Origin: Blastocatellia bacterium
Lineage (GTDB): Bacteria; Acidobacteriota; Blastocatellia; HR10; J050
Assembly: GCA_025054955.1 (NCBI GenBank)
Contig: JANWZE010000076.1
Location: 1 to 46,854 of the forward strand
DNA: 46,854 nt
Direction: 5' to 3'
Shown here piece after piece: positions 1-46,854 of this stretch; position 1 is the stretch's first letter, and each line of letters starts with the position of its first letter. The notes under the pieces are model-generated. The model did no database searches. It had not been told where the DNA came from and worked only from the letters and a program-made list of their open reading frames with translations. A program made the translations under genes and the position numbers.

Positions 1-1539
1 AAGAGCAAAGAATTCATTTTCTTTTTGCCTGCTGATCATGCGGAAGAAATCTCCGTGCCTGATGAGATGATCGAACGATTCCAGGATGACGACCAAATTA
101 CGCAATGGCAAGAAAGAGCCTTTCCAAAGGATAAGCCTGACCCGAATTGTCGTGACCGCAATGGGATGGTTCGCAAGAACCCACCAGAGCCTGGTGATCC
201 TGTGTTCTTCTTGCGAGAAAACGAGCAACTTACTTTCTTCGGGCGGGCCCAGATGTTCCGCCTGCCCTACACGCAACGCCCCATAGACCTTGTTCCGCCA
301 GAATTGCGCCGACCTGAAGACATTGACTATGCGGAAGCGTTGTTCGGCTTTGTGCGAACCAAGAAAGAGCTGGCAGAGATGAAACAACGCGGTGTCATCC
401 AGGAAATCCCGAAGCAGGGCGATAAGCGTCGGGCTTATGCTGGTCGGGTGTTTGTAACAGACGCCGTGTTAGAAGATGGGCAGAGCGACTACTGGCTATC
501 TCCTGATCCAATCACTCCAAAGATTCTCGCCACGCCGAAACCGACTGCCTTTCAACACTACCTTGTGCAAACCGGGGACAATAAAAGCCAACTAAAGCAC
601 TACGGCAGTCCAACTCCACAGGACACCATCATTCGCGGACACAAACGCTACTGGCACCAGGGTCTGAGCTCAGACGAAGGGTTGACGCTCGATCGAATTC
701 GGGAACTGATCGAGGACGAGAGAGCGCGACTCCACCAGTTAGCAGAAACGAGTACGCAGCACACGCAATTCAAACCGGTAAAACCAGGTGTGAAATTCAC
801 GTTCCGTGTTTACTTCGAGAACCTCTGCGACCGCGAGCTGGGCGCACTGTGCTGGACGCTGCATCCGTTGGGAGATTCGAGCAAAGAATATTGTCACCAT
901 CTCGGCATGGGCAAGCCGCTGGGCATGGGTGCGGTGAAGCTGGAGGCAACCCTGCATCTGACCAATCGGTCCACGCGCTACGGTACACTGTTTGATGGTG
1001 ATAATTGGCAGACAGGAGCAACAGCAAGTAGTGAGTCGTTGTCCGACCGCGGAACGCTGGAAGCACGCGTCAAAGATTTTGAGCAGCATGTCCTCGAAAC
1101 GCTCGGCCACAGCGCAACAGGCCATCATCTCTCTGAAGTGAAGCGCATTGGAATGTTGCTCAAGCTGATGGAATGGCCAGGCTTCCGGGCAGTGCCGCCT
1201 ATTCCCGGTCAGCCTGCGCCCAACAATTGTGTTATTACCGAAAATGGAGTCCAGCGCCCCAATACGCGCTACATGATGATTGAACTGCCGGGTGTTTCAG
1301 GATCAGGGAGAAATGAATACCGTGACCGTCCCGTGTTGCCCGATCCTTGTGCCTTCGATTCCAGTATCTGCACTCTCGCTGAGTCAGCTTCAAACAGCTC
1401 GGATGCACCTGCAAGTGCATCAGCTCAACCCAGTACCTCCAGTGGCTCGACTCCTTCACTGCCATCATCCTTGAAGGTCGTCTCTAATCCATCCGGTCGA
1501 AAAGCGAAAAAACGAAAGCGGAAGAGGCCAAACCGATAA
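1..1539 (+). CDS. RAMP-superfamily CRISPR-associated protein (TIGR03986-like), 5' end cut by window edge
   Basis: The reading frame is open from base 1, so the gene begins outside the window; the TTG at 25 is internal. The protein resembles the TIGR03986 family of type III CRISPR RAMP proteins, which are backbone or crRNA-binding subunits of Csm/Cmr-like effector complexes. Visible RAMP features are a segment with DYAEALFGFV followed by a GRVFVTDA strand, and a glycine-rich loop HHLGMGKPLGMGAVKL about 300 residues in, where RAMPs contact crRNA. The last roughly 55 residues are serine-rich and end in a very basic tail (KAKKRKRKRPNR), probably disordered and possibly RNA-binding. The Csx3 operon starts about 270 bases downstream on the same strand, consistent with one type III locus. 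The family is read by eye; membership in the RAMP superfamily is firmer than the exact subfamily. Confidence 0.8.
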   Translation, partial: KSKEFIFFLPADHAEEISVPDEMIERFQDDDQITQWQERAFPKDKPDPNCRDRNGMVRKNPPEPGDPVFFLRENEQLTFFGRAQMFRLPYTQRPIDLVPPELRRPEDIDYAEALFGFVRTKKELAEMKQRGVIQEIPKQGDKRRAYAGRVFVTDAVLEDGQSDYWLSPDPITPKILATPKPTAFQHYLVQTGDNKSQLKHYGSPTPQDTIIRGHKRYWHQGLSSDEGLTLDRIRELIEDERARLHQLAETSTQHTQFKPVKPGVKFTFRVYFENLCDRELGALCWTLHPLGDSSKEYCHHLGMGKPLGMGAVKLEATLHLTNRSTRYGTLFDGDNWQTGATASSESLSDRGTLEARVKDFEQHVLETLGHSATGHHLSEVKRIGMLLKLMEWPGFRAVPPIPGQPAPNNCVITENGVQRPNTRYMMIELPGVSGSGRNEYRDRPVLPDPCAFDSSICTLAESASNSSDAPASASAQPSTSSGSTPSLPSSLKVVSNPSGRKAKKRKRKRPNR

Positions 1540-1562
1540 CAAGACGGGAGTCAGTTACTCCG

Positions 1563-1733
1563 ATGGGAGATGACAGAAGTGACAAACCGGCAGCTCAAAC
1601 CGATGACGGTGAGATTACCGTCTGCAGTAATTTCCCTCCATATCCGAAGGGAACGGCGGGAACGCGCTGTCGCGCTGACGTCACGAGGGAAGAGGGAAAA
1701 GCACGCCGTGCACTATTTAAGGGGTGGAAGTAG
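1563..1733 (+). CDS. Possible small ORF, 56 aa, between the RAMP gene and the Csx3 operon
   Basis: An ATG at 1563 opens a 56-codon frame ending in TAG at 1731-1733. A GGGAG stretch about 12 bases upstream is a weak ribosome site. The product is charged, has two cysteines and a basic C-terminus (ARRALFKGWK), and has no recognisable domain. It lies in the CRISPR-associated run and on its strand, so it could be a small accessory protein, but an ORF of this size can occur by chance. The alternative is untranslated leader or spacer. Confidence 0.3.
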   Translation: MGDDRSDKPAAQTDDGEITVCSNFPPYPKGTAGTRCRADVTREEGKARRALFKGWK

Positions 1734-1752
1734 ATGAACCCGTGGTGTTAGT

Positions 1753-1782
1753 TTGACGCACATATCTTTTCTAACCTAAAAA
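1753..1782 (+). promoter_or_regulatory. Weak candidate sigma-70 promoter for the Csx3 operon
   Basis: TTGACG at 1753-1758 is followed after 18 bases by a TAAAAA-like -10 at 1777-1782, in a locally AT-rich stretch just before the strong ribosome site AAAGGAG (1794-1800) of the Csx3 gene. The -35 is good and the -10 is poor. It suggests the Csx3 operon can be transcribed apart from the upstream cas genes. Confidence 0.3.
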
Positions 1783-1809
1783 CTATCTGGTTCAAAGGAG
1801 AGATCAGAG

Positions 1810-2745
1810 ATGAACACGCGTGATGTAACCGTAACGCTGATTCCTACCGAAGAGGATTTTCAGATCCTCGACATCTTCATGGAAGCTGGGCGGATTCGAC
1901 CCGATGTCATCCGCTCTCTGAGCCTTCCCTCGAACATCGATCCTGCCAAGGGAGTCGTCATTAGTGGGAGAGCACCAATTTGGTTATATGCCCGTTTAGT
2001 TCACCTATGTTTGAACGCCCCATGGGTCGCCACGTATGACCCAAAGGCTGGAGCTATCATTGTTGTCCGTCGCTCGGTGGATCGGCCACAAGTGGGTGAT
2101 GTCATTCCGAAGGAAAAGGTATTCTGCTATTTGCCCAAGCATTCGGGGCCATCCAACCAAGAGGAGCCAAAGCCTGGAATCGGCTCCAAAGCGATTGCTT
2201 TCCTGGGACCGCCGCACAGTGGAAAGTCGGTGTTGATGAACGCACTTCGAATCAAGATGCAAGAGGTACTCCCTGCTGAGAAATTTCAACGTGATTTCTA
2301 CGTTCTTCGCGCCTGCCCTGACGGCGAGGGGGATTGGTTCAACGAAATTCCCCAAGAGGTCGCAATGACGCTACGCTATAAGAACCGCTTTGACGATGAG
2401 TTTGTGAATCAAATCTGCCAAGCCCTAGAGCAGCTCCGCCAACAAAAGCAACTATTGCTCGTCGACTGCGGTGGCAAGATTGACAGAAAGAACCAGCGCA
2501 TCCTCAACCGGTGCACACACGCCGTCATCGTGTCGCGCCATCCTGAGGAAATCCCCCTCTGGCGAGGAGCGGCGTTCTCCAGTGAGCTGGAAATCCTGGC
2601 GGAAGTAGAATCCCTCACCAATTCCTGCGCTGAAGTGCTTTCTTCTTCGCCTCTTCGCATACGCTTAGGCAAGTTAGAACGAGGAGAACGCTTGGCTGTT
2701 CCCGACGAGCTTTGGGGTTGCTTGAAATCTTTAATTGTTGATTGA
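1810..2745 (+). CDS. csx3: Csx3 (Crn3-type ring nuclease) domain fused to a P-loop NTPase
   Basis: This 311-aa protein joins two domains. Residues about 1-102 match Csx3: the conserved core GVVISGRAPIWLYARLVH, then APWVATYDPKAG and a GDVI ending. Csx3 proteins of type III CRISPR systems bind and cleave cyclic tetra-adenylate, and conserved His and Asp residues matter for this; H65 and D77 are the visible candidates. After a short linker (about 112-124) comes a P-loop NTPase with Walker A GPPHSGKS (133-140) and a Walker-B-like strand LLLVDCGG (216-222). The start is supported by AAAGGAG nine bases upstream. The last codons overlap the region just before the next gene, with which it forms an operon. 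The Csx3 call is firm; the role of the NTPase (fuel for a membrane partner, nucleotide kinase, or regulator of cOA turnover) is unknown. Confidence 0.8.
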   Translation: MNTRDVTVTLIPTEEDFQILDIFMEAGRIRPDVIRSLSLPSNIDPAKGVVISGRAPIWLYARLVHLCLNAPWVATYDPKAGAIIVVRRSVDRPQVGDVIPKEKVFCYLPKHSGPSNQEEPKPGIGSKAIAFLGPPHSGKSVLMNALRIKMQEVLPAEKFQRDFYVLRACPDGEGDWFNEIPQEVAMTLRYKNRFDDEFVNQICQALEQLRQQKQLLLVDCGGKIDRKNQRILNRCTHAVIVSRHPEEIPLWRGAAFSSELEILAEVESLTNSCAEVLSSSPLRIRLGKLERGERLAVPDELWGCLKSLIVD

Positions 2746-2770
2746 AAATCTTTTGATTTGGAGATCGCTT

Positions 2771-3850
2771 ATGGCACGCATCACAGAACGCAGCGCACGC
2801 GAGGCAGGGGCAGAGGATGCAAGAAGGAATTATCCTCCAAGCGACTTTGATGGCCAAGACGGTCGCATTTCGGACTTTGAGAAGCAAGTGGCCACTGTCA
2901 CTAAAAAAGAGATAGCGGATGCCGTTGAAAAATGGCGTCAAAGGGAAAACGAGGTGCTGAAGGAGCTCAGGACCATGGTTCCCGAATTACAGGCATCGCT
3001 CCACCGCTTCGAGGATACTCTGGAAACCCACAGGCGCCAATTTAGCCGAGATGTTGCCCCTGAGCCACCCCATCGTTATGGGAAAGTAGCCATTGCTGTC
3101 CTTGTTCTCCTTTTCCTCTTCGAAGGAGGCGTCAATATCTTCACGTTCCGCTTCCTGCGTGAGCCCGGCATCACCACTGTTGTCATTGGCCTGGCATTGG
3201 CAGTTCTCATCCCCTTCTCGGGATTCTATGCGGGTCGAATTCTGAAAGCCAAGGAGAAAGGATTTGTGGAGTGGGTTGTCGCCGTGCTGTTAGTCTTGAG
3301 TGCAGCCGCCCTGATCTTTGTTGTGGCACAAGGACGGCGGATCGGAATCGAGGCGCGTAAACACGATCCCAAAATTGTCGAAGAAGCGTTCTTAATTTTT
3401 CTGCTTCTGAATATCTTGCTCTTCGGGATCGCTTTTGGGGATGGCTATTTTTCAGGATACGTCTATCCCCGCTTGCAGAAAGCGTATGAGGAGCTGAGGC
3501 GTCGGAAGCGCCAATACATGAACAGACGTGCCCGCTTGAATGAGGCGTTCATCGGTGCTCTTAGCCATGTGCGGGAGAAGCTCGCCACGGCGCAACAACT
3601 TGGTGTGGTTTATCGCGAGGCTAACAGAAGAGCGCGAGGCAACGTGCCTCAGGAGGAGATACCAAAGTATTTTGTTGATGCGAGCTTCAAAGTAACCAGT
3701 GAAGTGCCCCAAGAAATAAGGAAATATCTTGATTCAGATGAGCCGGTGCGTGATTATGAGAAGAACCTGACGGATAACGAAGAGGCTATAAAGAATGGGC
3801 AAGAGTTGATCGGGAAAATAGATCGAGCCTTCAAGGAGGCTAAGTCATGA
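2771..3850 (+). CDS. Four-helix membrane protein with coiled-coil flanks, CRISPR-neighbour protein of unknown function
   Basis: I do not recognise a family. The start at 2771 is chosen over the ATG at 2735 because GGAG lies seven bases before it and because the earlier start overlaps the Csx3 gene. The 359-aa product has a charged, probably coiled-coil N-terminal region (about 45-92), four predicted membrane helices (about 105-126, 134-154, 165-187 and 206-227), then a long basic helical region (about 235-285) and an acidic C-terminus. No enzyme motif is visible. It sits between the Csx3-NTPase and the vWA lipoprotein genes and overlaps the latter by ATGA, so the three are probably translated together. 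A membrane-acting effector or scaffold linking a cytosolic cOA-binding ATPase to a surface or periplasmic protein is one reading; that is inference only. Confidence 0.75.
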   Translation: MARITERSAREAGAEDARRNYPPSDFDGQDGRISDFEKQVATVTKKEIADAVEKWRQRENEVLKELRTMVPELQASLHRFEDTLETHRRQFSRDVAPEPPHRYGKVAIAVLVLLFLFEGGVNIFTFRFLREPGITTVVIGLALAVLIPFSGFYAGRILKAKEKGFVEWVVAVLLVLSAAALIFVVAQGRRIGIEARKHDPKIVEEAFLIFLLLNILLFGIAFGDGYFSGYVYPRLQKAYEELRRRKRQYMNRRARLNEAFIGALSHVREKLATAQQLGVVYREANRRARGNVPQEEIPKYFVDASFKVTSEVPQEIRKYLDSDEPVRDYEKNLTDNEEAIKNGQELIGKIDRAFKEAKS

Positions 3851-4548
3851 GATGGCTTCTTTTCCTCTGCGTGACAATCTTGTGCATTGGATGTAACAAG
3901 ACAAAGATTGAGACGCTGGGTGTTCTGGTGATGGTTGATTTTTCAGTGAGCGCGCGTCCAGACCTGCCTGATTATCGGAAATATCTTTCCGTCATCCTGA
4001 ACGAAATGCCCGCAGACAGTCGTCTCGTTGTCGGTAAAATCGGAGAGACCACTGAGGCTACCTTTGATCCCTTCATTAACGAAACGTTCCCTGATGAAGA
4101 TTTTTGGACAACCAACCCTCAGGATGTTGCTGATGAGAAAGAGGCCATCAGAAAAAGATTCGAAACGCGCTGCGAGGAGGCTTTTCAGAACCCGACACTC
4201 AGTCCCTGGACGAACATCGTATCAGCTCTTTCTTTAGTTAAGCAGGTATTTCCAGATTCCAAGCGCCGTGTTCTCGTGCTGCTTTCAGATATGTTACATA
4301 GCTCATCGGACTTTGACCTGGAGAAAGTCAACATCACCGATGAATACATTGAGGCGACAATTGACAGGTTGAAGCGGGAGGATCGCCTACCACGACTTGA
4401 TGGAGTAGAAGTTTATGTTGCGGGCGCTCGCGCGCCGACTGACGAGCGGTATCGGGCTGTCAGGAAATTCTGGGGTCGCGTGTTTGAAGAAACCGGTGTT
4501 CAACTTAAATCGTATGGGCATACCCTTCTCAATTTTGAGCTGCGATAA
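3847..4548 (+). CDS. von Willebrand A domain lipoprotein
   Basis: The 233-aa product starts with a short lipoprotein signal, MRWLLFLCVTILCIGC, with the lipobox cysteine at 16. The mature part is a vWA-like Rossmann fold: a first hydrophobic strand GVLVMVDFSVS carries the metal site DxSxS (D31, S33, S35), T122 in SPWTNIVSAL supplies the threonine, and D148 in VLVLLSDML supplies the last aspartate, so the MIDAS looks complete. vWA domains bind protein partners through the metal. A lipoprotein of this kind would face the periplasm. Its ATG overlaps the stop of the membrane-protein gene (ATGA), which implies translational coupling. The partner is unknown; the neighbouring membrane protein is the obvious candidate. 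Confidence 0.75.
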   Translation: MRWLLFLCVTILCIGCNKTKIETLGVLVMVDFSVSARPDLPDYRKYLSVILNEMPADSRLVVGKIGETTEATFDPFINETFPDEDFWTTNPQDVADEKEAIRKRFETRCEEAFQNPTLSPWTNIVSALSLVKQVFPDSKRRVLVLLSDMLHSSSDFDLEKVNITDEYIEATIDRLKREDRLPRLDGVEVYVAGARAPTDERYRAVRKFWGRVFEETGVQLKSYGHTLLNFELR

Positions 4549-4790
4549 GCGAGTACGGCTTGACAGTAAGCGTTTTGAAAATGGTGACTGAGAGGGCAGA
4601 AGGTACAACCTCCCACGACTCCCCACACCTTTTTGACCTGCTACCCGTAGCGTGTTCACTACAGCCCGCCATGTGCGAGTGAGCCTGATTGAGACGGCAG
4701 CGGACATTGATGAAGATGGTAGCTGTCCCTGTGGGATTACGGTGGCTTATGCTAGAATGCTGATGATCAATAATCACGACGAGGACGATT

Positions 4791-5594
4791 ATGTCTCAAC
4801 CACTGACAGAGTTCATGCCGGATATTCGCCACATCATCACGGAGGACGATACTCCTGTGGACAATTTTGCCTCTGAAAAACAGCAACGGCTGCTGACCGA
4901 ACCGCTCTACAGCTCATGGGCAGGCCCCGGCCAAGGGCGATCATTTCTGGTGGCTGCTAATGTAGGAATTTTCTACACGCCCCGCGCAGCGGCGATTGTG
5001 CCGGACGTGTTCCTCAGTTTGGACGTAGAGGTTGCGCCCGATTGGTGGCAGAAGGAGCACCGGTCATACTTTCTGTGGGAGTTTGGCAAGCCGCCGGAAG
5101 TCGTCATTGAGATTGTCTCGAATCGGGAAGGCGGGGAGGCTGACGAGAAGAAACAGAAGTACGCGCGGATCAAGGTTGGGTATTACGTGATTTACGATCC
5201 GTTGCAGCAGGTCATGCCAGAGCCGTTGACGATTTATCAATTGCGTGGGCATACGTATGTCTTACAGGCGGAGCCGCGCTTTCCTGATCTCAAGCTTGGT
5301 TTAACGCTGTGGGAAGGGGAATACGAAGGTAGGCAGGATGTATGGCTACGATGGACCGACGAGCAGGGACGAATTATCCTGACCGGTAAGGAGCGGGCTG
5401 AGGCGGAGCGGGAGCGGGCTGAGGCGGAGCGGGAGCGGGCTGAGGCGGAGCGGGAGCGGGCCGAGCAGGAGCGGCAACGGGCCGAGCAGGAGCGAGCGGA
5501 GAAGGAAGCATTACGTGAGCAACTTGAGTTGGAACGCCAACGCGTTGCCCAACTGACAGAGCGCCTGCGACAACTAGGCAGGGAGCCAGAGTAA
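4791..5594 (+). CDS. Uma2-family (DUF820) PD-(D/E)XK-type endonuclease with coiled-coil tail
   Basis: Residues about 40-190 match Uma2/DUF820 proteins, a restriction-endonuclease-like fold common in cyanobacteria and Acidobacteriota. Visible signatures are IVPDVFLSLDVEV (D72), PPEVVIEIVSNREGG (E107), the lysine-rich helix EKKQKYARIKVGYYVIYDP and the late LKLGLTLWEG strand. Residues about 196-260 form a highly charged helix built on perfect and near-perfect AEAERER heptads, encoded by a DNA tandem repeat, ending in a leucine-rich stretch. A GAGG seven bases upstream supports the ATG. It follows the vWA gene by about 240 bases and may or may not belong to the CRISPR module; Uma2 genes are common stand-alone genes of uncertain function. 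Confidence 0.85.
   Translation: MSQPLTEFMPDIRHIITEDDTPVDNFASEKQQRLLTEPLYSSWAGPGQGRSFLVAANVGIFYTPRAAAIVPDVFLSLDVEVAPDWWQKEHRSYFLWEFGKPPEVVIEIVSNREGGEADEKKQKYARIKVGYYVIYDPLQQVMPEPLTIYQLRGHTYVLQAEPRFPDLKLGLTLWEGEYEGRQDVWLRWTDEQGRIILTGKERAEAERERAEAERERAEAERERAEQERQRAEQERAEKEALREQLELERQRVAQLTERLRQLGREPE
5391..5495 (+). repeat. 21-bp tandem repeat inside the Uma2 gene
   Basis: Three identical 21-base units (5391-5411, 5412-5432, 5433-5453) are followed by two diverged units (5454-5474, 5475-5495). Each unit encodes seven residues, so copy-number change would lengthen or shorten the coiled coil by heptads without shifting the frame. Confidence 0.9.
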
Positions 5595-5954
5595 AGATTT
5601 TCGTTGCTCAGAGCCTTCCCCTGTGTGGGTTCACACACCGATGAGTGGCGAGAAAGAATTAGCTCATGAAGCGCGCGAGCGACGCGAAAGAATGTCTTTT
5701 CCAGCATTCGTAGTGTGCGGCAACGCATCTCAGCGGTTTTTCTGAAAATCACCACAAAGACACAAAGAACGCAGAGAAGAAGCGTGGCCAACAAACTCCT
5801 TGACAATCCGAAGGCAATATAGGGTTCATGCTGGCAATCTAGCAGAGAAGAAGCGTGGCCGACAAACTCCTTGACAATGGCACTTGCTTCACCTCTCCAT
5901 CTTGGCGGTGCTGTTTTTCATCCTCCGTTGTGTCCGCTCACAGATGAGCAATTG
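5595..5954. other. Intergenic stretch without a gene
   Basis: No coding signal is seen. It contains an ACAAAGACACAAAG-type low-complexity motif and a duplicated 37-base segment. It separates the rightward Uma2 gene from the leftward SBBP gene, so it is a convergent gap; no clear intrinsic terminator was found. Confidence 0.6.
5771..5878. repeat. 37-bp direct repeat, two copies
   Basis: The segment starting GCAGAGAAGAAGCGTGGCC and ending CTTGACAAT occurs at 5771-5807 and again at 5842-5878 with one base difference, 34 bases apart. Each copy ends in TTGACAAT. Recent local duplication is the simplest reading. Confidence 0.85.
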
Positions 5955-8603
5955 TTATGGCGTTACTGTTGCCGTCAGCGTGAATGTGGCTGCGCCCGGT
6001 CCGAAATTAGCGACGGCAATATAATACGTGCCAGCTCGCAACGGAGGCGAACTCGTCGTCGTGATAGTGATCGTCTCTGTGCCCCCAGCGGACGTTGAGC
6101 GATAATCCGCCACAGCTTGGCCACCTTGAATTTGAATAGGCTGACCGAAACGGACGAAGAGATCAACATCTTGATTGCCACTGAGATCAACTCTCAATCG
6201 CGTTGCGCCACTCGGAACTTGAATCGTGTATTGTGTTGAGTTGAGAATGCCGCTGCCCGGTTGAGGCGCTGGAATCGAACCCGTGTGCGGCACGCCGGAG
6301 GTGAGCATGATCACCGGAACCTGTGGAGGCGGGGCAGCTTGTGCAGCGAGCTTGGCGACGAATACATCAATTGCGCCAGCCCGCTCCCGCTGAAATGCGC
6401 TCGCCGTAGGGAAGTTGTTGGACGTGGTGATACCGGTTACATACGCTGCACCCGTTGAATCCACCGCAATGCCATACCCCGCGTCGCCGCTGTCAACACC
6501 CAGCAAGATGTTTTCGCTGCCACCCAGGTAGGTTGAGTAGACAAGGCCTGCCCCGGACGGATTCAGTTTCGTGACAAAGGCATTGGGATAGGTGCTGGAC
6601 CCCAAAAACGTGCTTTGCCCCGGCAGCGCATCAAGGACAGGAAAGTTGGCCGACGTAGTTTGCCCAGTTACATAGACGTTGCCGGCTTGGTCCAGGGCAA
6701 TTGCGTAGGCAAGATCATCACTGTTGCCGCCTAGAAAGGTTGAGTAAACAAGCGCTGTGCCACTGGCGTTAAGCTTAGCGATGAAGCCGTCCCTGAAGCC
6801 GCCATGTGTTCGCTGAAAAGCGCCGCTCGTTACCGGGAAGGGTTTCAAAGGAGGTGAACGATCTGTGGACAGAGTCCAGCCGGTCACATAGGCGTTGCCG
6901 GCGCTATCCACAACGATGCCGCGACCAACATCAGGCCGATCGCCCCCCAGGAAGGTTGAGTAAACGAGCGCCGTCCCGCCAGCATTCACCTTGGTCACAA
7001 ACGCCTCACACTCGAAGCAGCCGACGACCCCACAACCGGTATCGGTGTGAGTTGGCTGAAAGACGCCCGGCGTTGCCGGAAAATCAGGAGACTTGGTACA
7101 GCCCGTCACATAGGCATTACCGGCGCTATCTACGGCGATGGCGTAGCCTTCATCATCTAATGGATTGCCGCCGAACGTCACGCCGTAATTGAGCGTCGAG
7201 CCTGTCGGATTCAGTTTTGCCACGAGCACATCATAGGAGACATTGGCAGGGCGATACGACCGGCCGACGATATACGCGCTGTTGGTGGCGTCCAGCGCAA
7301 TCCCATAACCGAAGTCACGCTCAGCCGTGCCAATGTAGGTGGAGTAGATGAGCGATGAGCCCGTCGGACTGAGCTTCGTCACGAAAGCGTCATACTGGCC
7401 GCCGCCGAACGTGCGCTGAAACGCGCCTGCCGTCGTTGGAAAGTTGCTGGAACCGGTCAACCCTGTTACATAGGCATGACCCATCGCGTCCACAGCGATG
7501 CCGTAGCCAGTCTCGCTATCGGAGCCGCCCAGATAGGTTGAGTAGACAAGCGCGCCGCTGGGGCTAAACTTGGCCACAATGGCATCAAACGGGCCTGAAG
7601 TTTCATAAGCATTCCTTGTCGGGAAATCGGAAGAAATGGTTTCGCCGGTCACATAGACGCTGCCGGTGGCGTCTACAGCGATGGCATAGCTTCGATCATT
7701 ATTGTCGCCTCCTAAGTACGTCGAGTAGCTCAACACAGGATCAATGATGAGCGGGTGACTGGTGTCGTAGCGTTCCACCTGAAAGCCGATGATCGAGCGC
7801 GGCGCTTCCATCAGTTGGCTGCCCGTGGACGATTGGGATAGGAATTTGAATGAGCCAGCGACGTGCACTCGTTGGCCGTTAATGTCTTGATAGATGAACG
7901 GTCGCCGCTGGCGAAGCTGTTGGCGGCCGATGTGGATGACGAGATCACCTTGGGCATCTATGTTCAGGTGATCACCACCCTCAATGCCAATTCTGATGAC
8001 GTTAGGATCAATTCCCGGCGCAACGACGAAGTCGTATTCCAATTGGTTCTGATTGCCATAGTAAATGAGGTCCACGCCGGGATAGACCTGAGCATATTTG
8101 ATCTTGGCGTACATGGGAATGTCTGTGCGCCATTGCTGCGGGTCGTTGCCGATGAAGTAATGCTTTCGCGCGGCTATTGGCTCTAAGCCGACAATCTGAG
8201 GTGTAGTCCTAGCGCCGATCAGCTTCAGGCGCAGTGTAGCCGATTGTGACTCTTGGAGGTTGGTTTCGGGTTCGCCGGCGTCTGCTCGGGCGGTTGAACG
8301 ATCTTGCTTGGACTCGCGAGCGTTCGTTGCTCGCAGGTGTAAGACAGCCTCGGTGGCAGCGAAATACACGTCGTAGCCAGGCCCGCGCGCCAGGAACTTG
8401 ACGCGAGGATCACACTGTCCTTGATTCGATTCAAAGCTCAATGGTTGTTGCGCGAAACGTGTGTTGACCCAGGAGGTCAGCGTCGCTGCGCGGGCAGATA
8501 GCGCAGAGTTGAGGCTGGCCGCGCCGTTGATGTCGTGATGAAGGGGAGACGTCCAGCCAAGCCACCATACACCAATCAGCATAAGGGAAAACGTTCGTTT
8601 CAT
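5955..8603 (-). CDS. Secreted SBBP beta-propeller repeat protein with C-terminal PPC domain
   Basis: The 882-aa product starts with a signal peptide (MKRTFSLMLIGVWWLGW). Residues about 50-290 match the N-terminal domain common in SBBP proteins (FESNQGQ near the start, YPGVDLIYYG, LIIDPVLSYSTYLGG at the end). Residues about 295-760 hold eight or nine SBBP repeats of the form LVYSTYLGG...D.GY.IAVD..GNAYVTG.T.S.NFP. The last roughly 95 residues resemble a pre-peptidase C-terminal (PPC) domain: LRVDLSGNQDVDLFVR and AGTYYIAVANFGPGAATFTL. GGAG eight bases before the ATG supports the start. Such proteins are exported and their role is poorly known (surface binding or scaffold). Confidence 0.9.
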   Translation of the reverse strand: MKRTFSLMLIGVWWLGWTSPLHHDINGAASLNSALSARAATLTSWVNTRFAQQPLSFESNQGQCDPRVKFLARGPGYDVYFAATEAVLHLRATNARESKQDRSTARADAGEPETNLQESQSATLRLKLIGARTTPQIVGLEPIAARKHYFIGNDPQQWRTDIPMYAKIKYAQVYPGVDLIYYGNQNQLEYDFVVAPGIDPNVIRIGIEGGDHLNIDAQGDLVIHIGRQQLRQRRPFIYQDINGQRVHVAGSFKFLSQSSTGSQLMEAPRSIIGFQVERYDTSHPLIIDPVLSYSTYLGGDNNDRSYAIAVDATGSVYVTGETISSDFPTRNAYETSGPFDAIVAKFSPSGALVYSTYLGGSDSETGYGIAVDAMGHAYVTGLTGSSNFPTTAGAFQRTFGGGQYDAFVTKLSPTGSSLIYSTYIGTAERDFGYGIALDATNSAYIVGRSYRPANVSYDVLVAKLNPTGSTLNYGVTFGGNPLDDEGYAIAVDSAGNAYVTGCTKSPDFPATPGVFQPTHTDTGCGVVGCFECEAFVTKVNAGGTALVYSTFLGGDRPDVGRGIVVDSAGNAYVTGWTLSTDRSPPLKPFPVTSGAFQRTHGGFRDGFIAKLNASGTALVYSTFLGGNSDDLAYAIALDQAGNVYVTGQTTSANFPVLDALPGQSTFLGSSTYPNAFVTKLNPSGAGLVYSTYLGGSENILLGVDSGDAGYGIAVDSTGAAYVTGITTSNNFPTASAFQRERAGAIDVFVAKLAAQAAPPPQVPVIMLTSGVPHTGSIPAPQPGSGILNSTQYTIQVPSGATRLRVDLSGNQDVDLFVRFGQPIQIQGGQAVADYRSTSAGGTETITITTTSSPPLRAGTYYIAVANFGPGAATFTLTATVTP

Positions 8604-8645
8604 GGATCTCCACTCCAGCTTTCAACTTTTGCATAAGAGGGCGGC

Positions 8646-8674
8646 AGATTACAAAATATCAGTCCATTTTTCAA
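8646..8674 (-). promoter_or_regulatory. Candidate promoter of the SBBP gene
   Basis: On the minus strand, TTGAAA (8669-8674) and TAATCT (8646-8651) are separated by exactly 17 bases, 43 bases upstream of the start codon in a locally AT-rich patch. Match to the sigma-70 pattern is good. Confidence 0.5.
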
Positions 8675-8739
8675 GTCAAACGCCACGACGCGGGTTCGGG
8701 ACGTAAGGTCGTGATGGCGCGGCTTCGTTGCATGAGTGC

Positions 8740-8768
8740 TTGAGTTTGGTGGCGAGGTTGTGTAGCTT
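8740..8768 (+). promoter_or_regulatory. Candidate promoter of the M28 peptidase gene
   Basis: TTGAGT (8740-8745) and TAGCTT (8763-8768) are 17 bases apart, 26 bases upstream of the ATG at 8795 and just before a strong AAGGAGG ribosome site. The elements are moderate matches. Confidence 0.35.
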
Positions 8769-8794
8769 ATGCCTGCTCATGTAAGGAGGATTCA

Positions 8795-10357
8795 ATGAAA
8801 AAACAGATTGCATTGTCTCTCATTGTAGTTTGTTTATCGGTGGCGCTTGTTCGGGCGCAAGAACCTGTTGATCTGGGGATGGTGATGCGCATCAAGGCGG
8901 AAGGGTTTGAGCGATCAAAGGTCATGGATACGCTCTGGTATTTGACCGAGCATGCCGGGCCGCGATTGACGAATTCGCCGCAACTGAAGCAGGCCAGCCA
9001 GTGGTGTGTGAAGAAACTGACCGAGTGGGGGCTGGTGAACGCGCGGCTGGAGCCGTGGGGCATTTTTGGTCGTGGCTGGTCGGTTGAGCGGTTTTCCATT
9101 GAGATGGTTGAGCCGCATTTCATGCCGATTATCGCCTATCCGAAGGCATGGACGGCCAGTACCAACGGCGTCGTGAGTGGCACGCCAGTACTGGTTGAAA
9201 TTCGGTCGGAAGCCGATTTTGAGAAGTATCGCGGCAAGCTCAAAGGGGCGATCGTCATGAATGAATCGCCGCGTCAAGTCGAGCCTCGTTTTGAAGCCGA
9301 CGCTCGACGCCATTCGGATCAAGACTTGCAACGGCTGGCCGGCGCGCCGGAACCGGCAAGCGTGCCAGGTCGCGCTCAGCAGCGCCAGGAATTTCGCGCG
9401 CGACGCGCCTTGCAGGAGAAAATAGGAAATTTCTTCCGCCAGGAGGGCGTCGCTGTGCTGCTGGAGCCGAGTCGCGGCGAACACGGCACGATTTTTGTCG
9501 CCGGCGGTGGGGATTATAAGAAGGATGGCGAGCCTGGTGTGCCTGCCTTCGTCGTTGCGATTGAGCACTACGCGCGGATCGTTCGACATCTGGAGCGCAA
9601 GCAGCCGGTCAGATTAAACATTGAGTTGCGGGCAAAGTTTCATGATGAGGATTTGCAAGCCTACAACGTGATCGCTGAAATTCCCGGCACGGACCCGAAG
9701 CTCAAAGATGAATTGGTCATGCTGGGGGCGCATCTGGATTCGTGGCATGCCGGCACAGGGACAACCGATAATGGCGCTGGCTCGGCTGTGGTGATGGAGG
9801 CCGTGCGTATCCTGACGGCCATCGGCGCGCGGCCCCGGCGCACGATTCGTCTGGCGCTGTGGAGCGGCGAAGAGCAAGGATTGTTAGGCTCGCAGGAGTA
9901 CGTCAAAACGCATTTCGCTGATCCGAAAACGATGCAATTGAAACCGGCGCATAGCAAGCTCTCGTGTTATTTCAATCTGGATAACGGCACGGGCAAGATT
10001 CGTGGCGTCTACCTACAAGGCAATGACGCCGTTCGCCCGATATTTGAAGCCTGGCTCAAACCATTTCATGATCTGGGGGCGACGACGCTGACGATCCGCA
10101 ACACAGGCGGCACGGATCACCTTTCGTTCGATGCCGTTGGCTTGCCCGGCTTTCAATTCATTCAGGACCCGATTGAGTACGGCACGCGAACACATCACAC
10201 GAATATGGATGTCTATGACCGCGCGTTGAAGGGGGACCTGATGCAGGCATCGGTCATCATAGCGTCGTTCGTCTATCACGCTGCCATGCGAGACGAGAAA
10301 TTGCCGCGAAAGCCGTTGCCGCTGGCGCAGCCCGATGAGCAGTCAACGCCTGAGTAA
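8795..10357 (+). CDS. Secreted M28-family zinc peptidase
   Basis: A 520-aa exported metallopeptidase of the M28 (aminopeptidase/carboxypeptidase Q-like) family. A signal peptide (1-21) is followed by a PA-like insert region (about 120-265) and the catalytic domain. Metal ligands can be read: H313 in LGAHLDSWHAGTG, bridging D325 in TTDNGAGS, the general base and ligand pair E359-E360 in SGEEQGLLGS, D396 in FNLDNGTG, and H467/H468 in RTHHTNMD. All are present, so it should be active. Start supported by AAGGAGG. It would act outside the inner membrane, trimming peptides; substrate is not evident. Confidence 0.93.
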   Translation: MKKQIALSLIVVCLSVALVRAQEPVDLGMVMRIKAEGFERSKVMDTLWYLTEHAGPRLTNSPQLKQASQWCVKKLTEWGLVNARLEPWGIFGRGWSVERFSIEMVEPHFMPIIAYPKAWTASTNGVVSGTPVLVEIRSEADFEKYRGKLKGAIVMNESPRQVEPRFEADARRHSDQDLQRLAGAPEPASVPGRAQQRQEFRARRALQEKIGNFFRQEGVAVLLEPSRGEHGTIFVAGGGDYKKDGEPGVPAFVVAIEHYARIVRHLERKQPVRLNIELRAKFHDEDLQAYNVIAEIPGTDPKLKDELVMLGAHLDSWHAGTGTTDNGAGSAVVMEAVRILTAIGARPRRTIRLALWSGEEQGLLGSQEYVKTHFADPKTMQLKPAHSKLSCYFNLDNGTGKIRGVYLQGNDAVRPIFEAWLKPFHDLGATTLTIRNTGGTDHLSFDAVGLPGFQFIQDPIEYGTRTHHTNMDVYDRALKGDLMQASVIIASFVYHAAMRDEKLPRKPLPLAQPDEQSTPE

Positions 10358-10417
10358 ATCCGTGAGACAGGCCATCGCGCGTCGGCGAGCAAGAATGCGG
10401 CTCGCCGACCACCCGGC

Positions 10418-11155
10418 ATGAAACTCATCATTCAAATTCCTTGCTATAACGAAGCGGAGACGCTGCCGCTGACGTTGGATGATCTGCCTCGGCAGATTGA
10501 GGGGATTGATCAGATCGAAATTCTCGTCATTGATGACGGCAGTTCAGATGATACAGTCGAAGTGGCTCGGTCCCGGAACGTGCATCACGTTGTCCGGTTG
10601 ACGCCGCATCGAGGATTGGCAGCGGCGTTTAATGCCGGCTTACGTGCCGGGTTGCAACGGGGCGCCGATGTTATTGTCAACATGGATGGTGATCATGCTT
10701 TTCGCGCTGAGGATATTGCGCGGCTTATTGCGCCGATACTGGCTGGACGCGCGGGCATGGTCATCGGCGTGCGCCCGTTGGATGATCGTCGGTACTTTCC
10801 GCCGTTGAAAAAAGCGCTTCATCGGCTGGGAAGCTGGCTGATCTCACGATTGATTGGACAGGCGATTCCCGACCCAACGAGTGGATTCCGCGCCTATAGT
10901 CGTGACGCTGCGATGAAACTTCATATCGTGTCGCGGCACACCTACGTGTTAGAATCAATCATTCAAGCGGCTCATCAGGGAGTCGCATTCGCGCATGTTC
11001 CCATCGGTGTGAATCCGCCGTTGCGCCCCTCGCGGCTCATCAAAAGCACAGCTCATTACGTTGCCCAATCAGCTTGGACAGTGCTGCGCGCTTGTGTGAG
11101 TTACAGAATGGGCAGGCTGCTGAAGGTGGTTGCGCCACGGTCTGGTCATGCGTGA
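10418..11155 (+). CDS. GT2-family glycosyltransferase (dolichyl/polyprenyl-phosphate sugar synthase-like)
   Basis: The 245-aa protein has the GT-A fold of family 2: PCYNEAETLPLTL (8-20), the nucleotide-sugar aspartates VIDDGSSDD (D39, D40) and the metal-binding NMDGDHAF (D90, D92), where relatives usually have ADGQH. PDPTSGFRAYSR is the acceptor-side motif of DPM1-like enzymes. Only the catalytic domain is present; there is no obvious C-terminal membrane domain. It probably loads a sugar onto polyprenyl phosphate for cell-surface glycans. The next gene, a GT4 transferase, starts at or just after its stop, so the two form an operon. Confidence 0.88.
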   Translation: MKLIIQIPCYNEAETLPLTLDDLPRQIEGIDQIEILVIDDGSSDDTVEVARSRNVHHVVRLTPHRGLAAAFNAGLRAGLQRGADVIVNMDGDHAFRAEDIARLIAPILAGRAGMVIGVRPLDDRRYFPPLKKALHRLGSWLISRLIGQAIPDPTSGFRAYSRDAAMKLHIVSRHTYVLESIIQAAHQGVAFAHVPIGVNPPLRPSRLIKSTAHYVAQSAWTVLRACVSYRMGRLLKVVAPRSGHA

Positions 11156-11162
11156 TTCGTCT

Positions 11163-12314
11163 ATGAAGATTTGTCTATTGGGGCCGAGTTATCCCTATCG
11201 TGGCGGCATTGCGCACTACATGACGTTGCTGGCGAGAGAACTTCGCCGCCGTCATCACGTCGTTTTTTTCGGCTTCACTCGCCAGTATCCGCAGTGGCTC
11301 TATCCCGGCCAAACAGACCGCGATCCGAGCCAAGCCGCGTTGACCGACGAGTACATTCGCGTGCTCGATTCGCTCAACCCGTGGACGTGGATGCAGACGG
11401 CTCGGCGAATCTGTCGTGAGCAACCGCGGCTGTTGATTTTACCTTGGTGGACGTCGTTCTGGACGCCGGCATTTTGGACGGTTTCCTCATGGGTCAAACG
11501 AGCCAGCGCCACGACGGTTGTGTTTATCTGTCATAACGTCATTGAGCACGAGACGAATCTGATCAAGCAATTTTGCACACAGCTCGTTCTGCAAACCGGT
11601 GACGCCTTCATTGTGCATTCGACGCAAGATCGCGCGAGTCTGGCTACGATGTGTCCGGGGCGGCCGATTTATCAAGCATTTCATCCGAGCTATGCTGAGC
11701 TGGCGCCGACTCGGCTAGCGCGCCAAGAGGCTCGCCGCAAACTGAATGTTGGAGAGAAGGTGTTGCTCTTTTTCGGGTTCGTGCGGCCATATAAGGGCCT
11801 GGAATATGCCATCCGCAGTCTTCCGTTGATTTTGTCTAAGCATCAAGTGACGTTGATCGTTGCTGGCGAGATATGGTCGGGCCGACGAGAAATCAAAAAG
11901 TTGATCAGTCAATTGGGACTGGAAGCCCACGTGCGCATCGAGGATCGTTATATTGCCAATGAAGAGATCGGCCTCTATTTTTCGGCGGCTGATTTGTTGC
12001 TGTTGCCGTACCTGAGCGCCACACAGAGCGGGATTGCTCAGATTGCCTACGCGCAGGAAGTGCCGGTGGTGGCCACGCGCGTTGGGGGCTTGCTCGATGT
12101 CGTCACAGATGGGCAAACAGGCTACTTGGTCGAGCCAGCCTCGCCGACGGCGATTGCGGAAGCCGTGATTGATTTTTTTGATCATCATCGTGGCGATTAC
12201 ATGGTTGAGCAGATCAAGCGCCAACGATCGCGGTTCACGTGGGCGCCGATCGTTCAGGCGATCGAAGCGATCGGGCAACAGGATGATTGCGTTGACAATC
12301 ATACTGTTTCATGA
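11163..12314 (+). CDS. GT4-family glycosyltransferase
   Basis: GT-B glycosyltransferase, about 383 aa from the ATG at 11163. The N-terminal Rossmann domain opens with MKICLLGPSYPYRGGIAHYM, and the C-terminal donor domain has FGFVRPYKGLEYAI, then LLLPYLSATQSGIAQIAY with the conserved glutamate position replaced by a serine/glutamine stretch, and VVATRVGGLLDVV...GYLV. The start is uncertain: ATG codons at 11130, 11148 and 11163 are in frame and none has a clear ribosome site; 11163 gives the usual family start. Overlap or near-overlap with the GT2 gene suggests both act in one glycan pathway. Confidence 0.88.
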   Translation: MKICLLGPSYPYRGGIAHYMTLLARELRRRHHVVFFGFTRQYPQWLYPGQTDRDPSQAALTDEYIRVLDSLNPWTWMQTARRICREQPRLLILPWWTSFWTPAFWTVSSWVKRASATTVVFICHNVIEHETNLIKQFCTQLVLQTGDAFIVHSTQDRASLATMCPGRPIYQAFHPSYAELAPTRLARQEARRKLNVGEKVLLFFGFVRPYKGLEYAIRSLPLILSKHQVTLIVAGEIWSGRREIKKLISQLGLEAHVRIEDRYIANEEIGLYFSAADLLLLPYLSATQSGIAQIAYAQEVPVVATRVGGLLDVVTDGQTGYLVEPASPTAIAEAVIDFFDHHRGDYMVEQIKRQRSRFTWAPIVQAIEAIGQQDDCVDNHTVS

Positions 12315-12450
12315 TTAAACCTTGACTGACATTAAATCTTGACCGACATTGATCAAGCGAAATGGAGCGTGAGTGGAACCGAGTTCAACGAACGGCGTGT
12401 ACACAATCCAGGTTGAGTTCGTCAAAATGACGTTGATGAGGAGGGATGCA

Positions 12451-14289
12451 ATGTTCTCTCGAACAATTCTACGAATTATGAGCATGGCGATGATGGTCGG
12501 ATTGATGATCGTCGCTTTGCTTGGAGCGCCGGCCAGCGGCGAATCGGAGAACGCGCCGGTTTCTATCATGCCGCTGCGCGAGGTGAAAGCGGGCATGAAG
12601 GGAACGATTCGGACGGTGTTTCAGGGGGATCAGATTGAAGAGTTCCAATTTGAGGTGCTCGGCACGATGCAAAGCGTCTTAGGCCCAAAGACTGACATCA
12701 TTCTGGTGAGGTTGATTGGCGCCAAGCCTGAGTATACCGGCGTGGTTGCTGGCATGAGCGGCAGTCCAGCGATGATTGATGGGCGATTGGTCGGCGCGTT
12801 GTCGTTACGTTTTGGCGCTTTCGCCAAGGAGCCAATTGGCGGTCTGACGCCGATTGAATCTATGTTGCCGTTATTTGAGATGCCGTGGCCGGCCCGCCAG
12901 CAGCGCGCCGCTGTGCCAGCAGACATTCAAGCTACAGATAAACCGGCAAGCGTGGCTCAAACCAGCGCGACGAGCTCCTCGAGCGCCGTCTCGTTATTGG
13001 AGCCGATACCGACGCCGTTGTTCTTCAGTGGCTTCAGTCAAAGCATTGTTGACCATTTTGCGCCGGTCTTTGGCTCGTATCATCTTGTGCCAATGCTTGC
13101 TGGTAGCGGCGGTGCTGCCAGCCTTCAATTCAAGCCGGAGAGCGCTGCCGATTTGGTGCCGGGCGCGCCGATTTCGGCTGTGCTCGTCCGTGGCGATTTG
13201 GGCTTGTACGCGACAGGAACAGTTTCCTATCGCGCGGGGGATCGCATTCTGGCATTCGGGCATCCGCTATTTCAAATCGGCAGTGTCAATATGCCGATGG
13301 CCAAATCGCGCATCCTGGCGACGTTGCCCAGTTCGCTCGGTTCTTTCAAGATTTCGCAACTTGGCGAAACGGTGGGAACCATCAGTCAGGATCGGTTGAC
13401 GGCCATCTGCGGTCTGATTGGCGTCTCGCCTTCGATGATTCCTATCACGATCAATGTGCATAGTCCCAGCCGAGGCGTTGTGCCAATGCAATTTGAAGTG
13501 TTTCAGCACCCGGCGCTCACGCCCCTGCTTATCAATGTGACGCTTGCTCAGTCAGTGTTCAATACGCTGGAGCAGAATGACGAATTGACGATTGATTACA
13601 CAGCGACGATTCAGATTGATGGTCACCGAGATGTGGTCATTAGGGATTCTGTTACCTCGTTTGACCGTAGTTTCTTCCAACCTGTGGCCATCACCACGGC
13701 AGGGCGGATTGGCAGTGTGTTTGCTCGGCTGTTTAGCAATCCCGTGGAGGCGGCGAAGATCACCGGCCTACGCTTGGAATTCAAGTTGAGCGAGCAACGT
13801 CGCGCCGCGACGCTGGAAGAGCTACGCATCTCGAAGCAAGTGGTGAGCCCTGGTGATCAGATTGATGTTTACGCTGTGTTGCGCCCATTTCGCGCTGAGC
13901 CACTCATCATGCCGTTGAAAGTGACCATTCCGGCGAGCGTGCGTCGTGGCGAGAAGTTGACGTTGGTCGTTTGTGATGGATCAACATTGAGAGCGATGGA
14001 AGAACAAGAACTCAGTCATACGAATCCGTCGTTGCGAGCGATGATTGATTGGCTGAACCGCCAACGCAGTAATCGAGCGATTTATCTGCGCTTATCACAA
14101 GCCTCGCCTGGGTATGTCGTTGAGGATCGTGTCCTGCCGTCTTTACCGTTGTCGGTGATGTCTGTGATGGACAGCCTCCGCGCTGATCAGCCAGTTCGAC
14201 AAGTCGCAGAGAGGGTGATGTTGCTTGATTCTGCGGCAACTGATTATGTCGTAACCGGCAAGAAGGAATTAGCCTTGACGGTGAGATGA
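12451..14289 (+). CDS. Exported SpoIVB-like S55 peptidase-domain protein
   Basis: The ATG at 12451 is chosen because GAGGAGGG (12438-12445) lies five bases upstream and a signal peptide follows directly (MFSRTILRIM...LLGAPASG); the upstream GTG at 12373 has neither. The 612-aa product carries S55 signatures: GVVAGMSGSPAMIDGRLVGA (serine S103 or S105) with FAKEPIGGLTPIESML after it, and AFGHPLFQIG (H271). In SpoIVB of Bacillus the histidine precedes the serine; here the order is reversed. The C-terminal half is beta-rich and unassigned. It is likely a periplasmic or outer-membrane-linked protein; peptidase activity is unproven. Confidence 0.8.
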   Translation: MFSRTILRIMSMAMMVGLMIVALLGAPASGESENAPVSIMPLREVKAGMKGTIRTVFQGDQIEEFQFEVLGTMQSVLGPKTDIILVRLIGAKPEYTGVVAGMSGSPAMIDGRLVGALSLRFGAFAKEPIGGLTPIESMLPLFEMPWPARQQRAAVPADIQATDKPASVAQTSATSSSSAVSLLEPIPTPLFFSGFSQSIVDHFAPVFGSYHLVPMLAGSGGAASLQFKPESAADLVPGAPISAVLVRGDLGLYATGTVSYRAGDRILAFGHPLFQIGSVNMPMAKSRILATLPSSLGSFKISQLGETVGTISQDRLTAICGLIGVSPSMIPITINVHSPSRGVVPMQFEVFQHPALTPLLINVTLAQSVFNTLEQNDELTIDYTATIQIDGHRDVVIRDSVTSFDRSFFQPVAITTAGRIGSVFARLFSNPVEAAKITGLRLEFKLSEQRRAATLEELRISKQVVSPGDQIDVYAVLRPFRAEPLIMPLKVTIPASVRRGEKLTLVVCDGSTLRAMEEQELSHTNPSLRAMIDWLNRQRSNRAIYLRLSQASPGYVVEDRVLPSLPLSVMSVMDSLRADQPVRQVAERVMLLDSAATDYVVTGKKELALTVR

Positions 14290-14334
14290 ACTGACCGGAG
14301 ACGAGGATCAGAAGAGAGCTTCTTGGAGTAGATC

Positions 14335-16632
14335 ATGAAGAATCAGCATCGTTTTTGGAGGATGTCAAATGAAGCGACCCGCCGGCGTCGTCGGGCGCTC
14401 TTGGTTGTTGGTCTTTGTATGGCCGCGTTGTCAGCGCTTCCTGTGACGTTCGTCGGCAGGGTTTTCTCTAGTACCACACAGGTGTGGCGACAGGATAGTC
14501 GTGATGATTTTGAGCAGGGCACAGCCACCAACGTCACGATTCGTTCAGATGGCTATATTCAGCTTGCTCCGCAGATGAATAAGCTCTTCGAGGCGACGGA
14601 TGCGCACTTCTGGTCTGTGGCTGAAGATTCCAAAGGTCGCATCTTCATCGGCAGCGGTCGCCAGGGCAAGGTCTACGTGTATGCCAATGGGCAAGGCCGC
14701 GTCTATTTCGATGCAGTCGAGATGGAGGTGCATGCGTTAGCTGTAGACCGTCAAGATAATTTGTATGTCGGCACGTCGCCTGATGGTAAGGTCTATCGGA
14801 TCAGTCCGGATGGGAGCAGTCAAGTCTTCTATGAGCCTGGCGTCAAGTACATCTGGGCATTGATGTCTGATGGCCGCGGCTCGCTTTATGTCGCCACTGG
14901 CGATGAAGGCAAAATCTTTCGTGTTGACGCGGCGGGTCGCGGCTCGTTGTTTTTTGATAGTGACGAAAAGCATATCCGATGCCTCGCGATGGATGCTCAA
15001 GGCAACATCCTGGCTGGCAGTGAAAGTCGCGCTCGCGTCTTTCGTCTTTCGCCGGCAGGGAAACCGTTCGTTTTGTACGATGCGCCGGCCAAAGAAATCA
15101 CTGCCATCGTCACCGGGCCGGACGGCTCCTTGTATGTCTCTGGTATTGGCTCAAGCGATGGCACAGCGGCGGCGCCGTCTGGCAGTCGCACCACGGCTTC
15201 GGCTGGCGTTGTGCTGGGCGTTGTTACGATCACGGCAGGTGACGCCGGCTCAGCCAGCCAAGAGAGCAGCAAAGAGGCAACCGACAAGGCCAAGCCAGCG
15301 CCGCCTGGCAGCGCCGTCTATCGGATTGCTCCGGACGGGCATCCACAGGAGATTTGGCGGTCGGATAAAACAACGATTTACTCATTGGCGCTTCGTTCGG
15401 ATGGGCAACTGTTGGCCGGCACAGGCGACAAAGGCGGCGTTTATCTGATTCGGCCTGATGGCACGGGCAGCGCGTTGCTGAATAATGTTGAACCGGCTCA
15501 AGTGACGGCTTTGTTGCGGAGCGCGCGGCAGCCGCTTGTCTACGCTGCGACGAGCAACTTAGCTAAGCTCTATGCGCTCAGCTCGGAGCTCGCGCGTGAA
15601 GGCACGCTCATCTCTCAGGTGAAAGATACGGCGACGTTCTCCAAATGGGGTCGAGTCTTTTTCCGGCATCAACCGGTTTCTGGCGCGGTGGCCAAGCTCA
15701 TGACGCGTAGTGGTAACACAGCCGAACCTGATAATACATGGAGCGACTGGGTTGAGCTGACTGCCGCCGGCACGGTCGCCAGCCCTGATGCTCGGTTCAT
15801 TCAATGGAAATTGACATTAACCGGCAGTCCGACAGGGCAGTCGCCGGTGGTGGATAGCATCGAGCTTGCCTACCTACCGCGCAATGTCGCTCCTAAAATT
15901 GATGCGTTGACGCTCCAGCCGCCGGATGTGGCGTTTGAGCAAGTGCCGTCCTATGGTGTGACGCAACCGTTCAGTTCGGCTGGCGCTTCCGGCGGCAGCA
16001 GCGTCGCTGCGCAAGCACAAACCAATCGTGTTCGACGCTGGCAACAAACGAGCGGGCAAGCACCGCCACGTCAAGTGCTCAAACGCGGCTATCGGACGAT
16101 TACCTGGCAAGCCAGCGATGTGAACGATGATGATCTAGTTTACAGCGTGTACATTCGCGGCACCGGCGAAACCGAGTGGAAGCTGCTGAAAGAGAATATT
16201 GAGGATAATTTCTACTCATGGGACACCACTCAGATGCCCGACGGCGATTATATCGTCCGACTGGTGGCCAGCGATGCGCGCTCCAATACGCCTGAACGCG
16301 CGCTAACGTCTGAGCGATTGACCGAATGGTTTCAAGTGGATAATTCACCGCCGCGCATTGAGGGGTTAACGGCCACGATTGAGCCGGGACAGAACGTGCG
16401 TGTTCGGTTCACTGCTCAAGACGGGGCCACACCAATCACTGACGCTGATTTTCTCGTTGATCACCATGATCCCAAGAAATTGATTTCCACTGATGGAATT
16501 CTTGATTCTGAACAAGAGCGATTTGAATTCATCATCAGTGGGCTGCAACGAGGCGAGCGCGCGATTACCGTGCGCGTCAGCGATGGAGCCGGCAATATGG
16601 CCAGCGCGCGCACTGTGGTGAAAATCGAGTGA
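14335..16632 (+). CDS. Secreted beta-propeller protein with C-terminal Ig-like region
   Basis: The 765-aa product has a basic N-terminus and one hydrophobic export segment (about 22-42). Residues about 65-430 consist of short propeller blades of the form G.VY....DG....F......I.AL..D..G.LYVGT, resembling NHL/SMP-30-type or two-component-regulator propellers, with a Gly/Ser/Ala-rich insert about residues 280-325. The C-terminal part (about 520-765) looks like fibronectin/Ig-like beta domains (DGDYIVRLVASDARSN, ERAITVRVSDGAGNMAS). GGAG seven bases before the ATG supports the start. It follows the S55-like gene by 45 bases and may be its operon partner. No enzymatic motif seen. Confidence 0.75.
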   Translation: MKNQHRFWRMSNEATRRRRRALLVVGLCMAALSALPVTFVGRVFSSTTQVWRQDSRDDFEQGTATNVTIRSDGYIQLAPQMNKLFEATDAHFWSVAEDSKGRIFIGSGRQGKVYVYANGQGRVYFDAVEMEVHALAVDRQDNLYVGTSPDGKVYRISPDGSSQVFYEPGVKYIWALMSDGRGSLYVATGDEGKIFRVDAAGRGSLFFDSDEKHIRCLAMDAQGNILAGSESRARVFRLSPAGKPFVLYDAPAKEITAIVTGPDGSLYVSGIGSSDGTAAAPSGSRTTASAGVVLGVVTITAGDAGSASQESSKEATDKAKPAPPGSAVYRIAPDGHPQEIWRSDKTTIYSLALRSDGQLLAGTGDKGGVYLIRPDGTGSALLNNVEPAQVTALLRSARQPLVYAATSNLAKLYALSSELAREGTLISQVKDTATFSKWGRVFFRHQPVSGAVAKLMTRSGNTAEPDNTWSDWVELTAAGTVASPDARFIQWKLTLTGSPTGQSPVVDSIELAYLPRNVAPKIDALTLQPPDVAFEQVPSYGVTQPFSSAGASGGSSVAAQAQTNRVRRWQQTSGQAPPRQVLKRGYRTITWQASDVNDDDLVYSVYIRGTGETEWKLLKENIEDNFYSWDTTQMPDGDYIVRLVASDARSNTPERALTSERLTEWFQVDNSPPRIEGLTATIEPGQNVRVRFTAQDGATPITDADFLVDHHDPKKLISTDGILDSEQERFEFIISGLQRGERAITVRVSDGAGNMASARTVVKIE

Positions 16633-16670
16633 GACCATGGGCGGTTGAATCAGGGGGTCTCACAGCGAGG

Positions 16671-16776
16671 TTAGAGCGATTTTCAGTTGCGTTTACCTGG
16701 GGCCCCACATCTTGCGCCCTAATGCATGCTGGAGCCGTGCGTTCCCAGGGTAAACTCATCCACAAACCGCTCTAGG
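16671..16776 (+). mobile_element. MITE-like element, family 1, copy A
   Basis: About 106 bases, starting TTAGAGCGATTTTCA and ending AAACCGCTCTAGG. The two ends are imperfect inverted repeats (TAGAGCGRTTT). It aligns along its whole length with copies at 16890-16994 and, inverted, 42941-43046. No coding capacity. Confidence 0.65.
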
Positions 16777-16889
16777 TTCGTGGAGTTTGGATAGAACGCG
16801 GATGAGGCGGATGCGGCGGATTTTCGCGGATTGATCCGCGTTGATCAGCCGAATCCGTGTCATCCGCCTTCCATGAGCTTCTCGTTAAC

Positions 16890-16994
16890 TTATAGCCATT
16901 TTCAATTGTCTTTGCCCGGGCAGCGCCTGCCTGCGGGCTCGTGCACGCTGCAAGTGCGCGCCCCAGGGTGGATTGATTCGCAAACCGCTCTAAG
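16890..16994 (+). mobile_element. MITE-like element, family 1, copy B
   Basis: About 105 bases from TTATAGCCATTTTCA to AAACCGCTCTAAG. It shares the middle CCTGCGGGCTC and the CCAGGGTGGATTGATTCGC block with copy C and, more loosely, with copy A. Confidence 0.65.
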
Positions 16995-17035
16995 TAGGTG
17001 GACAAACGTTCTGGGGCATTTTGGGCAACGGGACG

Positions 17036-17101
17036 TTTTGGAGTGCGGTGACGTGTCACCGCTTTCCGGCCCAAGCGGCGACACGTCGCAGCACTCCAAA
17101 A
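17036..17101. repeat. Long near-perfect hairpin
   Basis: Arms at 17036-17064 and 17073-17101 are 29 bases each and pair at 26 positions around an 8-base loop (TCCGGCCC). It lies 25 bases beyond the end of the TonB-receptor gene (transcribed from the right), so it could also stop transcription, but it lacks the strict T-run of an intrinsic terminator on either strand beyond four bases. It resembles a REP-type or foldback element. Confidence 0.8.
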
Positions 17102-17126
17102 AGGCCACGAACTTTTGTCACGTTAT

Positions 17127-20100
17127 TCAGTTTCCTCCGCGCAGAATCTTGATGCCAATTTGGAAACTCCGGGGGCCGCCCGGACCGAAGATCGGCCCAA
17201 CGTTGAGGTTCTGCGAATTGACGGTTGAAGTGGAAGTCCCGAACGCTTCGGGTGACTTCTGTGCAACGTTCAGATTGGCCGTCTCTGTGGGCAAGGAAAA
17301 GTTGGCGCGGTTGAACAGATTGAATGCTTCCACGCGCAATTGAAGTCGCCATTGCTCTCCGAGCGCGATTGTCTTTGACAGGGCAATGTCATACTGACTG
17401 AATGAAGGACCCCGAAATGTATTCCTGCCGAGATTGCCGAATGTGCCGAACGTGGGAACGCTGAATGCCGCTGGATTGAGCGGTAAACGAGGGCCTCGGC
17501 GTCGTCCAAGCGTGAGCGGAACACCGGGCACCAGGTTGGGACGTTGTGAAAAAAACGGCGTGGCATCGCCGATGCCGGCAGCATCGGAGCCGACAGCGAC
17601 GGTGAACGGCTGGCCTGTGCGTGAGCTGATGATGCCGTGAAAGGCCCAGCCATCTATCAATCGGTCAGGCGATTTCAAAATGCGTTTCAACGGCAGTTCC
17701 CAGCTATAACTCAAGTTGAAGATATGGCGAACATCAAAATTGGAATTGCCACGGTCAGCTTTGGCGTTGTTGGGATTGCTGGGAAATGGCGAGGCCGAAC
17801 GTGCGCCCAGGATTTGCGTGCCAAACAATCCCAAGGTGGAAGCATCGTCAATGCTATGTGACCACGTGTAGTTGGCCAACACGCTGAAGCCTTGGCGCAG
17901 CCGACGTTCAAACGTCAGTTGCATGCTGCTATACACCGATTGAGCCGACGGTTCATTGACTTGGATGAGGCCGAAATTGGTGTCTTGAAATCCGGTAATG
18001 GGACCGGGCACAGTGCCAAAGGGGAAGAGGAAATTGATGATTCGTTCGCGTAACAATTTAATGCCGCGGCTGCCGACGTAGGCGATCTGTGCGCGCATCG
18101 TCGCGCTCAGTTGCAATTGGAGGTTGAGATTGTATTGGTAGCTATACGGTGTCCGCGCATTCAGTGGGATCATGGTTCCTCCGCCGAATGGCGGCTCGCT
18201 TGGCGGAGTGGTTGGCAAAAATGGCAGGAAGTCGGGATATGGGCCGGGCAAGAACGCCGTATTGGTGAGTGTGACAGGCGGATTGCTCATCAGGTTGGTG
18301 GCGATTTGTGTAAGCTGATCAAAATAGACGCCGAACCCGCCACGAAGCACCCATCGCAGTTGTTTGGGTGGGGCAAAGGCAAAACCGACGCGGGGCGCCA
18401 GGTTGTTATAATCGCCTCGATAAAGAGGCGCGCCCAGTGGCGTCAATTGCAACTGTCCGTCGGGACCGAACACGATATTGGATTGGAGGCGATTGACTTC
18501 TTTGAGCACTGTGTTGAGTTCATAGCGGAGGCCGATGTTCCAGCTCAAGCCTTGCGCAGCGTGAAAATCTTCCTGCGCGTAAACGCCCAGATTGGTGAAA
18601 CGGAAGCCGCGCCGACGAATGCCAACCTGATTGATGAAAGCTTGTGGCACATTGGCAATCAAGTCGTCCGTGGTGGCAAAAACGATCACGCCGCTCTGTC
18701 CGCCGTTGGCGCCTTCATTAAATCGGTTGAGCTGCACGCGGCGAACATCTGCGCCGAGCTTGATGTTGTGACGCCCGTGAAGATAGCTCAGGTGGTTCAT
18801 GTACTGAAACGTATTGAAAGCGTCGCCCTGCGGGCCGACGACGCCGCCGACGATATTGTTGTTGAGCGTTTGATCAGAAACGATGACCAGCGGCAATGTC
18901 GGATGACCATGCTGATCGAGCGCCGGCTGGGCGCCGGCCAGCGGCAGCGGGATGCTCTGTTCATGACGTTTGATGCGGCCCAGTCCCAGACGAAATTCGT
19001 TGATGAGCGTCGAGCTAAAGATGTGCGTATGGCTGAAGGTCAGATGCTGAAGGCGGCTGACGCCATCATCTACAACGTTAGGCGCGGCGGCGGCCGATGA
19101 GCCGCCAAAGCGGCGGCGGCCATCACTGCCGGCATAGCGGATGAAGAAACGGTCGGATGTGTCAATGTTGGCGTCCAGCCGGAGCGACACATTATCTTCG
19201 CGCAGGCGTGACGGCGTAATGCCGGTGAACGTGGCCAGCAATGGATTCTCAGGCAGCGGCGGGCCGGTCGGCAGGACAATTTGATTGATGACCGGACGAA
19301 TGCGTGCGTCGGCGCGTTGTCGAGCCAGCAGCGAAGCAACCGTGCCGTTGGAAATTGCGCCGAAGCTTTGCCGGATGCCTTCGTAAGAGGCGAAGAAAAA
19401 GAGCGCATCTTTCTTGATCGGGCCGCCGATGACGCCGCCAAATTGATGGCTGCGCAACGGCGGGCGGGGCAGCCCAGCCGCATTGTTGAAGTAGTTATTG
19501 GCATCAAGCGCGTCATTGCGCAAGAACTCGAAGAGCGATCCATGAAAATCGTTCGTGCCGGCGCGTGTGATCACGTTGACGACAGCGCCGGCGTAACGGC
19601 CGAATTCAGCGGAAAAGTTGGACGTTTGCACTTTGAATTCGAGGATGGTATCCACGGAAGCATAAGCGGCGCTGGTTCCACTGGAGCCGGCTGCGTTGAT
19701 TTGCAGCAGCGGGTCGTTTGCTTCGATGCCATCCACTAAGAAATTATTGGCCGAAGCGCGTTGGCCATTGACGACGAATGCGGCCGCGCCGCCTTCGGCA
19801 TCGGTGGTAGCGCCGGCGGTCAATCGTGTCAGTTGAGCGAAATCTCGGCCATTGAGCGGCAGGTTGCGCGTCCATTGACCGGTCATGATCGCGCCCACAT
19901 CGGAGGTTGTGTATTCCAGCAGCGGCGCTAGTGCATCCAGCGGAAAGACTTCGGTGAGCGATCCGACTTCCAACGCCACGTCGAGTGCGCGGTGTGTGGC
20001 CACTTGAATGCTGATCGAATCGAACATGGCGGTTTTGAAGCCAGCAGCGGAAACGGTCATTTGATAGAGGCCGGGTTCGAGGTTGGTGAAAAGATAGCGG

Positions 20101-20300
20101 CCTGCGGCGTCGGTCGTCGTGGCGCGTGTGGCATTGGTGGTGAGGTGGCGCAGCGAGACAGTGGCATTGACGATCACGGCGCCCATCGGGTCGGTCACAA
20201 CGCCGGAGAGCTGACCTGTAATCGTCTGACCGACAGCGGTTGCCGCACAGAGCAGCGCCATGAAAATGCCGACGCGGAAGTTGCCTTTGCGCGCAATCAT
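17127..20300 (-). CDS. TonB-dependent receptor, Oar-like, with carboxypeptidase-regulatory N-terminal domain
   Basis: A 1057-aa outer-membrane protein. Signal peptide (about 1-24), CarboxypepD_reg-like domain about 26-112 (GQLSGVVTDPMGAVIVNATV, AGRYLFTNLEPGLYQMTVSA), plug domain about 135-250 (NLPLNGRDFAQLTRLTAGATT, FLVDGIEANDP, FSAEFGRYAGAVVNVITR), then a long beta-barrel, ending in an aromatic-poor strand SFQIGIKILRGGN. This architecture is very abundant in Acidobacteriota. The ligand is unknown. Its start ATG overlaps the stop of the upstream ScyD-like gene (TGATG), so the two are translationally coupled. Confidence 0.93.
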   Translation of the reverse strand: MIARKGNFRVGIFMALLCAATAVGQTITGQLSGVVTDPMGAVIVNATVSLRHLTTNATRATTTDAAGRYLFTNLEPGLYQMTVSAAGFKTAMFDSISIQVATHRALDVALEVGSLTEVFPLDALAPLLEYTTSDVGAIMTGQWTRNLPLNGRDFAQLTRLTAGATTDAEGGAAAFVVNGQRASANNFLVDGIEANDPLLQINAAGSSGTSAAYASVDTILEFKVQTSNFSAEFGRYAGAVVNVITRAGTNDFHGSLFEFLRNDALDANNYFNNAAGLPRPPLRSHQFGGVIGGPIKKDALFFFASYEGIRQSFGAISNGTVASLLARQRADARIRPVINQIVLPTGPPLPENPLLATFTGITPSRLREDNVSLRLDANIDTSDRFFIRYAGSDGRRRFGGSSAAAAPNVVDDGVSRLQHLTFSHTHIFSSTLINEFRLGLGRIKRHEQSIPLPLAGAQPALDQHGHPTLPLVIVSDQTLNNNIVGGVVGPQGDAFNTFQYMNHLSYLHGRHNIKLGADVRRVQLNRFNEGANGGQSGVIVFATTDDLIANVPQAFINQVGIRRRGFRFTNLGVYAQEDFHAAQGLSWNIGLRYELNTVLKEVNRLQSNIVFGPDGQLQLTPLGAPLYRGDYNNLAPRVGFAFAPPKQLRWVLRGGFGVYFDQLTQIATNLMSNPPVTLTNTAFLPGPYPDFLPFLPTTPPSEPPFGGGTMIPLNARTPYSYQYNLNLQLQLSATMRAQIAYVGSRGIKLLRERIINFLFPFGTVPGPITGFQDTNFGLIQVNEPSAQSVYSSMQLTFERRLRQGFSVLANYTWSHSIDDASTLGLFGTQILGARSASPFPSNPNNAKADRGNSNFDVRHIFNLSYSWELPLKRILKSPDRLIDGWAFHGIISSRTGQPFTVAVGSDAAGIGDATPFFSQRPNLVPGVPLTLGRRRGPRLPLNPAAFSVPTFGTFGNLGRNTFRGPSFSQYDIALSKTIALGEQWRLQLRVEAFNLFNRANFSLPTETANLNVAQKSPEAFGTSTSTVNSQNLNVGPIFGPGGPRSFQIGIKILRGGN

Positions 20301-21484
20301 CAGGGCAGGCTCAGTTGAAGAATTCGACCGGCAGCGATTTCGACGATGAACAGTTCGTTATCAGGCCGATGATAGGCCATGCTGTTGGGCAACATAAGCC
20401 CATCAGCCAGAATGGCCGGATTGGTTGAGGCGAATGAATCAAAACGCAATAATCGTCCAGGTCGCGGCAGATTGGGTGGAAGCGCAAACAAGTTAGTGCT
20501 CAGTTGCAGCACGAGCAGCCTGTTGCCGCTCAGGGGCTCGACGTCCACGCAGGATGTCAGGTCGCGCAGCACGGTTTCTGTCGCGCCTGTCTCCAGGTTG
20601 ATTCGTTGAATCTGCGACGCGCGCTGAGCAAAGGGAAAGCCCGTCAGCAAGGCGACGTAGAGGTGATCACCATGCTGACGCGCGCCGGTGGGAAACGGGT
20701 CAATCATAAACGGTCCGATGAGCGTGCCGGGCGGCCGCGGGATTTTGGCGAACGTAACAAAATCCTTCGTGGTCTGATTGGCCAGATCAATCTTGACGAT
20801 GCGTCCGAGTCCGCCGTCAGTCACATACATCGTCGTGGGGCGACGAGCATCAATCACCAAGTCGAACGGGTTTGGGCCGCGGTAGCCGGGCAGCGTCGGA
20901 TCGGCGAGGTGATCCGGTAGGAAGTTGGTGAGCGTCCGTATGGTGACCTGTTCATCGTCATCGCTTCGAATGGTGAGGGAAGCGCCGCCAGCGAGCGCGA
21001 TGTGGTGAAGTCGGTTGAGCGAAAAAGGGCCTAGGTCGAAGTCCAGCTCGCGCTGGAAATCCAGTTGCAAAACAGAGCTGAACAACGGCGACGAAGGAAA
21101 TGGATTAAATTCGCTCGCCGTGCCCGGTTGCATTGAGCGACCCGCTAGCGAGTCGCCGATGCCAATGCTGACGTACAGGGTGCGGCCGGCCACAGCCATG
21201 CTATTTGGTCCCGAGACATTGCCCGTTGGCCCGACAGGTTCGATCCCCGATGGCAATCCATCAATCAACGTGCGACGCTGACCAGCGGCGTTGAGCAATG
21301 AAATGCGTCCGTCATTTTTACCGCTACCGCTTTCAGCGACGACCACCAGACCGTCAGTCAAAACGATAATCTTGGTTGGCGATTGAAGACCAGTAGCAAG
21401 CACGCGAGGCGTTGCTTGACACATCGTTGTGGCAGGGAATAGCTGTAGCAGAGCCAAGACAAGAGCCAGCCATCGAGCGATCAT
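20300..21484 (-). CDS. ScyD/ScyE-like exported propeller protein
   Basis: The 394-aa product has a signal peptide (about 1-24) and a six- or seven-bladed NHL-like propeller as in ScyD/ScyE-family proteins: RVLATGLQSPTKIIVLTDGLVVVAESG, NDGRISLLNAAGQRRTLIDG, NPFDLVIDARRPTTMYVTDGG, LPNSMAYHRPDNELFIVE. The strong GGAGGAG ribosome site is three bases before the ATG. It is the first gene of a two-gene operon with the TonB receptor. The family name comes from scytonemin loci, but most members lie elsewhere; here a role in binding or delivering the receptor's ligand is only a guess. Confidence 0.82.
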   Translation of the reverse strand: MIARWLALVLALLQLFPATTMCQATPRVLATGLQSPTKIIVLTDGLVVVAESGSGKNDGRISLLNAAGQRRTLIDGLPSGIEPVGPTGNVSGPNSMAVAGRTLYVSIGIGDSLAGRSMQPGTASEFNPFPSSPLFSSVLQLDFQRELDFDLGPFSLNRLHHIALAGGASLTIRSDDDEQVTIRTLTNFLPDHLADPTLPGYRGPNPFDLVIDARRPTTMYVTDGGLGRIVKIDLANQTTKDFVTFAKIPRPPGTLIGPFMIDPFPTGARQHGDHLYVALLTGFPFAQRASQIQRINLETGATETVLRDLTSCVDVEPLSGNRLLVLQLSTNLFALPPNLPRPGRLLRFDSFASTNPAILADGLMLPNSMAYHRPDNELFIVEIAAGRILQLSLP

Positions 21485-21613
21485 GGACTCCTCCGGTCTT
21501 CTGTTGCGCGCGCTGGGTCTGACATCTTCACGGCGGTGAATTCTAGCTCAGGCGCTAGGGTCTGACAAGCAAACATGGGCATTGAGTCATTTATCATGAG
21601 GTGAGATGTCGGC

Positions 21614-21759
21614 GTAGCAGAGGTGTCTCAGATCGCACGCGTAGGTCCACGTTCGATGGCGATGGCGCACGAAACAGCCTCTGTGTAGCAGAGCGTCTGA
21701 CATTGCACGCGTGAGCGCGGGTCCACGTTCGATGGCGATGGCGCGCGCAAACAGCCTCT
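21614..21759. repeat. Two-copy tandem repeat of about 71-75 bp
   Basis: Unit 1 (21614-21684) and unit 2 (21685-21759) both run from GTAGCAGAG through TCCACGTTCGATGGCGATGG to AACAGCCTCT. They differ by a few substitutions and a small insertion. Position in the promoter-side gap could affect either operon. Confidence 0.85.
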
Positions 21760-21799
21760 ATCAGCCGTCAAAAGCAAGGCCAGGCGAAGTCTCTCTACC

Positions 21800-21828
21800 T
21801 TGCGTGTCATGAGCCTTTCACCTACAAT
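21800..21828 (+). promoter_or_regulatory. Candidate promoter of the glycan operon
   Basis: TTGCGT (21800-21805) and TACAAT (21823-21828) are 17 bases apart and 20 bases upstream of the ATG at 21849. The -10 matches five of six consensus positions. The short distance leaves only a brief leader. Confidence 0.5.
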
Positions 21829-21848
21829 CCGGCCATTCTGCGATCATC

Positions 21849-23519
21849 ATGAACAAAACGTTGATCATTGGGTTAGATGGTGTCGGGTTTGATGGACTGC
21901 GCCGATTAGTTGCTGAGCGACAATGTCCCACGCTGGGACGATTGATGCAGAACGGGGCATGTTGTCAACTGGAGTCCACGTTTCCCCCGATCACCACCGT
22001 TGCCTGGACATCATTAGCAACCGGCAAGAATCCGGGCAAACACGGCATCTTTGAGTTCATGGTCTCGCGTCGTGGGGATCGCCAGCCCATGCTGGCCAAT
22101 GCGACCGCGCGGGATGGTGAAGCGATTTGGGAGATCGCGCATCGGGCTGGTCTCAGGGTGATTGTGACCAATTTCCCATGCACATATCCGCCCGTTGCCC
22201 TCAATGGCGTGATGATTGCTGACTTCATGACGCCGCGTGGTCGGCGCGATTTTGTTTCACCGCCTGAGCTACTGAATGAGATTGAGACAAACCTTGGGCC
22301 GTATCGCCTCTATCTGACGCAGACCTATGCGCGTGGTCAGGTGGATGCCGTCATTGATGAGTTAATCGCGGAGGCGCAGTACAAATCGCGTGTCAATCGC
22401 TACCTGATGCGACGGTTTCAATGGGACCTGTTCATTACGCATCTTTGGGGAACGGATCGAATCCAGCATGAACTCTGGCACATTACCGATCCCGCACATC
22501 CGCGTCACGATGTGGTTGAATCACGCCACTACCGGCCCAAAATCCTCGCCTACTGGCAAGAAGTGGATCGGCAGATTGATCGAATGATCCAAGAAGCTGG
22601 ACCAGGTACGTCTGTTTGGATCGTCTCCGATCATGGATTTGGGCCGATACACTGGTACTGTTCGTTCAATCTCTGGTTGCTCCAGCAGGGATTCTTGACA
22701 TTGAAAACTGATGCGTTGAGTCGGATCAAATGGGCATTATTTCAGTTGGGCATAACACCAGAGCTGGCCTATCGGGCGAGCCGTCATTGGTTGTTCCATC
22801 GGATTCGTCCGCCGCGCGGCATGAGCCTCGACCCGCGCTCCGTTGGTTGGTTGAGCCGTTGCTTCCTCTCGTTTTCCGATGTGGATTGGAAGCGCACGAC
22901 CGTCTATAGCAAAGGGAACTATGGCCAGATGTTTGTCAATCTCCGCGGGCGAGAGCCGCACGGCATTGTCGCGCCCGGACGCGAGTATGAAGACGTCAGA
23001 GAACGCCTGATCGCCCGGTTGCGCGACGTGGTTGATCCGGTCAGTGGCCAGCGGCTCATCGGGCCGATCTGGAAGCGAGAAGAACTTTATGCCGGACCGC
23101 ACGTGGAGCACGCGCCGGACATCTGTTTTCTGCCCCATGACATGCGCTATCTGGCGCTTGGCAACACCGACTTCACCTCCAGGCGATTTATCACCGGCGC
23201 GTTTGGAAACTCAGGTGGACACCGGTTGCATGGAGTGTTGCTGGCGCAGGGTGAGCATATTCGTTCCGGCGTCGAGCTTGGCCAAGCAAAAATCTATGAC
23301 GTGCTTCCCAGTCTGTTGTACTCGATGGGTCTGAGCATCCCGACGGACATTGACGGACAACTGATTGCCGAATTGTTTGAGCCGCAGTATCTGTGTGCGC
23401 ATCCGCCACGCTATCAGCAGGCCGTTTCCTCGCAGGCCCAAAGGCAATCCGTTGAATTTACCCCCGAAGAACAAGCTGAGGTCGAGGCACGATTAAGAAG
23501 CTTGGGATATTTGGCATGA
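21849..23519 (+). CDS. Alkaline-phosphatase-superfamily hydrolase/transferase (type I phosphodiesterase-like)
   Basis: The 556-aa protein matches the phosphodiesterase/nucleotide pyrophosphatase branch of the alkaline phosphatase superfamily: IIGLDGVGFDGL (D10), PPITTVAWTSLATGKNPGKH with the nucleophile threonine near 49-50, HLWGTDRIQHELWH (D203, H207), VSDHGFGP (D261, H262) and a late GGHRLHG histidine. All metal ligands seem present. No signal peptide, so it probably acts in the cytosol or at the inner membrane face. It overlaps the next GT4 gene by ATGA, and a flippase follows, which points to a step in surface-glycan assembly such as phospho-group removal or transfer on lipid-linked sugars. 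Confidence 0.88.
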   Translation: MNKTLIIGLDGVGFDGLRRLVAERQCPTLGRLMQNGACCQLESTFPPITTVAWTSLATGKNPGKHGIFEFMVSRRGDRQPMLANATARDGEAIWEIAHRAGLRVIVTNFPCTYPPVALNGVMIADFMTPRGRRDFVSPPELLNEIETNLGPYRLYLTQTYARGQVDAVIDELIAEAQYKSRVNRYLMRRFQWDLFITHLWGTDRIQHELWHITDPAHPRHDVVESRHYRPKILAYWQEVDRQIDRMIQEAGPGTSVWIVSDHGFGPIHWYCSFNLWLLQQGFLTLKTDALSRIKWALFQLGITPELAYRASRHWLFHRIRPPRGMSLDPRSVGWLSRCFLSFSDVDWKRTTVYSKGNYGQMFVNLRGREPHGIVAPGREYEDVRERLIARLRDVVDPVSGQRLIGPIWKREELYAGPHVEHAPDICFLPHDMRYLALGNTDFTSRRFITGAFGNSGGHRLHGVLLAQGEHIRSGVELGQAKIYDVLPSLLYSMGLSIPTDIDGQLIAELFEPQYLCAHPPRYQQAVSSQAQRQSVEFTPEEQAEVEARLRSLGYLA

Positions 23520-24715
23520 CGTCATCACGCCGCGTGCTCATGTTAACCAGCTCATATCCACGCTGGCCGGGCGATTCAACGTGCGAGTACTTACGGCATT
23601 TTGCCGAGCAACTGGCCAAGGAGTTTGCCGTCACCGTGCTGACTCCGCCGAGTCAGGGAGCCGCGTCAATCGAATCTCAAAATCACGTCTCAATCATTCG
23701 CTTTCGTTACGGCTTGTTTCGTTGGGCAGAGGTGATCCAGTCAGGGAGCGATAGTTGGTCAGTCATGCGACGTCGGTGGATAGCGGTGGGCATGCTGCCT
23801 TTGTATCTGATTTGTTTTTTCTGGCAGGCCTGGCGGTTGGCGCGTCAAGCGGATGTGATTGTCTCTCATTGGCTGGTGCCGTCGGGATTGATCGGCGCTG
23901 CCATCAGTTGGTTGAATAAGAAACCCCACGTGGCCATTGAGCATTCAGGAGCATTGCGGTTGCTCAGCACGATGCCCGGTGGCTGCTGGATCGCTCGCTT
24001 CATCATTGCCCATAGCTGTCGGGTCGTGACCGTGAGCGAGGAATTGCGCCAGCGGCTGATTGAGCTGGTTCCCGAAGCTGAAGCGAAATCCGAGACCATC
24101 CCGATGGGTGTTGATGTGGATGGGCAGATGAGGCCGGGTGAAGCCAAGAAGGATGATTTGACTGTTGAACCAGAAGGAGGCCGCGTGTTGTACCTTGGGC
24201 GACTCACCGATGTGAAAGGTGTAGCTTATCTGATCAGGGCGATGCGTCGAATCTCCGAGGCTGCGTTGATTGTCGCTGGCGATGGTGAGGCACGAGCGTC
24301 GCTGCAAGCATTGTCGCGGGAGAGTGGCACGCCGATTGAGTTTGTCGGTTGGGTTGATGCCGATCAAAAGCGGGAGCTGCTGCGGGCATGTGATGTTGTG
24401 GTGATCCCCTCGGTGGCGCTCGCTGATGGTCAGACAGAAGGGACGCCGGTCGTATGTCTGGAAGCAATGGCTGCCGGCAAAGCAATCATTGCCTCACGTG
24501 TCGGAGGTATCCCTGAGGTGATCCGCGATGGAGTGAATGGCTTTCTTGTTGAGCCGGCGTCGGTGGAAGCGCTGAGGCAAACGCTGGAGCGCGTGCTCGG
24601 CGATGAGCGATTGCGGCGCCGCGTTGGTCTGCAAGCTCGTCGAACAGCTCAACAGTTTGCTTGGCCGCGAATTGGACAACGCTATTGCCGACTGATTCAC
24701 GAGGTGGCTGCGTGA
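23516..24715 (+). CDS. GT4-family glycosyltransferase
   Basis: GT-B enzyme of 399 aa. The N-terminal domain opens VLMLTSSYPRWPGDSTCEYLRHFAEQLAK; the donor domain has VLYLGRLTDVKGVAYLI, LIVAGDGEARASLQ, VIPSVALADGQTEGTPVVCLEAMAAGKAIIASRVGGIPEVI and NGFLVEPAS. The EGTPVVCLE glutamates are the family 4 nucleotide-sugar ligands. A hydrophobic segment around residue 95 probably helps membrane contact. Its ATG overlaps the upstream stop (ATGA), and its stop overlaps the flippase GTG. Confidence 0.92.
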   Translation: MTSSRRVLMLTSSYPRWPGDSTCEYLRHFAEQLAKEFAVTVLTPPSQGAASIESQNHVSIIRFRYGLFRWAEVIQSGSDSWSVMRRRWIAVGMLPLYLICFFWQAWRLARQADVIVSHWLVPSGLIGAAISWLNKKPHVAIEHSGALRLLSTMPGGCWIARFIIAHSCRVVTVSEELRQRLIELVPEAEAKSETIPMGVDVDGQMRPGEAKKDDLTVEPEGGRVLYLGRLTDVKGVAYLIRAMRRISEAALIVAGDGEARASLQALSRESGTPIEFVGWVDADQKRELLRACDVVVIPSVALADGQTEGTPVVCLEAMAAGKAIIASRVGGIPEVIRDGVNGFLVEPASVEALRQTLERVLGDERLRRRVGLQARRTAQQFAWPRIGQRYCRLIHEVAA

Positions 24716-26187
24716 TACAAGGGGCGCTCAACCCAACCGATGTGGTTCAGCAGGCCGGTCGTGGCACGATCTACATCAGCGCAGCGAAGGCCTACTTCAT
24801 GGCGACCGGTTTGATCATCTACGTCGTTTTACCTCGTCTGCTGACCGTCGAGCAGTTTGGTCTCTATAGCGTGGTCGTCGGCGTGACGTCGGTGATCAAC
24901 GCGGTGGTGATGAATGGAACGGTGCTGACCGTCTCCAGGTTTGTCGCCCAGGACGTCACGCGCGCTGGCGCTGTCAGGAACAGGGCCTTGCAATTGCAGA
25001 TGCTGATCGGTGGCGGCATCGCGTTGGTCTATTATGGTGCGGCTCCTTGGCTGGCAAGTGCCCTTCGTGACGCGCGGCTGACCACCTATTTTCAACTGAT
25101 GGCCCTAATAACGCTGACATACGCGTTCTATGCCGTGTTCATGGGAACGCTCAACGGTCGTCGGCAGTTTTTGCGGCAGGCATTTCTCGATTCGATGTAT
25201 TCAACATTCAAGGTGACGTTTGTTGTTGGCTTGGCATGGCTCAGCCACGCTGTGATGGGCGCGTTGGTCGGGTGGTTAATTGCTGGTCTAGTTGCGCTGG
25301 CGATCTCAATTGTGCTGGTTGGACGCACAGCATCGGCCGGTCGAGTTCAAGCCAGAGAATTACTTCAGTTTCAATCGTGGTTGTTGATCTACACGTTGGT
25401 CATCAACCTGCTGCAGAAGGTTGACCTGTTATTAGTCAAAGCGTTGTCATCGCCTGATCCGATCATCGCCAGTGAGCAGGCGGGCTATTACAATGCTGTG
25501 ATGACCATTGCGAACGTGGTATTTCAATCAGTCGTGGCGATCACCTCGGTCGCGTTTCCTTTCGTCGCGCAGGCCGCATCGGGGGCGAATCGTGACGCGA
25601 TCAAACAATATATGACCCAGACGACGCGCTTCAGCCTGATGGTGATGGCCTGTCTGGCGACGCTGTTTGTCGGCAATGCGGGCGGGCTATTAGCGTTGAT
25701 CTATCGGCCAGAATATCTTGCCGGAACGGACGCCTTGCGCATCGCGCCGTTCGGCATGTTGATGTTTGGTTGGTTCTCGGTCTTGTGCAGCTTGATCTCC
25801 GGCAGTGGGCATCCGCGCGTGGCAGTGTGGTTGGCGGCAGTCACGTGCGTGGCTGACGCTCTGTTAAACGCTCTGTTCATTCCCGTGTGGGGGTTGGTTG
25901 GGGCTGCTGCGGCAACGTTGATCGGGATGAGCGTCGGCGTTGCATTGGGCGCTGCGTACGTTCATTGGCAGTTTGAAGCGCACATCGGTTGGATGTCGTT
26001 GCTGCGAATCGCTGCTGTAGCCGTCATCGTATTGGTTGCGTCGCAATTGATTCAAGCGACTGGCGTGTTGATGTTGCTCAAGCTGAGCATTCAGGCGCTG
26101 GTCTTTGTCGGTTTGTTGGTGGCGGTCAAAGAAATCGGCGCAGTTGAGTTGAGAGCTATGAAGCGTCTGTGGCCAACGCGGACGTAG
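24712..26187 (+). CDS. Wzx/MATE-like oligosaccharide flippase
   Basis: A 491-aa polytopic membrane protein with about 12-14 hydrophobic segments, matching polysaccharide biosynthesis/flippase proteins of the MOP superfamily (YISAAKAYFMATGLIIYVVLPRLLTVEQFGLYSVV near the start). The GTG at 24712 is chosen because it overlaps the upstream TGA (GTGA) and gives the normal N-terminus; a TTG at 24661 would overlap the glycosyltransferase deeply. It would move lipid-linked oligosaccharide across the inner membrane and closes the three-gene glycan operon. Confidence 0.9.
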   Translation: MIQGALNPTDVVQQAGRGTIYISAAKAYFMATGLIIYVVLPRLLTVEQFGLYSVVVGVTSVINAVVMNGTVLTVSRFVAQDVTRAGAVRNRALQLQMLIGGGIALVYYGAAPWLASALRDARLTTYFQLMALITLTYAFYAVFMGTLNGRRQFLRQAFLDSMYSTFKVTFVVGLAWLSHAVMGALVGWLIAGLVALAISIVLVGRTASAGRVQARELLQFQSWLLIYTLVINLLQKVDLLLVKALSSPDPIIASEQAGYYNAVMTIANVVFQSVVAITSVAFPFVAQAASGANRDAIKQYMTQTTRFSLMVMACLATLFVGNAGGLLALIYRPEYLAGTDALRIAPFGMLMFGWFSVLCSLISGSGHPRVAVWLAAVTCVADALLNALFIPVWGLVGAAAATLIGMSVGVALGAAYVHWQFEAHIGWMSLLRIAAVAVIVLVASQLIQATGVLMLLKLSIQALVFVGLLVAVKEIGAVELRAMKRLWPTRT

Positions 26188-26415
26188 ACGAGCTTGTTCA
26201 CGCCATGCGGGGAATGGGCGGGAAGTCTCGCGAAGATTTTCATGGCCGGGAGGGGCGCTGCTCGCGTGCTTGTTTGGCAGGCAAGATGCCTGCGCTCCCA
26301 AGGGATTTTCAAGGGAATCATCCATGAGCAACGGCACGCCACGATGACTGAAAATGGTTATTCTCAAAGGAGCGATCTTGGGGACGCGGCGTCGTTAGAC
26401 GCTGCAAGAGGGTAG

Positions 26416-26434
26416 CCAGACGTGAAACGTCTGG
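26416..26434. repeat. Short palindrome, CCAGACGT family
   Basis: CCAGACGTGAAACGTCTGG has perfect 8-base arms around a GAA loop. Related copies lie at 26581-26595 and 42754-42768, both with loop TGC. Confidence 0.7.
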
Positions 26435-26666
26435 GTGGGCGTCATCCCAAATCCCTCGCGCCTTGAAGAGGCGCGCACCTCGTTCTCATCGAAACTCGTT
26501 TACGCTGTTCAATTGCTGGCCACGCACGCGCACAACTCGGCGCGCGGCAGACGCGCCATGATTGTTTGGTCTGCTGCTCCAGACGTTGCACGTCTAGCTA
26601 CCTGCTGTTTGCGCCTCCAGCGCAAGCTGCGCTTGGACACTTTCCGAGGAATTGCTCAGGTGTGAG

Positions 26667-26734
26667 GCCTGCCACGAACGATGAAAATAGAATTCTTTCG
26701 TGAGGTTCGCGTGTTTCGTGGGCTATTTTCAGAG
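26667..26734. repeat. 68-bp direct repeat, copy 1
   Basis: Starts GCCTGCCACGAACGATG and ends ATTTTCAGAG. Within it TGAAAATAG and CTATTTTCA form an inverted pair 31 bases apart. Copy 2 differs by one base, which breaks this pairing. Confidence 0.9.
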
Positions 26735-26860
26735 GAATCGCTCATGAGCGCCGCGCTCGCCACGAAGCATGAAAATGGTTATTCAAGGGAGAAAGCGCCG
26801 TCGCCGCTTCGCTTTGCCGGCGCACTCCAAGATAGAGTTAGGAATCGCCCATGTGCCATC

Positions 26861-26928
26861 GCCTGCCACGAACGATGAAAATAGAATTCTTTCGTGAGGT
26901 TCGCGTGTTTCGTGGGCGATTTTCAGAG
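26861..26928. repeat. 68-bp direct repeat, copy 2
   Basis: Identical to 26667-26734 except for one T-to-G change (GGGCGATTTTC for GGGCTATTTTC). It ends four bases before the stop codon of the TMTC-like gene. Confidence 0.9.
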
Positions 26929-26932
26929 CAGG

Positions 26933-29308
26933 TTATCGGTTTGGTTCAGGGCTACTGCTTGAGTCAGCTTGCTGGTTTTTCATGTGCGTGAGTATTTCAA
27001 GGACACGCTGCCGGCTCGTTTCATCGGCTGCATTGGCCAGCGCAATGTCCAGATATTTTTGTGCCGATGCGGGATCACGTTTGTTCAGGTGGTAGGAGCC
27101 TAGATTCAAGTTGGCGAGAAAATCGTTGGGGGCGATTTGCAGCACTCGATTCCATTCGGCTGCTGCTTTGTCCAGTTGCCGGCTGTCAGCATAGAGGAAG
27201 GCGAGTTGATTGCGCAGGTCTCGGTCCCGAGGAAATTGCTCAAGCCCCTGCTGGCACACCACGATGGCCTGCTCGGTCTCTTGGATCAAGTGGTAGAGTC
27301 GAGCCGCCAACAGAAACGAACGAGGCGGCGGATAGAGCCTCGTCGCTTGTTGGATCAATGCGTTCAACTGTGGCTGTGTTATGGGCTGTGTGAAGGCCTG
27401 ACGAAGATGTTGAGCGGCGGACTCCACTTGGTCGCGATTGATGTAGGAGACGGCCAGTCGAATGTTGGCTGCCGGATGAGTCGGCGACGCGCTCAAGAGT
27501 TGTTCCCAATGAGTCTGCGCGTCTTCCATCCGACCTTGTGATTCGAGCAGCTCTGCCATCATCGTTCTAAGTTCCACTGACGACGGGTCAAGTTGAAGGC
27601 CTTGCTGGCAAGCTTGCAGAGCAGCTTCGGGTTGTCCAGTTTTTTGGTAGATGAGGGCTTGCAAGGCATAAGTGGACGGATCGTTGGGCGAGATGTCCAG
27701 AGCTTGACGAACATATTCCAGTGCGCGAGCCGGCTGGTTGAGCGCCAGATAGGATTTTGCGATGTTGCGGAGGATCATTCGGTAGGTTTGGTCTCGTTTG
27801 GCCCAGACGATTCGGTCACGGTTGTCCGGTTTGAGCGTGAGCGCATGTTGCAGGAGGGCGAGGGCGCGTTGCGGCTCGCCTTTAGCCAGATAAGCGGCTG
27901 CCAGATTGTTGTAGGCCAGGACGTGATTTGGATTGAGTTCAATCGCCCGTTCAAGCAGGGGAATAGCTTGGTCTACTTGGTTTTTCTTCATGTATTCAAC
28001 GCCGAGATTGTAGACGGCTCGTGTTGAATGAGGGACAGCGCGGTATGTGACACTCCATAATGTGAATGAATCTTTCCAATCGCGATTGCGCAGGATGGTT
28101 CGCGCGCTCAGCGCGATGATTACGAGGCCGGCTAGGGCGTAGATTGCCCATTTCCAAGTCGGCCGCCAGGCCGCCAGTTTAACAACCAGATGTGCGAACA
28201 ACAGGGCATAACCAAACAAGGGCAGATAGAGGTAGTGTTCGGCCATGAGCTCGTGGTGAGGAATGATCTGGCTAACGGGCAGCAGTGTGATGAGGTAGAA
28301 AGCGATGGCGAAGCCGATGAGCTTATCTCGTTTGAAGCCGTAGAGCATCACTCCAGCTACGCCCAGCAACACGATGATGGCTATGAGGACGCGCGGCTGC
28401 CAGAGAGATTGAGCAAGAGGAAAGGCGTCTTGATACGAAGCGATTAGCGTGACTGGCGCGAGCAGCAATTTCAGGTAGTGAGCATGGACAGTCAACACGG
28501 TGAGGAAGTTAGTCCAGAAGGAACCACCCCAGTATTCGAATCGGAGCGCGCGTGGTGAGCCGAGGCCGCGGCCCTGGCCGATTTGGCGTCCGATAACGAC
28601 GAGTCCGATCAAGAGACCAGTCAGTACCAGCCAGCGATTGGCTTTGAGTACATCCCACGTCTGCTTGAGCAGCGCGGGAAAGAGCGGCTGATGCTCATGA
28701 CTTTCCCATCGTGTATGAAAGTCCCACAGCAAGACAATCAGAGGCAAGGTGACGGCCATTTCTTTGGTGAGCAGACTCAATGCAAAGGCCACCAGTGAGC
28801 CAATGGCCATCACCGGTCGTTCCGTCTGCCGATAGCGAATAAAGGCGTAGAGGCTGAGCAAATAAAAAAACGCGAATAGGACATCGCGTCGCCCAGAAAT
28901 GTAAGCGACTGCATCGGTCTGCAACGGATGAGTGGCAAACACAAGAGCCGTCAGAAGCGCCGTCTGCGGCTGCTTGGCCAGATGCAATGCCAACAGGTAG
29001 ACGAGGCAACTGTTGGCGCTGTGAATCATGATATTGGTCAACCGAAATCCAGACGGGTTGAGGCCCCACAACCAATGATCGAATGCCAGACTGAGGTCGC
29101 GCAGTGGCCGATACCATTCGTTGAGAAAAGCGCCGAGAGAAAAATTTCGGACAAGGTCATTGTTGACGACTGTGTAGAGATCATCGAAGACGAAAGCGTT
29201 TCCCAAACTGTTGGCATAAAGTAGCCAACACAAAGGCGCAATGAGCAGAAAGACGCGCCAGGAAAATGTTGGAGCGGGAGCTGCGGATACTGGCTTGGAT
29301 TTGATCAT
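26933..29308 (-). CDS. TMTC-like membrane protein with C-terminal TPR array
   Basis: The start at 29308 (MIKSKPVSAAPAP) is preferred because the earlier ATG at 29395 lies inside deoC; the ribosome site is weak either way. The 791-aa product has an N-terminal multi-pass domain of about 10-11 helices with features of TMTC/PMT-type mannosyltransferases: FVFDDLYTVVNND in the first loop, YRPLRDLSLAFDHWLWG, IHSANSCLVYLLA and FATHPLQTDAVAYISGRRDV. About residues 440-780 are a row of TPRs (AVYNLGVEYMKKNQVDQAIPLLERAIELNPNH and similar). Eukaryotic relatives O-mannosylate proteins; bacterial ones are mostly uncharacterised. It follows deoC by 43 bases, likely in one transcript. Confidence 0.82.
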   Translation of the reverse strand: MIKSKPVSAAPAPTFSWRVFLLIAPLCWLLYANSLGNAFVFDDLYTVVNNDLVRNFSLGAFLNEWYRPLRDLSLAFDHWLWGLNPSGFRLTNIMIHSANSCLVYLLALHLAKQPQTALLTALVFATHPLQTDAVAYISGRRDVLFAFFYLLSLYAFIRYRQTERPVMAIGSLVAFALSLLTKEMAVTLPLIVLLWDFHTRWESHEHQPLFPALLKQTWDVLKANRWLVLTGLLIGLVVIGRQIGQGRGLGSPRALRFEYWGGSFWTNFLTVLTVHAHYLKLLLAPVTLIASYQDAFPLAQSLWQPRVLIAIIVLLGVAGVMLYGFKRDKLIGFAIAFYLITLLPVSQIIPHHELMAEHYLYLPLFGYALLFAHLVVKLAAWRPTWKWAIYALAGLVIIALSARTILRNRDWKDSFTLWSVTYRAVPHSTRAVYNLGVEYMKKNQVDQAIPLLERAIELNPNHVLAYNNLAAAYLAKGEPQRALALLQHALTLKPDNRDRIVWAKRDQTYRMILRNIAKSYLALNQPARALEYVRQALDISPNDPSTYALQALIYQKTGQPEAALQACQQGLQLDPSSVELRTMMAELLESQGRMEDAQTHWEQLLSASPTHPAANIRLAVSYINRDQVESAAQHLRQAFTQPITQPQLNALIQQATRLYPPPRSFLLAARLYHLIQETEQAIVVCQQGLEQFPRDRDLRNQLAFLYADSRQLDKAAAEWNRVLQIAPNDFLANLNLGSYHLNKRDPASAQKYLDIALANAADETSRQRVLEILTHMKNQQADSSSSPEPNR

Positions 29309-29351
29309 GACGGTTACATGCGACAAGCGACCGGGTTGTTGATCCAGGGTC

Positions 29352-30218
29352 TCAATAAGGGACTTGAGATTCGCTGCCGGGCGCTTCCTGAACAATTTGA
29401 ACGCCGACGCTTGCGCCGATGCGCGTGGCGCCGGCCTGAATCATCTGTTGAGCCTGTTGAAAACTGCGAATGCCGCCGGCGGCTTTGACGCCAAGTTGCG
29501 GGCCGACTACACGCCGCATCAGCGCGACATCTTCAATAGTAGCGCCAGCCTTGCTGAAGCCGGTGGAGGTTTTGACAAAATCGGCGCGCGCCTCTTTGGC
29601 CAGGACGCAGGCTTTGACTTTCTCAGCTTCGTCCAGCAGCGCCGTTTCAATAATGACCTTGCACAGAGCTCCATGCTCGTGACAGGCCTCAACCACGGCG
29701 CGGATGTCTCGTTCCACCCACTCATCGAGGCCTGATTTCAGCGCGCCAATGTTGATGACCATATCAATTTCCTGCGCGCCATCGAAGATGGCTCGCCGCG
29801 CCTCAAATGCCTTGACATCGGTGGTTGAAGCGCCCAGCGGAAAGCCGACGACACTGCACGCTTTGACCGGAGAATTTCGCAGCCGCCGAGCTACTTCGTG
29901 AATCCAGATGGGATTGACGCAAACGCTGGCAAAGCCGTATTGCAAGGCTTCATCGCACAGTTGGGCGATTTGGTCGCGGGTGGCGTCAGGCTTGAGCAGC
30001 GTGTGATCAATGTAACGGGCCATGTCGCCGGCTGAATGCGCCGGCGCCGGACGGGCGCCCAAACGGGTGGCGCCCATGGCAATGACGTGGCGCATCTGGT
30101 CGGGTTGTTTGAGGAAACATTCGTCTGGGCCGGGACAGTCGAGCCACTCCGCTTCACGCAGCCGAGCGAAGATCGCATCGGTAATATCGCGGATCAGTGA
30201 GCGATCAATTGTCGTCAT
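29352..30218 (-). CDS. deoC: Deoxyribose-phosphate aldolase
   Basis: Class I aldolase that splits 2-deoxyribose 5-phosphate into glyceraldehyde 3-phosphate and acetaldehyde in the cytosol. The catalytic residues are clear: Schiff-base K216 in FVKTSTGF, D152 in [12 protein letters not shown] and K245 in GVKAAGGIR. The core begins at [15 protein letters not shown] (residue 66); the 65 residues before it are an extension seen in some bacterial DeoC proteins, with GAGG eight bases before the long start supporting translation from there. No nucleoside phosphorylase gene is beside it. Confidence 0.95.
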
Positions 30219-30424
30219 GGTAGCGCCTCAATGTGATGGTGAGGTCTTATGGTAGCGCGGTTTACTGTTGCCGTCTACGGCTCGGCTGCTTGCACAATGT
30301 GAGTGCGCTCGGTAAGATGTAGCTTTCATGATGTCACGACAGTTCAGCTCGGCCAGACAATCAGTGAAAGAATCAGTGAGAGAAGCAGCACAGGACGGGC
30401 GCAAGCGGATAACCAGGAGTTGTC

Positions 30425-31633
30425 ATGCGGACACTCTATTTTGATTGCTTTTCGGGCGCGAGCGGCGACATGATCAACGGCGCGCTGATTGACCTTGGAG
30501 TTCGTCTCTCGCGATTACAAGAGGAACTCAGTAAGCTGCCGTTGAGTGGTTACCAGGTTCGCGCCGTTGAAACGAGACGAGCCGGATTGCGGGCGATCAA
30601 ATTTGACGTTGACGTAGATCAGTCGCCGCAACCGGCGAGGCGGCTCTCGGACATCTTGGCTGCGATTGAAAGTGCGCCGCTGGCCGACGCGGTCAAGCGC
30701 CTATCACAACAGATGTTCATTCGGCTCGGTGAAGCTGAGGCAAAGGCGCATGGCGTGTCGCTCGAGGATGTGCACTTTCATGAGGTCGGCGCCGTGGACG
30801 CGATTGTTGATATTGTCGGCGCTTGCATTGGGTTCAAGGAATTAGGCATTGAGCGGTTCATCTGTTCGCCGATCAATGTTGGGCGCGGCATGGTCAATTG
30901 TTCGCATGGCCAGATGCCGGTGCCGGTGGTTGCCACGGCTGAACTGCTCAAGGGGGCTATCATCTACAACTCTGACATAGAAGCTGAATTGGTCACGCCA
31001 ACCGGCGCAACCATCATCTCGACAGTGACTCAAACTCATGGGTCGCTTCCTCCGTTCAAGTTGGAAAAAGTTGGTTACGGGGCGGGAACAAAACAGTGGC
31101 CAGATCGCCCGAATCTGCTTCGCCTGATGCTGGGAGAAACGCCTGGCCCGGCGGCGTCTGTTCACACAGACAAGGTCACGGTTATCGAAGCTAACATTGA
31201 CGATTCCAGTCCGGAGCTGCTTGGCTACTTAATGGAACAAGGGTTAAAAGCCGGCGCGCTTGACGTTTTCTACACGCCGATTCAGATGAAGAAGAACCGG
31301 CCGGCCACCAAACTCACGGTGATCTGCCGCGACGCAGAGCGTGAACGGATGGCCGAGCTGATCTTCCGCGAGACAACAACCATTGGGCTGCGATTTTATG
31401 AGGCCGAGCGACGGCTGTTAGATCGTCAGTGGGTGCAAGTCGCCACACCGTTTGGTTTGATTCGTGTCAAAGTCGCCTACCTGAATGAATCAGTCGTTAA
31501 CCTCGCGCCTGAATATGATGATTGTAAGGCAGCCGCAGAGCAGCATCAGGTTCCGTTGCGGCAGGTCATCGAACATGCTATTGGAGCGTTCAACGCACAA
31601 CTACAGCGCTCAACTCACAATTCAGTAACATGA
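30425..31633 (+). CDS. larC: Nickel-pincer cofactor biosynthesis protein LarC
   Basis: The 402-aa protein matches LarC (TIGR00299): MRTLYFDCFSGASGDMINGA at the N-terminus, VHFHEVGAVDAIVDIVGA, PTGATIIST and VIEANIDDSSPELLGYLMEQ. LarC is the CTP-dependent nickel inserter that finishes the cofactor of lactate racemase and related enzymes. In Lactobacillus the gene is split and joined by a frameshift; here it is one open frame. larA, larB and larE are not in the window. AGGAG seven bases before the ATG supports the start. Its end lies in a duplicated 36-base unit shared with the metG leader. Confidence 0.92.
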   Translation: MRTLYFDCFSGASGDMINGALIDLGVRLSRLQEELSKLPLSGYQVRAVETRRAGLRAIKFDVDVDQSPQPARRLSDILAAIESAPLADAVKRLSQQMFIRLGEAEAKAHGVSLEDVHFHEVGAVDAIVDIVGACIGFKELGIERFICSPINVGRGMVNCSHGQMPVPVVATAELLKGAIIYNSDIEAELVTPTGATIISTVTQTHGSLPPFKLEKVGYGAGTKQWPDRPNLLRLMLGETPGPAASVHTDKVTVIEANIDDSSPELLGYLMEQGLKAGALDVFYTPIQMKKNRPATKLTVICRDAERERMAELIFRETTTIGLRFYEAERRLLDRQWVQVATPFGLIRVKVAYLNESVVNLAPEYDDCKAAAEQHQVPLRQVIEHAIGAFNAQLQRSTHNSVT

Positions 31634-31690
31634 CGCCGACGAGACGATGAAAACGATTCAGTAACATGACGCCGACGAGACGATGAAAAC
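31620..31690 (+). repeat. 36-bp tandem duplication across the larC-metG junction
   Basis: 31620-31655 and 31656-31690 carry the same sequence, from ATTCAGTAACATGACG to GACGATGAAAAC. Copy 1 contains the larC stop and a decoy ATG (31647) that reads MKTIQ and stops; copy 2 contains the true metG start at 31683. Confidence 0.95.
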
Positions 31691-33656
31691 ATTTTACGTA
31701 ACAACGCCGATTTATTATGCGAATGCACGACTGCATTTGGGTCATCTTTACACGACGATTGTGGCCGATACGTTGAAGCGTTATAAGCGTCAGCGTGGCT
31801 ACGACGTTTTTTTTCTGACAGGGACCGATGAGCACGGCGTCAATATCGAACGCGCGGCCCAACAGCGCGGCGTGCCGGTCATGCAGCACGTGGATGAAGT
31901 GGTCGCTGAGACGCAACAAATCTTCCCGCAGTTTGGCCTGGAGTATGACCATTGGATTCGCACAACAGCTGACTATCATTATCGTGGCGCTCAGGAGCTG
32001 TGGCGGCGCATTCGCGATGCCGGTTATATCTACAAAAGCGATTACGCCGGTTGGTATTGCCCCAACTGTAACGAGTTCAAAGCCGATGCGACGCAAGAGC
32101 AGCCGGTGTGCGACGTGCACGAGCGACTCACCGAGATCGTTCAAGAAGAAAGCTACTTCTTTCGATTGTCCGCGTTTGAGCAGCGGCTGCTGCAACATTA
32201 CGAAGCGAATCCTTCATTCATTCAGCCTGACGCGCGACGCAATGAAGTGGTGAGTTTTGTTCGTAGCGGGCTGCGCGACATCTCAATCAGTCGGACATCG
32301 GTCAGGTGGGGCGTGCCCGTGCCGGATGATCCCAAGCACGTCATGTATGTGTGGTTCGAGGCGCTCTCCAATTACATCACGGCGCTGGGTTTTGGCAGCG
32401 AAAATACCGATAGGTTGCGCCGGTATTGGCCGGCGGATGTGCAGTTGATAGGAAAGGATATCATTCGATTTCATGCCGTCTGGTGGCCGGCGTTTTTGAT
32501 GGCGGCCGGGCTGGAGCTGCCCAAGATGATCTTCGCTCACGGCATGTTGCTCTCCGGCGGGCGAAAGATGAGCAAGACGCTAGGCAACGTGATTGATCTG
32601 CCGACATTGAAGCGATATTTTGCCAACGACATGATTCGCTATTTTTGCCTGCGCGAGATCGTGTTTGGCGAAGATGGCGATTGCACGTTTGAGGCATTGA
32701 TTGATCGCTCCAATGCCGACTTAGCCGATGGTTTCGGCAACTTGTGTAGTCGCACGTTGACGATGATCAAGAAATACTGCGATAGCGTCATTCCAGCTGC
32801 GGCCCAGAGTGGAGATCAAGAGCAAGAAATCCGCGCTAAGGCTGAGCAAGCCCGGAGGGCTTTCCTTGGCGAATTTGACACGTATCGCTTCAATCGCGCT
32901 TTGGAATCAGCCTGGGAACTGATTACCCGTGTTGATAAGTACATCTCGGAGAACAAGCCGTGGGAACTGGTCAAACGCGAGACCGGGCACGCTCAACTGG
33001 TGACGTTGTTGAATACCGCCAGTAAGACACTTCGCTACCTCGCCGTGTTGCTTTCGCCCGTGCTGCCGGAAGCCACGCGGCAGCTCTGGCAACAGATGGG
33101 ATTATCAGGCGAGCCGGCCGGAGTTGATCCGGAAGCGCTTGAGTTCGATGCTCCGATTGAAGGTTGCCGAATTGGCGAAGTCCGGCCACTATTCCCCAAA
33201 CTCAATAAGGAGAAAATCATGACAGCCATTGAAGCAGAAAGGGAAACCACAGGCGAACCTGGAGGCGAACCTGTTGCGACTCCGCCTCAAGCAGCCGTGA
33301 AGGAGTCGCCGCCGGCGCAGCAACAATACATCAGCATTGAGGATTTCGCTAAGGTTGATTTGCGCGTCGGGACGGTGTTGACGGCGCGAAAGGTCGAAAA
33401 AACTGATAAGTTGTTGCTTCTGACTGTTGATATTGGTGAAGCGACGCCGCGCCAATTACTGGCCGGCATCGCTCAAGCATACGAGCCAGAATCGTTGATT
33501 GGGCGGAAAGTTGTCGTTGTGGCAAATTTGCAGCCTCGCAAGGTGCGAGGGTATGAATCCCAAGGCATGATCGTGGCAGCCTCGGTTGGCGACGAAGAGC
33601 GCCCTGTGTTGGTCGGTTTTCACGAAGATGTTCCCAACGGCGCGCGGTTGAGATGA
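31683..33656 (+). CDS. metG: Methionyl-tRNA synthetase with C-terminal tRNA-binding domain
   Basis: 657-aa cytosolic class I synthetase that charges tRNA-Met. HLGH at 18-21 and KMSKT near 295 are the ATP-binding signatures; the zinc knuckle has C126, C129, C143 and H146 (one-knuckle type). An anticodon-binding helical domain follows, then a linker rich in Glu, Pro and Ala (about 520-550), and an EMAP/Trbp-like OB domain (FAKVDLRVGTVLTARKVEKT ... VVVANLQPRKVRGYESQGMI) for tRNA binding and dimerisation. The weak ribosome site and the decoy ATG 36 bases upstream may affect its translation. It leads a run with the TatD gene 16 bases behind. Confidence 0.97.
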   Translation: MKTFYVTTPIYYANARLHLGHLYTTIVADTLKRYKRQRGYDVFFLTGTDEHGVNIERAAQQRGVPVMQHVDEVVAETQQIFPQFGLEYDHWIRTTADYHYRGAQELWRRIRDAGYIYKSDYAGWYCPNCNEFKADATQEQPVCDVHERLTEIVQEESYFFRLSAFEQRLLQHYEANPSFIQPDARRNEVVSFVRSGLRDISISRTSVRWGVPVPDDPKHVMYVWFEALSNYITALGFGSENTDRLRRYWPADVQLIGKDIIRFHAVWWPAFLMAAGLELPKMIFAHGMLLSGGRKMSKTLGNVIDLPTLKRYFANDMIRYFCLREIVFGEDGDCTFEALIDRSNADLADGFGNLCSRTLTMIKKYCDSVIPAAAQSGDQEQEIRAKAEQARRAFLGEFDTYRFNRALESAWELITRVDKYISENKPWELVKRETGHAQLVTLLNTASKTLRYLAVLLSPVLPEATRQLWQQMGLSGEPAGVDPEALEFDAPIEGCRIGEVRPLFPKLNKEKIMTAIEAERETTGEPGGEPVATPPQAAVKESPPAQQQYISIEDFAKVDLRVGTVLTARKVEKTDKLLLLTVDIGEATPRQLLAGIAQAYEPESLIGRKVVVVANLQPRKVRGYESQGMIVAASVGDEERPVLVGFHEDVPNGARLR

Positions 33657-33672
33657 TTGGGTTCGAGCAGAC

Positions 33673-34458
33673 ATGTTCATTGATTCTCATGCTCACTTAG
33701 ACGCGCCTGAGTTTCAACACGACCGTGATGAGGTCATCGCGCGCGCGCGTGATGCCGGCGTTGAGCTGATGCTGAACATTGGCGCAGGATACGTTCGGGA
33801 CACTTCGATTGAGACAGCCCTCTCGTTAGCTGAGACGTATGAGTGTGTCTACCTAGCGTTCGGCATTCATCCGCATGATGCGACGCTTTATCAAAATGGC
33901 TGGGAAGAAAAATTGCTGCAACTGTCTGAGCATCCCAAGGTGTTAGCCTGGGGAGAAGTCGGCTTGGATTATCATTACAACCATTCACCGCGAGATGTCC
34001 AGCGAGCCGTCTTTCGCCGACAGCTTCAATGCGCTCGACAGCGCGGCTTACCGGTCATCATTCACACACGAGAAGCTGAGCAAGATACACTAAGCATTTT
34101 GCGCGAGCAGTGGCAGGGAAGCGGGCTAAGCGGCATTTTGCACTGTTTCACGGGCACGCTCGATTTGGCCGAGGCGTGTATCGAGATGGGATTTTACGTA
34201 TCGTTCTCAGGCATTCTCACCTTCAAGAACGCTGCTGACTTGAGAGCTATCGCTCAACAACTGCCATTGGAGCGACTCTTAATTGAGACGGATTGCCCGT
34301 TGCTTGCGCCGGCGCCAATGCGGGGCAGACGCAATGAGCCATCGTATGTGCGTTACGTCGCTCGACAGCTCGCTCACGCGCGTCAGATGAGCGAGCAACA
34401 GATCGCCGCAGTGACGAGCGCGAACTTTCGACGATTGTTCGGTCTCAACACGGATTGA
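33673..34458 (+). CDS. TatD-family metal-dependent hydrolase/DNase
   Basis: 261-aa TIM-barrel amidohydrolase-fold enzyme of the TatD family (YcfH/TatD 3'-5' DNase-like). Visible metal-site motifs: FIDSHAHLD, a FGIHPHDA histidine pair, WGEVGLDYH with the bridging glutamate, VIIHTREAE, ILHCFTG and IETDCPLLAP. Full length. It is 16 bases after metG, a pairing often found in bacteria (metG-tatD), and so probably in its transcript. No strong ribosome site is seen. Confidence 0.93.
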   Translation: MFIDSHAHLDAPEFQHDRDEVIARARDAGVELMLNIGAGYVRDTSIETALSLAETYECVYLAFGIHPHDATLYQNGWEEKLLQLSEHPKVLAWGEVGLDYHYNHSPRDVQRAVFRRQLQCARQRGLPVIIHTREAEQDTLSILREQWQGSGLSGILHCFTGTLDLAEACIEMGFYVSFSGILTFKNAADLRAIAQQLPLERLLIETDCPLLAPAPMRGRRNEPSYVRYVARQLAHARQMSEQQIAAVTSANFRRLFGLNTD

Positions 34459-34524
34459 CAGAATGGGAATTTAGTTGCATAGATTGTTCGCTTCAGAGAA
34501 ACATGATAAAGTGTGGCCTCGCTC

Positions 34525-35541
34525 ATGACACAAGCCGCAACCAATCCACCGCCGACGGTTGAACAAATCGCCCGGCACCTGTTCGATCCAGTTCAGCGCG
34601 AATTGATTGAGGTCGAGCGCGAACTACAGCGCCAGCTTCATTCCCCGATTCAACTCATCGCGCAGATTGGTCACTATCTTCATCGTGGCGGCGGGAAACG
34701 CATTCGTCCGGCCTTGTTGCTGTTGTCCAACAAGCTGTTTAAGCAATCGGCGACAGCCCCCGTCATTCGCCTTGCCGCTGTCGTCGAATGTCTGCACATG
34801 GCAACGTTGGTGCATGACGATGTGATTGATCAAGCAGAGTTGCGGCGTGGGCAACCATCGGTCAATCAGATATGGGGCAATGAAATCACCGTGCTGATGG
34901 GCGATTGGCTTTATATGTCGGCCTTTGAGATGGCCTTGCAAGAGCGGCGCTTTGAAGTGTTGGACATCCTCACATCGCTGACACGCCAGATGACCGAAGG
35001 CGAACTGATTCAGCTTGCGCACATCGGCAATATGGCCATAACAATAGACGAATATCTGGAGATCATTCGGAGGAAGACGGCCTATTTATTCAGCGCTTGC
35101 ACAGAGATTGGCGCGCTGATGGGCGGGGCCACGCGATTCCAACGACAAGCCCTGCGGGATTTCGGTTTGAACTTGGGAATGGCGTTTCAATTGATTGATG
35201 ATGTGCTCGATTTCACATCAACCGATCATGTGTTGGGCAAACCAGCCGGCAATGATCTGCGTGAAGGGAAGATTACGCTGCCGGTGATTTACCTGCTGGA
35301 GCAGGCGTCTACACAAGAGCGACGGATCATTGAGGCAGTGATTCATGAGCGGGATTACAAACAGGTTGAGCGTTCCCAGGTGGTTCGTTTGTTGAACAAG
35401 TGTGGCGCATTGAGTCGCGCGCGGGCTGTCGCTCGTGAATATGCCATGCGGGCCAGAGCTTTGGTCGAAGATTTTGCTCCCTCTTCCAGTCAACGTGCCC
35501 TGATCGAGATGACGCTGTTTGTGACTGAGCGAAACCGGTAG
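34525..35541 (+). CDS. Polyprenyl (long-chain) diphosphate synthase
   Basis: About 338-aa all-helical trans-prenyltransferase. First aspartate motif LVHDDVIDQAELRRGQPS and second AFQLIDDVLDFTSTDHVLG are both intact; GGKRIRPALLLLSNKL gives the IPP site. It extends farnesyl or geranyl diphosphate with isopentenyl diphosphate to an octaprenyl- or heptaprenyl-type chain for quinones or lipid carriers; chain length cannot be read safely. GTG 34513 and ATG 34525 are both possible starts; the ATG is chosen by codon preference and neither has a good ribosome site. A TTGACA at 34455-34460 could be part of its own promoter. Confidence 0.92.
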   Translation: MTQAATNPPPTVEQIARHLFDPVQRELIEVERELQRQLHSPIQLIAQIGHYLHRGGGKRIRPALLLLSNKLFKQSATAPVIRLAAVVECLHMATLVHDDVIDQAELRRGQPSVNQIWGNEITVLMGDWLYMSAFEMALQERRFEVLDILTSLTRQMTEGELIQLAHIGNMAITIDEYLEIIRRKTAYLFSACTEIGALMGGATRFQRQALRDFGLNLGMAFQLIDDVLDFTSTDHVLGKPAGNDLREGKITLPVIYLLEQASTQERRIIEAVIHERDYKQVERSQVVRLLNKCGALSRARAVAREYAMRARALVEDFAPSSSQRALIEMTLFVTERNR

Positions 35542-35560
35542 CGGCTCGTCAAGCTAACTA

Positions 35561-35670
35561 ACACCAATCGGCCTGCGTAAGACTATAAGACTACGTTTCG
35601 CGATGTACAAAGGAGGCCAAAACACTTACCAAGCGGCGATCTCCGGCCTTCTATCCTCGATTGGTATAAC
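35561..35670. mobile_element. MITE-like element, family 2, in a convergent gap
   Basis: Ends ACACCAATCG (35561-35570) and CGATTGGTAT (35658-35667) are inverted repeats with one mismatch. Read on the minus strand its interior has CGAAACGTAGTCTTA and ends CGATTGGTGTTAG, resembling the copy at 42819-42912. It fills the gap between the polyprenyl synthase and korB stops. Confidence 0.55.
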
Positions 35671-35672
35671 AC

Positions 35673-36719
35673 TCACTTAAGGCTCTCCATAATTTCGTCC
35701 AGCGCCTCACGCGGCGGTCTCACCATGTCAAGCGGAAGTGTGGCCAACGGTTCGTCAACTAGGTTGATGAGCTCGAGGAAGTCCTTTCGCCCAGGCTCAT
35801 AGTAGATTAAGCCCGTGACCAGCTCGCCTCGTTTCTGGGCCTCGTGAAGCACTTGCAGGGCTGCCAGCTTGTCGGTCGGATCGTATTGCTCGCTCAATTT
35901 TGATAGTACCAACTTCGACCCGTCATGCAGTTGAATTTCGCGTGACGTTCCTGGTTCGTAGTCAATCGTCATATCCTCGAAATGAGGGATGAAGCTCACA
36001 TCACTCAAAGGTTCGTCGTGGTCTTTGACGTAACTATAGCTTTTAGTGGAGCCATCATGGTCATTGAAGGTGACGCACGGCGAGATAACGTCGAGCATCA
36101 CCGTGCCTCGGTGTGAGATGGCTGCTTTGAGCAACGCGAGGAGCTGTTTTTTATCGCCGGAGAATGAGCGGCCAACAAACGTGGCACCTAGCTCAATGGC
36201 CAGGGCGCACGTATCAATCGGAGGCAGGTCATTGACGACGCCATTTTTCAGTGTCGAGCCAATATCAGCCGTCGCGGAAAATTGCCCTTTGGTGAGGCCA
36301 TAGCAGCCGTTGTCTTCGATGATGTAGATCATGGGCAGATTCCGGCGCATCAGATGCACGAAGTGACCAATCCCAATCGAAGCGGTGTCGCCATCGCCAC
36401 TCACGCCGATGGCGATCATCTGCCGGTTGGCTAACAGAGCGCCAGTGGCCAGAGCCGGCATCCGTCCGTGAACGCCATTGAAGCTGAATGAGCTGCCCAA
36501 AAAGTAAGCCGGCGTTTTGCTCGAGCAGCCGATGCCTGATAGTTTAATGACCCGACGCGGATCAACGCCCATCTCGAAGAATGCATCAATAATGCGCTCA
36601 GAGATGGCATTGTGACCACATCCGGCGCAGAGCGTTGTTTTGCCGCCTTTGTATATAGCGATGTCGAGTCCGATGCGATTGAGTTTTCTGGGTGATGATG
36701 TTGTTGTCATCGTGCTCAT
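35673..36719 (-). CDS. korB: 2-oxoacid:ferredoxin oxidoreductase, beta subunit
   Basis: 348-aa TPP-binding subunit. The cofactor motif is GDGDTASIGIGHFVHLMRRN followed by IIEDNGCYGLTKGQ (Mg-TPP site GDG...N). CAGCGHNAIS near the N-terminus and a later Cys provide ligands for one Fe-S cluster. With the alpha subunit it decarboxylates a 2-oxoacid (probably 2-oxoglutarate or a branched 2-oxoacid), forming acyl-CoA and reduced ferredoxin. Its ATG overlaps the korA stop (ATGA). Substrate assignment from sequence alone is tentative. Confidence 0.92.
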   Translation of the reverse strand: MSTMTTTSSPRKLNRIGLDIAIYKGGKTTLCAGCGHNAISERIIDAFFEMGVDPRRVIKLSGIGCSSKTPAYFLGSSFSFNGVHGRMPALATGALLANRQMIAIGVSGDGDTASIGIGHFVHLMRRNLPMIYIIEDNGCYGLTKGQFSATADIGSTLKNGVVNDLPPIDTCALAIELGATFVGRSFSGDKKQLLALLKAAISHRGTVMLDVISPCVTFNDHDGSTKSYSYVKDHDEPLSDVSFIPHFEDMTIDYEPGTSREIQLHDGSKLVLSKLSEQYDPTDKLAALQVLHEAQKRGELVTGLIYYEPGRKDFLELINLVDEPLATLPLDMVRPPREALDEIMESLK

Positions 36720-38557
36720 GAGGTAATACCTTCCTGTGCGAGAATCTGATCGGTAATGGTACGCGCGTCAATTGGCAATCCATCATAGTGTCGGACACTG
36801 CGCAACTTCGGCGCGAGCTCCGGGGCAAGCTCCAGCCGGAGCAGGTCGCGCATCTGTCCGTCGCGGTTCTGATCAACCACGTATATGCGGTCGTGCCGAC
36901 GAACGAATGATTCGACTTCCGAGCTGAAGGGAAATGCGCGAATCCTGAGATACGAAGCGTTGATGTCGGCTTCGGTTCGAAGTTGATCCACCGATTCGAT
37001 GGTGGGAAAGTGGCTTGAGCCGAAGGCGATGATCCCCACGTCGTCGGCGCCGTCCCTGACCAGTTCCGGCGCCGGTACGCGATGCCGAGCGGTTTCAAAT
37101 TTTCGGGCGATGCGGTCCATGTTTCGCTTGTAATCATCAGGGCGCTCACTGTAAAGAGCCCGCTCATTGTGCCCACTGCCGCGACAGAAGTAAGCAGGCA
37201 TGGATGAGCCTGGGATCGTTCGATAAGGAATCCCATCGCCGTCAACGTCTCGGTATCGTTCGAAGCGCCCTATGCGTTGCAGGTCTTGTTCGGTGAGGAC
37301 TTTGCCTCGCTTGGGCGGCTGCTCAGGATAGGGGAACGGGTCTGACATCCAATTGTTCATGCCCAGGTCCAAGTCCGACATGACGAAGACAGGCGTTTGG
37401 AATTCTTCGGCCAAGTCGAATGCTTCGATGGCCATGGTGTAGCATTCTTCGACCGAGCCGGGGAAGAGCAGAATGTGCTTGGTATCTCCATGTGAGAGAT
37501 AGGCTGTTTGTAACAAATCGCCTTGCATGGTACGAGTCGGCAAGCCAGTTGATGGTCCGACACGTTGAATGTCAAAAATGACGCCGGGGACTTCGGCATA
37601 GTAACCAAGCCCGGCGAACTCCGACATCAGGGAAATGCCAGGGCCGGAGGTCGAGGTCATCGCGCGCGCGCCCGCCCATCCCGCGCCTAACACAATCCCC
37701 AATGACGCCAATTCATCTTCAGCTTGAATGATGGCGAAGGTGGCTTTCCCGGTCCGCTTGTCCATGCGGTATTTTTTCATGTACATAATCAGCGATTCGC
37801 AGAGCGAGCTCGAGGGCGTGATGGGATACCAGGCGACGACCGTGACCCCGGCGAACATGCATCCCAGCGCAGCCGCCGCATTGCCGTCAATGATGATTTT
37901 GCCCTGGTTTTCGTTCATCGGCGCAACCAAATAGCGATCCTGTTTGGTGAAGTGCTCTGAGGCAAAATCGTATCCAACCTGTAATGCCGCCGCGTTCATA
38001 TCCAGGACAGCGGCCTTTTTGCCCAGTTGCTTGTTGAGCGCCACTTTGGCCTGAGCCATGTCTAGGTTGAGCAGATAGGCGAGGACACCAACGTAGATCA
38101 TGTTGCGAACCAGTGGCCGCAACTTTGGTTTGGAACAGACCGGCGCAACAAGTTTGTCGAATGGGACGGGATAAAAGATCAGGTCGCTACGCCGTGAGCG
38201 CAGGTTCAACGGCTCGTCATACACAACGAGGGTGCCGGCTCGCATCTTATCAACGTCTTCCGGTGCCGTTTCTGGGTTCATGGCGACCAGCACGTCCGCA
38301 TCTTTTTTCCGTCCGATGTAGCCATGCTTGCTCACGCGGATGGTAAACCAGGTGGGGAGCCCGGAGATATTAGAAGGGAACAAATTCTTTCCTGAGACAG
38401 GCACGCCCATCTGGAAGATCGTCCGTAGCAGAACGGTGTTGGCCGTCTGGCTGCCTGAGCCATTGACGGTTGCGACCTCAATGCTGAAATCGTTGATAAC
38501 CGTGCCACCGGCTCTTAATGAGGGAGTCACTTGTACATCTGTTTCAATCCCAGACAT
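36716..38557 (-). CDS. korA: 2-oxoacid:acceptor oxidoreductase, fused gamma-alpha subunit
   Basis: The 613-aa product joins a gamma domain (about 20-195, NGSGSQTANTVLLRTIFQMGVPVSGKN) to an alpha domain that binds the TPP pyrimidine (from about 210, WYPITPSSSLCESL, SGPGISLMSEFAGLGYYAEVPGV). The start at 38557 is chosen because GGAG lies nine bases before it; an ATG at 38563 is only three bases from the same site and the TTG at 38572 overlaps it. A strong promoter lies just upstream. The order korA-korB with a 4-base overlap is typical. Adjacent, divergent glutamate dehydrogenase produces or consumes 2-oxoglutarate, which fits a 2-oxoglutarate enzyme. Confidence 0.92.
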   Translation of the reverse strand: MSGIETDVQVTPSLRAGGTVINDFSIEVATVNGSGSQTANTVLLRTIFQMGVPVSGKNLFPSNISGLPTWFTIRVSKHGYIGRKKDADVLVAMNPETAPEDVDKMRAGTLVVYDEPLNLRSRRSDLIFYPVPFDKLVAPVCSKPKLRPLVRNMIYVGVLAYLLNLDMAQAKVALNKQLGKKAAVLDMNAAALQVGYDFASEHFTKQDRYLVAPMNENQGKIIIDGNAAAALGCMFAGVTVVAWYPITPSSSLCESLIMYMKKYRMDKRTGKATFAIIQAEDELASLGIVLGAGWAGARAMTSTSGPGISLMSEFAGLGYYAEVPGVIFDIQRVGPSTGLPTRTMQGDLLQTAYLSHGDTKHILLFPGSVEECYTMAIEAFDLAEEFQTPVFVMSDLDLGMNNWMSDPFPYPEQPPKRGKVLTEQDLQRIGRFERYRDVDGDGIPYRTIPGSSMPAYFCRGSGHNERALYSERPDDYKRNMDRIARKFETARHRVPAPELVRDGADDVGIIAFGSSHFPTIESVDQLRTEADINASYLRIRAFPFSSEVESFVRRHDRIYVVDQNRDGQMRDLLRLELAPELAPKLRSVRHYDGLPIDARTITDQILAQEGITS

Positions 38558-38590
38558 GATCATCGTCTCCAACGTTTGGTTAAAGAGAAC

Positions 38591-38619
38591 ATGTTAGGTA
38601 GCGGCTAACGGCAAGTCAA
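38591..38619 (-). promoter_or_regulatory. Promoter of korAB
   Basis: On the minus strand TTGACT (38614-38619) and TAACAT (38591-38596) are separated by exactly 17 bases, 33 bases before the korA start. Both hexamers match the sigma-70 consensus at four or more positions. Confidence 0.6.
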
Positions 38620-38651
38620 GCATCGCAGTGAATGAGGGCTCGGGCAACACG

Positions 38652-38680
38652 TTGTCAGGCGCGATATTTCTGGCTACAAT
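38652..38680 (+). promoter_or_regulatory. Promoter of the glutamate dehydrogenase gene
   Basis: TTGTCA (38652-38657) and TACAAT (38675-38680) with a 17-base spacer, 44 bases before the ATG. It points away from the korA promoter, whose -35 lies 32 bases to the left, so one regulator could act on both. Confidence 0.6.
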
Positions 38681-38724
38681 CAATCATCATGCTTCATCAT
38701 AATGAACACTAGCAGGAGCAATAG

Positions 38725-39999
38725 ATGATGAACTCGATCACGGCGCCTGTGGCCGAGGAAACGAGCCCCTACCAATCCATGTTTGTTTATTTTGATCGAG
38801 CGGCAAAGTTGCTCAATATCGAGCCTGATCTTTACACGTTCATGAGTTATCCGAGTCGGGAGATTACAGTCTACATTCCCGTGCGCATGGATGACGGCAG
38901 CATTAAAGTGTTTGTTGGTTACCGCGTCCAGCACAATTTTGCTCGTGGTCCGGCTAAAGGCGGGATTCGTTATGCGCCCGATGTCACACTTGATGAGGTG
39001 CGCGCTCTGGCCGCCTGGATGACTTGGAAATGTGCTGTGGTTGATATTCCGTTCGGAGGCGCTAAAGGCGGGGTTGTATGTGATCCTTCTCGGCTTTCTC
39101 CTGGCGAGTTGGAACGATTGACGCGACGATACACGGCGCAGTTACTCGACGTGATTGGGCCTGAGCAAGATGTGCCTGCGCCAGACATGAATACCGATGA
39201 GCAGGTGATGGCCTGGATTATGGACACATATTCGATGCATGCTGGCCATGCTGTGAGGGCAATTGTCACTGGCAAGCCGATTGAGCTTGGCGGCTCTTAT
39301 GGCCGACGTGAAGCAACGGGGCGTGGCTTGCTGGTGGTTTGTAATGAAGCTTGTAAGATGTTCGGAATGTCTCGGCAGGATACAACCGTTGTGATCCAGG
39401 GAGCTGGTAATGTGGGTGGAGTGGCCGCGCGACTGATGTATCGAGCTGGGTACCGAGTCTTAGCTATCTCCGATATCAATGGCGGCATCTATCATCCGGC
39501 TGGCCTTGATGTGGATGCGGCATTGGATTATTTGCGAGAACACAAGACGTTTGAAGGCTATCAGCCGGCGGACTTCATTACCAACCGAGAGCTGTTGGAA
39601 TTGGAATGTGACATCTTAATTCCTGCTGCGACCCATAATCAGATTACTTCTGAGAATGCGCATCGTCTCAAGTGTCGCATTGTTTGCGAGGGCGCCAACG
39701 GTCCGACAACGGCGCAAGCAGACAGGCAGTTGGAAGAAAGAAATATTTTTGTCATCCCTGACATCCTGGCCAATGCCGGCGGTGTCACTGTGAGCTACTT
39801 TGAGTGGGTACAAAACCGGTTGGGTTACTTCTGGCCTGAACGGGTTGTCAATCATCGGCTCAGTGGTGTGATGTCGCGCAGTTTTCGCATCGTCCATGAG
39901 TATGCGACAACCTACCACGTTGATATGAGAACGGCTGCTTACATGGTGGCGATTGATCGTGTCGCTACTGATATTCGGATGCGTGGAATCTATGCGTAG
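38725..39999 (+). CDS. Glu/Leu/Phe/Val-type dehydrogenase, probably glutamate dehydrogenase
   Basis: 424-aa NAD(P)-dependent amino-acid dehydrogenase of the hexameric GDH family, interconverting glutamate with 2-oxoglutarate and ammonia. Substrate-site lysines K78 ([12 protein letters not shown]), K102 ([10 protein letters not shown]) and catalytic K114 ([11 protein letters not shown]) are present, followed by [14 protein letters not shown] and the dinucleotide fold [15 protein letters not shown]. Length is normal. AGGAG seven bases upstream supports the first of two adjacent ATGs. Its last codons overlap the start of the Asp-box gene. Confidence 0.95.
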
Positions 40000-42172
40000 A
40001 GAGTTTGTCGTTCGTATACCTGCTTCCCAACGAGTCATGAGCATCGGTATTATCGTGCTTGTAGCGATGGCGAGTCCGTCTTTCGCCACACTGAGTGGTC
40101 GCGTTGAACCTGATAAAGCAGCGCCATCAACGAGTTGGTCGGGAATGCTGCGATGGCGATTAGCCGGTCCGTTTGGCGGCGAGGCCAGGAGACTCGCTGT
40201 GGATCACCAGAATCCTGACATCTGTTACCTTGGCACTGGTGACGGCCAGTTTTTTCGCTCAATTGATGGGGGTCAATCCTGGCATCTAGTGCTTCCCGGT
40301 TTCAATCAGCGTGGATTCTCCATTCAAACGATTGTGGTAGATCGTCGCTGGGCTGATCGAATTTTTTTAGGTGGTTGGTATGTCCGAGGACAAACAGGCG
40401 GCGGGCTATTTGTTTCGGAAGACCAAGGAAAGACTTGGCGCCCTATTGTTGGGCTCCAAGGTTTGCCTATCCGTGCACTTGTCCAATCGAGTCCAGACCC
40501 GGAGCTCTTCATTGCTGGCGCCTTGACCGGTGTCTACCGCTCTACCAACGGTGGGGCAGACTGGCAGTTGATTTCCCCCGATCATCCCGACTTCAAAAAC
40601 ATTGAGTCCGTGGCTGTGGATCCTGAGGACCCAAATGTCATTTATGTTGGCACCTGGCGGCTTCCTTGGAAGACCACAGATGGTGGTCAAACGTGGAAAT
40701 TGTGTGGCAATAGCTCTGTTGGGATGATTGACGATTCTGATATTTTTAGCATCGCCATTGACCATTCCAACCGAAGCGTTGTGTATATGAGCGCCTGTTC
40801 GGGGATCTACCGTTCAGAAAACGCCGGCCAATCGTGGACGAAGATTCAAGGTATACCAGCATCCAGTCGAAGAACGCAGATCATACGTCAGCATCCTTTG
40901 AATTCATCGGTTATTTATGCTGGCACGACACAGGGGCTTTGGATGTCATCGGATCACGGTCAAAGATGGCGGTTGGTCACAGATCGCCGCTTAGTCGTCA
41001 ATGACATCGTCGTGCATCATTTACGACCCAGCATTGTTATGCTCGCTACCAATCAGGGTATTATGACAAGCCGAGATAATTCCCCCTTTTCTGCCTCGAA
41101 TACTGGCTTTTCGCATTGGACGGTTTCTACCGTGAAGATTGACGTTGAGAACCACTCGCGGGTCTATGCTGGCGTGCTCTCACCAGGAGTTTATAGCGGT
41201 CTTTTTGTTAGCCATGATTCGGGCTCCACATGGGAACCGTATGGTAACGGCTTGCAAGGTGTGGATGTCTATTGCCTCGCGCAATCTTCGACTCAGCCTG
41301 AAATCATGATGGTCGGGACAAATAAAGGGCTATTTCGGTCTAAGGACAGAGGGGAAAACTGGTCTCTCGTTGCTTTCAATCAACAATCGCCCAGGACAAA
41401 TCGAGAGTTACGTCAAAGGCTACGTCGTCAAAGAACGCAGAATGCTGTCGGCGAGCAAATAGCGCCGTTGAACTCGTCTGTGAAAGTCATCGAACTGGAT
41501 TTTCAATCGAGAGTGAAAGAGGAGACAGAACAGGTGTATTGCTTGACAGAGTCCTCAGTTATCAAAGGGAGTGTTCTTCAAGGAGATTGGCAGGTGATCT
41601 ACCGGGCTGAGGTGGGCGAGACCCTCATGTGTTTGGTTCCCTCGAAGAAAAGACCATCTGTGCTGTACATGGGGACCAATCGAGGGTTAAAGCTTTCTTA
41701 TGATGATGGGAAAACCTGGCGTGAGCTATCTATTCATGGAGCGTCCTATCCGGTTCAAGCTGTTGCTGAAGATGAAGCGACCGACTTGCTTTATGTAGGA
41801 ACAACCTTGGGCGCCTTTCGGTTAGACACTAGCCAGGACAACTCTGCGTGGACACGAGTTGGCGGCGGGCTCCCTCTGATCAGCGTTTCGGTTATAGCTG
41901 TCAATCCTCATTACCGCCACGAACTAATTGTCGGAGACCAGAGGTACGGAGGTCTCTTTCTTTCGAGTGATGCTGGGCGGAGCTGGGATCGAATTGATGT
42001 AGGATTTGCTAGCAGTAGAGTTTCGACATTTTGCTTTGATTTCAGAAACAGCCAGCGACTTTTTGTTGGGACCCTGAGTGGTGGAATCTATGTAGGAAAC
42101 TATGTGGGAAACGTTGTTGGATATGCTGACTTGGAGGTTGAGGAACACGGCCTTATACCAAATGACCGGTGA
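39992..42172 (+). CDS. Exported Asp-box (BNR/VPS10-like) repeat protein
   Basis: From the ATG at 39992, which overlaps the GDH stop by eight bases, the product is 726 aa with a signal peptide ([15 protein letters not shown]). At least ten Asp-box motifs are visible: [90 protein letters not shown]. They indicate one or two beta-propellers as in sortilin/VPS10 or photosystem assembly factor-like proteins. No sialidase catalytic set is seen. An alternative start is 40037. The last seven codons lie inside the left end of a MITE-like element, so the C-terminus may have been altered by the insertion. Confidence 0.85.
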
Positions 42173-42263
42173 AGCTCGTCACATTGCTGCTCAGTCAGCT
42201 CAGGTTTCGCCACGCTTTTTAGCTTGATGAACGGGTCTTCCCCTCCACAATTGGTATAGCCTC
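42149..42263. mobile_element. MITE-like element, family 2, overlapping the end of the Asp-box gene
   Basis: Left end GGCCTTATACCAAAT (42149-42163) and right end AATTGGTATAGCC (42249-42261) are imperfect inverted repeats sharing TATACCAA and GGC. The interior (42169-42261) aligns with 42819-42912, including CTCAGTCAG, CACGCTTTTT and TTGATGAACGGGTCTT. Confidence 0.6.
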
Positions 42264-42753
42264 CTGCTCTCACCGCGCTTGATGGTCATGGATCACCATG
42301 AACGTGGTCTTTACATTCCTGGTTGGTATTTGGCGTTTGTACATGGACTGATACTGTCCACATAGTTGGCATCGAAATTGGCCAGAGAAAAGACGGCTTC
42401 GCATCAATCATTACTCAGTATCAATGCAACTGCAAATCGCTATATACCAAGTCCAGCGAAGGGCCATATTTGACGAAGCGACATGGAAGCAGCAGCAGAG
42501 CACCTCAAGCGGCTACGATTTTCTGTTCACATTTGGTATCACTACTCATGCTACGCTCGTTTGTGTTGAGCTGCGCAGGCGGTGCATGAGAAGGTGGCCG
42601 GACGTGCAACCTCTGGAACAGCAGTGTGAGCAGCAGTGGCGCGTTGCACAAGCGCCGGAGTAGCGCGGTTGTGGCCAGCGGGAGTATGAACGGGCCGATG
42701 CAGGAGCGGTGGTGCTTGTTGAAAGCGCGATGGGTTGGGGAGTAACGGCTCCC

Positions 42754-42768
42754 AGACGTTGCATGTCT
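42754..42768. repeat. Short palindrome, CCAGACGT family
   Basis: AGACGTTGCATGTCT, arms with one G-T type mismatch, loop TGC. It matches AGACGTTGCACGTCT at 26581-26595 except for one base. Confidence 0.6.
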
Positions 42769-42818
42769 GACTACTCTCTGGTGGGTGGTGCCGCCCCCCA
42801 ACAACAAGTAGATGTCAA

Positions 42819-42912
42819 GTGAAGATCGGGATTTGTGCTCAGTCAGTTCAGGTTCTGCCGCGCTTTTTGGCTCCATGAACGTGGTCTTTTCCTTCGCAAT
42901 TGGTGTTGTGCC
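42819..42912. mobile_element. MITE-like element, family 2, right-hand copy
   Basis: It aligns over about 93 bases with 42169-42261 (GTGAAG start, GTGCTCAGTCAG, CGCGCTTTTTGGCT, ATGAACGTGGTCTT, AATTGGTGTTGTGCC end). The left inverted repeat is not recognisable, so this copy may be truncated. Confidence 0.55.
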
Positions 42913-42940
42913 AATGGCGGATTGAAGCAGATGGTCGCTC

Positions 42941-43046
42941 GCTAGAGCGGTTTGCGAATCAATCTACCCTGGGAGCGCGCACTCCAGCGGGCATGAGCCC
43001 GCAAGGTCGGGGCTACCCGGGTAAAGGCATTTGAAAGTCGTATAAG
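42941..43046 (-). mobile_element. MITE-like element, family 1, copy C (inverted)
   Basis: Its reverse complement runs from CTTATACGACTTTCA to AAACCGCTCTAGC and aligns over about 105 bases with copy B at 16890-16994, and more loosely with copy A. Confidence 0.65.
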
Positions 43047-43353
43047 GCCATGTCTTGCTCTCCTGTGTCCTTTGTGAAACGTGGTCTTTCGCGGGACAAT
43101 TGATTCAGTGAGAGACTTGCTCACGTCCGATAACTTTTTCTCTCTTTATAGACTCTTTGTACACGAGAAACTTGTGCGAAGACCCCCATAGCCACAGAAG
43201 CTGCACAGCGACAAAGAGTGTCTCTGTGCCCCCTAACTCATTCACGAATCCTTCTCGTAGCGTGTGTCACTACGCGGGCAGTTCCCTCCGAGAAGCTGCG
43301 GATGTCAACTTTGGGCTTGGGCAGTTTCACCAGGCATGAGGCCCTCTCTCAAG

Positions 43354-43773
43354 CTAGAAGGGGACATCATCATCCGATGGTATTGGTGAGGGAATAGGTT
43401 CCGTTGGCCCAGGCTCCGAAATAGTTTCGTATGGAACATCTGTCACTTTGCGGTCGAGGAGTTGAAAGTCAGAGGCATTAACGTCAAGAGACGTTCTAAC
43501 AGCTCCTGATTTGTCGTTGTACTCGCGCACAGAAAGGCGACCTTCGACGAAAACTTGGCTTCCTTTTTTCAGGTATTGGTTAGCTATTTCAGCTCTTTTC
43601 CCCCAGACAGTAACACGAAACCAGGTCGTTCTTTCTTGCTGATTGCCCCCACTATCTTGCCACCGTTCATTCACAGCAACTGAGAAATTGCAGACTGCCG
43701 TTCCTTGTGGGGTATACCTTAATTCGGGATCACGCCCGAGATTTCCAATCAAGAAAATTTTGTTAAACGACAT
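43354..43773 (-). CDS. ssb: Single-stranded DNA-binding protein
   Basis: 139-aa SSB. The OB fold starts MSFNKIFLIGNLGRDPELRYTPQGTAV and includes TTWFRVTVWGKRAEIANQYLKKGSQVFVEGRL; the tail ends in the acidic DDDVPF that recruits partner proteins. AGGAGG six bases before the ATG at 43773 fixes the start; the long upstream open frame overlaps pal and is not used. It binds ssDNA in replication and repair. It lies 61 bases after pal, an uncommon neighbour, probably in the same transcript. Confidence 0.96.
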   Translation of the reverse strand: MSFNKIFLIGNLGRDPELRYTPQGTAVCNFSVAVNERWQDSGGNQQERTTWFRVTVWGKRAEIANQYLKKGSQVFVEGRLSVREYNDKSGAVRTSLDVNASDFQLLDRKVTDVPYETISEPGPTEPIPSPIPSDDDVPF

Positions 43774-43834
43774 AACTTCCTCCACGTCCAAACAGAATAT
43801 GTGCTGAACAATGCGTTCAGCCACAGGGCTTAGC

Positions 43835-44794
43835 TTACGGCTCCTGCTCCAACGGTACTTCTTTTTCTCCACCTTCAAGATAAACAAACTCAGCCCGCCT
43901 ATTAAGGCGCCAACTTTCCTCATCGTGGCCTTCAGCAACAGGTTTTTCCTCTCCATAAGATTGGGTTTCGATTCGGTCGGGCGACACATTGTGGCTTATG
44001 AGAAACTCGCGTACGGCATTAGCTCGACGGTCACCTAAAGCGAAGTTGTATTCTTGGCTACCCCGCTCATCACAATGGCCCTCAATCTTGAATCGGATCG
44101 TTTTGTTTTCAGGTTGATTTAACCACAAAGCCGCCTGAGTTAATTTTTCTTTTGATTCTTGAGTGAGCTCTGCGCTATCAAAGGCAAAATAGATCGTCTT
44201 TACATGCATAGCCATTTCCGAAGCAATGTTCCTTGTCCGCGTTCCAAAACGGGACGGTGCTTCAGGTTCAATAACAATGATGCGAGTACTTTTTGTATCA
44301 GTCCCACTCGGTCCAATGGCTGTGGCAGTGTAAGTTGTCGTTTGCTTTGGGGACACCTCGATTGAGCCGGCAGCGGGGAATTGCCCTATATCGTCAATCG
44401 TTACTCTCTCGGCATGTGTGGAAGACCACTGGAGCCTAGTTTTTTCTCCTTTTACCAGCCGGTCTCGTTCTGCTGTAAACGTCAAAGTTGGTGCTGGTGT
44501 GGGAATGGTAACCTCAATGCGAGCGAAGTCGCGTGCTTCTTTTTTTCCTCGCTTTGCCACGATTTCGTACGTTGCCGTCTGCCTTGGGGTGACTTGTTTT
44601 GTACCCGCTGGTGGAACAGTTTCGCCGTTTAATGTGACTGTTTTCGCGTTTTTTGAAGCCCATTTTAACGTTGCAGCTTCCCCTTGCTCAATCTTGTTTC
44701 GATCTGCTCGCAATGTGACTTGCGGACGGCAAGAGGCCGTGGCAGCCACAACGAAGACCAAAAATATCCACGCGTAGTTGGTGCGGTGTGCCAT
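43835..44794 (-). CDS. pal: Peptidoglycan-associated lipoprotein with two N-terminal Ig-like domains
   Basis: 319-aa outer-membrane lipoprotein: signal ending AATASC (Cys near 22), then two repeated beta domains (about 25-95 and 100-175; both have KGE/QGE-ATLKW or TRLQW, and V.P.QT.TY motifs), then the OmpA-like C-terminal domain (about 195-310: IYFAFDSAELTQESKEKL, IEGHCDERGSQEYNFALGDRRANAV, SYGEEKPVAEG, NRRAEFVY). The OmpA domain binds peptidoglycan diaminopimelate and TolB. Ordinary Pal proteins have only a short linker in place of the Ig-like pair. AAGGAGAT nine bases before the ATG; 62 bases after tolB. Confidence 0.93.
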   Translation of the reverse strand: MAHRTNYAWIFLVFVVAATASCRPQVTLRADRNKIEQGEAATLKWASKNAKTVTLNGETVPPAGTKQVTPRQTATYEIVAKRGKKEARDFARIEVTIPTPAPTLTFTAERDRLVKGEKTRLQWSSTHAERVTIDDIGQFPAAGSIEVSPKQTTTYTATAIGPSGTDTKSTRIIVIEPEAPSRFGTRTRNIASEMAMHVKTIYFAFDSAELTQESKEKLTQAALWLNQPENKTIRFKIEGHCDERGSQEYNFALGDRRANAVREFLISHNVSPDRIETQSYGEEKPVAEGHDEESWRLNRRAEFVYLEGGEKEVPLEQEP

Positions 44795-44856
44795 GCTTAT
44801 ATCTCCTTAATCGCGCTTTGACGTGGTTCTAGTAATGCTCGGATTACCATAGCGAT

Positions 44857-46275
44857 CTACTCAAACCAGATAGGCGAAATAGCTCCCTGGGTAGTTAACT
44901 GCCTTTGGTTTGTTCCGTCAATTCGCATTGTGTATATTTCAAATCTTCCTGTTCGATCAGACTGAAATGCCAAATACCGTCCATCTGGTGACCAAGATGG
45001 ACGCTCGTTGTTTCCTGCGTTGCTGGTTAATTGTACGATTTCTCCGCTTGTGATGTCCATCACGAAAATATCAAAGCGGGGCGATCGCTCGGGTTTCCAG
45101 CAAAATGCGATGTATTGCCCATTTGGAGACCAAGCAGGGGAGTCTGCTGATCCACCATTTTGTAATAGTCTCCTTTGTTTTTTCTGGTCAACATCAATGA
45201 TGTGGATTTGAGGGGTTCCGCTTTCGTCCGAAATGAAGGCTATCTCACGGCCGTTTTGCGGGTTCCACCGCGGAGAGGTGTGAATTGCAGAACTTTTGTC
45301 AGTGATTTGATTGATTTGGTTAGTTTGTAGGTTGATAGTATAAAGCTGCATGGAATGGCTATCCTTGCTTGAAGCAAAGGTAATAAAGTTTTCGTCTGGG
45401 GAGAAGGATGGGGAGCTGATTGATCCGCGCGGGAAACTTAGCGAGCCAAGCAATAACCCATTAGCAGTTGAGCGTATTTGAAGAAGTGGTCCCTTTTGAG
45501 TGAGCGTGATATAGGCTAGCTTTTTTGTAACTGGCGAAAGTGTTGGAAAAAGGATAATCGCATGCTCGTATGTGAGTCGCTGCACATTTTTTCCGTCATA
45601 ATCCATTTGAAAAATATCGCGAGCGCCAAGGGGAGGGGAAATGAAAGCAATTTTTGAGTGAGCAATTCCGTTAATGTTTGCTATAGCCTTGATCAGATCA
45701 TTGGCTATGAGGTGAGAGAGCGCGCGTATTTTTTCTTTATGGCCTTGATAACTTTTGTTTAACACTATTTTTTCACTGTGGATGTTAACTACTTGCATAC
45801 TGACTTTTAGGTGTTGGGAAGTGGATGACAGGTAAAGTTGAATAAGAAAGTTGAGCGACAGAGGGGGTTTTCTCCAAAGAGAGAAATCAGTTTTTGAAGA
45901 ATTCTTTTGGATGTTTGGATACAAGCTTCTGTCGACCACTTTAGCTATGCCAGCGAACTTTATGTCGTCAGAGATTACTTCGATGATTTCTTGGCTGGCT
46001 CGTGAGAGTTCTGACTCTTGAGATAATAAAATGGCCTCAGGTAGAGCAATGGAAACTAGTTGCTCGGGTTCAACAAAAAGGCTTCTGAATTTTGACCTCA
46101 AATCTAGTGACTGTTCTCTTAAACTTCTTGTCTCAAAACGAGGTGGTATGTAACAACAAAGAAATATTAAAATAGTATATTTAATCACTTTCTTATTAAA
46201 TAAAGCATCAAAGCTTTTCCTAAACCGGACAAGCAAGTCCAGTCGTTGCCCTTGATATAAAAGTCTTAGATTCAT
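44857..46275 (-). CDS. tolB: TolB-like periplasmic beta-propeller protein
   Basis: 472-aa protein of the Tol-Pal system. A hydrophobic export segment sits at about 30-45 (VIKYTILIFLCCYIPP), an N-terminal TolB domain at about 65-210, then a six-bladed propeller from about 215 with the usual PSWSPDGRYLAFQSDRTGRFEIYTM-type blades. GAGG seven bases before the ATG at 46275 supports this start, although a GTG at 46188 would give a more typical signal peptide. The 5' half is unusually AT-rich compared with the rest of the window. It is followed by pal, so the pair should maintain outer-membrane integrity; tolQ, tolR and tolA are not in the window. Confidence 0.88.
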   Translation of the reverse strand: MNLRLLYQGQRLDLLVRFRKSFDALFNKKVIKYTILIFLCCYIPPRFETRSLREQSLDLRSKFRSLFVEPEQLVSIALPEAILLSQESELSRASQEIIEVISDDIKFAGIAKVVDRSLYPNIQKNSSKTDFSLWRKPPLSLNFLIQLYLSSTSQHLKVSMQVVNIHSEKIVLNKSYQGHKEKIRALSHLIANDLIKAIANINGIAHSKIAFISPPLGARDIFQMDYDGKNVQRLTYEHAIILFPTLSPVTKKLAYITLTQKGPLLQIRSTANGLLLGSLSFPRGSISSPSFSPDENFITFASSKDSHSMQLYTINLQTNQINQITDKSSAIHTSPRWNPQNGREIAFISDESGTPQIHIIDVDQKKQRRLLQNGGSADSPAWSPNGQYIAFCWKPERSPRFDIFVMDITSGEIVQLTSNAGNNERPSWSPDGRYLAFQSDRTGRFEIYTMRIDGTNQRQLTTQGAISPIWFE

Positions 46276-46296
46276 ACAAACCTCGTAAGCCCGGTC

Positions 46297-46325
46297 AAAT
46301 TATCATAACACTATGAAAGATGCAA
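46297..46325 (-). promoter_or_regulatory. Candidate promoter of tolB-pal-ssb
   Basis: On the minus strand TTGCAT (46320-46325) and TAATTT (46297-46302) are 17 bases apart and 21 bases before the tolB ATG, in AT-rich sequence. The -35 half overlaps the downstream edge of the transposase remnant. Confidence 0.4.
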
Positions 46326-46368
46326 CAACTTGGCGTGTGACCGGGTGCGCCAACCAGAAGTTGGTAGA

Positions 46369-46854
46369 TCAAGCGGCGATTTTGGCCTGGAAGGATGGTC
46401 GGAGATGCAAGAGTTCCAGCCGATCATTGAGCACGGCGACCCGCAGCGCCACGATGGCATCGCCCCCGGCCAAGCTCCAGCGACGACCACACCCGTTGGT
46501 GCGCCAGCCAATGAGCCGAGGCCCACCCTCCACCGCAACTCGTGCCGACCCCTCAGACTCTGGACCCGATCCGACAACTCATAGATCACCCCTACCTTCG
46601 TCTCATACCTTCGGCTCACGCCAAAAACGACAGATGACCACTCAATGACGCGTTGCGGCCAGGACTCATCTGCCGATGGCTTATCTGCAACTGCTCATCC
46701 GACGGCGCCTGCTCCTGCCCACACCGACAACAATAATAATACGCCTGCTCGCAGCTGAAGCGGCCAAACCCACTGAAGACCGGCCGTCGGGCATACCGCG
46801 TGATCTGCACGGCCAGTGCCGCCAGCAACGTCACCGACTGCGTCTCCAACCACA
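46369..46854 (-). pseudogene. Decayed ISKra4-like transposase, internally deleted and cut by the window edge
   Basis: On the minus strand, 46849-46616 encodes a zinc-ribbon-like segment (EQAYYYCCRCGQEQAPSDEQL, then a MSPGRN motif) resembling the N-terminal part of ISKra4-family transposases. In a different frame, ending at 46369-46371, comes GWRTNGCGRRWSLAGGDAIV followed by ALR, resembling their C-terminal end. The intervening catalytic part is largely missing and frames are broken. The first segment reaches the right edge of the window. The family call is by motif only. Confidence 0.55.

Follow-up and report, generated by a model that had tools for sequence, protein, structure and literature searches.

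A candidate cA4 receptor in a type III-D CRISPR locus: a Csx3-NTPase fusion encoded with a four-TM protein and a VWA lipoprotein

The Csx3-NTPase fusion protein encoded near the start of the window (the whole stretch of DNA analysed here, 46,854 nucleotides from a Blastocatellia bacterium) probably reads the CRISPR alarm molecule and hands it to the cell envelope. The preferred reading, with a probability of about 0.55, is that the protein is a receptor for cyclic tetra-adenylate (cA4) and a nucleotide switch that would drive an envelope effector, and not a ring nuclease, as judged from its residues and its predicted fold. It draws on the families to which the genes belong and the order in which they lie, on the residues lost from the Csx3 domain, on the predicted fold, and on the recurrence of the unit and its linkage to CRISPR. 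Confidence is high that the protein works together with the products of the two genes downstream, a four-TM protein (TM) and a VWA lipoprotein (VWA).

Type III systems with cA4-gated membrane effectors are already known, and so are Csx3-NTPase fusions, which have a PADLOC family and occur in the literature as Csx3' or AAA-ATPase fusion (PMC7371418, PMC12409355, PMC9676260); what the fused NTPase does is called unknown in the current literature (PMC12409355). In the open-access literature no description was found of a dead Csx3 as receptor, of a SIMIBI sensor-membrane switch or of the TM-VWA pair, and prior notice is possible.

Results

Identity and domain structure of the fusion protein

The Csx3-NTPase frame (Table 1) is a single complete ORF with a strong ribosome binding site, AAGGAGA, ahead of the ATG. 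Residues 17-100 match the NCBIfam profile TIGR02579 (Crn3/Csx3) with E=1.9e-21 and 76.1 bits, passing the cut-off of 55.4, and the domain also matches Pfam PF09620 (6e-23). The full-length protein matches the PADLOC profile PDLC01045, 'Csx3-AAA', over positions 22-285 of 286 (E=2.4e-61). In an AF2 model built with 76 sequences (mean pLDDT 92.1) the N-terminal half corresponds to the solved Csx3 structure 6yud with a Z of 16.2 and an rmsd of 1.4 A over 99 residues. The profiles, the motifs and the model bear out the view of the earlier note that the N-terminal 100 residues are Csx3 and that they are fused to a P-loop NTPase with a Walker A GPPHSGKS and a Walker B-like LLLVDCGG (here G133-P-P-H-S-G-K139-S and D219-C-G-G). 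The gene that it placed at 1810-2745 is real and lies on the plus strand, but the unit continues past 2745, to 4548.

The closest relative of the protein was found in Myxococcota (L013 / L220), on a contig with Cas10 and a CARF protein; the same contig has a frame resembling reverse transcriptase followed by a primase-like region, as judged by eye. No close relative was found in the viral contigs searched for Csx3-NTPase.

Table 1. Positions of the features described in the text
Feature	Sequence	Position	Strand	Basis or remark
Type III-D Cas7 (TIGR03986), 5' end cut by contig start	window	25..1539	+	profile matches
Csx3-NTPase fusion protein, 311 aa	window	1810..2745	+	ORF, profiles, AF2 model; proposed cA4 receptor and nucleotide switch
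Csx3 domain (about residues 4-100)	window	1819..2109	+	profiles, alignment, structure match
Leu68 codon, at the position of the essential ring-nuclease residue H60	window	2011..2013	+	gapless alignment to 6yud/3wzi
K79 codon, in place of AfCsx3 R71	window	2044-2046	+	alignment
R88 codon, in place of AfCsx3 H80	window	2071-2073	+	alignment
Predicted SIMIBI-class P-loop NTPase domain (residues 124-311)	window	2179..2742	+	motifs, AF2 model, fold comparison
Walker A GPPHSGKS	window	2206-2229	+	sequence
PDGEG motif	window	2317-2331	+	sequence
D-x-GG motif	window	2464-2475	+	sequence
Four-TM protein, long coiled-coil helices both sides, 359 aa from ATG 2771 (frame open from 2735)	window	2771..3850	+	
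VWA-domain lipoprotein, lipobox LCIGC, MIDAS D31-x-S33-x-S35, T122, D148	window	3847..4548	+	sequence, 11-way alignment
TM-VWA pair	L218	5098-7040		
TM-VWA pair	L267	679-2579		
TM-VWA pair	L268	7936-9845		
TM-VWA pair	L269	8935-10726		
TM-VWA pair	L272	83-1972		
TM-VWA pair	L273	908-2776		
Standalone Csx3 with dead-site Csx3-NTPase	L010	9992-11299		
Standalone Csx3 with dead-site Csx3-NTPase	L049, L057, L060, L152, L153, L155-L157, L166, L170, L171, L174-L176, L179			
NTPase-Csx3-Csx3 of Chloroflexota	L065, L067, L069-L074, L076-L078, L080-L082, L084, L086, L088, L090			

Cleavage face and cA4-binding face of the Csx3 domain

AfCsx3 cuts cA4 between two dimers: the D69 face holds the ring, and the H60 face supplies H57, H60, H80 and a metal, while R71 is a contact to cA4. 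The H60A variant has no detectable activity; H60A and D69A are dead singly and active when mixed, and the activity of R71A and H80A is strongly reduced. Crystals of H60A with cA4 were obtained, and the variant appears to form fibres with the ligand (all PMC7371418).

The window protein was aligned without gaps to AfCsx3 (6yud/3wzi; AF_1864) over the active-site stretch. Five of the six residues of the cA4-binding face (S44, G45, R46, I49, D69 and R71) are kept: S52, G53, R54, I57 and D77 are identical to the first five, and R71 is replaced by K79. The metal and catalytic face (H57, H60 and H80) is incomplete, with H57 kept as H65, H60 replaced by L68 and H80 by R88. The cleavage face is thus broken and the binding face largely kept. 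On these residues the protein is very probably not a working ring nuclease on its own; the retained H57 makes residual metal binding possible. The suggestion that the attached NTPase makes the ring nuclease nucleotide-dependent is not supported by the alignment, since H60 is essential, H80 and R71 are important (PMC7371418) and all three are replaced. H65, which the earlier note had named as a residue to mutate, is the counterpart of H57, and the essential H60 corresponds to Leu68.

The C-terminal NTPase domain

The C-terminal half alone gave a match to PADLOC PDLC01515 (1.3e-50); the match to Pfam AAA_22 (0.003) is below its cut-off. G133, G138, K139, D219, G221 and G222 are invariant among 76 relatives of the protein. 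Residues 124-311 of the model matched MinD (1ion) with a Z of 13.9 and an rmsd of 3.5 over 174 residues; ParF, Soj (ParA), FlhG, dethiobiotin synthetase and HypB gave Z values of 12-13, and the matches listed for the domain are SIMIBI proteins. The domain is predicted from its modelled fold to belong to the SIMIBI class (MinD/ParA/dethiobiotin synthetase) and not to AAA+, and the label 'AAA' for the domain fused to Csx3 appears to be a misnomer. It is not a member of MinD/ParA proper, because GPPHSGKS lacks the signature lysine of the deviant Walker A motif (KGGxGK[TS]). Two other assignments were rejected: AAA+, to which there were just weak sub-threshold Pfam matches, and the GTPases (Era/Der), the matches to which were chance matches of the P-loop only. 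Many SIMIBI proteins are nucleotide-dependent dimer switches, several of them at membranes.

The three-gene unit and its relatives

The Csx3-NTPase gene is the first of a unit in which it is followed by the genes of the four-TM coiled-coil protein and the VWA lipoprotein. The ATG of the TM gene, with a GGAG box, lies 25 bases past the Csx3-NTPase stop codon, and the end of this gene overlaps the ATG of the VWA gene by 4 nt. The VWA lipoprotein has both a lipobox and a MIDAS motif (DxSxS...T...D) in sequence and 11-way alignment. It gives a weak match to Pfam VWA_2, and for neither downstream protein did a family in Pfam, NCBIfam or PADLOC reach its cut-off. The model of the four-TM protein is of modest confidence (74.8 pLDDT), and a fold search gave no clear match, the best rows (Z about 8) being unrelated helical proteins. 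No relatives of the TM or VWA proteins were found in the plasmids searched.

The unit recurs in four Bacteroidota genomes (L019, L020, L270 and L271). In L019 and L020, both Bacteroidales, the Csx3-NTPase is followed by homologues of the TM protein (E=2.5e-72 and 4.7e-41) and of the VWA protein (1.3e-63 and 1.1e-47). The units in L270 and L271 were found by profile searches, and the homology of their TM proteins to that of the window rests more on gene order and four-TM layout than on the sequence score. The five units, including that of the window, come from two groups and have overlapping or closely spaced genes. In 5/5 the Csx3 domain has lost H60 and kept D69, and G45 and R46/K46 are kept in 5/5 as well; the position of R71 is Lys in the window and Gly in L020.

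The order of genes in L270 is Csx20, Csx3-NTPase, TM, VWA, Cas10 (III-D), further III-D subunits and a TIGR03986-type Cas7, which makes it a complete III-D locus; the window shows one end of a locus of this type. Since the adjoining Csx20 is a demonstrated cA4 ring nuclease (PMC12409355), the off-switch in L270 is a protein other than the Csx3-NTPase. CRISPR arrays adjoin L020 (5 repeats) and L271 (14 repeats). Cas10 was sought in two Bacteroidales MAGs (G401 and G402) and not found.

Some further features were seen around the units. Three tandem 139-nt repeats lie at the contig edge before the unit of L019 (1-417) and end in the same ACAAGGATTGCGAC as the CRISPR repeat of L020. A gene for a metallo-beta-lactamase/beta-CASP lipoprotein is convergent to the VWA gene in L019 (3401-4933, minus strand) and L020 (3570-5153, minus strand) and is absent from the window. 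After the unit the window has a Uma2-family nuclease-like gene (4791-5594) with a C-terminal repeat of EAERERA units, and another Uma2-like gene adjoins the Csx3-NTPase of L209 (10827-11507; by eye).

The TM-VWA pair was also found in loci where the stretch read has no Csx3-NTPase (L218, L267, L268, L269, L272 and L273). It lies directly after cmr6 in L218, a locus with a DHH-CorA effector, after cmr6 in L267, and in a Csm locus in L268, where it adjoins a CARF protein and the known type III membrane protein Mem_01. That the pair is combined with different sensors in this modular way speaks for it as the output and for the Csx3-NTPase as the input. In other settings the pair adjoins an RtcR-like regulator, or a terminase-like gene, which suggests a prophage; no relatives of the L273 VWA protein were found in the phages searched.

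The CRISPR locus in the source genome

Contig C76 begins with the window, whose first gene is a cut III-D Cas7; this TIGR03986 Cas7, directly upstream of the unit, indicates that the unit is part of a type III locus. Another contig, C39 (4,530-bp), carries on one strand a cut Csx1 (CARF-HEPN) with a C-terminal Csx3-like domain, a Cas10 with the HD and GGDD motifs kept, a Cas7-like RAMP and a second, cut RAMP. We infer that C39 and C76 are one III-D locus broken by assembly, since the cut cas genes run in the same direction and in view of the gene order of L270. The contig ends share no sequence and the two are not joined in the assembly; the TIGR02682 profile gave no match, and none in the controls either. 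A type III locus with Cas10 is clear for the relatives L270 and G396, and for the window the Cas10 would be that of the separate contig C39. A second Cas10-like gene was seen on contig C31 of the source genome (G000; 4153-4632), and signals may thus come from more than one type III system in the cell.

Survey of Csx3 domains and Csx3-NTPase fusions

The survey drew on 80 loci taken from public genomes and on further loci of cyanobacterial and other origin, with every Csx3 domain mapped to AfCsx3 numbering. Outside the NTPase fusions (frames under 250 aa) the H57/H60 pair is kept in 46/46 domains scored, and in most of the N-terminal Csx3-NTPase fusions of cyanobacteria all catalytic residues are kept. 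An intact standalone Csx3 was repeatedly found in cyanobacteria directly adjoining a Csx3-NTPase with a dead H60 site. The H57/H60 site is kept in 0/17 fusions adjoining a standalone Csx3, compared with 62/72 scorable single fusions (Fisher p about 2e-11), and some of the former (L010, L049 and L157) have additionally lost D69 and R71. In the NTPase-domain tree this comparison comes down to four independent contrasts, about two agreeing and none opposed, which puts significance out of reach; the death of the fused site beside a standalone Csx3 was rejected as a proven rule and is reported as a pattern.

The NTPase motifs persist in the fusions regardless of whether the Csx3 site is alive or dead. 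Among N-type fusions with a broken H57/H60 site, DGEG is kept in 21/30 and Walker A and DxGG in all 30, which argues that the NTPase function is the one under selection. The site is broken in 5/5 fusions with the TM-VWA module versus 24/86 (Fisher p 0.003), a figure with the same dependence problem, as the bearers may be one clade. The proteins of Chloroflexota have the reversed order NTPase-Csx3-Csx3, and the catalytic histidines are lost here too: D69 and R71 are mostly kept in the first Csx3 copy and not in the second, and the catalytic histidine set in neither. By these residues they are candidates for a further receptor instead of a ring nuclease.

A different half of the site is seen in CARF-HEPN-Csx3 proteins (PADLOC PDLC01844; L093 1-711, L246, L247, L248, L249, L250 and L251), which keep H57, H60 and H80; D69 is kept in 1/7 and R71 is Pro in 7/7. 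Their C-terminal domain is half an active site, perhaps one that works on the cA4 held by their own CARF domain. The half-site Csx3-like domain is encoded by a small frame of its own in G224 and G344.

Discussion

The default database annotation would make the window protein an active or weakly active Crn3 ring nuclease with a rate set by the NTPase. TIGR02579 names it Crn3, D69 and H57 are kept, and the fusion architecture as such is compatible with ring-nuclease activity, since most single cyanobacterial fusions keep the full catalytic set (the H57/H60 pair is kept in 62/72 scorable singles). This is quite unlikely, however, as H60 is missing from all five TM-VWA units, that of the window included, AfCsx3 H60A is inactive and R71A and H80A are strongly reduced (PMC7371418), and L270 has its own ring nuclease, Csx20, adjoining. 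It is also unlikely that the Csx3 domain no longer binds cA4 and serves dimerisation or docking, with the NTPase answering another cue such as contact with the Cas10 complex. The Lys at R71 in the window and the loss of D69 and R71 in some fusions beside standalone Csx3 would fit such a role, but D69 is present in 5/5 TM-VWA units together with G45 and R46/K46.

A sponge or regulatory protein, with cA4 bound merely as a buffer and the downstream membrane genes as unrelated neighbours, would have a parallel in the sponge role suggested for Csx15 (PMC12409355). It is very unlikely given that the TM-VWA pair follows the Csx3-NTPase in five genomes of two groups, with genes overlapping or closely spaced, and that the NTPase motifs are strictly kept. 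Least probable is a split ring nuclease, in which the window protein would contribute its D69 face and Csx1-Csx3 of C39 its H60 face to one site around cA4, and the two effectors would switch each other off. In the C39 protein H57, H60 and H80 are intact and D69 and R71 are gone, a mirror image of the situation in the window protein, and inactive AfCsx3 H60A and D69A regain activity when mixed (PMC7371418). The same half-site is, however, present in CARF-HEPN-Csx3 proteins of G086, G307 and G323, genomes in which no Csx3-NTPase was found, with the Pro at R71 in 7/7, so it did not arise by pairing, and its target may rather be cA4 in the protein's own CARF domain. A co-evolved pair was rejected after the search for CARF-HEPN-Csx3 in the same phylum had shown the half-site to be a family trait.

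With the Csx3-NTPase as receptor and switch, the Cas10 of the type III-D system would sense phage RNA and make cA4, which the Csx3 domain would bind through its D69 face. Without cleavage the Csx3 dimers would stay stacked on cA4 as tetramers or filaments, like AfCsx3 H60A, and the stacking would bring the SIMIBI (MinD/ParA-like) NTPase domains together and set their nucleotide state, presumably with NTP hydrolysis. The coiled-coil cytoplasmic parts of the four-TM protein would contact the switch, read this state and relay it through the inner membrane, and the VWA lipoprotein would act on the periplasmic side, with envelope damage, depolarisation or growth arrest as the result. Removal of cA4 would fall to a separate enzyme, here perhaps the Csx1-Csx3 protein and elsewhere Csx20, Csx15 or a standalone Csx3. 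That cA4-stacked dead Csx3 drives a SIMIBI switch on a modular four-TM/VWA-lipoprotein envelope unit, shared with CARF or CorA sensors, is proposed tentatively, at slightly less than even odds; the half-sites of Csx3-NTPase and Csx1-Csx3 might in addition meet in the source genome as a shared off-switch. The best support goes to the idea of the earlier note in which cOA binding is coupled by the NTPase to work on a partner, the products of the two downstream genes being the likely partners.

The domain order and the Walker A, PDGEG and DxGG motifs are common to the window protein and the Csx3-AAA / Csx3' proteins (PDLC01045; slr7080 of Synechocystis; Crn3-ATPase fusions). In most of these the ring-nuclease residues are retained, and TM-VWA genes were not seen next to them, whereas the window protein has lost H60 and H80; their C-terminal domain has been called AAA or kinase/transferase and is predicted here to be of SIMIBI class. 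With the Crn3/Csx3 ring nuclease of A. fulgidus (AF_1864, 6yud, 3wzi) the window protein has the fold (Z 16.2) and most of the cA4-binding face in common, and it differs in the replacement of H60, H80 and R71, the attached NTPase and the operon with membrane partners. The cA4-gated membrane effectors Cam1, Csx23 and Cap1 resemble the proposed logic of a cA4 receptor and a membrane component in a type III locus. Each of them is one polypeptide with a CARF-like or other soluble domain that binds cA4, whereas the sensor of the window would be Csx3, with a nucleotide switch interposed and a periplasmic VWA lipoprotein added.

The TM-VWA pair is likewise present in DHH-CorA SAM-AMP effector loci of Bacteroidota (L218), but with CorA and not Csx3-NTPase. 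The vWA-MoxR-VMAP ternary conflict systems also combine an NTPase and VWA proteins in defence, and also near CRISPR loci (PMC10910872, PMC7159879); VWA and transmembrane genes near CRISPR loci were described in general terms in a 2023 survey (PMC10910872). The window differs from these systems in an NTPase of predicted SIMIBI class and a VWA lipoprotein paired with a 4-TM protein, and no VMAP-type domain was seen. MoxR is an AAA+ protein.

From the residues, the fold and the downstream pair it is proposed that the annotation as a Crn3 'off-switch' hides, in some proteins, a cA4 receptor of a membrane effector, and loci scored as ring-nuclease-bearing on a Csx3 match alone may have none. The TM-VWA pair would be an undescribed effector pair that accompanies several type III sensors. 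If the proposal holds, it would mark the first effector built on Csx3 and the first case of a type III output passed on to the cell surface.
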